Counted from the first letter of the stretch, positions 1 to 64,000 are shown. The stretch: DNA of 64,000 nt from Candidatus Bathyarchaeia archaeon (GCA_030019335.1 JASEET010000001.1:62001-126000), one strand, 5' to 3'. Program-made: numbers and translations. Notes: generated from the letters alone by a model not told the origin.

Positions 1-281
1 AAATAGCGTTGAAAATAGGAATATCCGCTTATTACAAACTAGGATCTAAAAAAAGAAAAATTGTTTCTCTGCCCTATAAAGGTAATATATATGAGCAAAA
101 GGAAAACGCTTGGGTGGTTTATTTTATTCGGCGGAATAGACCTGCAGTTTCACCTTCTACAATAAAAAAATATAACAATGTTGAATCATGGGTTGACTAC
201 GATGGTCTAGTTTATTGTGTGGCGGTTCCAAATAAAATAATATACATTCGCCGGAATGGTATTCCACTTTGGTGTGGGAAT
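1..281 (+). mobile_element. C-terminal part of an intein inside the EndoQ gene
   Basis: The in-frame residues before the EndoQ sequence end in VYCVAVPNKIIYIRRNG followed by IPLWCGN and then S. This matches intein C-terminal blocks F and G: a VYC.xVPN strand, an RRNG turn, and a terminal Asn followed by a nucleophilic Ser as the +1 extein residue. The penultimate residue is Gly instead of the usual His, a variant known in splicing inteins. The rest of the intein, including any homing endonuclease, is upstream of the window. Confidence 0.8.
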
Positions 282-998
282 TCGGACCCTCCCATGAATT
301 GGCGTTTGAGCAAACTTGACAAATTTACATTGGTTTCAAATAGTGACAGCCACAGTTTTTGGCCTTGGCGCATCGGAAGGGAAGCCAACGTTTTTGAATT
401 GAAAAGGCTGAGCTACTATGAGGTTGTAGATGCCATTCGCTTTAAAGATAAGGAACGATTTAAGTTTACAATTGAAACCAATCCAGCTTATGGAAAATAT
501 CATTGGACTGGACACCGCAATTGTCATGTTGCGCTTTCTCCTCAGGGGGCAATAAAACTTGGAAATGTTTGTCCAGTTTGCCGTAAAAAACTTACAAAGG
601 GTGTTGAACAGCGAGTTGAGGAATTGGCTGACCGTCCAGCAGGTTTTAAGCCTGAAAACGCTGTGGGTTTTATGCGTCTGCTTCCGCTTTCCGAGATTAT
701 TGCAACAGTATTAGGTGTTGATTCTCCGTCTGCTCGAAAAGTATGGAGCATTTACAACCAGCTCATTGAAAAATTCGGCGACGAATACACCGTACTAATC
801 GACGCTTCCAAAGACGAGTTAAACAAAGTTGTTGATGAGAAAATTGGTGAGGCGATCATTAGAGTTAGGGATGGACGAGTTAAAATTGTGCCAGGATATG
901 ATGGCGTTTACGGGCAGTTTGTAATTTTTGAGGAGAGTCTTGCGGAGAGGGCTGTTCCTGAAAGAGTTCAACAGTTGAATCTTACGGATTTCATGTGA
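1..998 (+). CDS. Endonuclease Q (EndoQ), 3' part, interrupted by an intein
   Basis: EndoQ is a PHP-domain DNA repair endonuclease that nicks 5' of deaminated bases. The frame is open to the window edge, so the TTG at 9 is probably not the start and the 5' part lies outside. From about residue 92 the protein matches the EndoQ C-terminal half: SDPPMNWRLSKLDKF, the metal-binding SNSDSH segment, IGREA, then a zinc-binding region (HRNC, CPVC) followed by VEELADRP, a helix-hairpin-helix-like stretch and a final GYDGVYG. The preceding 91 residues look like the end of an intein, described separately. The S after the intein (codon 282-284) continues the extein. Family assignment is confident; the gene's full length cannot be judged here. 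Confidence 0.88.
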   Translation, partial: IALKIGISAYYKLGSKKRKIVSLPYKGNIYEQKENAWVVYFIRRNRPAVSPSTIKKYNNVESWVDYDGLVYCVAVPNKIIYIRRNGIPLWCGNSDPPMNWRLSKLDKFTLVSNSDSHSFWPWRIGREANVFELKRLSYYEVVDAIRFKDKERFKFTIETNPAYGKYHWTGHRNCHVALSPQGAIKLGNVCPVCRKKLTKGVEQRVEELADRPAGFKPENAVGFMRLLPLSEIIATVLGVDSPSARKVWSIYNQLIEKFGDEYTVLIDASKDELNKVVDEKIGEAIIRVRDGRVKIVPGYDGVYGQFVIFEESLAERAVPERVQQLNLTDFM

Positions 999-1092
999 TT
1001 GGGCGTTTCACGTATTTTTATCTGTATGTGTGTTAAACGATTATACGAGAATACTTATTAAGTCGTAATACACACGATATTCTTGTTCCGCC

Positions 1093-1431
1093 ATGATGAG
1101 CATAACCCAACAAATAAACAAAAAAGAGGAAAAAATCTCAAAAATCATCGACTGCGTCTTAAAACAAGTGTTTGGAGAGGAAGCCACTCGTCTAATTTAC
1201 AAACACCTAAAAAACAATTATTCGCTTAAGCAAGATGAAGTAGTTGACAAAATCGAAGTATTCGCCCAAGGACTTGAGGAGTTTTTAAGCTCTGGCGCTT
1301 ACGTTATTGAACGCAAGATTTTGGAGGATGTATACTCAAACTATGGTTTGCCCCGCAGATTTGAAACGAAGAGAATGCGAGAAGAATATGATTTCGTTAG
1401 CCAAGTGAAGTTGCTTATACGAAAGGCGTAA
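1093..1431 (+). CDS. Small uncharacterised archaeal protein (possible output-domain family)
   Basis: A 112-residue soluble, mostly helical protein. The pattern of a short helical N-terminus, YKHLKNNYSLKQDEV, a segment ending FLSSGAYVIE and then a helix with LEDVYSNYG resembles the small NitrOD5-type domain found as a stand-alone or output domain in many Thermoproteota; this is recalled family similarity, not a search. No catalytic motif is visible. Two adjacent ATG codons (1093, 1096) could each start it. It stands alone between the EndoQ gene and tldD. Function is not assigned. Confidence 0.6.
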   Translation: MMSITQQINKKEEKISKIIDCVLKQVFGEEATRLIYKHLKNNYSLKQDEVVDKIEVFAQGLEEFLSSGAYVIERKILEDVYSNYGLPRRFETKRMREEYDFVSQVKLLIRKA

Positions 1432-1513
1432 GCAAACTCTGTTTCTGTGTTAAATGCACTTTTCCCTTAAGGCTTGTTTTAGGGTATTTATAGCGAAAAG
1501 GAAACCATAACAA

Positions 1514-1522
1514 TTTTATAAA
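1514..1522 (+). promoter_or_regulatory. TATA box for tldD-tldE
   Basis: TTTTATAAA lies about 35-43 bases before the tldD ATG at 1557. A start of transcription about 25 bases downstream would leave a leader of only about ten bases, typical of archaeal short-leader transcripts. No strong ribosome-binding site is seen before the ATG. Confidence 0.5.
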
Positions 1523-1556
1523 GCCATTTCAGAATAAATCCCCTCCCAGAACTTGT

Positions 1557-2963
1557 ATGTTAGAAGAGGGGAAAACATTGAAGGATGTTTTAATCAAGGT
1601 TGTTGATGCAGCGGCTCAGAAGTTTGGAGCTGATTATGTTGAAATCCGTGCGCAAAGGCTTTTCAAGACTATGCTCACGCTTAAAGAGGATCGTGTTGAA
1701 GCTGCGAAGCAGGGAATTGAAAACGGCGCTGCTCTACGTGTTCTTGTGAACGGTGCGTGGGGTTTTGCATCCGTCGGAACATTAGACATTGAAACTTTAA
1801 CTAGTGCAGTTTCAGATGCATGTAAGATGGCTAAGGCTGCGAGTCCAAGGCTTAAAACACCAATAAAACTCATCGAAACTAAGGCTGCTGAAGATAAAGT
1901 ACTAGCGAAACCTAGAAAAGACCCGTCAAAAATTACTGTAGAAGACAAAATAAACACAACCTTAACCATGAGCAACACGATTTTAGGCTATGACAGTCGC
2001 GTTAAGAGTTGCACAATAGACTATCTTGACTTAACTGGAACAAGCTATTTCATAAATAACGAAGGCACATACATTGAACAAGACAAGCTTTATGTTTGGT
2101 CAAGAATCCTTGCTACTGCGACAGAAGCAGGCATTTTCACTTTCAGCCGAGAAGAAATAGGTTCAACAGCTGGTTATGAAATATTCGATGTTGAAACTCC
2201 AGAAATCGTAGGTGAAAGAGTTGCAAAACGTGCAGTTGAACAATTAAAGGCGAAACCTCCAAAGGGTGGAACATTTCCAGTAGTTCTGGGACCAAACGTC
2301 GTTGGCGTCTTTGTTCATGAGGCTTTTGGACACCTAGCTGAAGCGGATTTAACATTGTCCGGTTCCGTCTTATTAGATAATATTGGAAAGAAAATAGCCT
2401 CTGACATTGTAACTTTTTATGATGATGGCACAATACCAGGTGCTTTCGGCTCATTCAAATATGATGATGAAGGGGTTCCAGCACAGAAAACAATTCTCGT
2501 AAAGGACGGTGTTGTCGTTGGGCTAATGCATAACCGCGAAACTGCACAGAAGTTCGATACAAAACCAACAGGCAACGCTAGGGCTGAGGACTTCCGGTTT
2601 CAACCCATAATCCGGATGCGCAACACATTCATGGAACCGAATGACTATTCCTTTGAAGAATTAGTTGAAGACATCAAATTTGGTTATTACTTTAAAAGCT
2701 TTAGAGGCGGCCAAGCAAACCTAAACGGAACTTTCCAAGTTGGCATCCAAGAAGCTTATGAAATAGTTAATGGTGAAGTTAGTGAGCCAGTGCGTAATGC
2801 TTCTATGAGTGGTAACACACTTGAGACTTTGCTCAAAGTGGATGCTGCTGGAAAGGACTTTGAATTGTGGCCTGGAAGATGCGGGAAGGGACAAACAGCT
2901 TTCGTATGTGATGGTGGTCCCCACATTAGGGCGAAGGGGGTGCTGGTTGGTGGTAGTGCTTAA
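1557..2963 (+). CDS. tldD: TldD metalloprotease, catalytic subunit
   Basis: TldD is the zinc-binding catalytic half of the TldD-TldE protease, which degrades unfolded peptides in bacteria and archaea. The protein has 468 residues, the normal length. The zinc motif HEAFGH sits near residue 255 in [16 protein letters not shown], and the family segments [20 protein letters not shown] and a C-terminal [14 protein letters not shown] region are present. The ATG at 1557 follows a TATA box closely. The stop is 10 bases before the tldE ATG, so the two are surely one operon, as expected for subunits of one complex. Confidence 0.93.
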
Positions 2964-2973
2964 GCGAGAGAAA

Positions 2974-4314
2974 ATGTTAAATTTAGCCGAAGATGCTGTC
3001 AGCTTTGCCTTAAGGAAAGGCGCTGATGAAGTTGAGGCTTTCGTGTATCAAGGCCTCACCACTAACGTTATTATTGAACGAGGACAGATTGCTAGAAGCT
3101 CTCGAATAATTGACCGAGGATTAGGAGTTAGAGCCGTAATTAACAAGGCGGTAGGCTTCTCCTATACAAACATACTAGAAAGCAAAGCAGCAACCGAAGA
3201 GGCGGTTCTCAAGGCGTTAAGTTCCGCTAAGGCAAGCAAACCAGATAAAGACTGGCACAATCTTCCTGCCAAGAAAACTTTTGCATCTGTAGAAAACACC
3301 TATGACAACAACGTTGTTGAGCTTCAGTCTGAGGATTTAGTGGAGGTTGCTTCTGTGATGTTGGATGCCGCTGAAAAAGCAGATAAGCGCGTCTTCCCAA
3401 TAGAGGGGGGAGCTGGCGCATCATATTTATCTAGAGTTATCGCCAACTCAAACGGTATCGCAAGCTTCGACCATGGAACAATTATTGAGTGCAGTTTGGC
3501 GACTATAGGTCATGAAGGCGGTGAAGTAACCCCAGTATGCTTCGAATTTAACGCTGAAAGAAGTTACAATATTGATCCGGAATGGATTGGCAGAGAAGCC
3601 GCGCGGCTGGCGGTTTCGGCATTAAAAGCTAAGAGGATGGAAACGAAGAACACTAACGTGATATTTACCCAGTTTGCCTTGCAACAGCTTCTTTACTTTA
3701 CTTTAATTAACGCGGTTAAGGCGGACTACGTGCAGAGAAATCAATCTGCTTTCAAGGGCAAAATAGGAGAGAAGGTTGCTTCCGAAATTGTGACAATTTA
3801 CGATGATGGCTTATTTAATGGTGGGCTCTGCACATGGAAATTTGATGGCGAAGGAGTTCCTCAACAAAAAACACTTATTATAGAAAAGGGCATTCTACGC
3901 AACTTCATCTATGACAATTATACTGCTAAAAAAGAAGGAAAAGAAAGCACGGGAAACGCGTCAAGAGCTGGATATCTAACCACGCCAAACGTGGAAGCCA
4001 CAAACTTTCATCTCATGGCTGGAAACAAATCACCAAAAGAACTCATCACCGAAGTGGATGAAGGTCTCCTCGTGTACTATTTGCAAGGTGCACATAGCAG
4101 TAATCCAGCAAGTGGAGAATTCTCTGTTGTTGCAACTCCAGCATGGAAGATCAAGAATGGTGAAATTGCTTACGCTACTAAAGGAGCGATGTTAGCTGGT
4201 AATATTTTCGAAGTGTTAACAAATGTTTCTGCGTTGGCTGATAACGAAAGAAAGATTGGGCAATTGGTCGCGCCGTGGGTTCTTGTAGAAAATGTTAAAG
4301 TTATCGGAAAGTAA
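2974..4314 (+). CDS. tldE: TldE/PmbA, non-catalytic partner of TldD
   Basis: TldE (PmbA) pairs with TldD to form the heteromeric protease and lacks the HExxxH zinc motif, as is the case here. The family features ADEVEAFV near the N-terminus, [17 protein letters not shown] and the C-terminal [13 protein letters not shown] segment are visible. The ORF track starts at 2809 inside tldD in another frame. I chose ATG 2974 because it gives the usual length (446 residues) and has GCGAGAG just upstream; GTG 2956 is a possible alternative. It follows tldD by 10 bases. Confidence 0.92.
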
Positions 4315-4353
4315 ATAACTGAAAAATTCATTAACGCTTGAAGAGGCGAGAGA

Positions 4354-5253
4354 TTGAAGAGCAAAATCAAAGAAAACCTATTGAAATTTAGCACGCTTCG
4401 CAGGGTAATTCAGTTTTTGTCATTTATATTTTTCAGCGCAGTGATTTTCAATTTAGGTGAATTGCCTCTTTTACTTCCCGTTCTCTGGACATGGGGAATT
4501 GAGCCGAATACTGTGGGTGATGCCTTTACAGCTATACAATTCACGCTCAGTGGATGGAAAGACAATAATGTTGTTTTTCCATGGCTTGCAATCGCCTCAT
4601 TTCTAATCATCGGCATATTGCTTGGAAAGTCCTTATGCGGTTGGATTTGTCCCTTCGGCTTCATTCAAGATTTAATAGGTTTCATTAAGCGTAAAAAGAT
4701 GAAACTTTCGCCAAGAACTCACGAAAGCATGATTTACGTAAAATACGCTGTTTTAAGTATCGCTTTGTTTGTTAGTGTAACTTTTTCCATTGTGAAACTT
4801 GTGGGGATTAGTAGAAGCTACGAAGAAGCCTTAGGCATTTTCGCAAAGGCGCCGTTCACCACATTAAGTCCAGCAGAAACCTTATTTTCAACCCTGCTGC
4901 AGATACTTTCAAATTTTGATTCTGAAATATTGTCAAACCCGCTTTTCTGGACTCAACTTTTCATTATGGTTGGCGTTCTCGTTTTTGCGGCTTACGTTCC
5001 ACGGGGCTGGTGTAAATACTTTTGTCCACACGGGGCAATCATGGCTGTCTTAAACAGGTTTAGTTTTCTCGGTTTACGTAGGGACTTGGTGAAATGTGCC
5101 AAGGGTGAATGCCGCCTCTGCGTTGAAGCTTGCCCGATGCAAGTCCGCATCTTAGATTCGCCTTGGGAGAAATTTAGCGACCCAGAATGCATATATTGCC
5201 TAAAATGTGTTGATTCTTGCCCGAACAAAGCCATTAAACTGAAGTATCCATAA
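4354..5253 (+). CDS. Membrane 4Fe-4S protein (NapH/CcoG-like)
   Basis: A 299-residue integral membrane electron carrier. Hydrophobic segments lie near residues 15-45, 70-95, 125-150 and 200-220. Two CxxxCP motifs follow membrane helices (CGWICPFGF and WCKYFCPHG), as in NapH-type quinol-linked proteins, and the C-terminus carries two ferredoxin-type clusters (CRLCVEACP and CIYCLKCVDSCP). It probably passes electrons between a membrane partner and a soluble acceptor; no partner gene is adjacent. The start is a TTG preceded by GAGGCGAGAG. It sits 40 bases after tldE and could share its transcript. Confidence 0.82.
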   Translation: MKSKIKENLLKFSTLRRVIQFLSFIFFSAVIFNLGELPLLLPVLWTWGIEPNTVGDAFTAIQFTLSGWKDNNVVFPWLAIASFLIIGILLGKSLCGWICPFGFIQDLIGFIKRKKMKLSPRTHESMIYVKYAVLSIALFVSVTFSIVKLVGISRSYEEALGIFAKAPFTTLSPAETLFSTLLQILSNFDSEILSNPLFWTQLFIMVGVLVFAAYVPRGWCKYFCPHGAIMAVLNRFSFLGLRRDLVKCAKGECRLCVEACPMQVRILDSPWEKFSDPECIYCLKCVDSCPNKAIKLKYP

Positions 5254-5269
5254 TCCTTTTTTGGATTTG

Positions 5270-6457
5270 TTAAGCCCAAAAGCTCTTTGAATACTCGTTT
5301 AAAACAGTTTCGTAAATGGTTTTTGTTTGCTGACTTATCTTGTCCCAGTTGTATTTTTCTTGAGCTTTTTTGTATGCGTTGTTTTTAAGCCGATTTGCAT
5401 AGTTTTCGTCAAGCAACACTTTTGTTATTCCCCATGCAAGAGAATTCGGATTATTCGGATAAACTTTAACGCCGGTTACGTCGTGTTCAACTATTTCTGA
5501 TAAGCCGCCTGTATCCGAAACTACAACGGGAGTTTTTGCAGCCATCGCCTCAATCGCAACTATACCGAAAGGTTCGAAAAGTGATGGGACAACGGAAACA
5601 TCTGCACATTTCTGCAGGTTCCTTAAGGTTTCATCGTCCACAAATCCTGTGAAAATAACTTTGTGTGCTAAACCTATGCTCTTAACAAGGTTTGAAAGAG
5701 GTTCTTTCATGTAGCCGTTTCCCACGACCACAAATTTGGCGTTAACTTTTTCCAGAACTTTTGGAACAGCGTTGATGAGCACGTGAATGCCTTTCTCGTA
5801 GACTAGTCTTCCAACAAATAACACAATTTTCTCTTCTGGCAAAGCGAACCTTCTTCTGAACAGGCTCAAATCAACGTTCTGGTTTTTTTCATATTCTTGA
5901 ATGTTTACGCCGTTCGGGATCATGATCATTTTGTCTTCTGGAAGCCAAAAAGCCCATTTGACATGCGAAACCATGTAATTGCTGCAGCAGATTACTTTCC
6001 ATGCCTCGTAGGTGAGCCAAGCCTCTGTTTCATGAATCATCCTTTCATAATCGAAATGAATTCCGTTTCGCCGCCCGATCTCAGTTGAGTGAATCGTGGC
6101 TAAGAGTGGCTTTCGAAAAACGTGTTTTAAGCCTATCCCTGAATTTGCAACAAGCCAGTCATGAGCGTGGAAGATGTCAACTTTTCCATCTAAACTGTTG
6201 ACGAGAGCAGCGGCTTCTTTCTGCATATTTATATTCATCAGATAAACCCAAGTTGCAAAGTCTGGGGAAGGGTTCTTGTAGGAGTCTATCCGAAAAACTT
6301 CAACGCCTTCGACAACTTCGTGTTGTGGTGCCCCAGGGAAATCACATGTAACCACATAAACTTTTACATCATTTTTTGCCAAGCTTTTCGATAAATTATA
6401 AACGTGGGGAGATATGCCGCCGATTATTCTTGGTGGAAACTCCCATGTAAGCATCAT
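5270..6457 (-). CDS. GT4 glycosyltransferase (glycogen-synthase-like)
   Basis: A complete GT-B glycosyltransferase of family GT4, about 395 residues. The N-terminal domain begins with LTWEFPPRIIGGISPHV, the acceptor-side Gly loop, and has a HAHDWL motif; the C-terminal domain has LFVGRLVYEKG and the donor-binding EPFGIVAIEAMA motif (E-x7-E). The ORF track runs upstream to 6535, overlapping the preceding gene; I chose ATG 6457 because the fold starts there and the ATG is a few bases after the upstream stop. It is the last gene of the GH57 operon, so alpha-glucan synthesis is the likely role; the exact donor and product are not determinable. Confidence 0.85.
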   Translation of the reverse strand: MMLTWEFPPRIIGGISPHVYNLSKSLAKNDVKVYVVTCDFPGAPQHEVVEGVEVFRIDSYKNPSPDFATWVYLMNINMQKEAAALVNSLDGKVDIFHAHDWLVANSGIGLKHVFRKPLLATIHSTEIGRRNGIHFDYERMIHETEAWLTYEAWKVICCSNYMVSHVKWAFWLPEDKMIMIPNGVNIQEYEKNQNVDLSLFRRRFALPEEKIVLFVGRLVYEKGIHVLINAVPKVLEKVNAKFVVVGNGYMKEPLSNLVKSIGLAHKVIFTGFVDDETLRNLQKCADVSVVPSLFEPFGIVAIEAMAAKTPVVVSDTGGLSEIVEHDVTGVKVYPNNPNSLAWGITKVLLDENYANRLKNNAYKKAQEKYNWDKISQQTKTIYETVLNEYSKSFWA

Positions 6458-6462
6458 AACGG

Positions 6463-7101
6463 TTAATTCGTGAGCCACTCGGAAACTGAACCTCCTATAA
6501 CGCTTTTGTAGGTTTCCAAAATTTCTTTCATCCACGTTGTGGATTTTGGTGGAATCACCTTTATCTTGTCTATTGGAACCTTGTATATCCTAGTTACTTC
6601 ATCTTGCATCCATTCAGACTTCACAATTACTTTCTTTGCTTCGTACAAACCTAGCCACTCTATGCTTTTGATAGCCATGTTGAAGGGTGAGTTTGCACCG
6701 TGGGAACGGTGTTCTTCTAGGCTTTCCACGGAATAAATGAATGGTAAGTTAAGCGCTTTCTTTAAGGTAACTGCGGCTGGTATGAAATGCCAGTCATGAG
6801 TATCTATCAGGTCTATTTGTTTGTTTGATTTGTAATAGATGTTGGCTGCTGCCCTTTCAACTTCTTGGTTCAAGGTGAGAACCCACGTAAGAACCCCAAT
6901 GTGCGTTCGAACGGGGTTTGTAACTCTGTAGGTTTTGGTGCCTTTCGGTTCTTCGTATGGTCCTGTTAAGTAATCATGATAAGTAACCACATAGGGTTCC
7001 ACGTTGTTTTTAACAAGTTGTACAGCAAGCGCCCTTACGTAGTTTGCAAGTTCTCCAACTATCCTCGGCGGAAATTCCCAAGAGAAAATTATGACCCGCA
7101 T
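6463..7101 (-). CDS. Half-length glycosyltransferase: N-terminal GT-B domain only
   Basis: A 212-residue protein corresponding only to the N-terminal Rossmann domain of a GT4/GT5 enzyme. It opens with MRVIIFSWEFPPRIVGE, parallel to the full enzyme encoded next to it, and has THDWHFIPA where that enzyme has HAHDWL. It ends shortly after the first domain and has no donor-binding C-terminal domain, so it cannot be an ordinary stand-alone transferase. It lies between the winged-helix gene and the full GT4 with gaps of 10 and about 5 bases. The start was set at ATG 7101, beginning the fold, instead of 7128, which overlaps the upstream gene. It may act as a partner subunit or be a truncated duplicate. 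Confidence 0.75.
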   Translation of the reverse strand: MRVIIFSWEFPPRIVGELANYVRALAVQLVKNNVEPYVVTYHDYLTGPYEEPKGTKTYRVTNPVRTHIGVLTWVLTLNQEVERAAANIYYKSNKQIDLIDTHDWHFIPAAVTLKKALNLPFIYSVESLEEHRSHGANSPFNMAIKSIEWLGLYEAKKVIVKSEWMQDEVTRIYKVPIDKIKVIPPKSTTWMKEILETYKSVIGGSVSEWLTN

Positions 7102-7111
7102 TAATTTCCCA

Positions 7112-7372
7112 CTAAGTGAAGAGTGCACAGACTTTTATTATTCCCCTACCTGTCAAATAGTACCGTTTTTTGCCTTCGTTATCCGTGAAACTTTCTAGGT
7201 AGCCTTCTAGACCGTAATTGTCGAGAATTCTTTCCACTTCGGTTATGTCAAGCTGCATAACCTGTGCAAGTTCTTCGCTTTTTCTGGCTAGGTCTGGGGC
7301 TGTTGCACAGAGGTTGTGCAAGGTTTGTAAAATTTTTTCTGAGATTGGCAGTTCCTCTCTCAATGTTTTCAC
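7112..7372 (-). CDS. Small winged-helix DNA-binding protein
   Basis: An 86-residue protein with a helix-turn-helix (ARKSEELAQVMQLDITEVERIL) followed by a wing-like segment (YLESFTDNEGKKRYYLTGRG). It resembles archaeal winged-helix transcription regulators. It is encoded inside the glucan operon between the GH57 gene and the half-length glycosyltransferase, so local regulation of that operon is plausible but unproven. It starts with GTG at 7372. Confidence 0.7.
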   Translation of the reverse strand: MKTLREELPISEKILQTLHNLCATAPDLARKSEELAQVMQLDITEVERILDNYGLEGYLESFTDNEGKKRYYLTGRGIIKVCALFT

Positions 7373-7428
7373 CTTGAAGCCTTTACATAGTTTAGATAGG
7401 TTTTCTTATAAAGGCAGTGCAAGCCATT

Positions 7429-8976
7429 TTAGAAGTATCTGGTTGACGCTTGTGTTTGTTGGTTTAATTCCATGAATCTTTTTTCGGCGACTTTAACCAT
7501 CGATTTTCTCATCTTCTCTCCTTTCAGCTTTGAAAGTCTCACTTTCTTTAGTTCTTTCGCCAATGCTTCATCAAGGAGTGAAACTTTCGCCCATTTTTCG
7601 AAGTCTCGGCGGCGGTTGTGAAATTCTATGGATTTTATGTTAACCTTTTGGAGGGCTCTTACAAATCCTTTTAGGGTCCACGCCATTGTTCCGGTGTAAT
7701 GTTTTTCTCCTATACCCGTGTAGAATAGGAATGGTTCGTTTGCAGCTATTGATGCGAGTCTTATTCTGTTTTCAAAGTCGAGTATTGCTGATTGGGCTGT
7801 TACATATGCGTCTACTGGAGAGCCGAAGGGACTGAAGTAGGAATGAACTTCGCCTGGTCCTCCGCCTGAAGTGAACATGTAATAAAGGTGGTCGCTTGTT
7901 TGGAAATATCTCCATATTCTCAAAAAATCTTTATCCTCTGTTTCTTTGACAAGCGGTTCAAGACTTCTCACAGATGTGTAATAAGCCCATTGCATCGTGT
8001 TTCCAAGCCAACAGCTTGCATCTCTTTCCAAATCAGCCCAAGAAACAGTCCCGCCAAGTTCAGGAACATCAATCTCTTCAACTGGAGCACATTTTTCTGT
8101 AACCTCATAAGGTGTAGCCATATGGAGATGCCCCCATTTCAAAATCTCTCTGGGCAGATGTTTTAGAAAGTCATGTATGCCTGTTTCAGGCCAGTGATGT
8201 TCGCCGAAGGTTTCGTAGTCTGGAAAGATGTTGACACATTGGCCTGACGTTGCCGCCAGCCAACTTGCATATTTGTCTGCTGTTAACGGCCATTCACTCC
8301 ACCATCTTGCTGAAAACCTAAACCCTATATCATCTGTTAGCCTATAATTCCGCAACAACACTTTAAGTTTTTTACAGCCCTTCGGCGTGTAAAGATAGTT
8401 TGGTGATTTTCCATGCAGTATTCTTTCTACGCCTTCTGTGAAAATTCCTTGGTAGCCCAGCTTTTCGATGGTTTTTGCTATAGCGTTGTTGTAGAGCAAT
8501 TCGGTGTTCTCGAAAACTTTAGGCGTATAGCTCAGTAAATCCTTCATTGTTTGTTGATGCATTTTTACCTGTTCGATGAATTCTTCTCTTTCAGGATAGA
8601 GGCTTGTCAGCGAATGATAATAGGTTTGGCTTAGAAATTCTACACAGCCAGTTTCTGCGAGTTGTTTGAAGGATTCCAAAAGGTCTTTGTTAAACAGCTC
8701 GCACTGTTCCAAGAAAATTCCAGAAATGCTGAATGAAACTTTAACTTGTTTTTTCTCCCTCTTGTACTTGTCAATTAGGTCGAGCAATATCTGGTTTGAT
8801 GGAAAATAACACTTTTTACATGTTCTCTCAAAAACTTCTCTGTTTACTGCCTGATCAAAATAGTAGCTGAAGAGTTCTTCTTTCTTTACCCTTTGAAAAA
8901 TTCTATTTTCCCAAAAGAAGTTCCGTTTTAACCTGTGTGGTTGGTGAACTTCAAATACGAATACTATGTCTGTCAA
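7429..8976 (-). CDS. GH57 family alpha-amylase/glucanotransferase with DUF5752-like tail
   Basis: Glycoside hydrolase family 57 acts on alpha-glucans through a (beta/alpha)7 barrel. Visible GH57 motifs are HQPHR at residues 11-15, FTEGVER near 181 (nucleophile region) and FPDYETFGEHHW near 253 (acid/base Asp). Length is 515 residues. The C-terminal part, about 415-475 (FLFYTGIG to EFHNRRRDFEKW), resembles the domain in the protein at 42382-42960 and is not part of the catalytic barrel. The gene starts at TTG 8976 and leads an operon with a winged-helix protein and two glycosyltransferase genes, which argues for intracellular glycogen-like metabolism. No signal peptide is seen. Amylase, branching or transferase activity cannot be separated by eye. 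Confidence 0.88.
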   Translation of the reverse strand: MTDIVFVFEVHQPHRLKRNFFWENRIFQRVKKEELFSYYFDQAVNREVFERTCKKCYFPSNQILLDLIDKYKREKKQVKVSFSISGIFLEQCELFNKDLLESFKQLAETGCVEFLSQTYYHSLTSLYPEREEFIEQVKMHQQTMKDLLSYTPKVFENTELLYNNAIAKTIEKLGYQGIFTEGVERILHGKSPNYLYTPKGCKKLKVLLRNYRLTDDIGFRFSARWWSEWPLTADKYASWLAATSGQCVNIFPDYETFGEHHWPETGIHDFLKHLPREILKWGHLHMATPYEVTEKCAPVEEIDVPELGGTVSWADLERDASCWLGNTMQWAYYTSVRSLEPLVKETEDKDFLRIWRYFQTSDHLYYMFTSGGGPGEVHSYFSPFGSPVDAYVTAQSAILDFENRIRLASIAANEPFLFYTGIGEKHYTGTMAWTLKGFVRALQKVNIKSIEFHNRRRDFEKWAKVSLLDEALAKELKKVRLSKLKGEKMRKSMVKVAEKRFMELNQQTQASTRYF

Positions 8977-9213
8977 GGCATTAGCCTCTATTCACTCTTT
9001 TATGAACCCACGCGGTTATTTCTAATTTGCTATACGCGATGTGATGACCGCAAGAACAAGAAGAAAGCATAGTAGTTGACCTAATTGAAACACTAACACA
9101 TGAGTAGTCTTTTAAACTCTGTATGTTTTGCGAATAATTATGTTGTCGTCTGATTTTCCATCAATTCAGCCACAAAGCACGCGCAAAATCAAAAGAAAAG
9201 ATTCAAGCCTGTT

Positions 9214-9954
9214 TTGGAAGGCAAGACGTACGGAACGGATTTAAATCTTGATTTTTTCTTAAATGGTTCTATGCACGAAGGTACTTATTACAGAGAGAAG
9301 CTTTCAGCTAATAAACTCCTTAGATGTTATGAGATAGCTCCTCCAAGGATCAAGCAATATCTTGATGCAGAAATTCAATTTCTCATTTCTAATCTTCATG
9401 GTGCAGATTTGGTTCTCGAGCTTGGATGTGGTTATGGTAGAGTCATGAAAGCGGTGTCACAGTTTGTTTCATGGATTATGGGAAATGACATTTCAAAGGA
9501 AAGTTTAGAACTTGTGAGGTCATACATGGAAAGTTGTCAAAACTATGCTGTATTTTTGATGGATGCGTCTCAGATGGCGTTTCGTTCATGTGTTTTTGAT
9601 GTTGTGTTTTGCATTCAAAACGGTATATCCGCGTTTGGGGTCGACAAAAAACGTCTCATCGGCGAATCTATAAGGGTGACAAAAGACAATGGGATTATTC
9701 TCTTTTCTAGCTATTCTCCGAAAATTTGGGAAGCTCGTCTGAAATGGTTTAGAAAGCAGTCGCGGTTTGGTCTTGTAGGGGAGATAGATGAGGAGAAGAC
9801 GCGTGATGGAACAATTGTGTGTAAGGACGGTTTCAGAGCCACTACTGTCAGCGGTGACGAGTTTGTTGAGTTGTTCGATGATTTTGGATTGAATGTGTCT
9901 GTCATTGAAGTGGACGAGTCCAGCGTTTTCTGTAAGGTCATCAAAAAGAAGTAG
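9214..9954 (+). CDS. Class I SAM-dependent methyltransferase
   Basis: A 246-residue Rossmann methyltransferase. The SAM-binding glycine motif LELGCGYGR is near residue 70, followed by MGNDISKESLE and the post-motif segment MDASQMAF...FDVVFCIQNG. The substrate is not determinable; the family includes small-molecule and lipid methylases. The start is TTG 9214; I see no better start upstream. It stands alone, followed by two TATA-like elements that belong to the next gene. Confidence 0.78.
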   Translation: MEGKTYGTDLNLDFFLNGSMHEGTYYREKLSANKLLRCYEIAPPRIKQYLDAEIQFLISNLHGADLVLELGCGYGRVMKAVSQFVSWIMGNDISKESLELVRSYMESCQNYAVFLMDASQMAFRSCVFDVVFCIQNGISAFGVDKKRLIGESIRVTKDNGIILFSSYSPKIWEARLKWFRKQSRFGLVGEIDEEKTRDGTIVCKDGFRATTVSGDEFVELFDDFGLNVSVIEVDESSVFCKVIKKK

Positions 9955-9955
9955 G

Positions 9956-9980
9956 TTATAAAAATTAGTTTAGTTATAAA
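9956..9980 (+). promoter_or_regulatory. Two TATA-like elements before threonine dehydratase
   Basis: TTATAAAA (9956-9963) and TTATAAA (9974-9980) lie 55-80 bases before the chosen ATG at 10035. Either could position transcription within the following 30 bases. They sit just past the methyltransferase stop, suggesting that the dehydratase has its own promoter. Confidence 0.4.
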
Positions 9981-10034
9981 GTGGAAGTTAGAAACTTTAG
10001 TGCGGGCTGATTGGATTTAGTTGGGGGTTATGGT

Positions 10035-11012
10035 ATGATAAGCCTCCGGAATATAGAAGATGCGAGGGAAACAATAGGAAATTTGGTTGAGAGAACTCCA
10101 TTAGTGCGTTCGCAATTCTTAAGCAATTTTTGTGGTGGAGAGGTGTACTTGAAGCTTGAAAACTTGCAGATAACGAATTCCTTCAAGATTAGGGGGGCTC
10201 TTAACAAGATGTTGCATTTGAGTGTTGAAGAAATGAGGCGGGGGGTTGTTACGGCTTCTGCGGGAAATCACGCTCTGGCGGTTGCTATTGGCGCGGAGAA
10301 GCTGAATTTATCTGTAAAGATTGTGGTTCCTAGGAATACGCCGAAGGTGAAGATCGATAAGATTAGGAAATACGATGTGGAGCTTATTCTGCACGGGGAT
10401 ATTTATGATGAAGCTGAGCAGAAGGCGATAGATTTAGCAAAGAAAGACGGATTGACCTACATCTCCCCTTATAACGACACATTGGTTGTAGCGGGACAGG
10501 GAACGATTGGGCTGGAGATTCTTGAAGATCTTCCGACTGTTGATGCGGTGATGGTGCCTGTTGGTGGTGGAGGCTTGATTTCAGGAATAAGTCTTGCCTT
10601 AAAGAGCATTGAACCAAGCGTACAGGTTATGGGGGTGCAGTCTGAGGCCTCACCGGTCATGTATGAGTCTTTGAAGGCTGGTAAAATTGTTGATGTGGAG
10701 ATGAGAGAGTCTATTGCGGATGGCTTGTTTGGTGGTATTGAAAAAGGTTCTATAACGTTCGGGATTGTTCAAGAATATGTTGATGATTTCTTATTGGTTA
10801 AGGAGGAGACGATAAGGAAAGCGATATTTTTGCTCTGGGGTAAGGAAAAACAGGTTGCTGAGGGAGCAGGAGCGGTTTCCATCGCTCCGATAATAGAAAA
10901 TAAAGGTTTATTCGTGGGAAAAGAAGTTGTTGCTGTGATAAGTGGGGGAAATATCGAAGACAAACTGTTCCGAAGCATACTAGCTTCAGAAACTACTGAG
11001 GCATTAATCTAG
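10035..11012 (+). CDS. Threonine (serine/threonine) dehydratase
   Basis: A PLP enzyme that deaminates L-threonine to 2-oxobutyrate, feeding isoleucine synthesis or catabolism. The PLP lysine lies in NSFKIRGA, the cofactor phosphate loop is PVGGGGLISG, and TASAGNHALAVA matches the family. It has about 325 residues and no C-terminal ACT regulatory domain, so it resembles the short catabolic/TdcB-like or archaeal form. ATG 10035 is preceded by GGGGGTTATGGT; the TTG at 10011 of the ORF track is possible but has no ribosome site. Confidence 0.86.
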   Translation: MISLRNIEDARETIGNLVERTPLVRSQFLSNFCGGEVYLKLENLQITNSFKIRGALNKMLHLSVEEMRRGVVTASAGNHALAVAIGAEKLNLSVKIVVPRNTPKVKIDKIRKYDVELILHGDIYDEAEQKAIDLAKKDGLTYISPYNDTLVVAGQGTIGLEILEDLPTVDAVMVPVGGGGLISGISLALKSIEPSVQVMGVQSEASPVMYESLKAGKIVDVEMRESIADGLFGGIEKGSITFGIVQEYVDDFLLVKEETIRKAIFLLWGKEKQVAEGAGAVSIAPIIENKGLFVGKEVVAVISGGNIEDKLFRSILASETTEALI

Positions 11013-11028
11013 CGTGTGCAAATAGCGA

Positions 11029-11493
11029 CTAGTCTTTTGGTGCCTCAGCTCTTTTGATTGCCGCCTTCGCTAGGGCTTCTCCAAGCTTCTTGCAAGCCGT
11101 CAAGTCCTTTTCGTTTGGCTCTCCCTGAGAGACTACGCCTTCAGCTACTTTCTGAAGTTTGAAGGATGAAATCATATTTTCTAGGCTCAGTAGGGCGGAG
11201 TTGCTGGAGCCGCCTCCAGAAGTGAAGGCTACTGCTGGTTTGCCAGTAACCCTTTCGCGGATGCTTAGAGCCTTGTCGAAGAAGTCTTTCATGAGTCCAG
11301 CCATGTAGCTGAAGTAGTTTGGAGACCCGAAGGCCACGGCATCGCATGAGATGAAGTCGTTGACGGTTGCGTAGTCAACGCGCTTGACCGAAACTGAAAC
11401 GTCCTCCACTGTGCGTGTGCCTTCTGCAACCGAGTTCGCCAGAGTTTCGGTTCTTCCAGTCCTAGAGTAATACAATACTAGCACTTCAACCAA
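11029..11493 (-). CDS. Flavodoxin-family protein (WrbA/NAD(P)H:quinone oxidoreductase-like)
   Basis: A 154-residue FMN-binding flavodoxin fold. The phosphate-binding loop YYSRTGRTETLA is at residues 8-19, and FGSPNYFSYMAGLMKDFFDK plus FTSGGGSSN match the flavin-ring loops of WrbA-like proteins. It probably carries electrons or reduces quinones. It starts at TTG 11493. It is convergent with threonine dehydratase and 130 bases upstream of nothing obviously related; the partner is unknown. Confidence 0.82.
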   Translation of the reverse strand: MVEVLVLYYSRTGRTETLANSVAEGTRTVEDVSVSVKRVDYATVNDFISCDAVAFGSPNYFSYMAGLMKDFFDKALSIRERVTGKPAVAFTSGGGSSNSALLSLENMISSFKLQKVAEGVVSQGEPNEKDLTACKKLGEALAKAAIKRAEAPKD

Positions 11494-11626
11494 ACTGAAT
11501 CGCCTTCGTTCATTGGTTCGGTGATTGTTCTTAAATAGCTTTTGTATTCTTTCTCGTGATGGAAAATATGCAACAGACGGCTTCTCTTAATTAAAAAAAG
11601 TCATGTGTAAAAAATAAGAGAGGATG

Positions 11627-12868
11627 TTATGGTTTTCTTGTTGCTGCTTTTTCAAGTGCGACAACGCCTGGCAGTTTCTTGCCCATCAGAAACTCTATCA
11701 GTGCCCCGCCCGCAGTGCTGATATAAGAGATTTTATCGGATAGCCCAAGCTCTTGTAAGGCTGCCACCGTGTGACCGCCACCCGCAAGAGAGAACCCCTG
11801 CGAATCCGCCACTTCCCCAAAGATTCGCTTAGTTCCAAAGACAAATTCACTGTTTTCATAAACTCCCATGGGTCCGCTGACCACAATTGACTTCGCACTC
11901 CTTATAACCCTAGCATAGGATTCAACTGTTATCGCCCCAATGTCAAATATCGGGTAATCCGTCGGCAGTTCATCAGCAGAAATCTCTTTCCGCTTACCGC
12001 CCACTTCCACCGCAATGTCCAAGGGAACCTTAATCTCGTCCGGATACCTTTGCATAAGCTCTCGTACGCCCGGCACAAAACCCAAAAGCTCCTTCCGCTC
12101 CAAGAAATCCATGTTCGGCTTGCCAAGGTCAAATCCCCTTGCCACTAGAAAAACGTGACCGGCAACTCCGCCCGTAAGCACGTAATCCGCTATACCATTG
12201 TCCAACACATACCTTGAGATCTCAAGCGCGTCGTCTCCTTTGGCTCCTCCAAGAATAAACACACACAGCTTCTCCGGACTCTCCAACACCCTACTCAAAG
12301 ATTTAAGCTCCCTCTCCATGATACGCCCAGCAACACTCGGCAAAACAGCCGTAAACCCTACAATCGACACATGAGCCCTGTGCGCAGCTGCAAAAGCATC
12401 ATTAACAAACAAGTCAGCCAAAGGCGCAAGCTTTTCCACCATCTCCGTCTTCGCATGCTCTTCCGGCGTCCCCTTCTTCTGCTCATCAGCAAAAGTCCTA
12501 ACATTCTCCAACACCAGTACCTCACCGTTCTCCAGCTCCCTAATGGCCTCCTGAACCCCCTCCTCGAAAATACCATTAGTGTACTTAACGCGCTTCCCAA
12601 GAACCTTACTCAAAACCTCAGCATGCTGCTCCAAAGGAACGAAATCCGGCTCACCAGGCCTACCCTGATGCGCCAAAACCACAACCTTCGCGCCTTTCTC
12701 AACCAACTCTTTAATCGTAGTTTCACCGTGCGTCCTAATCCTCGTCTCATCAAGAATCTTCTTCGTTTCCACATCTATCGGAGAGTTAAAGTCCACCCTA
12801 ACCAGAACAGTCTTTCCTTCTAACGCCACATCATCCAGCGTCAAGAACTCAGGCATAATATACACCAT
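11627..12868 (-). CDS. pgk: Phosphoglycerate kinase, archaeal type
   Basis: Interconverts 1,3-bisphosphoglycerate and 3-phosphoglycerate with ADP/ATP. The N-terminal LVRVDFNSPI, the basic substrate-site segment VVLAHQGRPGEPDF, LENVRTF, NDAFAAAHRAHVS and the C-terminal nucleotide segment GGGHTVAAL are all visible. Length 413 residues. The sequence HQGRP and the overall spacing follow archaeal PGKs more than bacterial ones. The start is ATG 12868 or ATG 12856 (MPEFLTLDD). It follows the GAPDH gene by about 50 bases on the same strand, giving a two-gene glycolytic/gluconeogenic operon. Confidence 0.93.
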   Translation of the reverse strand: MVYIMPEFLTLDDVALEGKTVLVRVDFNSPIDVETKKILDETRIRTHGETTIKELVEKGAKVVVLAHQGRPGEPDFVPLEQHAEVLSKVLGKRVKYTNGIFEEGVQEAIRELENGEVLVLENVRTFADEQKKGTPEEHAKTEMVEKLAPLADLFVNDAFAAAHRAHVSIVGFTAVLPSVAGRIMERELKSLSRVLESPEKLCVFILGGAKGDDALEISRYVLDNGIADYVLTGGVAGHVFLVARGFDLGKPNMDFLERKELLGFVPGVRELMQRYPDEIKVPLDIAVEVGGKRKEISADELPTDYPIFDIGAITVESYARVIRSAKSIVVSGPMGVYENSEFVFGTKRIFGEVADSQGFSLAGGGHTVAALQELGLSDKISYISTAGGALIEFLMGKKLPGVVALEKAATRKP

Positions 12869-12917
12869 CTCAAAAAATTAAGGGAGGTAGTGAAATTTAT
12901 GTTATTTTCCCGTTATA

Positions 12918-13946
12918 TCATGCCATTCTGCAGATCTTCTCTATCATCCGCACCATCTTAACAGAGTAACCCCATTCATTGTCATACCAAGCAAGCACCT
13001 TAACCAAGTCTCCAATAACCATCGTAGAGAGACCATCCACTATTGCCGAGTACGGATTATGTATAAAATCTGACGAAACCACAGGCTCTTCTGTATAGTC
13101 CAAGATTCCCTTCAGCATCCCTTGAGCCGCCTCCTTAAACGCGGCGTTAACTTCCTCCTTTGTAACCTCTCTTTCCAGCTGTGCCGTCAAATCCACTATA
13201 GAAACATTCGGTGTAGGAACACGTAAAGCAAGCCCATCCATCCTTCCTTCAAGTTCCGGCAACGTTAAAGTCGCCGCTACCGCTGCTCCGGTAGTAGTAG
13301 GAATAATATTAAATGTCGCTGATCTTGCCCTCCGCAGATCACTATGTTGCATGTCAAGAAGCCTCTGATCATTGGTAACAGAGTGAACAGTGTTCATTAT
13401 GCCAGCTTTCAAGCCGAATTTATCATTCAACACCTTAGCCACAGGTGACACACAGTTTGTTGTGCACGAAGCCAAAGAAATTATATGATGTCTCTCTGAG
13501 TCATACTTGTCGTCGTTCACGCCATAAACCACTGTTAAGTCTGCGCTTTTAGCTGGACTCATTGGCGCGGAAACCAACACTTTTTTAGCTCCAGCCTGTA
13601 GATGCTTTGCCGCATCTTCCTTCTTCCTGAACCTTCCTGTAGATTCCACCGCCAAGTAAACGCCCATCTCCCCCCAAGGCAGCTTTGCCGGATCTGGCTG
13701 TGCCAAAACCTTCAGCTCTTGCTTGACAGCACCGTTTTTCTTGATAACAATAACATCTTCCTTAGTTTCCACGTCAAAGGGTAACAATCCATGCACCGTG
13801 TCGTGTTTTAGAAGGAATGCCAATGTTTTGGCGTCTGTTAAGTCGTTGACCACTGCGAAATCTATTTCTGTTCCGGTTTCCAAGGCTGCTCTGTATAAGA
13901 GTCTTCCTATCCTTCCAAATCCGTTAATAGCCACTTTCGTTTCCAT
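12918..13946 (-). CDS. gap: Glyceraldehyde-3-phosphate dehydrogenase, class I (bacterial-type)
   Basis: NAD(P)-dependent phosphorylating GAPDH, 342 residues. The Rossmann motif NGFGRIGRLLYRA, VNDLTDAKTLAFLLKHDT, the catalytic ASCTTNC (Cys about 161) and MNTVHSVTNDQ (His about 188) are those of the bacterial/eukaryotic class I enzyme. Most archaea instead use the unrelated-looking class II enzyme with an NGYGTIGKR-type N-terminus. The Asp in VNDL argues for NAD preference by family precedent. The gene precedes pgk in the same direction. Probable acquisition from bacteria; see findings. Confidence 0.94.
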   Translation of the reverse strand: METKVAINGFGRIGRLLYRAALETGTEIDFAVVNDLTDAKTLAFLLKHDTVHGLLPFDVETKEDVIVIKKNGAVKQELKVLAQPDPAKLPWGEMGVYLAVESTGRFRKKEDAAKHLQAGAKKVLVSAPMSPAKSADLTVVYGVNDDKYDSERHHIISLASCTTNCVSPVAKVLNDKFGLKAGIMNTVHSVTNDQRLLDMQHSDLRRARSATFNIIPTTTGAAVAATLTLPELEGRMDGLALRVPTPNVSIVDLTAQLEREVTKEEVNAAFKEAAQGMLKGILDYTEEPVVSSDFIHNPYSAIVDGLSTMVIGDLVKVLAWYDNEWGYSVKMVRMIEKICRMA

Positions 13947-14015
13947 TTCTAATCACCATACTTGCTCAATCTATTCTGAGATTCCGTCTAATTAATCTTA
14001 TCATGCACCAGAAAA

Positions 14016-15362
14016 TCAATGTAACTTCCTTAACACTATTTCGGCAGCAAGCACCATGGGCTCCCAAGTTTCATTTAAGGGCGGCGCATAAGCCGTGTCC
14101 GCTTTAGCTAAATCCCGCACAGTCATATGTTTCTGTATCCCAAATGATAAAGCGTTTATACGTTGAGTTACCTCCTCGCCTCCGATTACCTGAGCCCCAA
14201 TTATCCTTTGACTTTCCTCATCAACCACAATCTTGATTTTAATGGGTAAACCGCCTGGGTAATATTCAGGTCTGGTTTTTGAAGTGATTGTCCCCGTGAC
14301 TGTTTCAAGTCCAGCTTTCTTTGCAAAGAACTCTGTTAATCCTGTTACACCTACTTCGGTGTCAAAGAACTTTGTCACCGCCGAGCCTAATACTCCGTGA
14401 AAAATTGCATATCCACCAGCCGCGTTAGTTCCAGCTACTTTTGCTTGTCTAACCGCTGCTGTTCCGAGTTGACATAATGTAGGTCTTTGGGTAACCATGT
14501 TGATGGATTCTGCACAGTCTCCAACAGCGTAAACATCCTTAATGTTAGTTTCCATCCTTGTGCTTGTCTTTATTCCCTTAGTTTCACCTATCGTGATGCC
14601 AGCCTTTTGAGCAAGCTCAGTGTTTGCTTTCACTCCAAATGCGGCAACAATTAAATCCGCGTTTATCTGCTCTCCGCCAGCGATTATCCCTGTGACCTTG
14701 TCTTTGCCGAGGAATTCCTCAACCCCCTTGCTAACCATTACGTTTATGCCCTTCTGCTCAAGCATTTCCTGCACGATTTTAGCCATGTCTGCGTCAAGCA
14801 TGGCTGGAAGAATTTGAGGCAACAACTCAACAACGGTGGTTCTTACGCCTCTCTCTTTAAGCGCTACTGCAGTTTCGAGTCCTATGAGACCTGCTCCCAT
14901 GACGACCGCTGTCTTTGCACCATTCTTTATTGCTTGATCAATCCTTTTTCCATCCTCTATTGTTCGAAGCACTTGTATTCCTTGTTTTTCTCGTCCCTTG
15001 ATTGTGGGAACAAAGGAGTATGCGCCTGTGGCGATTATCAGGCTGTCGTATTGAAGCGTCTCCTGTTTTCCCGTTTTGTCTTGTATCTCAACCGTTTTGT
15101 CTTTTGTATCTATGTTTGTTGCTGTCGTTTCCAGCATGAGTTCGAGTTTCATCATGCGAAAATATGATTGGGGAAAAACTATGAGTTTGTCGAAGCTTGG
15201 TATGTGTCTGCCAACAACGAATGGGATTCCGCACGGTGAATAGCCAGCTTGTTTTTGCTTGGTTAAGAGGGTTATTTCAGCTGTGCGGTCTGTTCTTCTA
15301 GCGGCTGAGGCTGCATCCACTCCTGCGGCGTGTGCGCCGATTATTACTATACGTCTCGGCAT
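14016..15362 (-). CDS. Pyridine nucleotide-disulfide oxidoreductase (CoA-disulfide reductase/NADH oxidase-like)
   Basis: FAD/NAD(P)H flavoenzyme of 448 residues. FAD-binding IIGAHAAGVDAASAARR is at the N-terminus, the single-cysteine motif YSPCGIPF near residue 43 is that of CoA-disulfide reductases and NADH oxidases, NAD binding uses VMGAGLIGLETA, and the second FAD motif is DVYAVGDCAE. The dimerisation domain follows. Typical reactions are reduction of CoA disulfide, persulfide or O2. It lies 4 bases after gcvH, so both are one transcript; a link to lipoyl or sulfur chemistry is possible. Confidence 0.88.
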   Translation of the reverse strand: MPRRIVIIGAHAAGVDAASAARRTDRTAEITLLTKQKQAGYSPCGIPFVVGRHIPSFDKLIVFPQSYFRMMKLELMLETTATNIDTKDKTVEIQDKTGKQETLQYDSLIIATGAYSFVPTIKGREKQGIQVLRTIEDGKRIDQAIKNGAKTAVVMGAGLIGLETAVALKERGVRTTVVELLPQILPAMLDADMAKIVQEMLEQKGINVMVSKGVEEFLGKDKVTGIIAGGEQINADLIVAAFGVKANTELAQKAGITIGETKGIKTSTRMETNIKDVYAVGDCAESINMVTQRPTLCQLGTAAVRQAKVAGTNAAGGYAIFHGVLGSAVTKFFDTEVGVTGLTEFFAKKAGLETVTGTITSKTRPEYYPGGLPIKIKIVVDEESQRIIGAQVIGGEEVTQRINALSFGIQKHMTVRDLAKADTAYAPPLNETWEPMVLAAEIVLRKLH

Positions 15363-15366
15363 CTGT

Positions 15367-15783
15367 TTATCCTTCTTTTATCAAAGTTTTGTGCCACTCA
15401 ACCGCCTGATTAAAGTCCATTACGTTGGCTAGTTCTGCCTGCAGATTCGATGGTTTTATTATTAGCAGCCAGCCTTTTCCATATGGGTCTTCGTTCAGGA
15501 TCTCTGGGCTAGATTGAACCTCTTCGTTCACTTCCTCAACTGTTCCACTCACCGGCGCAACCAAATCTGAAACAGCCTTCACAGATTCCACTGTGCCATA
15601 AGGCTCCTTTTGTGTCACTGACGTCCCTGGCTCCGGTAGTTCAGCATAAACCACTTCGCGAAGTTGTTTTTGAGCATAGTCGGTTAAGCCCACGCGAACC
15701 TTGTCGCCTTCAACTTTAACCCACTCCCAATCCTTCGTGTAGTATAGGCCTTCAGGCACTTCATATCCGTCTACTTTCACCAT
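15367..15783 (-). CDS. gcvH: Glycine cleavage system H protein (lipoyl carrier)
   Basis: Lipoylated carrier protein that shuttles aminomethyl groups in glycine cleavage. The lipoyl-lysine motif ESVKAVSDLVAPVSG is clear, together with YTKDWEWVKVEG and GLTDYAQKQLREVVY. Length 138 residues. ATG 15783 is preceded by GAGAGGTGA at ideal spacing, so I reject the ORF-track start at 15801. No P, T or L protein gene is in the window; the partner in the operon is the disulfide oxidoreductase, which leaves room for a non-canonical carrier role. Confidence 0.93.
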   Translation of the reverse strand: MVKVDGYEVPEGLYYTKDWEWVKVEGDKVRVGLTDYAQKQLREVVYAELPEPGTSVTQKEPYGTVESVKAVSDLVAPVSGTVEEVNEEVQSSPEILNEDPYGKGWLLIIKPSNLQAELANVMDFNQAVEWHKTLIKEG

Positions 15784-15826
15784 GTTTTGTTCACCTCTCA
15801 AATAGTTGTTACTCTTTCACATTTTA

Positions 15827-15839
15827 GCTTTAAAAATTA
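15827..15839 (-). promoter_or_regulatory. TATA box for gcvH
   Basis: Read on the minus strand this is TAATTTTTAAAGC, about 45-55 bases before the gcvH ATG. Transcription would start about 20-25 bases before the ATG, leaving room for the GAGAGGTGA ribosome site. Confidence 0.4.
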
Positions 15840-16063
15840 ACCGTTAGATTTTTCATTTTTCATTATTGAACTTTGATTCTTACACAAGCTGTGGCTTACT
15901 CATCTAAAGAGTTTTTGTTCTGGAAAATTGCGTGTCGGTTAAATTCATTTTCTATTTTGCAGGGTATTTCTGCGTTTGCAAACTCCTTTACTTCTTCCCT
16001 AGAATAAACTTCCACCAATTACAGTTACCTATAAACATTAAGGAAGTGCTCGCTAATATTTTA

Positions 16064-17143
16064 TTATCGCTGGCGTTTTCCGTTTATGTAATCCTCTACC
16101 CATTGTTTAGCCACGGAATCTGACACTTGAGTTGGCGGATGTTTAAACGCATACGAGGATATGCTTATTAATGGACCCGCTATTTTGCGGTCTAACGCTA
16201 GTTTTACAGCTCTTATTACGTCGATTACCACCCCTGCGCTGTTGGGCGAATCCTCAACTTCTAGTTTCGCTGTTATTGTTACTGGTTGGTTGCCGAACTT
16301 TCTGCCTTTGAGCACTATGTAACAGATTTTTGTGTCTCCTAGAAACGGCACATAATCAGATGGACCAATTCTCGTCGGCAAATCATATGGAACAAGGCTT
16401 GTAACAGCCTCTGTTTTGCTAATTCGCTTTGTTTTAAGTCGTTCTTCAACAGTCATGTTCAAGAAATCTGTGTTTCCACCCAAGTTTAGCTGATAAGTTT
16501 CCTCAACCCTTACTCCTCTGTCTATACAAAGCCTAACCAAGTTTCGATGCAGAATTGTTGCGCCTAATTGGCTTTTTATGTCGTCTCCAGCTACTGGCAG
16601 TCCTTTCTCCTCAAATTTTTTGCTCCACAATGGGTCTGAGGCTATGAATTCTGGTATGCAATTCACTAAGGCGCATCCAACGTCTAAAGCCGCTTGAGCA
16701 TAGAAACGAGTTGCGTTTCGGCTTCCAACGGGTAAGTAATTAACGAGCATGTCTGCCTTTGTCTCTTCCAGAATTCTCACGATGTCTGCTTGTTTGATTT
16801 CGTTGCAATTGTAAACGTTAAACGCTTCTTTCATGTGCTCAGCCACACCGTTGAGAATTGGACTCGGCGAAACCCTCACGCCTAAACGTGGCACATCCGC
16901 AAATTTAGCACAGCAGTTCGGTTCAGCAAATATGGCTTCAGCTAAATCCTTCCCAATTTTGTTCTTGTTCACATCGAAAGCTGCAACAAACTTTATGTCT
17001 CTTATGTGATATCCGCCAAAATTCACGTGCATAAGCCCAGGCACAGTCATATCTTCCCTTGCGTCTTTATAGTATTCCACTCCTTGAACGAGGGCGGATG
17101 CGCAATTGCCTACGCCTATGATTGCGACACGAATTTCTGGCAA
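16064..17143 (-). CDS. myo-Inositol-1-phosphate synthase
   Basis: Converts glucose-6-phosphate to inositol-1-phosphate with NAD as recycled cofactor; in archaea it supplies phosphoinositol lipid headgroups or compatible solutes. The NAD motif IIGVGNCASALVQG, the VNYLPVGS and CIPEFIAS segments and GDDIKSQLGATILHR match the archaeal-type (about 360 residues) Ino1 family, shorter than the eukaryotic enzyme. The start is TTG 17143 giving PEIRVAIIG. It stands alone upstream of the gcvH pair with a 260-base gap. Confidence 0.92.
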   Translation of the reverse strand: MPEIRVAIIGVGNCASALVQGVEYYKDAREDMTVPGLMHVNFGGYHIRDIKFVAAFDVNKNKIGKDLAEAIFAEPNCCAKFADVPRLGVRVSPSPILNGVAEHMKEAFNVYNCNEIKQADIVRILEETKADMLVNYLPVGSRNATRFYAQAALDVGCALVNCIPEFIASDPLWSKKFEEKGLPVAGDDIKSQLGATILHRNLVRLCIDRGVRVEETYQLNLGGNTDFLNMTVEERLKTKRISKTEAVTSLVPYDLPTRIGPSDYVPFLGDTKICYIVLKGRKFGNQPVTITAKLEVEDSPNSAGVVIDVIRAVKLALDRKIAGPLISISSYAFKHPPTQVSDSVAKQWVEDYINGKRQR

Positions 17144-17274
17144 GTTGTAATTCCTCTCTTTGGCATTATTGTGGTCAACACTTTAAGAGTTATTACTCTA
17201 TAACCCTTTCTCGAAACATAACAAGATTAAAAGGAAACATTGAAATAAAGACATTAGAGGATGGGTGATAAGCT

Positions 17275-17643
17275 TTGGATGAAAGTGATGTGACCATAAA
17301 ACATGAACCCTTTAAAGAAATAGTCGTGATGGAACGAAATTTCTTCTCAACTCCCGATGACATAGCAAGGTTTGCATCAATAATTGCCGGAGGAAAAACC
17401 GCAGGTCTATACTGGGCTGAAGGCGTAGTGTTTCTTTATTTCCCACTTCCAGCGTCAACTGAAACTGCTGCGAAGGCGCTGGTTGAAAACAATCGGGTTT
17501 ACTGGACCTTTGTTGGTTACTCGCTTATGCCAAAGTATCAGCCTATAATTGAAACAAAAGAAAAGATAATGGTTCCAGTCGTTGACATGTCTTCTAATTC
17601 GATGTTTAGAAAAGTTGCAAGTTGGTTGAAGAAACAAAAATAA
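17275..17643 (+). CDS. Conserved-looking hypothetical protein
   Basis: A 122-residue soluble protein I do not recognise. It alternates short strands and helices, with a GGKTAGLYWAEGVVFLYFPLP stretch in the middle and a basic end (SWLKKQK). The TTG start at 17275 is supported by GGTGAT six bases upstream, a strong archaeal ribosome site, so it is very likely a real gene. It lies 70 bases before ribK on the same strand. Confidence 0.6.
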   Translation: MDESDVTIKHEPFKEIVVMERNFFSTPDDIARFASIIAGGKTAGLYWAEGVVFLYFPLPASTETAAKALVENNRVYWTFVGYSLMPKYQPIIETKEKIMVPVVDMSSNSMFRKVASWLKKQK

Positions 17644-17713
17644 ATCTCATGCGGAGAAACGATCATTGCTCGTGCAATTGTTTAGAACGTTTTGCTAGGA
17701 GCCACTAAAACCA

Positions 17714-18106
17714 TTGAAAACATTATGTGTTAAAGGAAAAGTTTTCTCCGGAAAAGGCGAAGGAGCGAAATTCATCAAGCTTCCATGGGTAAGAAAACAG
17801 ATAAAAGAAAAACTTGGTTTCATCCCGCATCTCGGAACATTAAACATAAAACTAGCTGAAGACAGCATCAGACTTAAAAAATCGTTAAAGAGGGCGGAAT
17901 CGATAGAAATTTCGCCAGCCACGGGTTTTTGTCGCGGAAGATGTTGCAAAGCATATTTGGTGGATAATCTAGAGTGCGCCATTGTTGTCCCGGAAGTCGA
18001 AAACTATCCAGAAGACATTTTAGAAATTGTTGCATCAATAAATTTGAGGGAAAAACTCCAACTCGAAGATGGCAACATCGTTGAAGTTAAAATCTTATTC
18101 AAGTAA
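17714..18106 (+). CDS. ribK: CTP-dependent riboflavin kinase
   Basis: Archaeal enzyme that makes FMN from riboflavin using CTP. The family N-terminal pattern GKVFSGKGEGAKFIKLPWV, LGFIPHLGTLNIKL and the segment SPATGFCRGRCCKAYL (site region) are present; 130 residues equals the stand-alone form without a fused winged-helix domain. It starts at TTG 17714 with GGAG upstream. Its 3' end overlaps the convergent acyl-CoA synthetase gene by 8 bases. Confidence 0.9.
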   Translation: MKTLCVKGKVFSGKGEGAKFIKLPWVRKQIKEKLGFIPHLGTLNIKLAEDSIRLKKSLKRAESIEISPATGFCRGRCCKAYLVDNLECAIVVPEVENYPEDILEIVASINLREKLQLEDGNIVEVKILFK

Positions 18107-19604
18107 ACTGTGGTTTTCGTTTGTCCTTTAGGAAATTTTGTATGTACTCTTTTAGGCAATTGTTCTTTTTCAAGTAAAGACCATATCTCACAAGGGCGTT
18201 CATGGCTCTTGCAGCGTCCTCTGGTGAGAAATAGGCTGGAATGCCCAATTTATCAAATCTGTAACGTGTGTGCAAAGCCATTTCTGTTTCTCCAATATCG
18301 CATGTGACGATAGGCTTGTCATATTTACTTGCGACTTTTGCAACCTTATCTATGAAGTCTTCCTGCAAAGCTGGCGTGTGATGTAGACCTAGCAGTATTA
18401 TGCCGTGGATTTCACGGTCTTCAAAAATTATTTTCGTTGCGAGTTCAAACATCTTAGAGGTTACTGAACCAGTCAAGTCCACTGGGTTAAGGTTTGTGGC
18501 AAACTTCGGAAGCCTGCCTGCCTTCTTCAATTTCTCAAATTTCTGAACGGTTTCTTCTGAAAAACGTTTAACATTCAATCCCTTCAATTCACATTCGTCA
18601 ACAGCCATTACGCCGGGACCACCAGCATCCGTGATTACCGCCACGTTTTTCCCAGCTGCTGGAGGCTGCATGGCCAACGCCTTTCCAACGTCGAAGAACT
18701 CTTCCATGTCCTTCGCCCTGAAAATTCCCGTCTGCGCAAAAGCCGCGTCATATATCCGGTCTGAACCAGCCATGGCACCAGTATGTGAAGCCGCTGCCCT
18801 AGCTCCAGCTTCTGTTCTTCCACATTTAAGGGCAACAATAGGCTTTTTCTTTGTAACCTTTTCAGCTACTTTAATGAACTCTCTTCCAGATTTTATATCT
18901 TCAACATACAATAAGATGACTTTGGTTTCCTCGTCATATAAAAGGTAATGCAGCATCTCCGCCTCGTTTACGTCACATTTATTCCCGAAACTCACAAATT
19001 TACTCACTCCGATTTGCAGACCTGTCAAGTAGTCAAGGGCTGCGACGCCGAAAGCCCCGCTCTGGGTGACTATGGCTATGTTTCCCGGCATGGGACGCGG
19101 GGTTGCAATCACCTCGTCTCCTGTTGTTAGAACTCTTGTTTCGGGTAAAAACAGCATGTCTACGCCCATTCTTGAATCATAAACTCCGAGGCAGTTCGGT
19201 CCTAAAATTCTTATTCCAGCTTTTTTTGCTACGGTTACAATTTGATTTTCAAGTTCGTGATTTCCAACTTCACTAAAACCGGAGCTTATTATAACAACAG
19301 CCTTGACTATTTTTGTTGTTACATCTCTCATTATGTTAGGGACTATTTTTGCTGGGACAACTATTACAACTAATTCAAGTTCCCCAGGGATTTTAGTTAC
19401 TGAAGGATAGCATTGAAATCCTAAGATAGAATTTTCATATGGGTTGACTGGGTAAATCTCTCCTTTAAAAACTCCTCTTCTCTTGTTTTCAACAAAATTT
19501 TTGAATATGACATGCCCTGCCTTGTTTATCTTTTTTGTCGCTCCGACAATAGCGACTGAACGAGGGTTAAAAAACGTGTGCATCTGTTTGATTGACTGCT
19601 TCAT
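18099..19604 (-). CDS. ADP-forming acetate/acyl-CoA synthetase, alpha subunit
   Basis: Catalyses acyl-CoA + ADP + Pi to acid + CoA + ATP together with an ATP-grasp beta subunit; a main ATP-yielding step in archaeal fermentation. Domains in order: CoA-binding (NPRSVAIVGATKK), ligase CoA domain (GPNCLGVYD, TQSGAFGVAALD) and the phosphohistidine loop ASHTGAMAGSD. Length 501. No ATP-grasp subunit is fused or adjacent, so the beta subunit must be elsewhere. The ATG at 19604 has AAGGTGA upstream. Which acid is used cannot be told. Confidence 0.85.
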   Translation of the reverse strand: MKQSIKQMHTFFNPRSVAIVGATKKINKAGHVIFKNFVENKRRGVFKGEIYPVNPYENSILGFQCYPSVTKIPGELELVVIVVPAKIVPNIMRDVTTKIVKAVVIISSGFSEVGNHELENQIVTVAKKAGIRILGPNCLGVYDSRMGVDMLFLPETRVLTTGDEVIATPRPMPGNIAIVTQSGAFGVAALDYLTGLQIGVSKFVSFGNKCDVNEAEMLHYLLYDEETKVILLYVEDIKSGREFIKVAEKVTKKKPIVALKCGRTEAGARAAASHTGAMAGSDRIYDAAFAQTGIFRAKDMEEFFDVGKALAMQPPAAGKNVAVITDAGGPGVMAVDECELKGLNVKRFSEETVQKFEKLKKAGRLPKFATNLNPVDLTGSVTSKMFELATKIIFEDREIHGIILLGLHHTPALQEDFIDKVAKVASKYDKPIVTCDIGETEMALHTRYRFDKLGIPAYFSPEDAARAMNALVRYGLYLKKNNCLKEYIQNFLKDKRKPQFT

Positions 19605-19928
19605 TCATGTTTTCACCTTTTGCTTCTTTTAACAATGACTATGGGTTGATATATTGTTTTTTCACCTTAGACTCTACCTTTTATTTCCTTTTCCTGAAGA
19701 TTTTGCTGGCGTCAGCGACAGCCAGATAGTGAGGGACATACTTGCTGAGGGGAGGCTAGGATTCCATGAAGTGAAAACATAGAGAGGGTAACTATTAGCG
19801 GAAATGTTTAAACTCTTAAAGGAGAAAAATTAGAATGTTAAGCCAACGTTGAATTGCGTTGAGGGCGTGTAACCGCCTAGCCCTAATTGGAAGGGCAGAA
19901 AGAGAACAAGATGGGAGTGTCGAAAATA
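19605..19928. other. Gene-poor stretch with a coding-like remnant
   Basis: No complete gene is seen. On the plus strand, 19693-19782 reads in frame as PEDFAGVSDSQIVRDILAEG and on to a stop at 19780, with a composition like a real protein end but no start and no upstream domain. It may be the tail of a lost gene; I could not place the family. The last 120 bases lead into the RtcB-like gene. Confidence 0.3.
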
Positions 19929-21140
19929 ATGGGTATAGACTTGGAAAAGCTCAGTGAATCAGAATTAATTAAGAGAGTTAAACAACACATTTTCTCGTTA
20001 GGTCTTAATGACGTGGCCTCCTATCTATGTAGATTGAATATGAAGTTTGGACTCGCAAAGATACACTACACTCAGTACAAGCTTGGGATGGAGCCGAACG
20101 CGACTTTTATATCGGCACCAGATGAAACCGTGACCAGAAACAAGGTTAGGTGGGAAAGCGGGATAGGCTACGGCGGAAAGGTCTCTTGGGGTAGCGGGGA
20201 AGACAAGGTCATTATTCTAGACGTGATGCCGAACGCATGTGGCATGCTTGTAGGGGGCATAAAAGACCCGCCAGAACCACGTGAAATCATAAACAATGTT
20301 TATGAGCTAGAACGAAATGAAGTGTTCATAGATGACGTAAAGGTGTCGTGGGACTTCCATGTAGGAAACCACTTTATAGGTGTGTTTAGGGTTGTAAAGG
20401 TTACCGAAATAGACCTACCTGACTACATTTTTATTATACACAGCGCCGCTCCCGAGTTGCAAGGAGAGAATCAGAGGGGGCTAGGCCTATACTACCATAA
20501 AAGTAGGGTTCTTAAGGAAATGATGAAGGAGGTAAAAACGCCCTTTGGTCCATGCAGGGTAGTTTTGGATGGAGATGCGAAGGAGTACTACGGGTTTTTT
20601 AGATACGTGGAAGAATTCGCGAAGAAGAGAAGGAGATTAGCTGCTATGGAGATTTTTGGAGATTTCATAGAGATAACAAACGAAACACATCAAGGCTTAC
20701 TAAACTATAATGAAATAGCGCTTGGGTGTCATCACATAAATCAACAAGGTCAGATGTTTCCAATAGCCCTGAGAGCAGGCTTACCCGCCTATATTGTTCG
20801 GGGAAACCTAAACCTCTCCGAAGAAACTATAGAGGCGCTCGGATTCTATAAAAGAGCCGAAAAACTCGGGGTCATGGATAAATTGAAAAATCTGAATATA
20901 CTACCCCACGGCGGGGGCTACACCTTCCCAGACATGTTAGAGGTGTCGGGAGAGGTGGAAATGGGTAATAAAAGATATTTCATAATCGAGATGAAGAGTG
21001 GGATAGGGCAGAAAATAATCTCTAGCATGGAGGGCATATCCTTCATGTACCGTGGTAGGGAAGTGGTTGTGAGAACCATGGAGTTAAGGATGTGTGATAT
21101 AGTAGCCCGCCTTATGCCCATCTATATTCTAAAGATATGA
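19929..21140 (+). CDS. Divergent RtcB-like protein
   Basis: About 403 residues. Order of motifs parallels tRNA ligase RtcB: GIGY and DVMPNACGML (metal Cys region, about 98-106), HVGNHFIGVF (His 148, compare GNHFLEV), FIIHSAAP (His 171, compare MVHTGSR), THQG/HHIN (about 254-270), LPHGGGY (His 327, compare CHGAGR) and the C-terminal CDIVARLMPIYILK (compare KLVARMRPIGVAK). It is about 80 residues shorter than RtcB and very divergent. RtcB joins RNA ends after tRNA splicing; the activity here is unknown. ATG 19929 has GGGAGTG nine bases upstream; TTG 19887 and ATG 19911 are alternatives. It begins a cluster with a micro-ORF and an AsnC-domain gene. Confidence 0.6.
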   Translation: MGIDLEKLSESELIKRVKQHIFSLGLNDVASYLCRLNMKFGLAKIHYTQYKLGMEPNATFISAPDETVTRNKVRWESGIGYGGKVSWGSGEDKVIILDVMPNACGMLVGGIKDPPEPREIINNVYELERNEVFIDDVKVSWDFHVGNHFIGVFRVVKVTEIDLPDYIFIIHSAAPELQGENQRGLGLYYHKSRVLKEMMKEVKTPFGPCRVVLDGDAKEYYGFFRYVEEFAKKRRRLAAMEIFGDFIEITNETHQGLLNYNEIALGCHHINQQGQMFPIALRAGLPAYIVRGNLNLSEETIEALGFYKRAEKLGVMDKLKNLNILPHGGGYTFPDMLEVSGEVEMGNKRYFIIEMKSGIGQKIISSMEGISFMYRGREVVVRTMELRMCDIVARLMPIYILKI

Positions 21141-21160
21141 GGGAAAAGAGGTGACTTTGA

Positions 21161-21283
21161 ATGGATGGGGGAAAGAAGAGGCACGAGAAAGCGGAGAAGG
21201 CGAAGAAACATACGGAGTACCTGAGAGAAAAGAAGAAAAAGAAGAATCAAGCTTCAAGGCCTGTCAAAAGAAAGAAGAGGTAG
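21161..21283 (+). CDS. Very basic 40-residue micro-protein
   Basis: ATG 21161 follows GAGGTGA at ideal spacing and opens a 40-codon frame rich in Lys and Arg (MDGGKKRHEKAEKAKKHTEY, ending PVKRKKR). It is below the ORF-track cutoff. It lies 20 bases after the RtcB-like gene and 11 bases before the AsnC-domain gene, all on one strand, so it is probably co-transcribed. The charge suggests nucleic-acid binding; nothing else can be said. An overlapping acidic frame from TTG 21158 is less likely. Confidence 0.6.
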   Translation: MDGGKKRHEKAEKAKKHTEYLREKKKKKNQASRPVKRKKR

Positions 21284-21294
21284 GTGTCGTTTAA

Positions 21295-21531
21295 ATGCCA
21301 ACGGCGTTTGTGTTGATAAACACGGAGATAGGTTCAGAAGCAGACGTATTAAAGGATTTGAAGAAAGTTGAAGGGGTAGATGAAGCCTCCGCTGTTTATG
21401 GAGTCTATGACATAATTGCAAGGGTTAGAGCGGAATCTATGGATAAGCTCAAGGAAATTGTAACTTGGCGTATTAGAAGGGTTGACAAGGTTAGGACGAC
21501 ATTAACGATGATAGTTGTGGAAGTCTCTTGA
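21295..21531 (+). CDS. Stand-alone AsnC/Lrp ligand-binding domain protein
   Basis: A 78-residue alpha-beta protein equal to the effector-binding (RAM) half of Lrp/AsnC regulators, without the helix-turn-helix half: AFVLINTEIGSEADVLKDLK, VYGVYDIIARV and TTLTMIVVE. Such single-domain proteins bind amino acids or partner with full regulators. The ATG follows GAGGTAGGTG. It is the last gene of the short plus-strand run starting with the RtcB-like gene. Confidence 0.85.
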   Translation: MPTAFVLINTEIGSEADVLKDLKKVEGVDEASAVYGVYDIIARVRAESMDKLKEIVTWRIRRVDKVRTTLTMIVVEVS

Positions 21532-21538
21532 AAGTTGA

Positions 21539-21661
21539 GAAGAAGGAATTCGCATTCAGAACGTGGTGGCCTCAGCCTCCTTCAAACACGGCATCGACTT
21601 GGACGCCATAGTTGAGGCTTTTCTACACGTCCTGTACCGACCGAAAGTTTTCCATGGGCTC
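21539..21661 (+). pseudogene. Relic of a TATA-binding protein (TBP) gene, N-terminal part
   Basis: In frame, the stretch reads IRIQNVVASASFKHGIDLDA and continues to YRPKVFHGL, matching the start of the first TBP repeat (compare I-x-NVVAS...LDL-x-I...Y-x-P-x-x-FPGL). There is no start codon upstream: an in-frame TGA lies at 21536. After FHGL the frame leaves the TBP pattern and runs antisense to the CofE-like gene. His replaces two conserved prolines (FLHV, FHGL). About 40 of the roughly 180 codons remain. The cell must have a working TBP elsewhere. Confidence 0.72.
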
Positions 21662-22522
21662 AAAAAAGGGGGATTTGCGGGGGACATCGCCACGAATGAG
21701 AACTATGGGTTTATGCTTTACTGTCTCAAGCATCTTCCAACTCACACCAGTCAACTTCACCTTAAATTTATCAGCCATATCCCATACGGTTGTTCCAGCA
21801 CCAAAACCTCTCACACGATTTGCAAAGTCAGCGATTTCTAATGCTTTTTCAGCATGTAATTTGCAGCCTGCCACAGCTATCGGTGTCGCTCTTCGTTTAA
21901 GCTTAAACATCCGCCCAATCAAATAAGCGATAAACCCGCCAAAGGAATGAACACTTTTTATAGGTTTTGGACGGGGTGTGAAATGGAAATTTCTAAATGA
22001 ATAGGTTTTATCAGTGTCTACGATTATCACGAAAACTTTCTTTCTCAGTCTTAACCATATTTGTTTGCGTATTTTTTCCGCTATTAGATCTGCATTATTC
22101 AACGGTAAACTCACGTAAGAATATGCCAAATTGCTCCCGTCAATGCCACCCTCAGAACCAAACATCAAAGCCTGCAACAAACCAGCATACTGCAGAGCAA
22201 CCTGTTTATGGCAACTCCCCAGCTTCAATGGATATTCACGGAGTTGGTGGAGCAGTTTTTTCCGAAAATGACACAATGAACCTAGAAAATAGCCCCAAAC
22301 TATTCGCATCCAATACTTGGCAATCAACTTTGCAATTAAACTTGGCTTAACCATGCTTTCGTTAACAATATTGTTTAACGCTGTTGAAATCGCCTTTTCC
22401 GATACTACCACAAAATCTCCATCAACTATTTTTCCCCTAACACCCTCGCTTATTTCTTCTAAATAGTTTCGTCCCGGTCGCCAATACGTCGTGACAATCC
22501 CTAGTGCTTTGTATTTAGCCAT
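21623..22522 (-). CDS. Coenzyme F420-0:L-glutamate ligase homologue (CofE-like)
   Basis: Related to the F420 gamma-glutamyl ligase family. Recognisable segments are YKALGIVTTYWRPG, DGDFVVVSEKAIST, HKQVALQYAGLLQA, GSEGGIDGSNLAYSYVSLP, IVDTDKTYSFRNFHFTPRP and a C-terminal GFGAGTTVWDMADKF. It is 299 residues. The last 25 or so codons (after KHKPIVLIR) run through the TBP relic on the other strand and look like a read-through extension past the usual end. Whether it ligates glutamate to F420 or belongs to a paralogous branch cannot be decided. Confidence 0.78.
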   Translation of the reverse strand: MAKYKALGIVTTYWRPGRNYLEEISEGVRGKIVDGDFVVVSEKAISTALNNIVNESMVKPSLIAKLIAKYWMRIVWGYFLGSLCHFRKKLLHQLREYPLKLGSCHKQVALQYAGLLQALMFGSEGGIDGSNLAYSYVSLPLNNADLIAEKIRKQIWLRLRKKVFVIIVDTDKTYSFRNFHFTPRPKPIKSVHSFGGFIAYLIGRMFKLKRRATPIAVAGCKLHAEKALEIADFANRVRGFGAGTTVWDMADKFKVKLTGVSWKMLETVKHKPIVLIRGDVPRKSPFFEPMENFRSVQDV

Positions 22523-22561
22523 TTACATCGCGTTGTTTTTTCTTCAAGAATGCGAATGGAA

Positions 22562-23260
22562 TTAAAGGCTTCGGAATCGTTTCTTTATTTCTTCAACATT
22601 GCATTCCGACGGTTTCATTTTTCCCTCAGGGCAGTAACCCAACTCTACGCAGGATGGACCAGCGTTTTCAAACAGTGCAGGTGCAACTTTCTTCACTTGT
22701 CTAAACATTTCAGTTGCAACTTCTCTTATTTCCCATTGAGAACGTGCACAGCATCTCAGATTGAAAAAATGCCGTAGTTCACGGGCGTTCATCGTCACGA
22801 TTATGTTTGTTTTGGCAGCATTTGGAAGAATAAATCTTGCATCCTCTTTCGGAATTCCTAACTTCAAAAGTTTCTGGTAAGTTTCCGAAATTTTCTCCAA
22901 TGTTCCATCGAACATTTTTTTAGCTTCTATGGTGTCTGCTATGCTTGGCGGTGTTACATATTTCTCAAGTGTGTCGTAGGTGACGTAGCGTTGGCTCTGC
23001 TGCGTATACGATGCAATACGATGCCTAACAAGTTCATGGGTCATAGCTCTTGACACGTCTTCAATGCTGAAGGTAAAGCCAGCATGCTCGATTACTGAAA
23101 CATGACCGTAACCGGTAACTCGCTTAATTATTCGCTTAGCTGTTTCGGAATCCATTTTTTCAAAGATTTCTGAGGGACCTTCCCTTTTTATTGATGTCGA
23201 TGCTGCTGTTCCGCAGAGCAGTTCAGCATCCGCTGTGTAACGGAGAAGTTTAACCTTCAA
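22562..23260 (-). CDS. thyX: Flavin-dependent thymidylate synthase
   Basis: Makes dTMP from dUMP with FAD, NADPH and methylene-tetrahydropterin. The ThyX signature RHRIASYTQQSQRY is exact (RHRxxSxxxxSxR), with HVSVIEHAGFTFSIEDVSRA before it and NARELRHFFNLR after it. Length 232. The start is TTG 23260 with AAGGTGAGG upstream. It pairs functionally with thymidylate kinase at 61046-61654. Confidence 0.95.
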   Translation of the reverse strand: MKVKLLRYTADAELLCGTAASTSIKREGPSEIFEKMDSETAKRIIKRVTGYGHVSVIEHAGFTFSIEDVSRAMTHELVRHRIASYTQQSQRYVTYDTLEKYVTPPSIADTIEAKKMFDGTLEKISETYQKLLKLGIPKEDARFILPNAAKTNIIVTMNARELRHFFNLRCCARSQWEIREVATEMFRQVKKVAPALFENAGPSCVELGYCPEGKMKPSECNVEEIKKRFRSL

Positions 23261-23359
23261 CTTTTAACCTCACCTTTCACTTTAGCATGAAAGTAATAAA
23301 TTTGCTTTGTGTAAAAGAATTTGGGAGAAATGCTTAATTGGCAAGGGTAAAGAAAGCCA

Positions 23360-23995
23360 TTGATTTACATAAACGCGCTGTGCTTAAGTGAAAATGCAGA
23401 GAACCGGTTGCTTGGAAAGAGTCTGAAAGCTCAGTATACTAAATGGACGAAAACCCTCAATCTAAAAGACTTCTTAGTCTTTAATGAAACCATACAGAAA
23501 AACAAAGCCCAAATTGGAGTTGCACAGTTTTTCGGAAAATTTCGCGCATACGCATATGAAGAGTGTGTTTACCGTCTGCTACGAACAAAAATCCATATTC
23601 CAAAGCCCTTGCAGCTGTTTTGGGGTGAAAAATGTCTTGTTTGGCGGAAAGGCGGAAAAGAATATGCCCTAGAGTTTGATGTTTCCATAGGCAAGAAAAC
23701 AAACAATTTCGTTGAACCAGTCATGGTTCTTGAGGCTAAAGTGGAGCTGGATTCTGCACGGTTAAAAACGGCTTTGGCTTCCTTTGCTATTTTGAAGCAG
23801 TGGAACAGTGAAGCTGAATGCACCTTATTGTACGTGACTAAGGAGATAGACTCCACTCTCTTAGAATTAGCCAATTATTGGGTAGATGGAATCTTCCAAT
23901 TCAACCTTAAAAACGACGAGACAACATCTTTTTTTTTTAATTATGTAGCAAGATGTTGGCTAAATGTGAGTTATAAACATAAACAAAGACATTAG
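23360..23995 (+). CDS. Unknown protein with a PD-(D/E)XK-like core
   Basis: A 211-residue protein of unknown family. In the middle, an early Glu (AYEECVYRLL), then LEFDVSIG and, 18 residues on, VMVLEAKVELD give the E...D...E-x-K spacing of PD-(D/E)XK nucleases, followed by a helix with LASFAILKQW. A later strand (ECTLLYVTKE) fits the fold. This suggests a nuclease or a non-catalytic relative; motif evidence only. It precedes the RelBE-like pair by 80 bases on the same strand. Confidence 0.5.
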   Translation: MIYINALCLSENAENRLLGKSLKAQYTKWTKTLNLKDFLVFNETIQKNKAQIGVAQFFGKFRAYAYEECVYRLLRTKIHIPKPLQLFWGEKCLVWRKGGKEYALEFDVSIGKKTNNFVEPVMVLEAKVELDSARLKTALASFAILKQWNSEAECTLLYVTKEIDSTLLELANYWVDGIFQFNLKNDETTSFFFNYVARCWLNVSYKHKQRH

Positions 23996-24037
23996 TAAAA
24001 CTTCACATGTTAACGAAGCGTTTGTCATGAGAAGATT

Positions 24038-24046
24038 CTTTATATG
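24038..24046 (+). promoter_or_regulatory. TATA box of the toxin-antitoxin pair
   Basis: CTTTATATG lies about 35 bases before the antitoxin TTG start at 24078, with GGTGGTGA between as ribosome site. Spacing is right for a short leader. Confidence 0.45.
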
Positions 24047-24077
24047 TTTGTGTGTGGAAGATTGTTGGTGGTGACGT

Positions 24078-24296
24078 TTGTTGGATAATGATAAGGTTAC
24101 TCTGGAAATGGTTTACGGCGAAGTTAAAAAAATGAGTGAAAAACTGGCTTTTATAGAAGATGTAATCGAAGAAGTTTTTATTAGAACTGTTCCAGAAGAG
24201 AGTCTGCCTAAAAAGGAACTTGAGGAAATTAAAAGCCGCATAGCAGAAATGAAAAAGGGAGACTACGCGACTTTAGAGGAAATTAAAAGTGCCTAA
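24078..24296 (+). CDS. RelB-like antitoxin
   Basis: A 72-residue acidic, helical protein (EMVYGEVKKMSEKLAFIEDV) encoded immediately before a RelE-type toxin; this order, size and charge are those of archaeal RelB-type antitoxins. The TTG start at 24078 has GGTGGTGACG upstream. Its last bases overlap the toxin GTG start by 8 bases (GTGCCTAA), so the two are translationally coupled. Confidence 0.7.
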   Translation: MLDNDKVTLEMVYGEVKKMSEKLAFIEDVIEEVFIRTVPEESLPKKELEEIKSRIAEMKKGDYATLEEIKSA

Positions 24297-24558
24297 ATAC
24301 AAAGTAGTCGTCCACAAGAAAGCTCACAGGTTTCTTCTCCAAATAAAAAGCGAGAATATAAAAAACGCCATTAAAAATGTCATGGCAAAATTAGAAAACT
24401 ATCCTTTTACACTTAAAGAAATGGACGTAACAAAAATCAGAGGATTAGAAAGAACTTTTAGAGTAAGAATAGGCAACTACAGAATAATATTCTACGTAGA
24501 GAAAGCAGAAAAGACAATTTACGTAACTCACATTGAGACAAGAAGAAAGGCATACTAG
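24289..24558 (+). CDS. RelE/ParE-family toxin
   Basis: An 89-residue basic protein of the RelE fold: YKVVVHKKAHRFLLQI, then RGLERTFRVRIGNYRIIFYV and a C-terminal strand YVTHIETRRKAY. RelE toxins cut mRNA on the ribosome; ParE relatives poison gyrase. The IETRRKAY end and RIGNYRIIF core are typical of archaeal RelE. It begins with GTG inside the antitoxin gene. Which target it has is unknown. Confidence 0.83.
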   Translation: MPKYKVVVHKKAHRFLLQIKSENIKNAIKNVMAKLENYPFTLKEMDVTKIRGLERTFRVRIGNYRIIFYVEKAEKTIYVTHIETRRKAY

Positions 24559-24627
24559 AAATTACGAAATTAATGTTTAAAGCTCCGAGACTGTTTTATG
24601 ATAACGGATGAACTAGCCTAAATGATG

Positions 24628-25680
24628 TTAGATGTGGGTGTAGACGCTGTTGCTTGTGTATCTTCCGCTTTCCATTTCCCTATCTATCTCATGCAGCAAC
24701 AATATTCGCCTAAATGTTGGTGGATGTGTTGAAAACCACGTGTTTACTTTTGACCATGCGGATTTTGCTTCTTTCTCCATGGCGAGTTCTAACTCTCTTT
24801 CGTCTAAGACCCCGTCTTTATCGAGGTCGTATTCTTGTTTCTTCGCCATTATACTCTGAACTTCTTGTTTGGCTAGTGCAGGATCGCCTATGTAGAAAGC
24901 TCTAGCTCCGGATGGCGGTTTAGGTGAAAGCGACAACCCGTAAGTAATCTTGGCTAGTGCACTTTGGAGGCTTCGAGGCGAGCCAGTTACGTAGGATGAG
25001 TAGGCATCGGCGTAGTGCTCCCGCAGTCTGCTAAGCTTCATCACGCATAGAAGCGAAATGATGTAGACTATGTAGGATATTATCCCAATTGCGAAGAATG
25101 CAGCACGTATGCTGCCCTCTTCTTTCCTCTTTGATGATGAACCAGCGAATCTTGCTGCCGTCCATGTCCCCCGGGCGACCAAATAGGCAAGTAGGGGAAG
25201 TGCTGAAAGCACAGTCATCACAATGTAGTCTTTATGTTTTATGTGTCCTAACTCGTGGCCGATTACGCCTTTAACTTCGTCTTTGTTTAGCTTTGTCAAC
25301 AGTCCTTCATGAACCCCTAGGGTGGCGTCACTGGCTGTTCTACCGAAAACAAAGGCGTTTGGCGTGCTATCTGGAACTATGGCTAGTTTTGGCATTGGTA
25401 TCTCGCTTTTATCTGCCAACTCCTTTACTGTAGATTCAAGCCACGGGTTTTCTCCGGATTTTAGATAGCGTAGGCGTGTTGAACTTCTAACAATGGCGGG
25501 TCCAATAAGATATTCAAGCAATATGAAAATAATTGTGCCAATTAATGCATAGATTAGGGGGAATTTAAGAATGAACATGATTGCCGCTAGGAATAGAGCA
25601 AATATGAAAGCCACTAGGAATATGGACGCCCCCATTGCAACCTTTAACTCGGCTAATCTGCCCAATAATCTCCCAGCCAT
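24628..25680 (-). CDS. htpX: HtpX-like M48 membrane protease with an EF-hand loop
   Basis: Zinc membrane protease of quality control, 350 residues. Two hydrophobic segments at 15-60, the zinc motif HELGH at 142-146, two more membrane segments at about 152-170 and 190-213, and the third zinc ligand Glu 221 in REHYAD. An unusual insertion follows: DLDKDGVLDERE at 285-296 is a canonical 12-residue EF-hand calcium loop. The C-terminus ends with STHPPTFRRI, typical of HtpX. It starts at ATG 25680. Confidence 0.88.
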   Translation of the reverse strand: MAGRLLGRLAELKVAMGASIFLVAFIFALFLAAIMFILKFPLIYALIGTIIFILLEYLIGPAIVRSSTRLRYLKSGENPWLESTVKELADKSEIPMPKLAIVPDSTPNAFVFGRTASDATLGVHEGLLTKLNKDEVKGVIGHELGHIKHKDYIVMTVLSALPLLAYLVARGTWTAARFAGSSSKRKEEGSIRAAFFAIGIISYIVYIISLLCVMKLSRLREHYADAYSSYVTGSPRSLQSALAKITYGLSLSPKPPSGARAFYIGDPALAKQEVQSIMAKKQEYDLDKDGVLDERELELAMEKEAKSAWSKVNTWFSTHPPTFRRILLLHEIDREMESGRYTSNSVYTHI

Positions 25681-25772
25681 ATTGATATAATAAAAATTGA
25701 ATTAAAGTTTTCTCAAGAATGCTCCGAGGAAAAACAAAATGGATTATTCAATACACTCAATCAACTACACAA

Positions 25773-26042
25773 TTACAACAAAAGGTCAGCTAAAACCTTC
25801 TCTAATTCGCTTTTGTCCTTCAAATTTCGAAAAATAGCCTTACCAGTCCCGTAAAGACGGAAAGAAACATTTTGGAAAGTTAGTTCAAAAATTATCCGAG
25901 AAATTGATTTCTCCATCTTTGCCTTTTGCAGAATCTTTGTGATTGCCTCGTCTTTCTTGTCATATTTGAATATTACAACAAAGTCTCTTTCTTCGCCACA
26001 TGTTTCTTCAATTCGGGCAACATAATCTTCAACGGCATTCAT
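25773..26042 (-). CDS. Unknown 89-residue protein coupled to sufS
   Basis: A small alpha-beta protein (MNAVEDYVARIEETCGEERD; RLYGTGKAIFRNLKDKSELE). Its ATG overlaps the sufS stop codon (TAATG), so it is translated together with the cysteine desulfurase operon. I do not recognise the family. The strand-turn-strand-helix end faintly recalls TBP-like folds, which is weak. A role in sulfur transfer or Fe-S assembly is suggested only by position. Confidence 0.6.
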   Translation of the reverse strand: MNAVEDYVARIEETCGEERDFVVIFKYDKKDEAITKILQKAKMEKSISRIIFELTFQNVSFRLYGTGKAIFRNLKDKSELEKVLADLLL

Positions 26043-27277
26043 TAAAACTGTTCAATCTCCTTTAAAACTTCAACAAACCGGTCGATTTCTTCGCGGGTAT
26101 TATAGATGTAGAAGCTCGCTCTGGCCGAGGATTTCAGATTAAATTTTTCGTGCAGCGGTTGGGCGCAGTGAAAGCCGCTTCTAATCATGATTCCATAGCT
26201 GTCAAGAAATAAGGCGATGTCATGCGAGCTTAAGCCATCAACACTGAAGGGAATTATTCCACATTTAACCGATGCATCTTTCGGTCCGTAAATCTTGACT
26301 TTTTCCAGTTCTTGCATGCGGCGCATGACATACTCCGTTAAAGTTTCCTCGTGTGCCTTGACATTTTCCATACCCACGTCCTTTAGGTATCTTACAGCTG
26401 CCATTAGACCCACACCACCAGAGATATTAGGTGTTCCAGCTTCAAACTTCCAAGGCAAATCATTCCAAGAAATTGAGCAACGCTTAGTTACCGTGTTAAA
26501 GGTAACCTCTCTTATCATTTCGCCTCCGCCGTGAAACGGCTCCATTTCCTCAAGAATTTCACGTTTACCATATAAAACGCCTATGCCTGTTGGCCCCAGC
26601 ATTTTATGCCCTGAAAAAGCAAGAAAATCTATATCCAAATCTTTAACACTCACAAGGAGATGGGGAACAGATTGTGCTCCATCCACAAGCACCAAGGCGC
26701 CATATTCATGCGCTATTTTAGCAACTTTTTTCACGTCGTTTATAACTCCTGTGACATTAGAGACATGTGACAAGCAAACCATTCTGGTTTTTTCAGAGAT
26801 TGCATTTTCAAAAGCCTCATAGTTTAGGGTTCCATCGTTTTTGACCCCCACGTATTTAACTTGGAACCCGTTTATTTTTGAAAGCATCTCCCAAGGAACT
26901 ATATTGCTGTGATGCTCCATCAATGTAACTAAAACTTCATCTTCTCCCTTTAAATTACGAAGACCCCAAGCGTAAGCAACAAGATTTATTGCTTCAGTTG
27001 TACCTCTCACAAAAATTATTTCTTCCATGCCATTCGCGTTAATGAATTTAGCAACCTCTTCATGGGCGTTTTCATAAAGTTCAGATGCTTCTTGGGAAAG
27101 TGTATGGATAGCCCTATGAACATTTGCATTACATTTTTCATAAAATTCTTTAATGGCTTCAATCACCTGTCTCGGTTTTTGGGTTGTCGCTGCATTGTCA
27201 AAGTAGATTAATGGGTGATTGTTTATTTTCCGCTTTAATATTGGAAAGTATTCCCTAATTTTGTAAGGGTCCAACAT
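26042..27277 (-). CDS. sufS: SufS-type cysteine desulfurase (group II)
   Basis: PLP enzyme that removes sulfur from cysteine for Fe-S clusters. The 411-residue protein has YFDNAATTQKP, VRGTTEAINLVA, the PLP lysine in FSGHKMLGPTGIG and the group II cysteine in RSGFHCAQPLHEKF. Its ATG overlaps the iscU stop (TAATG). With the neighbouring IscU scaffold and a second desulfurase it forms one coupled operon. Confidence 0.93.
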   Translation of the reverse strand: MLDPYKIREYFPILKRKINNHPLIYFDNAATTQKPRQVIEAIKEFYEKCNANVHRAIHTLSQEASELYENAHEEVAKFINANGMEEIIFVRGTTEAINLVAYAWGLRNLKGEDEVLVTLMEHHSNIVPWEMLSKINGFQVKYVGVKNDGTLNYEAFENAISEKTRMVCLSHVSNVTGVINDVKKVAKIAHEYGALVLVDGAQSVPHLLVSVKDLDIDFLAFSGHKMLGPTGIGVLYGKREILEEMEPFHGGGEMIREVTFNTVTKRCSISWNDLPWKFEAGTPNISGGVGLMAAVRYLKDVGMENVKAHEETLTEYVMRRMQELEKVKIYGPKDASVKCGIIPFSVDGLSSHDIALFLDSYGIMIRSGFHCAQPLHEKFNLKSSARASFYIYNTREEIDRFVEVLKEIEQF

Positions 27278-27777
27278 TATTTTTCTTCCTCCATTTTCAT
27301 TCTTTTTGAAAGTATTTTCGCTAACTCTTCCTCTTCCAATGCTTGTTTTTCTTCAAAACTTGGTTCTTTCTGCAGCCAATCAGGAGAAAAATCCTTTCTT
27401 TTATAGTAAGTCCTGATGGCTCTTTTTAACGCTCCAACAGCCAAGATGCCGCAGTGGAACTTCACGCTTGGCAGCCCTCCAACAGCTTCTACCACGCTCT
27501 TCCAAGTGATTTTCCATGCCTCTTCAAGTTTCATCCCTTTAACCATCTCTGTGACTATGCTTGAAGTTGCTATGTTTGCGGCGCAGCCATAACTCTCAAA
27601 AGACGCTCTCTCAATAACATCCTGGTCGTTGATTTTTAGGTAAAAGGTTATCATGTCTCCGCATGCGGGGTTTCCAGCAACCGCTGTCACTGTAGCATCT
27701 TCCATTCTTCCAAGATTTTTAGGATTTCTAAACAGTTCGAGTATTTTCGGGTTATATGGTAGGGGCACTCGTGACAT
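27277..27777 (-). CDS. iscU: IscU/NifU-type Fe-S scaffold protein
   Basis: Scaffold on which [2Fe-2S] clusters are built. The three cluster cysteines are visible: GNPACGD, YGCAANIATSS and KFHCGILA; 166 residues, with a C-terminal extension past the usual 130 (KRKDFSPDWLQKEPSFEEKQ). It starts 2 bases after the NifS-like gene and overlaps sufS by one base. Confidence 0.93.
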   Translation of the reverse strand: MSRVPLPYNPKILELFRNPKNLGRMEDATVTAVAGNPACGDMITFYLKINDQDVIERASFESYGCAANIATSSIVTEMVKGMKLEEAWKITWKSVVEAVGGLPSVKFHCGILAVGALKRAIRTYYKRKDFSPDWLQKEPSFEEKQALEEEELAKILSKRMKMEEEK

Positions 27778-27779
27778 GG

Positions 27780-29003
27780 TTATTCTACTCCTGTGGAGCC
27801 AACTATACCCCTTATTCTTTCAACAGCCTTTGGAATAACTTCCAAAACGTAGTTTATGTCTTCTTCTGTATGGTATCTTGTAACTTTCATTAGGATGCTG
27901 CCGTGGGCTTCGGCGAACTTTCTGCCTATGGCAACGAGAACATGGCTTGGTTGAAGAAGCCGTCTGGTGCATGCACTCCCGCTTGAAACATAGACTCCGT
28001 TCAGGCTTAGTTCGATTGTTAATGCTTCACCTTCACATTTTAGAAAGCTGATGTTCACGTTATCGGGAGCCCTCTTATCGCCTTTAGGTCCATTAAGCCT
28101 AACATCTGATATTTTCCCGATTACTCCATCAATCAACTCGTCTCTAAGCCTCCGCATATGATTTACATTTTCTTCAAAATTTTTGAAAGCTAGCTCGGAC
28201 GCCTTGGCAAAACCGACAATTAATGGCGTGTTTTCAACTCCGGGCCAGAGCTTCTGCGTTCCTATTTGACCCTCCAGAATTCTTTCCATGTTAACGCCTT
28301 CCTTAACATATAAGGCGCCGATTCCCCGCGGTCCCAAAATTTTGTAGCTGCTTATGGTTGCCAAATCCACATCCAAATCTTTCACATTAAAATGAATTTT
28401 TCCGTAAGCATCTGAAGCAGGCGTATGGAAAATTGCTTTGGGGTTTTTGTCTTTAACTATTTCCAATGCCTCTTTGATTGGCTCTATCGTTCCAATTTCA
28501 TGGTTTACAGCCGCTAGACTTACAAGAACTGTTTCTTTGTCAATAGCTTTTTCTAATTTTTCAAGGTTTATGAAGCCTTCACTGTCAACTGGAATTTTGG
28601 CTATTGCAAATCCGCGTTTATTAAGCATGTCGGCAACGTGTAACACGCTTAGAGGTTCAATTTCAGAAATCACAATTTTTTTACCCTTATCTTTCATTGA
28701 AAGGGCTGCTCCCATGAGTGCTAGGTTGTTAGCTTCTGTTTCTCCTGGAGTAAAGTTAACTTCTTCAAGTGTTTTACAGCCTAAGAATTTGGCTATTTTT
28801 TCTGTTGACCCCATTATCGTTTCATAGGCTTCCCAGCCGGGTTTATGTGTCAGGGTTGGGTTGCCATATGCTCGTTGATTATAGTAAGGTAGCATTGTGT
28901 CAATTACTTCTTTAGGAACTATGCTTGAATTTTCAATGTCTAAGTAAACCTCGCGCTTTAGACCTTCATGTGCTTTGAGCAGTTCTTTTACGTTTCCAGT
29001 CAT
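27780..29003 (-). CDS. NifS/IscS-like cysteine desulfurase (group I)
   Basis: A second desulfurase, 407 residues, first gene of the Fe-S operon. It has AVNHEIGTIEPI, the cysteine loop SSGSACTRRLLQPSHV and a PLP-lysine region SSYKILGPRGIGALYV in place of the common SGHK. The N-terminal FTPGETEANN replaces the usual T(S)GATESNN. The cysteine and lysine are kept, so activity is likely. The exact role of two desulfurases in one operon is unclear. Confidence 0.88.
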   Translation of the reverse strand: MTGNVKELLKAHEGLKREVYLDIENSSIVPKEVIDTMLPYYNQRAYGNPTLTHKPGWEAYETIMGSTEKIAKFLGCKTLEEVNFTPGETEANNLALMGAALSMKDKGKKIVISEIEPLSVLHVADMLNKRGFAIAKIPVDSEGFINLEKLEKAIDKETVLVSLAAVNHEIGTIEPIKEALEIVKDKNPKAIFHTPASDAYGKIHFNVKDLDVDLATISSYKILGPRGIGALYVKEGVNMERILEGQIGTQKLWPGVENTPLIVGFAKASELAFKNFEENVNHMRRLRDELIDGVIGKISDVRLNGPKGDKRAPDNVNISFLKCEGEALTIELSLNGVYVSSGSACTRRLLQPSHVLVAIGRKFAEAHGSILMKVTRYHTEEDINYVLEVIPKAVERIRGIVGSTGVE

Positions 29004-29087
29004 TGTGATTCAATCCTCATAGGCAAATAGTATTCTTCATCGTTTAGTAGCACTACCTAATAGAAAAACATAACCCAAAAGAAACTT

Positions 29088-29121
29088 CACACCGCACATA
29101 ACACTTTAAATTATCGGTGTG
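29088..29121 (+). promoter_or_regulatory. Inverted repeat around the hel308 TATA box
   Basis: CACACCG (29088-29094) and CGGTGTG (29115-29121) form a perfect 7-base inverted repeat whose 20-base spacer holds CTTTAAATTA, a TATA-like element. The helicase GTG start is at 29159. The arrangement fits an operator that blocks the promoter, or a short hairpin. Confidence 0.4.
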
Positions 29122-29158
29122 GTAAATGCTGTTGTAAAGAAGAGATGGGCGCATTTCA

Positions 29159-32100
29159 GTGAAAATAACAGACTTACCGGTACCAGAATCTGTTAAAGAA
29201 ATAATAATTAGGTCTGGGATTGGCGAGCTTTATCCTCCACAAGAGGAAGCAATAAAAGCTGGGGCTCTTGAAGGACGAAATCTTGTTTTGGCAAGTCCAA
29301 CAGCTTCTGGAAAGACCTTAGTTGCTGAATTCTGCGCCCTCAAACATGTACTAGAAAAAAATGGAAAAACGATTTATTTGACGCCTTTAAGGGCTTTGGC
29401 AAGCGAAAAGTTTGAAGAATTTAAAAAATATGCTTCAATAAGGAAGGCTAACGGAAAACGGGTAAGGATAGGCATCAGCACAGGTGACTATGACAGCACG
29501 GATCCATGGCTGGAAAGATACGACATAATTGTAAGTACTAATGAAAAAGCGGATTCTCTTCTAAGGCATAGGGCTAAATGGATGGATGAAATTTCACTCA
29601 TAGTTGCTGATGAAGTGCATTTGTTAAACGATGCTGAGCGAGGACCAACCCTAGAAGTTGTTTTGGCAAGGCTCATGCAGATTAATCCAGACATGCAAAT
29701 TTTGGCTTTAAGTGCAACAATAAATAACGTTGAGGAAATTGCAGAGTGGCTCAAAGCCGGATACGTTACAACAGAGTGGCGGCCAATTCTATTGAAGGAA
29801 GGAGTCCTCTTACATGAGGAAATTCAATACAAAGATGGAGACGCCCGAAAAGTGGAGAAAAAGGCGAAAAACTCAGCCCTAAACATGGCTTTAAGCACGG
29901 TTAAAACTGGCGGTCAAGCATTAATCTTTGCAACAACACGGAGAAACGCAGTTACGCTTGCGAAAAAGACTGCACCAGAAGTTGAAGGCCTCTTGTCTAA
30001 ACCTGTGAAGCGGGCTCTAGAACACGATGCTAATAAGATTTTGGCAACCGGAGAAAGAACAAGAATAAGCGAGTTGCTTGCGGAACTTGTTAAGCATGGC
30101 ACAGCTTTCCATCACGCTGGTTTGGGCGGTGGACACCGTAGAATAATAGAAGACTCATTCCGGCAGGGGAAAATCAAAGTTTTAACAGCTACACCTACAT
30201 TGGCTTTCGGCGTAAACCTACCAGCCAGAACCGTTGTCATTCAGGATTATAGGCGGTATGAACCTGGATACGGCTATTATCCAATCAGTGTTTTAGAGTA
30301 CAAACAAATGTGTTTACCCTTCGAAACACGAATTATACTAAAAGATGGCAGTATTACTTCCATCGGTGAGATAGTAGAAAACAGGAGTGATGTACCAGTT
30401 CTTTCATATGAACCGAGTAGTAGTGAACTGCGTCAAAGCACGGTTCTCAAACACTTTAGGAATAAAACTACAGTGTTAACGAGAGTCACAACTAACATTG
30501 GTGCGAGTATCCAGCTCACACCTGAACATCCGCTACTTGTTAAACGAGGGAAACATACCATGTGGGTTCCAGCTTGCGAGATAAATAGGGGCGATAAGGT
30601 CGGGTACGTTAAGTATGATTTAGAAAGCAAATTTGATGCTCCCTATACGTACAAGTTCTTGCCACCTAATATCACATACGTACAGGGTAAATTGGACATT
30701 TTTGAGCTTGCCAAAGTTTTGGACACTAGACAACAGCTTTCTGAGAAACTTGGTGTAAAATTGAAAACCCTCAAAGGATACATTGGTGGTAAAAAGGCGG
30801 TACCTCTGTGGATTATTCTTCAACTGGCATCTTGGCTCAATTTAAAAGATGGTGACGTAGCTAAAAGAATTGGGAAAGTTAAGACGGCATATGGGACACC
30901 TTTAAATCTTCCCAAGAAATTAAATGAGGATTTTATGTGGCTTGTTGGTATTGTGGCAAGTGACGGTAACCTAAAACTCTGCAAGGATAAAAACGGAAGC
31001 GTTTTCTATCTTGTACGCATCCAAAACAATGCCTCAGCTATTATTAAAAAGATTGTAAGGATATCAAAGAATTTTGGAGTAAAACCCAAGGTGATGGAGA
31101 TACGTAAGGGAACTTTTTACGTGGAGATTCGCTCATCCCTGCTTGCATTAATTCTTTCAAAATTTGGTATACCTTTTGGACGTAAGTCTTATACATTGAG
31201 TGTCCACGATTTTATGATGGAGTTGCCCAAGAATCTAATAGGAGCATATCTGGCAGGGGTTTTTGATGGGGACGGTTCATACAGCGAGACGAAAATCAAA
31301 AGAGGGATTAATACAAAGGTTCGAGCAGTAGTATTCTCAACTGCCAGCAAATATTTTGCCATAGGATTACACAACCTGCTTCTACGATTAGGGGTGTTAA
31401 GCAAAATCGAGCAAGAGCCAAGGAAGAACTATCGGAAACTCATAAGAGGAAAATTGGTCAAATTTAAAGGACCATTTTTCAGAGTATCTATCAAGCGAAT
31501 TCTGGACATAAACACATTTGCAAAATTCGTTAAACCCACTAAGTATGTAATACCTCATCTTGCATATAGCAAATACCACAATCTCGACAAATATTATGAG
31601 AAAAAACGTGCAGGAAGTGTAGAATGGATCAAAGTAGCCAATGTCACGACGGAGAGACTTAAGGAGCCGATAACCGTTTATAACCTTTCCATTAATGATA
31701 CTGAAATATACATAGCCTCAAATTTTATAGTTCACAATTGCGGTCGTGCTGGTCGACCGAGGTATGACAAAATGGGAGAATCAGTTCTTATCGCTAGAAC
31801 CGCTGATGAGGCAGACTATTTAATGGAAAGTTATATTCTTGCGCATCCGGAGAGAATATGGTCGAGGCTTGCAGTTGAAAGAATTTTAAGGTCTCATGTG
31901 CTGGCAACGATTGCAGCAGATTTTGCCCATACAGAGCGTGGAATTTACGACTTTTTTGGCAGAACTTTTTACGCATACCAATACGAGATAAGGGCGATTA
32001 GAGGCATAATAGCCAAAATTCTGAAGTACCTATACGACGAGGAAATGATCGACCTCAGCGGCGAAAACATTTATGCCACGAAATTTGGAAAACGAGTAAG

Positions 32101-32818
32101 TGAACTCTACATAGACCCAGTTTCGGGCGTACTCATCCGCAACGCATTGAGACGAAAACCCGCATACCTAACAGACTTAAGCCTCATCCACATGATCGCC
32201 CACACACCAGACATGGCTCCAAAACTGAGACCCTACACGCGAGAACTAGACGAAATATCAGTTTTCATGGAAGATCATAAAGAAGAGTTTTTGCTAGACT
32301 TTCCAGATGAGTGGGAAGACAGAATAGCCTACGAAGAATTTCTCGGAGAAGTGAAAACAGCCATGGTTTTGAAAACATGGATTAAAGAGATGAGCGAAGA
32401 CGAAATAATCGAAAGGTTCAGGGTGCAGCCAGGCGACCTCTACAGAACAATTCAAAATGCAAAATGGCTACTCTACGCCACACATGAACTAGCTCTACTC
32501 TTCGGCAACAAACAGGTGCTGCCACAAACTCTTGAACTCATGGAAAGAATAGAGAAAGGAGTAAAGAAGGAACTACTGCCAATTGTTAAACTGGAAGGGG
32601 TTGGCAGAGTTCGCGGGCGCATACTATATAATGCTGGATTCAAAACGATAGAGGACATAAAACATGCAGCTATCGAAGATTTGGTGAATCTTCCACTGAT
32701 AGGACCAAGGTTAGCAAAGAAAATTAAAGAACAAGTTGGTGGCTTTGTTAGAAAAGAAGAATGGAAGAGGCTTGAAAAGGGAGAAGCGTGGGAACAGAAA
32801 GCATTAACAGAGTACTAA
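29159..32818 (+). CDS. Hel308 DNA helicase, intein-containing precursor
   Basis: Hel308 is an archaeal 3'-5' superfamily 2 helicase acting at stalled replication forks. The 1219-codon frame holds about 743 extein and 476 intein residues. Extein motifs: YPPQEEAI (Q motif), ASPTASGKT (Walker A, about 46), ADEVHLL (DExH), ALSATI, TPTLAFGVNLPA, and motif VI CGRAGRPRYD directly after the intein; a C-terminal helix-hairpin-helix (LPLIGPRLAKKI) follows. Splicing would restore YKQMCGRAGRP. The start is GTG 29159. The stop overlaps the purB stop by 4 bases. Identification is firm. Confidence 0.93.
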   Translation: MKITDLPVPESVKEIIIRSGIGELYPPQEEAIKAGALEGRNLVLASPTASGKTLVAEFCALKHVLEKNGKTIYLTPLRALASEKFEEFKKYASIRKANGKRVRIGISTGDYDSTDPWLERYDIIVSTNEKADSLLRHRAKWMDEISLIVADEVHLLNDAERGPTLEVVLARLMQINPDMQILALSATINNVEEIAEWLKAGYVTTEWRPILLKEGVLLHEEIQYKDGDARKVEKKAKNSALNMALSTVKTGGQALIFATTRRNAVTLAKKTAPEVEGLLSKPVKRALEHDANKILATGERTRISELLAELVKHGTAFHHAGLGGGHRRIIEDSFRQGKIKVLTATPTLAFGVNLPARTVVIQDYRRYEPGYGYYPISVLEYKQMCLPFETRIILKDGSITSIGEIVENRSDVPVLSYEPSSSELRQSTVLKHFRNKTTVLTRVTTNIGASIQLTPEHPLLVKRGKHTMWVPACEINRGDKVGYVKYDLESKFDAPYTYKFLPPNITYVQGKLDIFELAKVLDTRQQLSEKLGVKLKTLKGYIGGKKAVPLWIILQLASWLNLKDGDVAKRIGKVKTAYGTPLNLPKKLNEDFMWLVGIVASDGNLKLCKDKNGSVFYLVRIQNNASAIIKKIVRISKNFGVKPKVMEIRKGTFYVEIRSSLLALILSKFGIPFGRKSYTLSVHDFMMELPKNLIGAYLAGVFDGDGSYSETKIKRGINTKVRAVVFSTASKYFAIGLHNLLLRLGVLSKIEQEPRKNYRKLIRGKLVKFKGPFFRVSIKRILDINTFAKFVKPTKYVIPHLAYSKYHNLDKYYEKKRAGSVEWIKVANVTTERLKEPITVYNLSINDTEIYIASNFIVHNCGRAGRPRYDKMGESVLIARTADEADYLMESYILAHPERIWSRLAVERILRSHVLATIAADFAHTERGIYDFFGRTFYAYQYEIRAIRGIIAKILKYLYDEEMIDLSGENIYATKFGKRVSELYIDPVSGVLIRNALRRKPAYLTDLSLIHMIAHTPDMAPKLRPYTRELDEISVFMEDHKEEFLLDFPDEWEDRIAYEEFLGEVKTAMVLKTWIKEMSEDEIIERFRVQPGDLYRTIQNAKWLLYATHELALLFGNKQVLPQTLELMERIEKGVKKELLPIVKLEGVGRVRGRILYNAGFKTIEDIKHAAIEDLVNLPLIGPRLAKKIKEQVGGFVRKEEWKRLEKGEAWEQKALTEY
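30311..31738 (+). mobile_element. LAGLIDADG homing intein in hel308
   Basis: A 476-residue intein inserted between Met and Cys of helicase motif VI. Block A CLPFETRIILKDG, block B IQLTPEHPLLV, two LAGLIDADG motifs (LVGIVASDGN and LAGVFDGDGSY), block F VYNLSINDTEIYIASN and block G FIVHN followed by Cys +1 are all present, so both splicing and endonuclease look intact. Between block B and the first endonuclease motif there is a helix-turn-helix-like segment (AKVLDTRQQLSEKLGVKLKT), perhaps a DNA-recognition domain. Confidence 0.93.
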
Positions 32819-34182
32819 GTTAGTCCTCTAACCTCACGTTCTTCTCTTGTCTTTTTAACCATAAGCTCAACTTGTTCTAAAGCAGTACCCAAATAGTTTC
32901 CCGGATTTAAAGCCTCATCAATTTCTTTTTCGCTTAATTTTTCACGTACAACTTTGTCCTCCAAAAGGATTTCTTTGAAATGTCGTTTTTCCATTCCACT
33001 TTTTATTGCTAGTTTTCTGAGAAGTTCATGGGCCTCCTGGCGATTCATACCCTTTCTTGTCAACGCAACCATGACGGCTTCAGACATGGCATGCCCTTGG
33101 GTTAATTCAACGTTTTTTAACATGCGTTGCTCATCAACATACAGGTTAGCTACTATGTTGCTCATTAAGAAAAGCATGTAATCAACTAGGATGCATGTTT
33201 CAGGAATGATGAAGCGCTCTGCTGAAGACTGTGTTAGGTCCCTTTCATGCCAAGTTATAACATTCTCCAATGCAGGAACAACAAGGCTTCTGACAATTCT
33301 AGCCAAGCCGCAGACCTTTTCGCATGTTTCTGGGTCTCGCTTGTGAGGCATTGTCGAGCTGCCAACCCGCTTCTCCAATTCGAAAGGCTCGAAAAGTTCT
33401 CCAATTTCAGGTCTCTGTAATTCCCGAATTTCAGTGGCAAAATTATCAAGTGTAGAAGCAATCATAGCCGACAAGCATACAAGTTCGGCGTGTCGGTCCC
33501 TCTGCACAATCTGAGTTGAAATTTCAGCAGACTTAATTCCCAGCCGTTGCATAACTAGCTCCTGAATTTTCATGGCGTGCGGTCCTAAGCCAGCTTGAAC
33601 TCCCACCGCTCCGCTCATTTTCCCAACTAAAACGCGGTCTTTGCATTGTCTAAGCCTTTGGATATGTCTTGAGATTTCACGCATCCAAACCGCAAACTTG
33701 AAGCCTAAGGTTATCGGTAACGCATGTTGACCATGCGTTCTACCCATCATTAATGTTTTTTTGTATTGTAAGGCTTTTTCCATCAGGATTTTCTCAAAAT
33801 CGTTTAACCGTTCCTCAATCGATTCTAGGGCTTCTTTTAGTTGAAGAGCTGTTGCTGTATCCCCAATATCAGAGCTTGTCGCTCCAAGGTGGATGTATGC
33901 TCCACTTGGTCCACAAGCTTCCGCGAAGGCTCTAACCAAAGATGCTATATCATGTATTATTTCACGTTCAATCTCCTTTATGCGACTTAATTTAACATAC
34001 TTCGTTGAAGCCATAGCCGCAATTTTTTCAGCGTCTTTCTTAGGTATGTTACCGACTTCAGCGTGTGCCCAAGCTAATGCTGCCTCTACATCCAACATTT
34101 TCTGGACACGCATTTCCTCTTCGAAGATTCTTCTCATTTCAGGTGTTCCGTAACGTCCCGTGTCGATAGGAAGAATAGGCAA
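32815..34182 (-). CDS. purB: Adenylosuccinate lyase
   Basis: Acts twice in purine synthesis, releasing fumarate from SAICAR and adenylosuccinate. The superfamily signature GSSTMPHKRDPE is exact, with MMGRTHGQHALPITLGFK (catalytic His) and an N-terminal RYGTPEMRRIFEEE. Length 455, normal. It starts at TTG 34182. Its stop shares CTAA with the hel308 stop. No other purine gene is adjacent. Confidence 0.94.
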   Translation of the reverse strand: MPILPIDTGRYGTPEMRRIFEEEMRVQKMLDVEAALAWAHAEVGNIPKKDAEKIAAMASTKYVKLSRIKEIEREIIHDIASLVRAFAEACGPSGAYIHLGATSSDIGDTATALQLKEALESIEERLNDFEKILMEKALQYKKTLMMGRTHGQHALPITLGFKFAVWMREISRHIQRLRQCKDRVLVGKMSGAVGVQAGLGPHAMKIQELVMQRLGIKSAEISTQIVQRDRHAELVCLSAMIASTLDNFATEIRELQRPEIGELFEPFELEKRVGSSTMPHKRDPETCEKVCGLARIVRSLVVPALENVITWHERDLTQSSAERFIIPETCILVDYMLFLMSNIVANLYVDEQRMLKNVELTQGHAMSEAVMVALTRKGMNRQEAHELLRKLAIKSGMEKRHFKEILLEDKVVREKLSEKEIDEALNPGNYLGTALEQVELMVKKTREEREVRGLT

Positions 34183-34271
34183 ATTTATCCCCGCAAAAAG
34201 ATAAGGATGATTAAAGATTAATGTTTTACCCGAAAAAATACATAATAGCTTGTACTGAAAGGTTCGTTGGC

Positions 34272-35729
34272 ATGGGAGCGATAGTAGCGGTTGTAAACAA
34301 AAATGGTAGAAACGCGGCAGAAACAGCAGTCGCCATGCTTAAAGTGTTAAAGCGTCAAAGTGCTAAAGCCTTTGGAGTAGCATCACCGACCATTTTAAAG
34401 ATAGAAAAGTCTATAGAGTCGCTATTAAATCAAGACATAAACTCACCTGTAGTGATTGGGTATGCCTTCTCAAAAATTCTTACGTCAGACAAGCCGCAGC
34501 CAATAAAAATGGAAGACGCAACGCTTGTTTTTGAGGGAATAATCTATCCACTTAAAGCTGAAGGTTCTGATGCAGAATTTGCAGCCGAAAAACTGAAACA
34601 AAATCGAGAAGCAAACGCTGAAGCCCTCATCAAAAATTTTGAAGGAAACTTCGCTTTTGCGGTGGCCGAGTCTGAGAGGATTGTCGCTGGTAGAGATTCC
34701 TTAGGAGTATACCCGTTTTACTGTGGTGAAAACGTGGATTTAGCGGCTTTAGCGTCTGAGCGGAAGGTGTTATGGAAAATTGGAATAAAAAAAGCATATT
34801 CATTTCCGCCGGGACACGTAGCTGTCGTTGATAAATATGGTTTCAAATTCAAACCCGTGAAAAAGCTTACCTACTTAAGAACTAGGCAAACACCGATGCG
34901 AACCGCAGCCAAAAAATTGCAAAGGCTGTTAGAGGAATCGGTCAAGGAAAGAGTTTCAGGACTTAGAGAGGTTGCTGTGGCTTTCTCTGGTGGTTTAGAC
35001 AGCAGCATAATCGCGTTTTTAGCCAAAAACCTTGGAGTGGATGTGCATCTAATCTGTGTGAGCTTGAAAGGCCAGCCGGAAATTGAATATGCAAAAGAGA
35101 CAGCGGACGCATTAAAGCTACCACTTCACGTTCATTTTTATGATGAAAAGGATGTGGAAGAAGTTATTTCAGAGGTTTTGCGGATAATTGAGGAACCAGA
35201 TCCTATCAAAACAAGCATAGGCGTTCCAGTCTTCTGGACGGCGGAGAAGATTGCGGAGATGGAATTTAGGGTTATGCTGGCTGGGCAAGGTGCAGATGAA
35301 CTTTTCGGAGGCTATAAGCGATATTTAAACGATTATTCACAGCATGGCAAAGAATTTGTGCAGAAAACAATTTTTAACGACATCACAAGGATGCACGAAA
35401 TTAATTTTGAAAGAGATAGCAAGATTTGTAGCTTCCACAATGTAGAGCTTCGCTTACCCTTTGCGACATATCAACTGGCAAAGTTCGCTGTAGGCTTGCC
35501 TTTACAATTAAAAATAGAGTCGCCAGACGACATGTTAAGAAAGGTCATATTGAGAAAAATGGGTGAGAACATTGGGCTCCCGCATTTCATAGTGAACAAG
35601 CCAAAAAAGGCAATACAATACACAACGGGTGTGAACGAAGTCGTAAAAAGATTAGCCAAACAGGAAGGATTAGCCATGAAGGAATATCTGCAAAAAGTGT
35701 TTCAAAAAGTCTTTAATGGGATGGTGTAA
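34272..35729 (+). CDS. Asparagine synthetase B-like protein lacking the glutaminase cysteine
   Basis: Two domains: an N-terminal Ntn glutaminase-like domain and a C-terminal ATP-pyrophosphatase domain (VAFSGGLDSSIIAFLAK, AGQGADELFGGYKRY). Normal AsnB begins MCGI with Cys 2 as glutaminase nucleophile; here the matching start reads MGAIVAVVNK, so the nucleophile is missing. RDSLGVYPFY is kept. An ammonia-dependent synthetase or another amide-forming ligase is likely. The start is ATG 34272 at the family N-terminus; the ORF track starts at 34221, which has GGATGAT upstream and cannot be excluded. It is coupled with the following deacetylase-family gene (1 base between stop and start). Confidence 0.8.
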   Translation: MGAIVAVVNKNGRNAAETAVAMLKVLKRQSAKAFGVASPTILKIEKSIESLLNQDINSPVVIGYAFSKILTSDKPQPIKMEDATLVFEGIIYPLKAEGSDAEFAAEKLKQNREANAEALIKNFEGNFAFAVAESERIVAGRDSLGVYPFYCGENVDLAALASERKVLWKIGIKKAYSFPPGHVAVVDKYGFKFKPVKKLTYLRTRQTPMRTAAKKLQRLLEESVKERVSGLREVAVAFSGGLDSSIIAFLAKNLGVDVHLICVSLKGQPEIEYAKETADALKLPLHVHFYDEKDVEEVISEVLRIIEEPDPIKTSIGVPVFWTAEKIAEMEFRVMLAGQGADELFGGYKRYLNDYSQHGKEFVQKTIFNDITRMHEINFERDSKICSFHNVELRLPFATYQLAKFAVGLPLQLKIESPDDMLRKVILRKMGENIGLPHFIVNKPKKAIQYTTGVNEVVKRLAKQEGLAMKEYLQKVFQKVFNGMV

Positions 35730-35730
35730 C

Positions 35731-36795
35731 ATGAACAAGACAGCCGTAGTTTTTTCATCCGTATATTATAGGCACAATGCTGGTAAAGGGCACCCTGAAT
35801 CGGCAAAGCGTCTCCGTGCGATTGTTAATGAATTGGAGAAAAGTAAACTTCGGGGCGTCGAAAATTGGAGGTTTATTGAACCCGAGAAGGCTAGCTTAGA
35901 GGATGTTGAACTTGTCCATGGCACGGAATACATCCAGCTTGTGGAGGCTGTGTGCAAATCGGGAGGAGGTCTTCTGGACTTGGGAGATACTGTGGTTTCG
36001 CCGGAGAGTTTCGAAGTTGCCCGTTATGCTGTGGGCGGAATCTTAAAGGCTGTTAACATTGTAATGGAGGGAAAGTTTCGAAATGCCTTCGCTTTGATTC
36101 GACCCCCGGGGCATCATGCTGGAAAATATCGTGCATGTGGCTTCTGCATCTTCAACAACATTGCCATAGCCGCTGAATACTTGCTTAAAGAATTCAGGCT
36201 GAAGCGAGTTTTAATCTTGGATATAGATGCGCATCATGGAAACGGTACGCAAGAAACGTTCTACGAAACCAGTAAAGTTCTATACGTGAGCTTACATCAG
36301 GACCCGCGAGATTTTCCAGGAACAGGCTTTATAGATGAAATTGGAGAGGGTGAAGGTTTAGGTTACAATGTTAATATTCCTCTACCATTCAGAACAGGCG
36401 ACCAAATTTATCTAAAAGCAATAAATGACATTGCAAAACCCATAATACGCCAGTACAAACCACAATTCACATTGGTATCCGCTGGTTTAGACGGACATTA
36501 CACAGACCCCGTGGCGAGTCTCTCCCTCTCAGCTTCATGCTACCAAGAAGTTTACGAAACAATAGTTAATCTAGCTTCAGAAACGTGTGGAGGAAAACTT
36601 GTATCTGTACTGGAAGGTGGTTACAGCCTAAATTTTGTTGGAAAAATAGCTACAGCAGCTATTGCAAAAATGAGCGAAACCTTTTACAGAATAGACGATA
36701 AAGCCCCAGCTATTAGAGAACGCACCAGAAAGCAAAGTGAAAAAGTTATAGAAGAGGTGAAAAAAGTTCAGAAGGCTTTCTGGAATATAGATTAA
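35731..36795 (+). CDS. Histone deacetylase family protein (AcuC/acetylpolyamine amidohydrolase type)
   Basis: Zinc amidohydrolase of the arginase/HDAC fold, 354 residues. HDAC signatures: GHPESAKRLRAI, RPPGHHAGKYRACGFCIFNN, ILDIDAHHGNGTQ (zinc Asp and His), YVSLHQDPRDFPGTG, VSAGLDGHYTDP and LEGGYSL. Possible substrates are acetylated lysines, polyamines or small amides. ATG 35731 follows GGGATGGTG; the ORF-track start at 35716 lies inside asnB. It ends in a charged helix (RTRKQSEKVIEEVKKVQK). A paralogue lies at 50047-50907. Confidence 0.9.
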   Translation: MNKTAVVFSSVYYRHNAGKGHPESAKRLRAIVNELEKSKLRGVENWRFIEPEKASLEDVELVHGTEYIQLVEAVCKSGGGLLDLGDTVVSPESFEVARYAVGGILKAVNIVMEGKFRNAFALIRPPGHHAGKYRACGFCIFNNIAIAAEYLLKEFRLKRVLILDIDAHHGNGTQETFYETSKVLYVSLHQDPRDFPGTGFIDEIGEGEGLGYNVNIPLPFRTGDQIYLKAINDIAKPIIRQYKPQFTLVSAGLDGHYTDPVASLSLSASCYQEVYETIVNLASETCGGKLVSVLEGGYSLNFVGKIATAAIAKMSETFYRIDDKAPAIRERTRKQSEKVIEEVKKVQKAFWNID

Positions 36796-36852
36796 CAGTT
36801 CTAAACATGCAAATTTTAAGTTGAAGGAAATAAAAAGGGAAAAAGGCTAAGG

Positions 36853-37035
36853 TTACTCAATTACTTGGATTGCACCCTCTGGACATTGGACTTCGCAGGC
36901 TCTACAAACCAGGCATTCTTCAACATTTGCCGGAATGGACTTTTCATCCTTGATCTCGAAAACACCCACGGGACAAGTATCCACACATGTGCCGCATCCA
37001 GTGCATTTATCATTATCAACCGCAATTTTCACCAT
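36853..37035 (-). CDS. 2[4Fe-4S] ferredoxin
   Basis: A 60-residue electron carrier with two cluster motifs, CTGCGTCVDTCP and CLVCRACEVQCP. ATG 37035 is preceded by GAGAGGG; the ORF track's 28 additional N-terminal residues are not ferredoxin-like. It probably serves ferredoxin-dependent oxidoreductases elsewhere. Separate from its neighbours. Confidence 0.93.
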   Translation of the reverse strand: MVKIAVDNDKCTGCGTCVDTCPVGVFEIKDEKSIPANVEECLVCRACEVQCPEGAIQVIE

Positions 37036-37102
37036 TTTCTTTCCCTCTCTAACCAGAGTCTCATGAATTTTGAACAGTAAAATAAAAGCGTTTGGGTTCA
37101 AA

Positions 37103-38842
37103 TTAGCGGATTTCTTCACGGAGTCTTATGAGAATTCCATCAATTGTTGTTTCAGACTTTTCTTTTCTACGTTTGTAATCTGCAAGAAGCTTACGATACG
37201 CTCCCAGCGAAAGTTCCCCTCTGCGGTGGCGTGCTTCGATACTCTCAATGTTCGCTTCAACCTCATTAATCTCAGTTTCCGCGACCTCAAGCTGATGCAT
37301 CAAATCCCTATACCGTCCTCCAACCGCTCGCAACTTCTCCTTCAAATCAGATAGGTTCCTAGACAGAGCATTAAGGCGAGTTTCTAAGGTTCTTCTCCGT
37401 ACCTTATACCTACGCCTAGGAATTTTCCCTTTACGCACCCTAGCCTCAAGGGATTTAATTTCCAAAATTATTTTCCTTTTCTCCTCATATGCAGTAACAA
37501 AGGTTCTGATGTGTTCCGGGCTAAGCCTCACCACTACCTTAGGCACAGCAACAGGGACAGGAGCTCTAGGTCTCTTCCAAACCACAGCAATTGCACATCC
37601 AGCCACTGCTAAAGCCCACATCCACAATGTGGGGCGGAAAGACAACCATAGAGGAGTGTATTCATATGATATTTTAACGTTAAAGCTGTCTAACGAGAAT
37701 ACGCCTTGTCTGTTTATGGTTACTGCTTCTTGAAAAACACCACGCATTGTACTACAAACTCCGCTGACCGAAGCATTTTCAGAGCTTACTTTGGCACCTT
37801 CTGGTAAAACAAAAGTTACGGATAACTTCTCAATGTAATGATTTACATGTTGAAGCAGAGGGGATGTAAAGTCAAAATTGCTAGACCCTTCTTGCTTAAT
37901 GTACACTTCTCTAGGCAAATAATATTTCACAGTAAATCTAGTGGTGGAGTTATAACTTTTCAATGGTAACGTAAAAGTTATCCTATAACGGTTTGTTTTT
38001 TCATCTATCTGTACAGGCTTGGGTATTTTTCTTCCGAACTGATCTTGTGCAGTTGGATTAGAAGCGTTAGGAGGCAGAATTATTTCGATGGAGTTTATTT
38101 CTTTATGCATCTTGCTTTTTATGTAGTAACTGTCTGAACCCTCTATTTCACCTATTCCGTTTATTCTAACCTCACGTCTCAGTTCCTTTATGTCAAATAA
38201 TTGTATTTCATCACCAGTTAATGAAAAAGTTACATTTGCAGATGAGTAGGTAAAAGCGGGCAGGTTCTGTTTCAAATAAGTAGATGCATTAACCGCCCCG
38301 TCGTCCTTTGCAACTGTTACGTCTTTTGCACCCTCCGGCAAAATAATTACGACACTGCAGTTGGTAGCCGTGTTTGTTAAACTAGGATAAGCTGGAAAGT
38401 CTAAGGTGTAGTGATTTTGTGTGAAACTTAGAAGATTGTTTGAAAGTACGAATCCAACTGTGAAGACTTGTGGTGTCCCTTGTGGAAAGTTTACTTTAAC
38501 GCCGTAGAAACCAACACGATTATCTAAAGGTACATTAAGGCTTACTGGGAAAGTGTCAGTTTCATTGTAAGCTGTGCATCGAAGAATATGTAAACCATAT
38601 TTATATGGAAATCCTATAAGAAAACCGTTGGACGCTTGCACGGTTATTCGTATGGTGTCGTTTATGAAAATATAGCCGTTATACATAACTTCTATTGTAT
38701 GATTCACTTGTTCTATTGTATGATTCTCTTGTTCTATAGTGTAATCCGTTTTGGCTTTAACGTCTTTGATGTTGAATGCTGTTGAAGCGAGAACCAGCAT
38801 ACCAATAGTTAAAGCGGTGAACATTAAGGCTTCCCTTTTCAC
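37103..38842 (-). CDS. Secreted, membrane-anchored protein with cytoplasmic coiled coil
   Basis: About 579 residues of unknown family. An N-terminal signal segment (ALMFTALTIGMLVLASTAF), a beta-rich external region of about 370 residues with many N-glycosylation sequons (NHT, NDT, NET, NCS, NAS, NVT), one membrane helix (LWMWALAVAGCAIAVVW) and a basic C-terminal coiled coil of about 150 residues. The external part holds two similar units, each with an ILPEGAK or VLPEGAK strand. GTG 38842 has GGAGG seven bases upstream, so I prefer it over the TTG at 38860. The layout resembles an archaeal cell-surface or glycosyl-transfer accessory protein; no function is assigned. Confidence 0.7.
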   Translation of the reverse strand: MKREALMFTALTIGMLVLASTAFNIKDVKAKTDYTIEQENHTIEQVNHTIEVMYNGYIFINDTIRITVQASNGFLIGFPYKYGLHILRCTAYNETDTFPVSLNVPLDNRVGFYGVKVNFPQGTPQVFTVGFVLSNNLLSFTQNHYTLDFPAYPSLTNTATNCSVVIILPEGAKDVTVAKDDGAVNASTYLKQNLPAFTYSSANVTFSLTGDEIQLFDIKELRREVRINGIGEIEGSDSYYIKSKMHKEINSIEIILPPNASNPTAQDQFGRKIPKPVQIDEKTNRYRITFTLPLKSYNSTTRFTVKYYLPREVYIKQEGSSNFDFTSPLLQHVNHYIEKLSVTFVLPEGAKVSSENASVSGVCSTMRGVFQEAVTINRQGVFSLDSFNVKISYEYTPLWLSFRPTLWMWALAVAGCAIAVVWKRPRAPVPVAVPKVVVRLSPEHIRTFVTAYEEKRKIILEIKSLEARVRKGKIPRRRYKVRRRTLETRLNALSRNLSDLKEKLRAVGGRYRDLMHQLEVAETEINEVEANIESIEARHRRGELSLGAYRKLLADYKRRKEKSETTIDGILIRLREEIR

Positions 38843-39012
38843 GTGTTTTCCTCCACTCAACTTCTGAATTTTGACTTTGTATTTATTGACAAGCCTATTT
38901 ATTTACTTTTAGAATTACCCTTGACTTATAAGCATCCTCACTTATTTTTAGGAATACTTTTAACGTCTTCAAAGCCGCGTATAAGAAGGCTTGAGCTATC
39001 AAATGATAAATT

Positions 39013-39819
39013 ATGCTCTCCGCATTAGGTGCAGTAGAAGGATCAATATTGTCTTACGACCCCGTTCAAAGGCATTTCGCCATTGAAAAATTGGTTACCC
39101 GCATGGGACCTGATGGACAAGAGAAAAAGTATTACCGTATTAGACCAGCAAGATGGTATGGTGGAATAGTTACAGCTGACTGTGTTGGCTGTGGTTTGTT
39201 GTGTAAGTTTTGCTGGGTGTCAGATGCTTTGATGTTTCATCCTGCCGATTTTGGAAGATTTTATACCCCAAGGAAGATTGCGGATAGCCTAGTTGCTCTA
39301 GCAAGGAAGCGCGACTTGAAATTGCTCAGGGTTAGCGGTGGAGAAACCACAATAGGAAAACCTCATTTGCTTCGGCTTCTGGATAACCTTAAAGGCAAAG
39401 GGTATCGCTTCGTTCTGGAAACTAATGGGATACCTATTGCTTGTGACGAAAGTTATGCTGAAACCCTTTCAAGATTCCATTTTGTTCACGTGAGAGTTTC
39501 ATTAAAGGGATGCAGCGAAGAGGAGTTTGCCATGTTGACTGGTGCCAAGCCGGAAGGTTTCACTCTGCAACTAAAAGCCTTGCAAAGACTAATGGATGCT
39601 GGAGCAAGCTGCCATCCATCAGTTATGGTGTCCTTTTCATCTAGGAAAAACCTTCAAACGCTCATTCAAAGACTTAGACAGATTAGTCCAAGATTGGCTG
39701 AAGAGGTGGAGATTGAAGAGTTAATTTTGTATCCTCACGTGGTTAGAAGGATGCAAAAGCATGGGTTGAAGTGTCATAGAGCCTACATGCCGGATAAGGT
39801 TCCGACGGAGCAGATTTAG
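39013..39819 (+). CDS. Radical SAM protein
   Basis: A 268-residue radical SAM enzyme with the CGLLCKFC (Cx3Cx2C) cluster motif at about residue 61, preceded by a further Cys (ADCVGC). The GGE-like motif VSGGETTIGKPH and VLETNGIP are present. No accessory cluster domain is seen. Substrate unknown; it resembles the small archaeal stand-alone enzymes of this superfamily. It is divergent from the secreted-protein gene, with a 150-base AT-rich shared upstream region. Confidence 0.85.
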   Translation: MLSALGAVEGSILSYDPVQRHFAIEKLVTRMGPDGQEKKYYRIRPARWYGGIVTADCVGCGLLCKFCWVSDALMFHPADFGRFYTPRKIADSLVALARKRDLKLLRVSGGETTIGKPHLLRLLDNLKGKGYRFVLETNGIPIACDESYAETLSRFHFVHVRVSLKGCSEEEFAMLTGAKPEGFTLQLKALQRLMDAGASCHPSVMVSFSSRKNLQTLIQRLRQISPRLAEEVEIEELILYPHVVRRMQKHGLKCHRAYMPDKVPTEQI

Positions 39820-39825
39820 GCTGTG

Positions 39826-40170
39826 TCATGGTTCGCCGTATTTAAGGTAGTAGTTTTCTTCTTTTTTGGGTCCGAAGCTTCTTACGCCTTTCTCTTTAAG
39901 TTGTTTTTTGAGTTTTTCTGCATGTTGCTTTTTTATTTCGCCTCTTTTCTCCATGTATGCAATTATTTCTTCTGCTTGTTCTTCTGTGTCGCATCGCCGA
40001 ATAAAGTCTATCACATCAGGCATGTAGTGGACGAATCTTTTGGATGCTGCCTTTTCTCCGGCTTGGATGTCTGTTCGCACAGAGTTTATCGAAGTTTTAT
40101 GTTCACTGGATTCTAGTTCTTTTGCAAGGTTTGGGAACATCTTTTTGAGTGTTTCTTTGTCGAATTCCAT
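39826..40170 (-). CDS. DUF2095-like archaeal protein
   Basis: A 114-residue, mainly helical, highly charged protein beginning KETLKKMFPNLAKELES, the pattern I associate with the archaeal DUF2095 family. RRCDTEEQAEEIIAYMEKRG and a final FGPKKEENYYLKYG follow. Function unknown. It is convergent with the radical SAM gene (6 bases apart). Confidence 0.7.
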   Translation of the reverse strand: MEFDKETLKKMFPNLAKELESSEHKTSINSVRTDIQAGEKAASKRFVHYMPDVIDFIRRCDTEEQAEEIIAYMEKRGEIKKQHAEKLKKQLKEKGVRSFGPKKEENYYLKYGEP

Positions 40171-40247
40171 ATGAGCACCTTCAGTTCTGGCAATGCATCC
40201 TCACTTTCATGTATGAAGAAACACGTATTTAAGCGTCTTTGAGATGC

Positions 40248-40883
40248 CTAGAAAGGTACAAAACGTTGCGTTGGGTTTTTCACGAGCATTTTTTCTAGTT
40301 CTTGGATGCTGAGACCTGTGATTGTATCTCCGTATATTTCACATTTTCCTTTGCGATTGGCTTCTTCAGGACTTCGGACAATTATTTCGGTTTTTTCCTT
40401 AGTCGGCAGTTCTAAGTATATGTGGAGAGACGTTTTCTTCTGCCCTCTTTTTGTTACCGCCATCCACTCGGTTCGCAGCACTTTGAAGCTGTTTTGTTTT
40501 ATTAGTTTTAAAATGTCGTTTGGTTCGTCATGGTATAAGATTATGTCTATGTCGCTTCTACTGTGTATTGTTCCACGCCAGACGCTTCCAATTAAAAGGG
40601 GATTATATGCTTTTAGAATTTTCATCAGTTTTAGGGCTTCTTTGCGCATCTGAATCAAACGTTCTTGTCGAGCGGCTCCTTCTTTTTCCTCCGATATTCT
40701 GTCGAATTCTATTGCCACTTCGAAGTTTGTTGGGAGAAAGTGAACGCCAAATGTTTTTGCAGCCTTTAATTTCGCTTGTTTGTATTCCTTTTCAACTCCA
40801 AAATAGAGAAGGTTGGCGGCTTCTTTGGCAACTTTCCTTCGTAGACTTAGGGAGACGTTTGAATTCAAAAGTTTCACCAGCAA
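40248..40883 (-). CDS. Nucleotidyltransferase-domain protein
   Basis: A 211-residue member of the DNA polymerase beta-like nucleotidyltransferases. The motif LIGSVWRGTIHSRSDIDIIL (hG[ST]...DhDh) near residue 100 contains the glycine-serine loop and both metal Asp residues. An N-terminal helical region precedes it. Substrate unknown; some relatives act on tRNA or proteins. It starts at TTG 40883 (GTG 40877 is possible) and follows the GT4 gene by 20 bases on the same strand. Confidence 0.8.
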   Translation of the reverse strand: MLVKLLNSNVSLSLRRKVAKEAANLLYFGVEKEYKQAKLKAAKTFGVHFLPTNFEVAIEFDRISEEKEGAARQERLIQMRKEALKLMKILKAYNPLLIGSVWRGTIHSRSDIDIILYHDEPNDILKLIKQNSFKVLRTEWMAVTKRGQKKTSLHIYLELPTKEKTEIIVRSPEEANRKGKCEIYGDTITGLSIQELEKMLVKNPTQRFVPF

Positions 40884-40903
40884 AATTTAGGTTTTAGGAG
40901 AAT

Positions 40904-42154
40904 TTAACGGTTAATTATCTGCTCATAGAAAGTGATGGTGTTTTCAGTTACTTTATCCCACGTAAATTCATTTAGAACTCTGCGTCTGCCGTTTTTTCCA
41001 AGCCATCTTCTCTTCTCAGGGTTTTCTAAAGCGCTGATCACGCCCCAAGCTATGTCTGTTGGATTGGTAGGGTCAATGTGGAATCCGCACTGTTCTTCGC
41101 CGTATGGAATAACTATTTCTCGCATTCCGCTGACGCCTGCCGCCCCAACGACAACTGGGCGTTCCATACTCATTGCTTCAAGGACCACTATCCCGAAGGG
41201 TTCGTAGAGGCTTGGGAAAACTGCCACGTCGCAAGCGGCATAGTGGAGGATGCGTTCTTCTTCTGGGATGAATTCGAAGCGGAATTTCACGGAATCATGA
41301 AGCCTCATGGTTTTAACTAGGTTGGTCAGATAATCTTGTAGGTCGCCTAAACCTACAATGACGAGTTTTGCGTTGGGTATTTTCTGTAGAATATGGGGCA
41401 TAGCCATTATGAGCCTATCAACCCCTTTAACACCGACAAGTCTACCGACGAATAGAATCATGAATTCGTCATCTTTAATACCATAAAGAGCTCTAATCTT
41501 CTTGATTTGTTCAGTGTTCACTGTTTCTGGATTGTATTTTTGGGGATCAACACCGTTGTAGCATACTTGGATTTTGTCTTTTGGAAAGCCTAGTTTTATG
41601 AGTTCATCTTTCATGGTGTATGAAACTGTTATAATTAGGTCTGCTGCTCTGGCACTGTGAAGTTCAATGTTGCTTACGACTTCTGAGCCGTTTCCAAGTG
41701 TTCTTCCCTTCTCGGTTGAGTGAACATGGAATGCGAAGGGTAGTCCAAGCTCCTTTTTAATGGTTATTCCAGATATTGCCGAAAGCCAGTCATGTGCAAT
41801 TATGATGTCGTATTTGAAGTTCTCTTTTCTAATGAGCTCATTAACAAGTTTTGAAGCGCTCAGATAGTTGTAGACAAGGATTTTAGAGAATAACTGGACG
41901 CCTCTGCCCCATTTCTTAACGTCTTCTGCAAGCACATCTGGCAGTGAATCAGAAATATCAATATGCAGTGGACGATGAATTTCTATGCCTCTCCAAATTT
42001 CCCGTGTCGGTAGACTGCGAGCGTCGTCATTCATCGTGAAAACAGTAACATCGTGGTCCATCAAAACAAACTTTCGTGTAATTTCAGCTGCATATGTTCC
42101 TAAACCACCAACAATTTTTGGTGGAAACTCGTACACAAGCACAATCATTTTCAT
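40904..42154 (-). CDS. GT4 glycosyltransferase (second glycogen-synthase-like)
   Basis: A 416-residue complete GT-B enzyme similar in plan to the one at 5270-6457: MIVLVYEFPPKIVGGLGTYA at the N-terminus, AHDWLSAISG, LFVGRLVGVKGVDRL and the donor motif EPFGIVVLEAMS. It is divergent from the DUF5752-like winged-helix gene, repeating the neighbourhood of the GH57 operon. Role: probably alpha-glucan or sugar-nucleotide-dependent transfer. Confidence 0.87.
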   Translation of the reverse strand: MKMIVLVYEFPPKIVGGLGTYAAEITRKFVLMDHDVTVFTMNDDARSLPTREIWRGIEIHRPLHIDISDSLPDVLAEDVKKWGRGVQLFSKILVYNYLSASKLVNELIRKENFKYDIIIAHDWLSAISGITIKKELGLPFAFHVHSTEKGRTLGNGSEVVSNIELHSARAADLIITVSYTMKDELIKLGFPKDKIQVCYNGVDPQKYNPETVNTEQIKKIRALYGIKDDEFMILFVGRLVGVKGVDRLIMAMPHILQKIPNAKLVIVGLGDLQDYLTNLVKTMRLHDSVKFRFEFIPEEERILHYAACDVAVFPSLYEPFGIVVLEAMSMERPVVVGAAGVSGMREIVIPYGEEQCGFHIDPTNPTDIAWGVISALENPEKRRWLGKNGRRRVLNEFTWDKVTENTITFYEQIINR

Positions 42155-42381
42155 TTGGATTTACCGTCCTAGTATAGTTTTAGGCTTTATTAGTAACGTG
42201 GGGTGTTGTTATTTATGTTTTCGGAAGAAAAGTTGTTATCTTTTAGCAACAAAATCTAAAAATTGTGTGCCGAGCAAGCCCTATCATTGTAGGTTTTCAA
42301 CATTGAAATTCATGTGGATGCTTGAGACAATAGAAAGTCTGAAAAATAGATTTGTATATAATAATTGGGAGGGGTAGTGAA

Positions 42382-42960
42382 ATGAGTTTATCGCCTGTTA
42401 AGAGGCTAATTCTTGAGACTATGTGGATGCTTGATAAGCCTGCTAGGGCTGCGGAGATAGCGAAGGAAGTTGGGTTAGGTTTTCCACCTGTTATGATGCA
42501 TATAATAGGGCTTGCTCGGATGGGATACGTTGAGACGCCTGAAAAGGGATATTATGTGATAACACGAGAAGGAAAAAGCGCGCTTGGGTTTCCGGAAGTT
42601 AGTGGAGAAAAAGCTCAGCGGATTCTGACATATTTACCCATAGAAAAATCGTTTCACTTTTACGCTGACATTGGAAAGCCGTTAAACGTTTATGCAGCAA
42701 GTCTCCAAGACTTCTGCGACAAAATCTTAAAGGTTGACGTCGGCTCGGTAGAATTTCACGTTCACCGTGGAGATTTTGAAGCATGGTTTATGGGATTGAG
42801 CGATGTTGAACTGGCAAGAAAAACGTTGCTTATCAAGGAACAGAAGGCATCTGGGGAGGAATTACGCAACAAACTCTATGAAATTGTGAAAAATCGATGC
42901 GAAGAACTAGCGAAAATGAGTCAGCATGCAGTCATATCGAATACTTCAATGCAACTCTAG
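42382..42960 (+). CDS. Winged-helix protein with DUF5752-like domain
   Basis: A 192-residue two-domain protein. Residues 1-70 form a winged helix (RLILETMWMLDKPARAAEIAKE ... YYVITREGK). Residues 88-150 (SFHFYADIGKP to EFHVHRGDFEAWF) match the DUF5752-like domain that also ends the GH57 protein at 7429-8976. ATG 42382 follows GGGAGGGGTAGTGA; the ORF-track start at 42352 has none. It may sense sugar status and control glucan genes; inference from the shared domain and from the divergent GT4 gene. Confidence 0.72.
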   Translation: MSLSPVKRLILETMWMLDKPARAAEIAKEVGLGFPPVMMHIIGLARMGYVETPEKGYYVITREGKSALGFPEVSGEKAQRILTYLPIEKSFHFYADIGKPLNVYAASLQDFCDKILKVDVGSVEFHVHRGDFEAWFMGLSDVELARKTLLIKEQKASGEELRNKLYEIVKNRCEELAKMSQHAVISNTSMQL

Positions 42961-44078
42961 GCTGGTTCAAATCGTCCTTTAAGTTTCTCCAGAATCTGCT
43001 GTAAAGTTGTGTATTCCATCTCTTCAGCGCCTAGTCGGGCAGGTTCAAATTCGCCCATACGCCTAAGCATGGAAGCATAATCCAAGGCTTCACGTCTAGC
43101 CAAGGCGAAGGCTGGATCATCAAACAAGTCAGCTATCATTGGTTTTTTGTGGTCATCGCTTGCAATTTTGCCATTTGCCACCTGAAAGCCTAAGGCAACC
43201 ATTCTCGGAGGGCCGTCAAACACCGTGCATTTAGCATCCTTTAACCCGACAGGCATTATTGGACCCCAGTGGCTTCCCCGCATCCATCCCTCAACGAGAT
43301 AGCTATGCATAAAGGGCACAAGAATTTCGCCGAGGGCGGGCAGTCCGTGTTGTGCACGTATAATCATGACTGGGTCGTCCTTTCCAATGTATTTTCCAGC
43401 GATTTTTGAAAGTCTGGTTACACTGCCGACAGCACATATCAAGTTGTCTCTAGCTCGCCAAACACGTGAAATCATGTACCGCTGTACAGTTCCAATCAGG
43501 GCAATCAGCTCGTACATTTCTTCGGGACATTTGAGGACAATTTTCTTGTTTTCCATAGTGTCTAACACTTCAAACTTGAAGCCGCCAGCCATGTTTGGGT
43601 CAATTACAAGTCCAGCAGTATTCATAGGGTCAGCGAAGATGCGAAACAATGGAAAATTGAAGGCTCCAGCAGAAGTTTTGTCAGCTGCAAAAACTACAAC
43701 TGAGTCAGAACCTCTTTCCTCTATTTCCATTTCAGCCACGCCTGGACCCATTCCGCGTATGTTCCCGCTGAAGGCAGTTTTCAAAAGGTCTTGTCCAGCA
43801 CCATAAAGTTTTAGTTCTAAAGCCTTTTTTGCGGCTTCTTGGAAAGTGTCCCAAGCGAGTTTGTGAATGTCTGGATTTGATTCGCCTCTTTCATGAAGCA
43901 TAAGTAGCTGCATGTCGTCTCCTACGTTGAAAACGTAATAATTGTTTATCAAACCTTCTTCCTTAGCTTTTTTGAGATTCTTTTCTCCTACGTCAAGTAA
44001 TGGTTTTGGAACGATGTGGTGACCTGCTAGAGAGCCTACGTCACATTTGATTAGGGAAATTGTGGTTTTTCTAGGCAT
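42957..44078 (-). CDS. Fructose-1,6-bisphosphate aldolase/phosphatase
   Basis: Bifunctional archaeal gluconeogenic enzyme: condenses triose phosphates to FBP and then dephosphorylates it. 373 residues. The metal-rich N-terminus TTISLIKCDVGSLAGHH, NVGDDMQLLMLHERG, FAADKTSAGAFNFPLFRIFADP, GSHWGPIMPVG and FDGPPRMVALGFQ are family hallmarks. Its presence argues for gluconeogenesis. The stop shares CTAG with the convergent winged-helix gene. Confidence 0.95.
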   Translation of the reverse strand: MPRKTTISLIKCDVGSLAGHHIVPKPLLDVGEKNLKKAKEEGLINNYYVFNVGDDMQLLMLHERGESNPDIHKLAWDTFQEAAKKALELKLYGAGQDLLKTAFSGNIRGMGPGVAEMEIEERGSDSVVVFAADKTSAGAFNFPLFRIFADPMNTAGLVIDPNMAGGFKFEVLDTMENKKIVLKCPEEMYELIALIGTVQRYMISRVWRARDNLICAVGSVTRLSKIAGKYIGKDDPVMIIRAQHGLPALGEILVPFMHSYLVEGWMRGSHWGPIMPVGLKDAKCTVFDGPPRMVALGFQVANGKIASDDHKKPMIADLFDDPAFALARREALDYASMLRRMGEFEPARLGAEEMEYTTLQQILEKLKGRFEPA

Positions 44079-44194
44079 GATATATCACTTTCAATTCAGC
44101 TTCGATTTAGAGTTAGAGTGTAGCTTTTAAAAGATTTCCGAAGAAATTATGAAATAATAGATGTTCTAAATTGAAAAGGCGTAGGAGAACTCTC

Positions 44195-44695
44195 ATGGAG
44201 AAGTTAAGGGTTGTATCCGTTAAGATACCTGAAGAAGTTTACAAAGAAATGATTTTACGCATCCCTGAAGGTGAAAGAAGCAGCTTTATCCGAGACGCAA
44301 TTATAGAAAGGCTTCAAAAAACACCAAAACCGGACAAAATTTTAGAGTTGAAACAGAGAGTAGACAAGATGGAGAAGGAGTTTTCAGAGATAAGGAAGTA
44401 CCTTGCAGACTTAGAACTACTCACATACGAGCGAGGAAAAACAAATCCCCACACTTTTTGCATAGATGAAATAGACCACAAAATAATAGATTATCTCATG
44501 CACTATAAAGGCGCAACCACACCAGAATTGGCAGAATACCTAAAAACAAACAGATGGCTGGCTTTGAACAGACTGAGAAGAATACAAAAAACATCTAAAA
44601 AACAACTTGGAAAATCTATAATAGACTATTACCCCGAAGAAAAATCCGGGAAAAAACGGGCATGGTGGATAAACGAGGAACTAATCGAAGTATAA
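44195..44695 (+). CDS. Ribbon-helix-helix/coiled-coil/winged-helix regulator
   Basis: About 166 residues. N-terminal ribbon-helix-helix (VVSVKIPEEVYKEMILRIPE ... FIRDAIIERL), a coiled coil (ILELKQRVDKMEKEFSEIRK) and a C-terminal winged helix (IDHKIIDYLMHYKGATTPEL ... NRLRRIQ). Probable DNA-binding transcription regulator. ATG 44195 has GGAGA nine bases upstream; TTG 44171 is the ORF-track alternative. It ends 40 bases before the tRNA gene. Confidence 0.78.
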   Translation: MEKLRVVSVKIPEEVYKEMILRIPEGERSSFIRDAIIERLQKTPKPDKILELKQRVDKMEKEFSEIRKYLADLELLTYERGKTNPHTFCIDEIDHKIIDYLMHYKGATTPELAEYLKTNRWLALNRLRRIQKTSKKQLGKSIIDYYPEEKSGKKRAWWINEELIEV

Positions 44696-44767
44696 CACAA
44701 TAACAATTAATTCCAGCATCCGCTAATTCTATTTTGGACCCGTAGCCCAGCATGGATCAAGGCGCCG

Positions 44768-44790
44768 AACCATGAAAGATTAGTGCGTAA
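44768..44790 (+). other. tRNA intron 1 (non-canonical position 29/30)
   Basis: 23-base insertion in the anticodon stem. A bulge-helix-bulge fits: central helix GCGC (44762-44765) with GCGT (44785-44788), 5' bulge CG^A (44766-44768) and 3' bulge AA^G (44789-44791), each cut after the second base. Excision rejoins CCG and GC to complete the stem. Confidence 0.8.
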
Positions 44791-44798
44791 GCCTCCGG

Positions 44799-44813
44799 GC
44801 ACCAGCGAGGGAA
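44799..44813 (+). other. tRNA intron 2 (canonical position 37/38)
   Basis: 15-base insertion after G37. The anticodon-loop bases CTCC (44793-44796) pair with intron bases GAGG (44807-44810), giving a four-base central helix, with 5' bulge GG^G. The 3' bulge is one base longer than the standard three. Removal leaves A as position 38. Confidence 0.75.
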
Positions 44814-44957
44814 AGCCGGAGAACAGGGGTTCAAATCCCCTCGGGTCCGCCAAAACTATCAATATTATTTAAAAACTTTATTAATAAATCAGCAAGTGTT
44901 TTCGACATCTATTTATCCTAACATTGACATTTCTGTCATGGTTAAGGAGGAAAAGAA

Positions 44958-45899
44958 ATGCTGGAAGAAGTCGTTGAAGATTACGAACTTTTTAAGGATA
45001 TGTCCGCCGATGAGCTTGTTTTACAGATGGAAAAGGCTTGGGGTTTCACTGCTGGAAAGCTGGCGGTAGGCGTTAAAATACTGGAGAAGATGGTTAACGA
45101 TGATGATTGCGTAAAGTTTCTCTCATTCCCAGCGAACATTGTAGCCACCGGAACAAGAGGAGCTCTAAAAGAACTTGTGAAAAGAAAATTTGTTGACGTT
45201 GCAATTACTACTTGTGGAACGCTTGACCACGACATTGCCAGATGCTGGAAACCATATTTCAAAGGCTCATTTCTAATGGACGATGAGAAGCTCCGCGAAA
45301 GAAACATAAACCGTCTCGGAAACGTTTTGGTCCCAAATGAAAGTTACGGAGTGATAATCGAAAAGAAAATGAGAGAATTACTTCAAAACATATGGGATGA
45401 AGGAGTTAGAGAAATTTCCACAAGTCAATTGTGCCAAGAGATAGGCAAGAGAATATGCGACGAAAGCTCCATCCTTCACTGGGCAACCAAACAAAACATA
45501 CCCGTTTATGTACCCGGCATCACTGACGGAGCCGTAGGATACCAGTTATGGCTTTTCTCGCAAGACCACGATTTCAAAATTAACCTATTGAAAGATGAGG
45601 GAGAACTCAATGATTTAGTGTTTACAGCAAAAAAGACTGGCGCCTTAATTGTCGGTGGTGGCATATCAAAACATCACACTCTCTGGTGGAACCAATTCAA
45701 GGATGGATTAGATTATGCTGTTTACATAAGCACCGCTGTAGAGTGGGATGGAAGTTTATCTGGGGCAAGACCAAGAGAAGCGGTTTCATGGCACAAAATA
45801 AAGCAAGAGGCAGATCATGTAATGATTGAAGGAGACGCTTCTGTAATTCTACCCATAATGGTGAGTTCGCTTATAACGAGAAAAACGAAACAAAAATGA
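44958..45899 (+). CDS. dys: Deoxyhypusine synthase
   Basis: Transfers the aminobutyl group of spermidine to the lysine of archaeal initiation factor aIF5A, first step of hypusine formation. 313 residues, NAD-dependent Rossmann fold. Family segments: ATGTRGALKELV, TTCGTLDHDIARCW, IPVYVPGITDGAVG, VGGGISKHHT and the active-site region EWDGSLSGARPREAVSWHKI with the catalytic Lys. ATG 44958 follows AAGGAGG. It is convergent with its paralogue. Confidence 0.93.
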   Translation: MLEEVVEDYELFKDMSADELVLQMEKAWGFTAGKLAVGVKILEKMVNDDDCVKFLSFPANIVATGTRGALKELVKRKFVDVAITTCGTLDHDIARCWKPYFKGSFLMDDEKLRERNINRLGNVLVPNESYGVIIEKKMRELLQNIWDEGVREISTSQLCQEIGKRICDESSILHWATKQNIPVYVPGITDGAVGYQLWLFSQDHDFKINLLKDEGELNDLVFTAKKTGALIVGGGISKHHTLWWNQFKDGLDYAVYISTAVEWDGSLSGARPREAVSWHKIKQEADHVMIEGDASVILPIMVSSLITRKTKQK

Positions 45900-45922
45900 A
45901 ATAAAGGAACACTCTTTCGGGT

Positions 45923-47008
45923 TTACGAAGGCTTGTCGAGAAGCCATGAGAAATCTGGAACTTCCCGTTTAAAATTCACCCTTTCATTAAGCGCATGCGT
46001 TATAAGAGGCAAAGCTATTGTTGCATCGCAGTAGCATGTAACCTTTTTTCCCTCACTTGCAACCTTTCCCCAGCTTATGGCTTCCTCTAAGGTGCAGCCG
46101 GATAAGCCTCCCCATTGAGGAGAATCCGTTGTGATTTGAATGGCATATTTATGTGGATAATAGTATTCTCCTGTTAAGTCGCGGACGAAACCCTTTCTAC
46201 TTGGGACTTTCTTATCACTCATTTTTAATGAGAGTGAAACAGCTAATAATTGCGTGAAGTCTTTAGGCACACCCCCTCCAATGTAGATAACCCCAATGTT
46301 TCCTGTTTTTTCGCCTATGCTCATGAATTGATAGAAATCCTTCATTCCATCAACAATGAGATTGTGGCCTCTACTTTTCGCCAACAGAAATGCTTCACCA
46401 TATGCACTGTCAGCTATTGCTGGACAGAAAATTGGAACTTTGTTTTCTGCAGCCACGGCAACTATGCTTTTTATTCCTTTTTCGCTCAACCATTTCCCGA
46501 ATAAATAGAGGAACTCCATTGAAGAATAGGCATAGTTAGGGTCTAAAGTTAGAATAAAATCTTTCATAAGCTCTTCCATTTTCCGGTAATCAGACTCTTT
46601 TCCGTACACATCGTAGTAACGGTTTATGTTAGTTTTCAAAAGTTCAGCGTCGTTTACATCAGGGTCGCCTTGCCAATAGCTGAATCCCATAGCATCAATG
46701 ATGTCTTCTGAAATGTTTGCACCTGTTGAAACCAAAACGTCAATGAACCTGTTTTGTATGAGCCAATTAACCATTTTCCACTGACCAGCTGTACTCAATG
46801 AACCAGCCAATCCCAAAATGATTGTTAAGTTCTTTTCCTTCAATATTTCCTCCCAAACTTCAACAGTTTCTCCAAGTTTTCTCCCCTGAAAAGCCGTTTT
46901 ACCCATTTCAGCCAAAAGCTGAGATACAGTCTTCCTTTTAACTTCGATGCTGTCAACTTTTTTTCTTAAGTAAGATTCACCCATGTTGACGCACATCTTT
47001 AGGTGCAT
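45923..47008 (-). CDS. Deoxyhypusine synthase-like paralogue
   Basis: A 361-residue relative of deoxyhypusine synthase. It has LGLAGSLSTAGQWKM, GANISEDIIDAMG, VPIFCPAIADSAYGEA, IYIGGGVPKDF and TDSPQWGGLSGCTLEEAISWGK with the active-site Lys. The GG and TL changes near the site mark the DHS-like branch found in bacteria and many archaea, where some members make homospermidine or act on other amines. Which substrate it uses is unknown. Several Met codons near the start leave it uncertain by up to eight residues. Confidence 0.85.
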   Translation of the reverse strand: MHLKMCVNMGESYLRKKVDSIEVKRKTVSQLLAEMGKTAFQGRKLGETVEVWEEILKEKNLTIILGLAGSLSTAGQWKMVNWLIQNRFIDVLVSTGANISEDIIDAMGFSYWQGDPDVNDAELLKTNINRYYDVYGKESDYRKMEELMKDFILTLDPNYAYSSMEFLYLFGKWLSEKGIKSIVAVAAENKVPIFCPAIADSAYGEAFLLAKSRGHNLIVDGMKDFYQFMSIGEKTGNIGVIYIGGGVPKDFTQLLAVSLSLKMSDKKVPSRKGFVRDLTGEYYYPHKYAIQITTDSPQWGGLSGCTLEEAISWGKVASEGKKVTCYCDATIALPLITHALNERVNFKREVPDFSWLLDKPS

Positions 47009-47228
47009 GGGGTACTATTTGAATTTTTCCCATTTTAAATTCAACAATCAACTATTGAAGGAGAAAACTTAGAAAGGAATTAAAGCTCAATTAAACGATG
47101 TGAAAAAGGAGTCTAAATTGATAAACCTTGAGAGAACAGCTAAGCACTCTAGGATATTGAATCTTTAACCATTTTGTAGAAATGGATAATAAGACACAAG
47201 AATTAGTCTAAAGCTAAGAGGTGAAAAA

Positions 47229-47900
47229 TTGGCTATTTCAAGGAAAGAACTGGTTAAAATGATAGATTCCACACTTGTTAAGCCTACCGCCACCAAAAGT
47301 GAAATTGAAAAATTGTGTAAAGAAGCGGTAGAGTATGATCTTGGATGCATTTGCGTTAATTCCGTTTATGTAAAGTTGGCTGCGACGCTTTTGAAAGGTT
47401 CAAACGTTAAGGCTTGTTCAACAATAGGTTTTCCTTTCGGCGTTACGTTGCCTGAAATAAAGGCTTTGGAAGCCATTAAAGCCGTGGAGGACGGCGCAAA
47501 CGAATTGGACATGGTTATTAATTTGAGCGCATTAAAATCAGGCGCCTATGAAGCTGTAAAGCGGGATATAGCGGCTGTTGTTGATGTTAAACGCTTATCA
47601 AAAGAGTTAATTGTCAAGGTCATCATTGAAACAGCTTACTTAACGAAAGATGAGAAGATAATTGCGTGTAGGCTTGCTAAAGAGGCTGGCGCAGATTTTG
47701 TGAAGACCTCAACTGGATTTTTTGGTAAAGGAGCAACAATTGAAGATGTTAGGTTGATGCGGCAGACTGTTGGCAACGACATGGGTGTTAAAGCGGCGGG
47801 TGGCATAAGAACATATGCTGATGCAATAGCCATGATTGAGGCTGGCGCAGATAGAATTGGGACAAGCACGGCAGTTGCAATAATTAAAGGGGCACCTTAA
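47229..47900 (+). CDS. deoC: Deoxyribose-phosphate aldolase
   Basis: Cleaves 2-deoxyribose-5-phosphate to glyceraldehyde-3-phosphate and acetaldehyde. 223 residues. The Schiff-base lysine lies in DFVKTSTGF, with KVIIETAYL and VKAAGGIRTYADA around it. The TTG at 47229 follows GAGGTGA at ideal spacing. It is convergent with argS, 4 bases apart. Confidence 0.94.
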   Translation: MAISRKELVKMIDSTLVKPTATKSEIEKLCKEAVEYDLGCICVNSVYVKLAATLLKGSNVKACSTIGFPFGVTLPEIKALEAIKAVEDGANELDMVINLSALKSGAYEAVKRDIAAVVDVKRLSKELIVKVIIETAYLTKDEKIIACRLAKEAGADFVKTSTGFFGKGATIEDVRLMRQTVGNDMGVKAAGGIRTYADAIAMIEAGADRIGTSTAVAIIKGAP

Positions 47901-47904
47901 ACTT

Positions 47905-49869
47905 TTACATTCTTTCCGGCGCCACTATACCAATAAGGTTAAGCGTGTTCCTTAGCACTATTCTTACGGCGTCAACTAAGGCAAGTCTTGCATCGCTAAG
48001 TTCTTGCGGTTCAGCCTTTATGACTGGCAAAGCATTATAGAATGTGTTGAATTTGTCAGCTAAAGCATTGGCGAAATCAGCAATTAGGTTGGGTTTAAGA
48101 AGCTCTGCTGCTTCAACAAAGATATCTGGAAAACTCGCTAAAGCTAAGAGTATTTCACGTTCCAATTTTTCTTTTAACAGGTCGTAGGCTGGCTTCTCCG
48201 GTTTTCTCGCTGCCTTCCGTAGGATGCTGCATGCTCTTGCATGCGAATATTGGATGTATGGTGCACTATTTTTCTCGAAGTTCAACACTCTATCCCATGT
48301 GAACACGACAGGTTTTGAAGGGTCAACCTCTGTAAGAGCGTAGCGTACCGCACCAATGCCAACGAAATTTGCAATTTTCTGCTTTTCTTTTCCTGATAGT
48401 TGTGGAGAACGCTTCGCCACTTCTTCGTAAGCGCGTTTTACTGCTTCATCCATAACTTCGTCTAGGGTTATGTAGCGTCCTCTGCGGCTTGACATTTTGT
48501 AGCCTGGAAGGGTCACTAGGTTGTAGGCGAAGTGGATTAAGTTGTCAGCGTATTTGCTATAACCTAAAGCGTGCAAAGCTATCTTTAACTGCAGTTGCGC
48601 TAGAACCTGCTCCATCCCTATAACATTGACTACTTTTTCAGCCCTTTCAAATTTCCATAAAGTGTAGGCGATGTCTCGTGTCGTATAGAGCGTTGTGCCA
48701 TCAGCACGCACAAGCGTTAAGGGAGTAACTTCGTAATCTTCTCTTAAGCCGAGTTTCTCCTTTAAGTTAAGCTTTTTTACGACTTTTTCAGCGTCAAATT
48801 CTAGAATCCCACCTAAGGTGAGAACGTATGGCGTTGTCTTCAGTCTTTGAAGAATTTCAGTAACTCGGTTGCTCCATACAAAATCGCTTTCCCAATCCCA
48901 CGAATCATAGAAAACTTCTGCACGGCTCAGCGTCTCCCTAAAACCTTGTAGGCATAATTCACTAACCTCTCTTATGAACTGTTTAGCCTTTTCTTCTCCA
49001 GCTTCGTAAGCTCGGTTTAACTTGTTAACCATGTTTTCAGGGTCTTCATTCTCACGTATTTTCTCTAGAAGCTCTTCGAAAAGCTCTGGAAATTTCTCTT
49101 TTAGCTCAAAAGCCACAGACACCCAGTCATCCAATTCTCTATTGATTTTAGTGATTTCTTCCGTTGCTGAAACTGCTTTTGCAAGTTCAAGCTCCCGTTT
49201 CAAACGGTTGATTTCAACAAGGCAACTTGTGATTGTGTAGATTTTGCCGATAAAATGGTCAGGTTTTCCTTCTGTTTTTGGTTTGCCGAGTTTTTCATAT
49301 CCGTAGGCGATGACTGCCGTTTGACGGCCAACATCATCAATGTAATAGTGACGAAAAACCGTGTATCCTCTAGATTTAAGTATGCGAGCTATGGCGTCAC
49401 CTAGCATGGGGTTTCTAGCTTGTCCAATGTGTATTGGATGAAGAGGATTTACGCTCGTGTGCTCCACGATAATTTTCAAAGGTTCCTGGGTCTTAACAAA
49501 ACCATACTCAGCATCCAATTGTCTAGCTGATTCAAGGGTTAAAGCCGAAAACTTGGCAAAATCAACATGAAAATTTATGTATCCTTCCCCAGCCGCAGCA
49601 ACACGTTCAATCAAAGAAAACTTCGATTTGTCCAAGGCTTTAATTAAACGCTCAGCCAAAACAAGGGGGGTTTCACCAACTTGCTTAACAAGCTCAAAAC
49701 ACATGGAAGAAGCTAATTGCCCAAACTCTAGACTCGGCGGTCTCTCCAATGTCAGACGAGGAATATAAAACTCGGGAAAAACCTTCTTTATAGCTTCCCC
49801 TAAAACATTTTCGCATTCTAGACGAAACTCGGCGAATGGATTCTCTGAAACCATTAACATTTTCTCCAT
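47905..49869 (-). CDS. argS: Arginyl-tRNA synthetase
   Basis: Class I aminoacyl-tRNA synthetase of 654 residues. HIGH-type motif LHPIHIGQARNPMLGDAIA, SVNPLHP before it, KMSKS-equivalent YKMSSRRGRYITLDEV, and the C-terminal DALR anticodon-binding domain (APYIQYSHARACSIL). The N-terminal additional domain is present. It charges the two arginine tRNAs in this window among others. Confidence 0.95.
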   Translation of the reverse strand: MEKMLMVSENPFAEFRLECENVLGEAIKKVFPEFYIPRLTLERPPSLEFGQLASSMCFELVKQVGETPLVLAERLIKALDKSKFSLIERVAAAGEGYINFHVDFAKFSALTLESARQLDAEYGFVKTQEPLKIIVEHTSVNPLHPIHIGQARNPMLGDAIARILKSRGYTVFRHYYIDDVGRQTAVIAYGYEKLGKPKTEGKPDHFIGKIYTITSCLVEINRLKRELELAKAVSATEEITKINRELDDWVSVAFELKEKFPELFEELLEKIRENEDPENMVNKLNRAYEAGEEKAKQFIREVSELCLQGFRETLSRAEVFYDSWDWESDFVWSNRVTEILQRLKTTPYVLTLGGILEFDAEKVVKKLNLKEKLGLREDYEVTPLTLVRADGTTLYTTRDIAYTLWKFERAEKVVNVIGMEQVLAQLQLKIALHALGYSKYADNLIHFAYNLVTLPGYKMSSRRGRYITLDEVMDEAVKRAYEEVAKRSPQLSGKEKQKIANFVGIGAVRYALTEVDPSKPVVFTWDRVLNFEKNSAPYIQYSHARACSILRKAARKPEKPAYDLLKEKLEREILLALASFPDIFVEAAELLKPNLIADFANALADKFNTFYNALPVIKAEPQELSDARLALVDAVRIVLRNTLNLIGIVAPERM

Positions 49870-50046
49870 TCTTCTGCAGATTCTCTAAACCTTTTAGAGT
49901 CGATGTCATATTTTAATCTATGAATCATCCATTTTATCTGGGTTACGGAGGTAAGCGATTATAATAGAACAATTTAGGCTTCCAACAGTTAAAGTAGCCA
50001 CAAAGCAAAATAATTTGTTCCCTTTTAAGGGAGAAGGAGTTCTGGG

Positions 50047-50907
50047 ATGGTTATGAAGCCGAAAATAATCTTCTCAGAGAAATGCCTAGAGTACGGGTCT
50101 TGGCATATAGAGAGCCCAGAAAGGGTTAGGAGCGCCCATAAAATCCTAAAGGATAGAGAATACGAATTCTTAACGCCTGAAACAGCCTCAGAAGAGGACT
50201 TGCTCAAAGTCCACGATGCTGAATATATCCGAAGGCTCAAAGAAGGCTTAGTAGAGGATGCCGACACCCCAGCATACGAAAACATCTACGAGTACGCAAG
50301 ACTTGCAGCTGGAGGAGCCATCCTAGCAGCCAAAGCCAAAGGATTCTCTCTTATGAGACCTCCAGGTCATCACGCTGGAAAAAGGGGCATAACCCTAGGC
50401 GTAAGCACTAAAGGATTCTGCTACCTAAACAACATAGCAATAGCCGTAAAATATCTGGACAAACCAACTTTGATTCTGGACATTGACGGACATCATGGAA
50501 ATGGAACACAAGAAATCTTCTTGAGAGACGAAAAAGTAACGTACGTTTCATTGCATAGATATCCCCATTACCCTGGCACGGGCTACACTTCTGAGGCTAA
50601 TTGCCTAAACTTTCCTTTAAGGGCTAATTGTGGAGATGAGATATACTTGAAAACTCTTGACGAAGCCTTAAGCAGAGTTGACACGAGTAAGTTTGAAGTT
50701 GTCGCGGTTTCAGCTGGATTTGACACTCATGCTGGAGACCTAGCCTCCCTCGGTTTGACTGGGAAAAGCTACAGAGAAATAGGAAAAAGAATAGCATCAC
50801 TGAATAAGCCTACATTCTTCATTTTAGAAGGAGGCTATTCAGGCGAAAACATCGGAAAAGATATAGACGAACTGCTAAAGGGCTTTGCACGCACGCTCTC
50901 TGATTAG
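50047..50907 (+). CDS. Histone deacetylase family protein (second paralogue)
   Basis: A 286-residue zinc amidohydrolase of the HDAC fold, shorter than the paralogue at 35731. Signatures: HIESPERVRSAHKIL, RPPGHHAGKRGITLG, STKGFCYLNNIAIAV, ILDIDGHHGNGTQEIF, YVSLHRYPHYPGTG, VSAGFDTHAGD and LEGGYSG. The Asp/His zinc ligands and the catalytic His pair are kept. Substrate unknown. ATG 50047 or 50053 may be used. Confidence 0.9.
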   Translation: MVMKPKIIFSEKCLEYGSWHIESPERVRSAHKILKDREYEFLTPETASEEDLLKVHDAEYIRRLKEGLVEDADTPAYENIYEYARLAAGGAILAAKAKGFSLMRPPGHHAGKRGITLGVSTKGFCYLNNIAIAVKYLDKPTLILDIDGHHGNGTQEIFLRDEKVTYVSLHRYPHYPGTGYTSEANCLNFPLRANCGDEIYLKTLDEALSRVDTSKFEVVAVSAGFDTHAGDLASLGLTGKSYREIGKRIASLNKPTFFILEGGYSGENIGKDIDELLKGFARTLSD

Positions 50908-51072
50908 ATGCAAAATAATCAGACCTCAAACAGCATCCAAGTCATTGAAACGGTAAAAAACGTAGGGGGAGGGGTAGGTGAAAACGATAGGGGGTATCAT
51001 ATTGAACTGTTTGCTCGGCAAGCCCAGATTTTGAAAAGGAGACTGAAAAAGACACTCAAACCTGAGGGTTAA
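50908..51072 (+). CDS. Possible 54-residue ORF, low support
   Basis: An ATG directly after the deacetylase stop opens a 54-codon frame (MQNNQTSNSIQVIETV, ending RRLKKTLKPEG). It is below the ORF-track cutoff. No ribosome site of its own is needed if coupled to the upstream gene, but the composition is undistinguished and I recognise no family. It could be chance or the end of a lost gene. Confidence 0.25.
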   Translation: MQNNQTSNSIQVIETVKNVGGGVGENDRGYHIELFARQAQILKRRLKKTLKPEG

Positions 51073-51406
51073 TTGCCTAAAAAGCTTAAAAAAACGTTTG
51101 AAATGACAAATAATCCATAAGAATTGCGGAAAACCTGCAGCAACCCGGATTTAACTTTCAACTATTCAATAGCGAAAAATATGTTTTAAACAACTCCAAA
51201 CCCCAAATGATAAAGATCTAGCAAAGGTAAGAGAAGCATTCATCAAACATAACCATGCATCCATGCCACGTTCACGCTAAAAGTCATGCTTCATTCACAT
51301 CTACTTCAAACCCAAAAACGTCTGGCGCAAACACTGTCAATCAACAAGCTTCCGTCCACATAAAAATTATAATAGGTAAACACGATAAAGACAATGGATG
51401 ATGAAT
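51073..51406. other. Gene-poor AT-rich stretch
   Basis: No frame with a credible start, no tRNA-like fold and no clear repeat was found here. The last 15 bases hold GGATGATG, the ribosome site of the next gene. Confidence 0.4.
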
Positions 51407-51739
51407 ATGGCGTTTAGAGTACTCTTTCTTGCCCATACACCTGATGCAGAGCCAAAGAAGCACAAGTGCATGATTGAAACGTCCAAGTACAAACTCTTTG
51501 TGGTGCTGGTAAAGAATCAATATCAAGCAGTTGAAGCGTGTAAAAAGCTCGTCAAAGAAGAAGACATTCACTCAATCCTCCTCTGCCCAGGATTTACACA
51601 TCGAAATGTTGCAGAGATAGTGGAAGCGGTTGGGGAGAACGTTGCTGTCGCGGTAGCTAGAGGTGACGGTCCGAGTAACAGAGTTTCAATGGAAGTAAGG
51701 AAAAGGGAAGGCTGGTTTTCAGAAAAAGGAAAAGAGTAA
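51407..51739 (+). CDS. DUF6506-like small protein
   Basis: A 110-residue alpha-beta protein: RVLFLAHTPDAEPKKHKCMI, VVLVKNQYQAVEACKKLV and LLCPGFTHRNVAEIV. It matches the pattern I associate with the DUF6506 family of bacteria and archaea; function unknown. ATG 51407 follows GGATGATG and is chosen over the two ATGs just upstream. Confidence 0.65.
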   Translation: MAFRVLFLAHTPDAEPKKHKCMIETSKYKLFVVLVKNQYQAVEACKKLVKEEDIHSILLCPGFTHRNVAEIVEAVGENVAVAVARGDGPSNRVSMEVRKREGWFSEKGKE

Positions 51740-51904
51740 GCTTTCTTATTTTTCTTCATAGGCTCTCTAAGAGAAAAGTGGCGAGCCCAAGTAGATTCAA
51801 ATTCCCGTTTAAATTCCCCGCATTAAGTGTTCTTGCACAGGTACCTTAGATGATAACCATTTCGGTTTGCAGTTTATTTCATGTTGACACTGAGTGTTCT
51901 CTCT

Positions 51905-52417
51905 CTACATGCTAATTCTGTACGCCGCGTGTATGGATAATATAAATGAAATCATAGACAGTAATGGCAAAAGAAAGAATGCGTAAGGAAGAGTTATACT
52001 CGTCATGCCAGATAACCCAAATCTTGCTATGTCTGCGGCGTATGTTAAGAGGTTAGCTAATGCAATAGACTTAAGCGGATCTGGCATGGCTTCTAACGGA
52101 TAGAAAATGGAGCTTATGAAAGTTAGTGGTGGCAAAATGGAGTTGAATATTATGTTTAAGGTTTGATCAGTTTTGACATAAGCTGAAATTAAGAGGGAGA
52201 GCGACCCAAAGAAAAGAGAAGCAAAGATTAATGAGAAGAAAACGTAAAGAACGCCTATAGGTGTGAGTCTTAGCCCGATCAGCAAAGGCGAAGCTACTAA
52301 AACGACTAGAAATGAACCGAAAAGTCCCTGCAGTATAACCGATAAGATTTTACTAGAAAAATATTCATGCCGCTTAAACGGACCTGCAAGTATCTGCTCC
52401 AACATCCCCATTCTCAA
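51905..52417 (-). pseudogene. Truncated ABC-2 type transporter permease
   Basis: A 170-codon frame equal to the second half of an ABC-2 permease: EQILAGPFKRHEYFSSKIL (the conserved EQLLATP-type loop), then about five membrane segments and SSIFYPLEAMPDPLKSIA. Normal permeases have about 250-280 residues and membrane helices before this loop. Just upstream on the same strand a short frame (QLTTIIAQDVLAKIYVRSSN) looks like a permease N-terminus but ends at a stop, with the middle missing. No ATPase gene is adjacent. Most likely a decayed gene. Confidence 0.65.
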
Positions 52418-52571
52418 ATTATCAATCTAGTGATTAGAAGAACGGACGTATATCTTTGCGAGAACATCTTGGGCTATAATGGTTGTCAACTGTAGACTTG
52501 CTATTAGCAACTGTTTCTTTGCTCCTTGGCAAAAAGAAATAACAAAAAATACTTAAAAGACAGAATTGAGA

Positions 52572-52650
52572 TGGCGGGCCCGCTGGGATTTGAACCCAGG
52601 ATCTCCGGCTCCGCAGGCCAGCGTCCTAATCCATACTAGACCACGGGCCC
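52572..52650 (-). tRNA. tRNA-Arg(GCG) with encoded CCA, no intron
   Basis: Reads on the minus strand as acceptor GGGCCCG/CGGGCCC, D arm GTCT-loop-GGAC, anticodon stem CTGGC/GCCGG, loop CTGCGGA with anticodon GCG, variable AGATC, T arm CTGGG-TTCAAAT-CCCAG, discriminator G and genomic CCA. It decodes arginine CGC (and CGU). Unlike tRNA-Arg(CCG) at 44736 it needs no splicing. Confidence 0.95.
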
Positions 52651-52671
52651 ACAAGAACAAATCTAGACATT

Positions 52672-52683
52672 GTCATAAAAGGG
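52672..52683 (-). promoter_or_regulatory. TATA box of tRNA-Arg(GCG)
   Basis: On the minus strand CCCTTTTATGAC is centred about 27 bases before the mature 5' end of the tRNA, the usual archaeal distance. It also overlaps the end region of the GNAT gene's downstream flank. Confidence 0.45.
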
Positions 52684-52686
52684 TTT

Positions 52687-53535
52687 TTAACGCTGTACCG
52701 CTTGTTTGACGACTGACTCGATTTCCTTCCACGACGCCATTCTCTTTATGACAGGCTCACCATTTATGCAAACGCCTCTAGACATTCCATATTCTTCAAT
52801 TATCTTTCTGTCATCTGTGTTAACTGCGTTAACCACAGCGTCATACCTCTTCACGTTTCGCTTGATTCTGTCAACCATCCATCCCGACCATGGACATTGA
52901 CTGCCAAAAAATACATCTATCACCACTTTATCGCCTTCTTCGATTACCTTAGTCTTTGGATAAAGTAATGAAGGCTGTTCATCAGCACCTAAGTTCAAGT
53001 GGAGCAGCACACGGCTTCCGTCACGACCAACCTCTTTAAATCCAAATTTTTTGAAGAAACCCACAGGCATATAGGGAAAGAACCCGAACCACTTATCACC
53101 TTCATAAGCCAACACGCTAGCACCACCGTAAGCTTTGGCATTTTCAATAAACCTTTCCAAAAGCCCCTTCCCAACGCCACCATGCCAAAATTTTGGCAAA
53201 ACCCAAACACAATCGATGAAAAGCGATTTCTCTCCTTTCACAGGTTCTGGAGCAAACTCGATGGGCACATATTCTATCAAGCCTTTCGGAACATTACCGC
53301 GCACAACTAATTCTCTAATCTTCGCATTCTTAGCTCCAAAAGAACGCAAAACCTCTTCGCTTTTTTCAAGGGCAACAGATACTTGAAGCCCCTTACGCAT
53401 CATAGTTCTCAGCCATTCTTTTCTGGCATCCATAGCGGGTTTCATTGCTTCTCGCCATTTCGGCGGCATCCACGGATCTAGGCAAAGCACTGCAACATAA
53501 TCGAGTTCTTCAGATGATACTTCACGAATTCGCAT
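52687..53535 (-). CDS. GNAT acetyltransferase fused to a thioredoxin-like domain
   Basis: A 282-residue two-domain protein. The N-terminal 180 residues form a GNAT fold with the acetyl-CoA loop segment FWHGGVGKGLLERF (G-x-G-K-G variant). The last 90 residues (VVIDVFFGSQCPWSGWMVDR ... GVCINGEPVIK) resemble a thioredoxin-like domain with a single CPWS cysteine, as in YoaP-type proteins. Substrate unknown. It follows lysS by 17 bases on the same strand and may share its transcript. Confidence 0.8.
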   Translation of the reverse strand: MRIREVSSEELDYVAVLCLDPWMPPKWREAMKPAMDARKEWLRTMMRKGLQVSVALEKSEEVLRSFGAKNAKIRELVVRGNVPKGLIEYVPIEFAPEPVKGEKSLFIDCVWVLPKFWHGGVGKGLLERFIENAKAYGGASVLAYEGDKWFGFFPYMPVGFFKKFGFKEVGRDGSRVLLHLNLGADEQPSLLYPKTKVIEEGDKVVIDVFFGSQCPWSGWMVDRIKRNVKRYDAVVNAVNTDDRKIIEEYGMSRGVCINGEPVIKRMASWKEIESVVKQAVQR

Positions 53536-53552
53536 AGACTCGTTCTTCCAGC

Positions 53553-55160
53553 TTAATTATGGCCCTTTAATGCTCGGTTTAGTGCATTTATACCGTTTTG
53601 TTTTCCCATCGCAAGCATGTATGATCCCAGTCTTGGACCATGTGGCACGCCTATGAGAATCTTGTATAAGATTTTGAAGAATCTTGCTGGTTTTAAACCG
53701 TGGTTTTTGGCTGAGTTGAATATGGCGTTTTGTATTTTTTCAGCTTCGTCTTCAACCCTCAACACTTCGATTAATTCTTTTACTGCTTCTTTTTCGTCCG
53801 TTGTCAGGCTTATTGTTGTTTCTTTTATTTCCTCAAAATCTCTTATCCAATTGAACGCGTATTCGATTCTCTTCTTCAGGTTTTCATCAAGCGTTTGACC
53901 CTTCTGCAAATACCCGTAACTTCGAAGTTTTTCGGTTACGAACTCTTCTTCACGCCCTTTAGGCACCATTTTAGCCAAGAAAGTTAGCAGATTGTATGGC
54001 ACATGAATGCTTGGCTTTGCAGGAGGCTTCAACGCCCAACAATATGTATATAAGCCTTGAAGCTTAGTCCGTTCTTTCTCGTCTCTTACTAATTTCTTTT
54101 CAAAGTATATATCTTCCAAATGGTCGAATTCGTTCATGTAAAACGGTATGTCTGTGACGTCTAATGTGCGTGTTCCGACAAACCTTTTCAACATAAGCAA
54201 GAGTAAAGACTGTGGTGAGCCGTAGCGGAACCAGACTTGCGGAGTCAAAACATTTCCTACGGAACTGGAAATTTTTCTTCCAGTTTTATCAAGAAACATT
54301 TCGTAGCGTGCGTGCATGGGCGGTTCATAACCTAAGACTTCCCGACAAATTCTGTCATTTATCCTCACAGAATCCTCTATGTCTTTCCCGTAAGCTTCAA
54401 ACCTTATGTCAAGAGCTTTCCATCTAGCCGCAAATTCACCCTTCCAACTGAGTTTGCCTTCGCCTTTAGTGATGTCTGCTTCCCCTTTGTAGCCGCAGCC
54501 TTCTATCCAACGTCCTTTTATTTCCATGCCTTCGCAGACATACAAGACTTTGTTTTCTTTTGGCAAGAATTCAGTGGCTTTTGTGGTGTATATGCGCCCG
54601 CAGTTTTTGCATACTGGAAAGTAAGGTAAGACCTCCACATAACGCTCTTGTCCAACTTCTTTTTTGACTATTTCTCCAACCCTCTTCGCGTTAAGAAGCA
54701 ACGTTCTAATTTCCTCGTTTAATAATCCCGTTTCATAGGCTTCTTTGCCAGACAGGTACTTGTATTCTATTCTACACCTATCCAAAGATTCCAAGAGCAA
54801 CAAACTCATGTGCACACCATAGCTTTGATGGCAACCAAAGGGGTCTGGAATAGCAGTCACTGGAAAACCCAAGTACTTGCCGAGAGATTTTGGCAGTCCA
54901 GCAGGGACTTTCCGTAAACCGTCCATGTCGTCACAGAAGGCAATCAACTCTGAATTATAGTCTTGCCCTCGAAGAGCTAAAGTAACAGCATAAGAACGAG
55001 CAGCATCACCTAAATTGCCAACATGAGGAAGCCCAGAAGCCCCAAGCCCCATCTCCGTTCTAATCAGGTCTAAGCTTCTGCCCAGCTTCCGCTCTCTTTC
55101 AATTATTCTTGCAGCCATTTTGTCGTACCATGTGCCGCGTCCAATTATTTTCTCGCTCAT
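53553..55160 (-). CDS. lysS: Lysyl-tRNA synthetase, class I
   Basis: Class I LysRS, the form used by most archaea instead of the class II enzyme. 535 residues. HIGH-like ASGLPHVGNLGDAARS, KMSKS-like KTGRKISSSVGN, and a zinc-binding cysteine set (VCKNCGRIY ... VCEGMEIKGRWIEGCGY). It begins at ATG 55160. Confidence 0.95.
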   Translation of the reverse strand: MSEKIIGRGTWYDKMAARIIERERKLGRSLDLIRTEMGLGASGLPHVGNLGDAARSYAVTLALRGQDYNSELIAFCDDMDGLRKVPAGLPKSLGKYLGFPVTAIPDPFGCHQSYGVHMSLLLLESLDRCRIEYKYLSGKEAYETGLLNEEIRTLLLNAKRVGEIVKKEVGQERYVEVLPYFPVCKNCGRIYTTKATEFLPKENKVLYVCEGMEIKGRWIEGCGYKGEADITKGEGKLSWKGEFAARWKALDIRFEAYGKDIEDSVRINDRICREVLGYEPPMHARYEMFLDKTGRKISSSVGNVLTPQVWFRYGSPQSLLLLMLKRFVGTRTLDVTDIPFYMNEFDHLEDIYFEKKLVRDEKERTKLQGLYTYCWALKPPAKPSIHVPYNLLTFLAKMVPKGREEEFVTEKLRSYGYLQKGQTLDENLKKRIEYAFNWIRDFEEIKETTISLTTDEKEAVKELIEVLRVEDEAEKIQNAIFNSAKNHGLKPARFFKILYKILIGVPHGPRLGSYMLAMGKQNGINALNRALKGHN

Positions 55161-55236
55161 GTTACGTCTTATCCTCTAATAGCATAAACTAAACTGCAAA
55201 TAAAAAATGTTTCAGAAAAATGGGTTGGATGTAAGG

Positions 55237-55578
55237 TTATTTTCTTTTTAAAGCTGCTGTTATGGCTAAGGCTCCTAGTACAAGCAGTATTATTGCCAAC
55301 GAATAGAGCCAGAGCGCGCGTGTTGAGAAGAACCATGCTCCGCCTATCGCTATCAGTATTAGACCCAACGCAAACGTACTGAAGGGGCCGCGTTCGTATT
55401 TCTGCGGATTTGACGCTCTAAGTCCAGCCAGAACTATTGTCCAGCCACCATACAATGCAATAATCAGTGGAGGAACAAGTTGCCAATCGAGTCCGAGCGG
55501 CACAAGAATTATGCATACTACCAAGATTACTAGAAAAACGCCTATGGATAACAGTCCACGTTTTTCGCCTTCAGCCAT
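55237..55578 (-). CDS. Small membrane protein of the SPFH operon
   Basis: 113 residues with four hydrophobic helices (about 10-28, 32-52, 68-85, 88-108) and short charged ends. No enzyme motif. It is the last gene of the SPFH/zinc-ribbon operon, 12 bases after the SPFH gene, so it is probably the membrane partner of those proteins. Confidence 0.7.
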   Translation of the reverse strand: MAEGEKRGLLSIGVFLVILVVCIILVPLGLDWQLVPPLIIALYGGWTIVLAGLRASNPQKYERGPFSTFALGLILIAIGGAWFFSTRALWLYSLAIILLVLGALAITAALKRK

Positions 55579-55590
55579 TTTAGACTCGCC

Positions 55591-56559
55591 TTACTGGATT
55601 TTTTCTCCACATTCAGGACAGAACTTTGAGGTTGAAGGAACCGATTTTCCGCATTTTGGACATTTGGTTGTTTCAGCGGCTGGTGGAGTAAGTTGTGTTC
55701 CACATTCTGCGCAGAACTTTGACGTAGCTGGGACTTTTGCAGCACACTTTGGACAAATCACTAGGGCAGCGGCTGGTGCTTGCGCCGGACCTGTAGGCGT
55801 CATCACTTGCGGTATAAGCACCATTCCTGTTCCTAGGCCAGCTCCAGGCGATTTTCCAAGCTCTTCAGCAGCCTTCTTCACGGTCTCCATTCGCAACACT
55901 TCTTCCGGTGTAGTCCTTCCTGTTCTAAGCCAGAAGAGACGCTCACGGTATTCGGGTGTCGTGTCTATTCCTTCAAAGCGCAGGTCTGTTAATTCTAAAC
56001 CTATCCGCTTAAAGTAGTCTAAAATGGTGTTTTTCACAACCATGGATGTTTCATCAAGCCTAGTGAAAACAGTTAGCAAATCGTAATGCGAAAGCTCATC
56101 AATCACTTTTTCATTTAAGAAACCACGCAAGTAATCATTCACATCGCTGGTCATGTAGGCTTTTTGCCCACCAACAACTTCGTTCACAAACAGTTGTGGA
56201 TTTTCAACTTTAAACCAGAAAGAACCATGCACCTGCAAAGGCGCGAGCTCTGTGGTTTGGGCTCGCGTACCGTACTTTCCAGCAAAAACTTTTGTCGAAA
56301 CAAAGATTACTGCAGCTTTGAACGGTTTTTCCTTGAACCCTGCAATTCTTGATAATAATCCAGTTAGCAAAGGCAGATTCAGCGTTGTTAACGTGTGTCT
56401 TCCCGCTCCAAAAACGTCATAAGCTTTGCCGTCTCTAAAGAACGCTGCAACCTCATATTCGTGCACGATTAGCTGAGCGCCCCATGTGATTTCTTCATCC
56501 GGATACTTCCAAATAATGTCTTCCGGTCCCGGGTTTTTCCATTCTATGACTTGCGGCAT
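55591..56559 (-). CDS. SPFH-domain protein with double zinc ribbon
   Basis: 322 residues. An SPFH/stomatin-like domain with a YdjI-type start (VIEWKNPGPEDIIWKYPDEE), an FGAGRHTL beta region and a helix ending in TTPEYRERLFWLRTG, then a Gly/Pro linker and two zinc ribbons (CPKCAAKVPATSKFCAECG and CPKCGKSVPSTSKFCPECG). SPFH proteins scaffold membrane domains in stress responses. ATG 56559 has GGAGTGAG upstream. The preceding gene stops one base earlier, so they are coupled. Confidence 0.82.
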   Translation of the reverse strand: MPQVIEWKNPGPEDIIWKYPDEEITWGAQLIVHEYEVAAFFRDGKAYDVFGAGRHTLTTLNLPLLTGLLSRIAGFKEKPFKAAVIFVSTKVFAGKYGTRAQTTELAPLQVHGSFWFKVENPQLFVNEVVGGQKAYMTSDVNDYLRGFLNEKVIDELSHYDLLTVFTRLDETSMVVKNTILDYFKRIGLELTDLRFEGIDTTPEYRERLFWLRTGRTTPEEVLRMETVKKAAEELGKSPGAGLGTGMVLIPQVMTPTGPAQAPAAALVICPKCAAKVPATSKFCAECGTQLTPPAAETTKCPKCGKSVPSTSKFCPECGEKIQ

Positions 56560-56560
56560 T

Positions 56561-57115
56561 TCAACTCACTCCTAATATTACCTCGCCTCTCTTATCAAAA
56601 GTTTCCTCAAAAGCCTCCAACGTTTCAACCAAATGTTGTATATGCTCTTTCGCTTTATCAAATTCTTGTTTAATGACCTCTGTTTTAAACGTTTTAACTT
56701 CGCTGACTATCTTTTCAACACCATCAATCAACTTATTGTCAAAATCTATCATCCTATCAAGACTTGCCTCTTCAACCTTCACCACGTTAAAGAAGCCAGC
56801 ATACCCATAAGAAGCGTGATCGATCTTTGCTGCCACACGGTCAAATTTTGCAACAAGGCGGTCCATACCCGTTAGAACTTCAAACAAACGGCGGTCAGAC
56901 AATCTCTGAAAAACAGCTCTAAGGTCGTTCTTGGCTTCAGCCAACCTTCGGTATAAATGGTTTCTGATAAGCCTGTTAGACTCTCTTCGCAGCTCTTTCT
57001 CTTTGTAACCGCGGAATCCTGGAACTTCTGCAAGAATTCTTTCAGAAAGGCGCATCTGCTTTTTCGCCTTTTCATAAAAATCCTTTTTCTCACTCAAAAT
57101 TTTCTTTCTCCACAC
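56561..57115 (-). CDS. Coiled-coil protein of the SPFH operon
   Basis: 184 residues, almost entirely helical and charged (KKDFYEKAKKQMRLSERILA; ending VETLEAFEETFDKRGEVILG), with the look of a membrane-peripheral coiled coil. By position it takes the place that PspA-like proteins have in bacterial SPFH operons, but sequence similarity to PspA is not evident. It starts with GTG 57115. Confidence 0.65.
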   Translation of the reverse strand: MWRKKILSEKKDFYEKAKKQMRLSERILAEVPGFRGYKEKELRRESNRLIRNHLYRRLAEAKNDLRAVFQRLSDRRLFEVLTGMDRLVAKFDRVAAKIDHASYGYAGFFNVVKVEEASLDRMIDFDNKLIDGVEKIVSEVKTFKTEVIKQEFDKAKEHIQHLVETLEAFEETFDKRGEVILGVS

Positions 57116-57160
57116 ATCTTTTAATTATATAAATGCATGATTGTCGCATTTAAATTTTCG

Positions 57161-57913
57161 TTAAAATACTCCAAACCCAGTTGAGGGAATGTCACCTTTT
57201 ATGACATTACTGGTTGCTCCATCCATCCATAACTGGTAAGTCTTGCCCTTATACTCGTATTTTATGAACCATATAGGAGCATGCAAGTAAACTATTTGAT
57301 CTATTTTTATTTCATTTTTCATTTCAATGATTCGGTCCACATCTTGCTGAGCCGAATAACGATGATGCCCCTCAATCTCTTGCTTTGCCAGTCCCACCGC
57401 CTCGTTTTTGTCAATTTCACTGTTAAGAATCTTGGCGAAACTCTCGATTTTCCTGAAGTCATAGGGGATTTTACCCTCCAATGGCACATCATATTCCCTT
57501 GCTGGGAACTCAGTCGCCTTTCTCGCTAAAACCAGCCAATTATATTTTTTCTCAATCTTTCCTTCTTTAACAATGGGCGGAGTTATTCGCTCAAAAATCC
57601 CCTTATAGGTGGTTTCCACCTCTGCTGTTACAACCCAGAAAGGTGTATAAATCAAGGTTTTTTCTGTAATTTTTGATTTTTTCGCAAGGTCTGGAGGCTT
57701 TAGAAAGCCCGCACGCATCCAGTTCTTAACTTGCTCCTCAATTTGTGTTGAGTTATACTCGTTTAATAGCATGGAATGCTCAAAAGTGAAGGCTTTTCCA
57801 GTTTCTATCACAACAGTGTAGCCACAATATTTGCATGTTGCTATTATTTCACCCGGCTTAAACGATATTGGTGCGCCGCAGTTTGAACATCTAATTTCCT
57901 GAATTATTGACAT
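57161..57913 (-). CDS. Zinc-ribbon protein of the SPFH operon (YdjG-like)
   Basis: 250 residues with an N-terminal zinc ribbon (EIRCSNCGAPISF ... ATCKYCGYTVVI) and a larger C-terminal domain of alternating strands (LIYTPFWVVTAEVETTYKGI; HAPIWFIKYEYKGKTYQLWM). This layout resembles the zinc-ribbon component encoded with SPFH proteins in Bacillus-type ydj operons; recalled similarity only. Seven bases separate it from the upstream FAD gene. Confidence 0.65.
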   Translation of the reverse strand: MSIIQEIRCSNCGAPISFKPGEIIATCKYCGYTVVIETGKAFTFEHSMLLNEYNSTQIEEQVKNWMRAGFLKPPDLAKKSKITEKTLIYTPFWVVTAEVETTYKGIFERITPPIVKEGKIEKKYNWLVLARKATEFPAREYDVPLEGKIPYDFRKIESFAKILNSEIDKNEAVGLAKQEIEGHHRYSAQQDVDRIIEMKNEIKIDQIVYLHAPIWFIKYEYKGKTYQLWMDGATSNVIKGDIPSTGFGVF

Positions 57914-57920
57914 GTCGTTT

Positions 57921-59303
57921 TCACGTGTTTTGCTTTTCTCTCTTTATAATTTCTCTGGCTACAATTATACCGGATGCAGAAGCTTGAATCAGTCCTCTTG
58001 TAACGCCAGCTCCATCGCCTACAGTGAATAAATTATGGATTTTCGTTTCTAAACAGTTGCTTAACTGCAGTCTTGAAGAGTAGAATTTCACTTCAATGCC
58101 GTAGAGAAGAGTGTCTCTAGAGTTGATGCCTGGAGCTATTTTGTCTAATGCTTGAAGCATTTCCCTTATGTCAGTAAGGTAGCGATACGGCAAAACGAAG
58201 CTTAAGTCGCCTGGCGTAGCATTCTTCAATGTAGGAGTTACTACGCTTCTTGCTATCCTTTCAAGCGTTGACCTTCTGCCAGCCTCTAAATCGCCTAAAC
58301 GCTGCATTAATATGCCTCCGCTGAGAAGGTTCGAAAGCCTTGCGAGATATTTTCCGTAAGCTATTGGTTCTCCAAAGGGCTCAGTGAAGGACGTTCTAAC
58401 CAGAATTGCGAAGTTCGTGTTTTTTGTTTTTCTTTCTGCATAACTCTGACCGTTAACCGTTAAAACACCATTGTAAGATTCCGCTATGACTTCACCGTAT
58501 GGCGCAACACAGAAGGTTCGAACTTGATCATCAAAAAACTTTGAGTAGTAAACAAATTTCGGCTCATAAAGGACGCTTGTCAATTCTTCCATAACCGACG
58601 CTAAAACTTCAACCCTAATCCCCACATCAACCGGGTTATTAAGCGTCTTTAATCCTAAAGCTTGTGCCTCTGCTTGAAGCCATTCCGCTCCGCTTCTTCC
58701 GGGTGCAACAATCACATATTTTCCAAAGAATTTTTCACCGTTAACTGTTTCAACGCCTTCTACAACACCGTTTTTCACTATAACCCCCTTAACGTCTGTT
58801 TTCAATCTAATCTCAGCTTTGCTGTTGAGTTTTTGACGCATCTTTCTGAGGGTTTGGGCGCATTTTTCTGTGCCCATGTGCCGGATTTTTTGGCGGATGA
58901 GCTTCAAACCAGTCAATGATGCCTTTCGTTCAATATCCTCTACTTGTTCAATGTTTCCTCCGTAAATGTGTTCTGTTGCCCCAAATTTTAGGTAAATATT
59001 ATCCACATAGCCTATCAGTTCATAAAGCTCTCTTTCCGATATAAAGTGATTAAGCCAGCCACCAATTTCGGTGGATAAGGTGAGTTTACCATCACTGAAG
59101 GCTCCAGCTCCACCCCATCCAGATAAAAGCAAACACGGTTCGCAGTGAACACATTCAAATCCACGGCTTGCAGGACATTTGCGTTGGTTTATGTCTGGTC
59201 CCCTATCCAATATAAGGATGCTGAGGCTGGTGTTTTCTGAAATTTCAAGAGCCGAAAATATTCCGGCTGGACCTGCTCCAACAATTATTACATCATACTT
59301 CAA
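57921..59303 (-). CDS. FAD-dependent oxidoreductase (COG2509-like)
   Basis: 460 residues. FAD-binding VIIVGAGPAGIFSALE at the N-terminus, a Cys-rich CPASRGFECVHCEPCLLLSG stretch, GWGGAGAFSDGKL, VIAPGRSGAEW and a final FTVGDGAGVTRGLIQASASG. This layout matches the uncharacterised FAD-dependent dehydrogenases of COG2509. TTG 59303 with GGAGAT upstream is preferred over ATG 59348. It is the first gene of the SPFH run, so its activity may be linked to the membrane cluster, which is speculative. Confidence 0.83.
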   Translation of the reverse strand: MKYDVIIVGAGPAGIFSALEISENTSLSILILDRGPDINQRKCPASRGFECVHCEPCLLLSGWGGAGAFSDGKLTLSTEIGGWLNHFISERELYELIGYVDNIYLKFGATEHIYGGNIEQVEDIERKASLTGLKLIRQKIRHMGTEKCAQTLRKMRQKLNSKAEIRLKTDVKGVIVKNGVVEGVETVNGEKFFGKYVIVAPGRSGAEWLQAEAQALGLKTLNNPVDVGIRVEVLASVMEELTSVLYEPKFVYYSKFFDDQVRTFCVAPYGEVIAESYNGVLTVNGQSYAERKTKNTNFAILVRTSFTEPFGEPIAYGKYLARLSNLLSGGILMQRLGDLEAGRRSTLERIARSVVTPTLKNATPGDLSFVLPYRYLTDIREMLQALDKIAPGINSRDTLLYGIEVKFYSSRLQLSNCLETKIHNLFTVGDGAGVTRGLIQASASGIIVAREIIKREKQNT

Positions 59304-59401
59304 ATGCTTATCTCCTTGAAACCCAAAACTACATGTAACAACTAGCATATATTTTTAGCGAGCAGTTTAATGTTGAAATCAGTCTGCGCTCTAGAAAACT
59401 A

Positions 59402-59743
59402 TCACTTTTGCATATATGGTATGAGACATAGAAACTTCACGGTTGTCATGCCAGTGTTTTTGAATTGATGTTGCTCATTTGAAGGAATGAATATGACATC
59501 ACCAGCCCTAAACTTTCTTTCTTCCCCTTCACCAACCACGATGCCTTCACCTTCTAGGATGAAGACCTCATGTTCCCAAAGGTGACTGTGAAGAGGACTG
59601 TAGCCTCCAGGCTCCATCTCAAACAATCTCATGGCAAAGTTTTCAGCTCCAATATCCTTGGTGATAAGCCATCTCACCTTCAATTTTGAGGCTCCTTCCT
59701 CCGCATTCTTCGCTTCAACATCTCGGTAATTGAAGATTTTCAT
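59402..59743 (-). CDS. Cupin-domain protein
   Basis: 113 residues of the single-domain cupin barrel. Metal-site motif 1 reads GYSPLHSHLWEHEVFILEGEG and motif 2 GDVIFIPSNEQHQFKN, giving the expected His/His/Glu/His ligand set. Possible enzyme or sugar/metal binder; substrate unknown. Confidence 0.85.
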   Translation of the reverse strand: MKIFNYRDVEAKNAEEGASKLKVRWLITKDIGAENFAMRLFEMEPGGYSPLHSHLWEHEVFILEGEGIVVGEGEERKFRAGDVIFIPSNEQHQFKNTGMTTVKFLCLIPYMQK

Positions 59744-59799
59744 TTAGTTCGCTCTCTCATTAATTAGAGAATGAAGAGGTAACTTTTAACATTTGCATA

Positions 59800-60078
59800 T
59801 TAGTCTTTTATGGCTTCTAGGAGGCTCATCACGTTCCACAATCTTACTCGTGTATAAGGTGGCATGTTTGGGTCTTGCAAAATTTCATCTAGAAGGGATA
59901 TGGCGTTTGAAGCTTTAACGGCTGGCGTGTACTCTGCTGTTTGCAAGGCGCCCATTGAATTTTTTGCTGCTCTTCTAATATTTCTAGGCGTAGTAGTATC
60001 TTCAGAAACTTCTCCAAGCACGACTAATGCTTGTTTTATTCTCTCTTCATACTCCTGTAGTTTCTTCTTCCTAACCAT
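59800..60078 (-). CDS. UPF0147 family protein
   Basis: 92 residues, helical, archaeal-specific: LVVLGEVSEDTTTPRNIRRA followed by DPNMPPYTRVRLWNVMSLLE. It matches UPF0147, of unknown function. ATG 60078 has GGGGTGG six bases upstream; GTG 60087 of the ORF track is the alternative. It is divergent from the p27-like gene. Confidence 0.85.
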   Translation of the reverse strand: MVRKKKLQEYEERIKQALVVLGEVSEDTTTPRNIRRAAKNSMGALQTAEYTPAVKASNAISLLDEILQDPNMPPYTRVRLWNVMSLLEAIKD

Positions 60079-60155
60079 ATTTGCCACCCCACACAGATTC
60101 CGTGATAACCAAATTATATAGGCTTCTATACCTATTTATCTTGGGGTTTTAAAAC

Positions 60156-60524
60156 TTGTCGCGAAACAAAGTAGCAGAAGAACAAAACATCAAACGGATG
60201 GCTGACCTACTACGACAAGGCTCAACCCTAACAGACCTAGCCTGCCCCGCATGCGCCTCACCACTTTTCAGGTTAAGAAGCGGAAACCTCTGGTGTGCAA
60301 AATGCCAAAAAAAAGTCATAATAGTAAAAGAAGGAGAAGAACCAGCAAAAATAACAGGCTCTATGGTTCTCGACACCCTTGAGGCAACACTCCTAGCAAA
60401 AGTTCAAGAGATACAAAACAAAATGCAACACGAAGAAAACGTAGAAGAACTGCAGAAACTAGGCACAGTACTTTCCGGACTGCTGGAAAACCTTGAAAAA
60501 ATAAGAAAAGCCAAAAAGGTTTAG
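60156..60524 (+). CDS. Zinc-binding protein of the autoantigen p27/SSSCA1 family
   Basis: 122 residues. A single zinc ribbon (CPACASPLFRLRSGNLWCAK) after the family pattern LLRQGSTLTDLA, then a coiled coil (LLAKVQEIQNKMQHEENVEE). It is the archaeal member of the SSSCA1/ZNRD2 family; function unknown. It starts at TTG 60156 and precedes a 169-residue unknown gene by 15 bases. Confidence 0.82.
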   Translation: MSRNKVAEEQNIKRMADLLRQGSTLTDLACPACASPLFRLRSGNLWCAKCQKKVIIVKEGEEPAKITGSMVLDTLEATLLAKVQEIQNKMQHEENVEELQKLGTVLSGLLENLEKIRKAKKV

Positions 60525-60539
60525 ACGGAAAACCGCATA

Positions 60540-61049
60540 ATGTTAGGATTTTACGAGAACTTTCCGAAAAACATCCACAAAATAGCACGTTTTACCACTT
60601 CGATCTCAAACAAGAGACTGCAACAAGCCTTAACAAAAACAGTTCACAAATTAAACAATGAAACATTTTGTTTAGAAGATGTCGCCAATCCATCAGTACC
60701 TCAATGCACGGTTATTTTTGAAATTGGAATAGCCGAAGCCAACAATTTCAACTATCTAGACGATGAAGAAACGAACAGAATGCTGAAAACCATACGTAAA
60801 AAACCTTTTCAAATTATGGATTTCTTCTGCGCCATACGCTACTATAAAACGCAAACTGAAAAGAAAACTCCGCTAAAATTCGATTACTATATGCTCCGTT
60901 TCACATTCAACAGAAAATCAACAGAAATTCAAGTTTTTCACGAAAGAGGCCCAAGACACATATCGCCCGAAGACGTCGCCAACTTTATCGCTAACAAAAT
61001 TAACGAAACATTTTCCAAGAAAATATTAAGATCCTTTAAGGCTTCTTAA
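60540..61049 (+). CDS. Hypothetical protein
   Basis: A 169-residue alpha-beta protein of unknown family. Visible: a strand pair around VPQCTVIFEIGIAEANNFNY, an FQIMDFFCAIRYYKTQ segment, and LRFTFNRKSTEIQVFHERGP followed by a helix. It lies 15 bases after the p27-like gene on the same strand. Its stop shares TTAA with the convergent tmk gene. Confidence 0.6.
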   Translation: MLGFYENFPKNIHKIARFTTSISNKRLQQALTKTVHKLNNETFCLEDVANPSVPQCTVIFEIGIAEANNFNYLDDEETNRMLKTIRKKPFQIMDFFCAIRYYKTQTEKKTPLKFDYYMLRFTFNRKSTEIQVFHERGPRHISPEDVANFIANKINETFSKKILRSFKAS

Positions 61050-61654
61050 CTCGCTTTTTCCAAAAATCTTAGAACAATCGTTAGAATGTCATCTGCAACT
61101 TCCTTTTTAGGCCTGTTTCCATCTATTTTGACAAGTTCTCCTTTTTCAACAAATTTCATGTAGACTTCGCGCACTTTCCGCTGAGTTTCCAAGTTTTCCA
61201 TGACTGACTTTTTAGGCTTCAACCTATGGATAACGACTTCCGGTTCAACATCAACAAAAATTGCTAGGTCTGGGCGCATCGCGTGCTCATTTATCTTTTC
61301 AATCCACTTTAAATCAAGTCCAGCTGCCCCTTGATAAGCCAAAGAGGAATAAACATAACGGTCAGAAACCACAAGTCTTCCTTCATTCAAAGCAGGAATA
61401 ATCTCATTATCTACATGCTCATAACGGTCAGCAGCAAACAACAAAGCCTCGACAATGCTGGAAACCCGTTTTTTGCCGTGCAGACAGTATTTCTTAATGA
61501 ACTTTCCGATTTCTCCACAGCTTGGTTCGGCTGTATATGTGACGTTATAACCTTTTTTCCCAAGTCTTCTCACGAGAAGCTTTGTTTGCGTTGTTTTCCC
61601 ACAGCCATCTAATCCCTCAACACAAATGAAAACTCCTTTTCCTTTCCTCTTCAT
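61046..61654 (-). CDS. tmk: Thymidylate kinase
   Basis: Phosphorylates dTMP to dTDP. 202 residues with the P-loop EGLDGCGKTTQTK, the AEPSCGEIGKFI substrate segment, the DRY-type motif VVSDRYVYSSLAYQG and the LID region HRLKPKKSVMENLE. It works after ThyX (22562-23260). The start is ATG 61654. Confidence 0.94.
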   Translation of the reverse strand: MKRKGKGVFICVEGLDGCGKTTQTKLLVRRLGKKGYNVTYTAEPSCGEIGKFIKKYCLHGKKRVSSIVEALLFAADRYEHVDNEIIPALNEGRLVVSDRYVYSSLAYQGAAGLDLKWIEKINEHAMRPDLAIFVDVEPEVVIHRLKPKKSVMENLETQRKVREVYMKFVEKGELVKIDGNRPKKEVADDILTIVLRFLEKAS

Positions 61655-61744
61655 CTATTCCATCCCTTAATGATTTGAGCATTAGGCAATTATAAGAGTG
61701 AAAATGCATTAATAATTGTTTAAAGAAACGGGAGAAAACTATTG

Positions 61745-63022
61745 ATGCCCAGAAATTATTGGGGTGAAATAAAAGACCCTGTTCACGGATACGTCTACAT
61801 AACTGAAAACGAAAAAGAAATCATCGACTCTTTCCCTGTTCAGAGATTACGTAGACTACGCCAGCTAGCAGGCGCAGAATACGTTTATCCAGGAGCAAAC
61901 CATACACGTTTTGAACATTCCGTCGGCGTCATGTATCTGGCTGGCAGAGTCATGGAAAATCCTAACATTTCCCAACGTATAAGCGAAGATGAAGCGGAAA
62001 TGGTTAGGGTTGCAGCTTTGCTTCATGATGTTGGGCATGGCCCCTTCTCACATGTTTTTGAGCATTTACTCGCTAAGCTTGATAAGACGCATGAAGACAT
62101 GACTCTATGGATTATTGCAAACAGTGAAATGAAAGATATACTGAATAAAATCGGATATAACCCAGAAGACGTTGGAAAACTGGCAATAGGCACCCTTCAC
62201 AAACCCAAAAAGGCTTTCCTAGACCAGATAATAAGCAGCGCAGTGGATGTAGACAAACTAGACTTTATCGTACGGGACACATACCACACCGGCGCAGAAT
62301 ACGGCTACATAGACATTTTCCGATTAATCCATGCCATAGATGTGTTAGATGAAAACTTGGCAGTAGACTTAGGAGCATTGTCAGCCCTTGAATCCTTCGT
62401 GATAGCCCGAATAGAATCCTTCAAAAGCATATACTTCCATCGCGTTGGAAGGGCAGCACAAATAATGCTTGCCATGGCTATGGAAAAGGCAAACGAAGAG
62501 CTGGGCTTAACACGTTTCAAAACTCCAGAGGAGTACCTAGCCATGGACGATTACACGGTTTGGACCATGCTGAAAAACTGCGAAAAATCAAGCGAAATCA
62601 TAAAAAACCTTGAAAGACGAAGAATGCTGAAATGTGCTTACGAAAGAAACTTTTACGAAAAAGACACGATGGTTTCAAACATTTTCGGTCGTGAAGCATA
62701 CAGAAAACATTTACAAGTCGACATCGCAAAAGAGGCAGAAGTCGAAACAGAAGTAGTAATAATCGATGTGCCCACGGTTCCGTCCGTTCCATACCATCAC
62801 TCAGTTCTCATGGAACCCATGGAAATCCCAGTTTTCTCCAAGACACGAGAAGGCGAAAAAATCCTGCAACGATTAAGCGAAATCTCAAAGATCTTTGACG
62901 TTCTTAAAGGCTTTATAAACATTATGCGCGTTTACACGGATGAGAAAAACCGTGAAAAAGTCGGCATCGCAGCGTCAAAGATTTTGGGTGAAATCCCTTC
63001 ATCAGCAAAAATATCCTATTAG
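61745..63022 (+). CDS. HD-domain phosphohydrolase (dNTPase/SAMHD1-like)
   Basis: 425 residues. N-terminal IKDPVHGYVYITENEKEIID, then YVYPGANHTRFEHSVGVMY (first His) and ALLHDVGHGPFSHVFEHLL (HD pair), then DKLDFIVRDTYHTG (the final metal Asp). This is the family of broad dNTPases and archaeal relatives; substrate unknown, dNTP turnover is the likely role by family. ATG 61745 follows directly on the TTG of the ORF track. Confidence 0.87.
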   Translation: MPRNYWGEIKDPVHGYVYITENEKEIIDSFPVQRLRRLRQLAGAEYVYPGANHTRFEHSVGVMYLAGRVMENPNISQRISEDEAEMVRVAALLHDVGHGPFSHVFEHLLAKLDKTHEDMTLWIIANSEMKDILNKIGYNPEDVGKLAIGTLHKPKKAFLDQIISSAVDVDKLDFIVRDTYHTGAEYGYIDIFRLIHAIDVLDENLAVDLGALSALESFVIARIESFKSIYFHRVGRAAQIMLAMAMEKANEELGLTRFKTPEEYLAMDDYTVWTMLKNCEKSSEIIKNLERRRMLKCAYERNFYEKDTMVSNIFGREAYRKHLQVDIAKEAEVETEVVIIDVPTVPSVPYHHSVLMEPMEIPVFSKTREGEKILQRLSEISKIFDVLKGFINIMRVYTDEKNREKVGIAASKILGEIPSSAKISY

Positions 63023-63032
63023 AGTGCTCAAG

Positions 63033-63446
63033 ATGAAATATATAACACTGAAAGGGCGAACAATCGTTCAAGGATGTTGCAAAGCTGAAGCACTAGTTTC
63101 TACAATGCCCATAAGCTTCCTTGGAGGAGTTGACCCAACCAACGGAAAAATAATCGAGAAAAACCATGACTTACACGGAGAATGCGTAAAAGACAAGGCT
63201 TTGTGTTTTTCACATGGACACGGCTCAACCGTTGGCAGCTACATGCTGTATTCTTTGGCTAAGAAAAATCTGGCGCCAAAAGCAATAGTTAACCAAACAG
63301 CTGACCCTGTTGTCGTTGTAGGAGCAATAATAGCTGATATTCCCATGGTTGACCAAGTAGACATTAAGCGAATTAAAACTGGTGATATTGTTGAAGTTGA
63401 TGCTTACGCTGGCATCATTAGAATTTTGAAAACAAGGGAGAGCTAG
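63033..63446 (+). CDS. Phosphomevalonate dehydratase small subunit (AcnX small)
   Basis: 137 residues: LKGRTIVQGCCKAEALVST, FLGGVDPTNGKIIEKNHDLHG and FSHGHGSTVGSYMLYSLA match the small (swivel) subunit of the AcnX/DUF126 family. In archaea this pairs with a large subunit to dehydrate mevalonate-5-phosphate to trans-anhydromevalonate-phosphate for isoprenoids. ATG 63033 is 11 bases after the HD-protein stop; the ORF-track start lies inside that gene. The large subunit follows 6 bases on. Confidence 0.9.
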   Translation: MKYITLKGRTIVQGCCKAEALVSTMPISFLGGVDPTNGKIIEKNHDLHGECVKDKALCFSHGHGSTVGSYMLYSLAKKNLAPKAIVNQTADPVVVVGAIIADIPMVDQVDIKRIKTGDIVEVDAYAGIIRILKTRES

Positions 63447-63452
63447 ACTGGC

Positions 63453-64000
63453 ATGTATTTAACGCAAGAAGAAGAACGCATCTACGACGGCGAGTATGGC
63501 TGGGCAAACCAAATATGCATGAAAATCCTTGTCCGCCTGGGCGAACTCTTCAACGCAACAAGACTTATTCCAATAAGCTCCGCTCATGTTGCTGGAGTTT
63601 CATACAAAACCCTCGGCGACGCACCAGCAGAATTCCTACAAGCATTGGCAAAAGCTGACGGAAAAGCGAAAGTCAGAGCCACTTTAAACCCGCAAAGCTT
63701 CGATCCAGAATATCTAAGCAGAAGATTACCGAAGGGCATATGTGAAAAGCAGTTGAACATTCTGAAACAGTTTGAAAAAATGGGCTTCACAAGGTCTTTA
63801 ACGTGCACGCCATACTATTTAGAAAAGCCAAAACGAGATTCACATCTTGCTTGGGCTGAATCCTCAGCCGTGGTTTACGCCAATTCTGTTCTAGGTGCAT
63901 GGACAAACCGTGAGGGGGGACCAAGTGCCCTTGCAGCAGCAATAATTGGAAAAACACCGGACTATGGAATGCACAGGGCTGAGAACAGACAGCCAAATAT
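63453..64000 (+). CDS. Phosphomevalonate dehydratase large subunit (AcnX large), 5' part
   Basis: Not in the ORF track because the frame runs off the window. ATG 63453 begins MYLTQEEERIYDGEYGWANQ, then LIPISSAHVAGVSYKTLGD, LTCTPYYLEKP and YANSVLGAWTNREGGPS, all of the AcnX large-subunit family (DUF521). It carries the [4Fe-4S] cluster cysteines and the active site; only 182 codons are visible. It pairs with the small subunit directly upstream. Confidence 0.9.
   Translation, partial: MYLTQEEERIYDGEYGWANQICMKILVRLGELFNATRLIPISSAHVAGVSYKTLGDAPAEFLQALAKADGKAKVRATLNPQSFDPEYLSRRLPKGICEKQLNILKQFEKMGFTRSLTCTPYYLEKPKRDSHLAWAESSAVVYANSVLGAWTNREGGPSALAAAIIGKTPDYGMHRAENRQPN

Follow-up and report, generated by a model that had tools for sequence, protein, structure and literature searches.

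Gene organization of the locus

The window, that is, the whole stretch of DNA analysed here, comprises 64,000 nucleotides from a Candidatus Bathyarchaeia genome of 1.64 Mb. We found five genes on its minus strand in the order FAD, ZnR, CC, SPFH and MEM, where CC is our label for the coiled-coil gene, and all five open reading frames are present. FAD and ZnR are separated by 7 nt, CC and SPFH by 1 nt, and SPFH and MEM by 12 nt, while the gap between ZnR and CC is 45 nt to a GTG start or 63 nt to a TTG start. Thus, with gaps of 1-63 nt, the genes do form the tightly spaced run that the preliminary description had reported. The features are as follows.

57921-59303, minus strand: FAD, FAD-dependent oxidoreductase (COG2509-like), TTG start; the ORF can extend to 59348
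57161-57913, minus strand: ZnR, zinc ribbon plus beta-rich domain, 250 aa; frequent partner
57149-57155, minus strand: TATA-like box ATTTAAA, 58 nt before the TTG start of CC; probable promoter of CC-SPFH-MEM
56561-57097, minus strand: CC, four-helix bundle, 178 aa from TTG; core gene 1
56561-57115, minus strand: longer CC ORF from the GTG at 57115, 184 aa
55591-56559, minus strand: SPFH, core gene 2, 322 aa; Band_7_1 protein of the YdjI type, double zinc ribbon at the C-terminus
55945-56511, minus strand: SPFH/Band_7_1 domain, residues 17-205 (domain search)
55597-55761, minus strand: double zinc ribbon of SPFH, residues 267-321, two C4 sites (domain search and sequence)
55237-55578, minus strand: MEM, small four-TM protein, 113 aa (hydropathy); frequent third gene
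53553-55160, minus strand: class I lysyl-tRNA synthetase (PF01921, E 1.7e-103); downstream neighbour, context only

The start of CC is probably the TTG at 57097, since the homologues begin there, at MSE. At the position of the lysyl-tRNA synthetase, many relatives of the window's family carry a gene of 533-549 aa.

The SPFH protein matched Band_7_1 (PF13421, E 4.1e-29, 102 bits against a cut-off of 24), and its C-terminus holds two zinc ribbons, DZR (E 1.7e-12) and Zn_Ribbon_1, both above cut-off. This gene is the sole Band_7 match in its genome, and a sequence search of the window protein against the PDB gave no match. In a simple hydropathy scan, no TM segment was predicted for the SPFH, CC and ZnR proteins of the window; the same scan found four hydrophobic segments in MEM (8-26, 34-52, 66-84 and 88-106). 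ZnR has one N-terminal C4 ribbon that falls under the Pfam cut-off, but its cysteines C9, C12, C27 and C30 are invariant across 44 homologues. PepSY/YPEB matches of ZnR were weak (5/44 members, best E 0.01), and its AF2 model (pLDDT 83.7) gave nothing significant in Foldseek against the PDB. These results bear out the zinc-ribbon protein, the SPFH protein with a double zinc ribbon and the four-helix membrane protein that had been recognized earlier. The FAD protein matched FAD-depend_C (PF21688, 48.9 bits against a cut-off of 27), the domain on which we class it as COG2509-like.

CC and SPFH form a conserved gene pair

We surveyed 201 Bathyarchaeia genomes and 60 neighbourhoods around CC homologues. 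A same-strand SPFH gene follows CC in 59/60 neighbourhoods, and in the remaining one a short ZnR gene is followed by SPFH. The gap between the two genes is usually 1 nt in close orthologues. Across the 201 genomes, Band_7_1 lies downstream of 116 of the 119 CC genes. The converse was examined by an independent family search for full-length Band_7_1 genes, which found CC directly upstream of 116/120. The four Band_7_1 genes without an adjacent CC comprise two at contig ends, one with a short ZnR gene between, and one whose CC was missed by the single-sequence search. Taking the leftovers of both directions, we found contig ends in genomes G011, G074 and G194, a small intervening ZnR in G183, and partners recovered with better models in G041 and G055. 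Several CC-SPFH pairs are carried by one genome (G181).

Beyond this class, a 34-member profile detected CC in 205/397 Thermoproteota genomes, including closed ones of 2-3 Mb, and in 42/301 Chloroflexota genomes. A scan of named genomes found CC in records of Bathyarchaeota, Nitrososphaerota, Thermofilales, Geothermarchaeota, 'Euryarchaeota' and Chloroflexi. SPFH adjoins CC in most of the Thermoproteota and Chloroflexota loci examined (genes of the latter were called profile-first). CC without an adjoining SPFH was found in a single genus of family f41 and in part of the Chloroflexota; in this Chloroflexota group the neighbours of CC are oxidoreductase or aldolase-like genes. The distances of CC and SPFH correlate with r 0.93 (permutation maximum 0.10), to which shared ancestry contributes. 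This correlation is compatible with contact between the two proteins, but two co-inherited genes would correlate too.

The other genes are less constant. ZnR was recognized in 28 members of the 60-locus set and adjoins CC in many Bathyarchaeia, and about half of the 60 loci have a match to the MEM model close to the pair, some of these matches being weak. In other Thermoproteota, the hydropathy scan gave ZnR homologues one or two C-terminal TM segments, and these often occur in two copies. At several loci of the Chloroflexota, the gene immediately before CC encodes a protein with two TM segments and a zinc ribbon at its end. In a second group of Bathyarchaeia loci, a convergent gene encodes a protein of ~108 aa whose N-terminus is hydrophobic and which carries a double zinc ribbon. 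A membrane or ZnR neighbour is present in the directon of the pair at 35/59 Bathyarchaeia loci and 32/42 wider loci; neither partner is visible in the directon at 24/59 Bathyarchaeia loci. A membrane-anchored and/or zinc-ribbon partner beside the pair is a recurrent theme, as a pattern and not as proof. The conserved unit is CC followed by SPFH, which ZnR and small membrane proteins join often but not always. Of the proposal that the genes stay together in relatives, the CC-SPFH part held, the ZnR and MEM part held partly, and the flavoenzyme part failed outside the window's family.

Transcription units and the flavoenzyme

To define the transcription units, the promoter motif [ACT]TTTAAA was sought 28-64 nt upstream of genes. 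A TATA-like box precedes CC in 17/20 orthologues, and the same box was found before 0/20 SPFH, 0/20 MEM, 0/17 ZnR and 0/11 FAD genes. The background was 26/357 among other genes, and shuffles gave a mean of 1.2 and a maximum of 5. Because this archaeal TATA-like box is kept before CC, we suggest that CC-SPFH-MEM has its own promoter. Four orthologues have 0.8-3.2 kb between ZnR and CC, and CC-SPFH-MEM is still joined there. The simplest reading of these sequences would be two units, [FAD-ZnR] and [CC-SPFH-MEM], and not the single operon first assumed.

The FAD gene was found in 16 members of the 60-locus set, and it adjoins the pair in no family but that of the window, f1 (39 genomes, hand count). 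The enzyme itself is present in 147/201 Bathyarchaeia genomes, often far from the pair or in genomes without CC. Given this restricted adjacency and its wide occurrence elsewhere, including genomes without CC, we regard the flavoenzyme as a neighbour; its place beside the pair is probably lineage synteny, and the enzyme is probably not the component that it had been supposed to be.

CC appears unrelated to PspA

No Pfam family matched CC. Its only family relative was NCBIfam NF047596 (LIMLP_15305, Leptospira; E 1e-14), which was matched by 34/34 CC members of set A1 (best E 6.8e-19). Judged by sequence, CC and this Leptospira family are one superfamily; the CC of the window scored 54.6 bits against an equivalog cut-off of 210, and is thus related to the family and not an equivalog member of it. 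In the open-licence literature searched, LIMLP_15305 appears solely as a position listed in a non-coding RNA table. Seven CC residues (E41, E45, R51, Y105, L119, D126 and R176) are invariant in 34 homologues.

The AF2 model of CC (pLDDT 81.5) is a predicted four-helix bundle with helices at 34-74, 78-103, 116-148 and 155-174. Foldseek against the PDB returned no match with E<=0.001 for this model, nor any below 0.05. PspA/Vipp1 was absent from its first 50 matches, and CdvB2 appeared only at E 0.6 (probability 0.12). The CC profile gave weak coiled-coil matches only against the PDB. In HHalign, CC profiles against 30 PspA sequences reached a probability of 0.4-1.5%, whereas the positive control, archaeal against chloroflexotan CC, reached 100%. 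With filters off, a few CC members scored very weakly on the PspA profile (best E 0.0015). Kinship to PspA (hmmsearch, hhalign) and an ESCRT-III fold, both raised in the preliminary description, were accordingly rejected, and CC has neither a fold nor a sequence match to any membrane-remodelling protein. An amphipathic N-terminal helix as a membrane anchor of CC was not convincing either (mean moment 0.37, against 0.30 in shuffles).

PspA/IM30 (PF04012) was found above cut-off in 0/201 Bathyarchaeia genomes, and none was found in the genome of the window. One Chloroflexota genome (locus L335) has the order TM-zinc-ribbon protein, CC, PspA (E 2e-48) and Band_7_1 with DZR (E 2.5e-62), with gaps of 23-36 nt. 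This locus is a direct link of the CC-SPFH pair to Psp-type systems. As CC and PspA are neighbouring genes there, they are different components able to share an SPFH partner, and CC is a separate component rather than simply the replacement of PspA. Among Chloroflexota, a PspA match was found in 10/42 genomes with CC and 151/259 without it (Fisher p 4e-5, relatedness ignored). This anticorrelation, in a statistic that ignores phylogeny, is suggestive and compatible with overlapping roles. The earlier idea of a different helical protein in the PspA place thus stands in that CC is fixed beside SPFH in PspA-less genomes, but plain replacement does not, as L335 has both.

Comparison with known systems

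The locus shares with pspA-ydjGHI of Bacillus subtilis a YdjI-type soluble SPFH protein with a zinc ribbon, zinc-ribbon and membrane partners, and a helical protein. It differs in that the window genome lacks PspA and has a sequence-unrelated four-helix bundle at the helical place. The proposed likeness to this operon is upheld for the SPFH protein and its zinc-ribbon and small membrane partners, and not for CC as a PspA relative. The TPM domain of YdjH had no match among the five window proteins. Compared with YdjG, the ribbon of ZnR is invariant and the PepSY/YPEB similarity is weak; the window ZnR has no predicted TM segment, whereas its relatives have them. In B. subtilis, PspA does not arrive at the membrane when YdjI, YdjG or YdjH is missing, and YdjI requires YdjG and YdjH for its membrane localization (PMC8581546).

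Psp surveys describe band-7 operons both with and without PspA (PMC11237479; PMC9239133). Those that lack the PspA dyad (Ravi et al. 2024, PMC11237479) resemble the present locus in the idea of a band-7 module with PspA missing or substituted. However, these variants carry DUF4247/DUF2617 or SHOCT and polyamine genes, and no CC counterpart is mentioned in the text consulted. An ESCRT survey ties SPFH to archaeal ESCRT loci, and the methanogen 'Meth_adaptin' loci likewise combine an archaeal SPFH and a zinc ribbon in a membrane-remodelling context (PMC10936438). There, SPFH, coiled coil and zinc ribbon make up one protein, whereas the present locus has a gene of its own for the helical part; no Vps4/ESCRT-III gene was recognized at the window locus. 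SPFH8/SPFH9 are also soluble SPFH proteins with no TM segment and no NfeD partner, but no operon partner is reported for them in the text consulted, unlike CC-SPFH (PMC2636767). Neither the CC family nor its pairing with SPFH was found described in the parts consulted of the open-licence literature, where absence is not proof, nor was a paper on such a locus in Sulfolobus or Bathyarchaeota found in that literature.

Proposed role of the CC-SPFH pair

SPFH proteins form ring or cage-like membrane scaffolds. We propose that the soluble SPFH-double-zinc-ribbon protein would build a structure of this kind at the inner membrane face. Since SPFH has no TM helix, it may be tethered by a partner, by analogy with YdjI and YdjG/YdjH; this partner would be MEM here, a TM-bearing ZnR in other Thermoproteota, and TM-zinc-ribbon proteins in Chloroflexota. 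In Bacillus, PspA occupies the place beside YdjI. The CC bundle, made in step with SPFH, would bind SPFH as an obligate partner, and the complex would maintain or remodel the membrane in PspA-less cells. We infer the CC-SPFH contact, the membrane tethering, the membrane effect and any role in stress. That the two-gene core, usually with MEM and/or ZnR, is a PspA-less SPFH membrane-maintenance module is in our view the likeliest of the readings, at about even odds. More tentatively, CC may be the unnamed obligate partner of YdjI-type SPFH, and CC-SPFH the machine that maintains the membrane in PspA-less archaea and in some Chloroflexota, where a helical subunit unrelated to ESCRT-III would do the job of PspA.

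HflK/C is an SPFH scaffold for FtsH. CC-SPFH could in a similar way be a chaperone or quality-control scaffold for the assembly or turnover of membrane proteins, in which clients would be collected by the SPFH cage and bound by the zinc ribbons, with CC as the adaptor, as constitutive housekeeping and not stress-induced repair. Links of SPFH families with FtsH (PMC2636767) and a chaperone-like role proposed for band-7 in Psp operons (PMC11237479) are in its favour, and the presence of the pair in roughly half of the sampled Thermoproteota genomes would suit housekeeping. However, no recurrent protease or chaperone gene was seen in the 60 neighbourhoods, judged by gene sizes and five profiles, and the Chloroflexota PspA locus points to the membrane rather than to protein quality control, so we consider this role somewhat unlikely. 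That CC and SPFH are genomic companions, merely co-transcribed and without physical contact, would fit the solitary CC of some Chloroflexota and of one f41 genus. It is distinctly unlikely given the near-complete pairing through one phylum and into another, the several pairs in G181 and the joint divergence of the two genes.

The first reading of the locus, in which all five genes including the flavoenzyme make up one functional stress operon, agrees with the short gaps in the window and with a gene order kept in many genomes of the window's family. We regard it as highly unlikely, since the flavoenzyme leaves the pair outside that family, the promoter-like box before CC splits the run, and the insertions between ZnR and CC leave CC-SPFH joined. 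There is only the slightest chance that CC belongs, in a highly diverged form, to the PspA/ESCRT-III proteins and that the locus is an ordinary Psp operon. The helical protein at the place of PspA beside YdjI and the very weak PspA-profile scores speak for this, but the HHalign probabilities, the four-helix bundle with its Foldseek matches and the co-occurrence of CC and PspA in L335 all speak against it.

To our knowledge, nearly all that is known of envelope-stress systems comes from PspA. The strictly paired and deeply conserved CC and SPFH genes of Thermoproteota, apparently present also in closed isolate-quality genomes, provide a defined gene pair for study. The pair suggests a PspA-independent membrane-maintenance module in a class without PspA above cut-off. 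Taken together, we suggest that SPFH, and not PspA, may be the constant element of such systems, and that the helical partner may be changeable.

Gene neighbours of the four-helix-bundle protein in Chloroflexota

We found one locus, in Chloroflexota genome G765, in which the four-helix-bundle protein (CC) gene adjoins the gene for the membrane-repair protein PspA, the sole such case among the loci examined. The CC of this locus is 319 aa long and bears an additional C-terminal domain.

L335:3567-6835, tight gene run TM-zinc-ribbon, CC, PspA, SPFH-double-zinc-ribbon

Part of Chloroflexota carries CC without SPFH (L240-L249, L254, L258, L259). Here, the neighbour is a ~465-aa FAD/2Fe-2S oxidoreductase-like gene, an aldolase-like gene, or both, as labelled from reading two sequences.

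Gene neighbourhoods in Thermoproteota

Upstream of the five-gene run in the window lies a cupin gene, and upstream of this is a UPF0147 gene.

59800-60087, UPF0147 / NCBIfam 'stationary phase-response protein' (SRE_fam), E 2.8e-28

Paired zinc-ribbon partner (ZnR) genes with C-terminal TM segments adjoin CC-SPFH at five Thermoproteota loci outside Bathyarchaeia (L293, L294, L295, L302, L304). At two orthologous loci (L041, L042), genes of 811-968 aa separate ZnR from CC-SPFH.

In Bathyarchaeia genome G181, CC occurs at four loci together with SPFH genes (L038, L059, L075, L087), and both sequence classes are represented. At class-II Bathyarchaeia loci, we identified a convergent gene for a ~108-aa protein whose N-terminus is hydrophobic and whose double zinc ribbon resembles the tail of SPFH.

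L072:8288-8614, ~108-aa double-zinc-ribbon protein gene
L079:11364-11690, same
L081:11340-11663, same
L082 and L088, same
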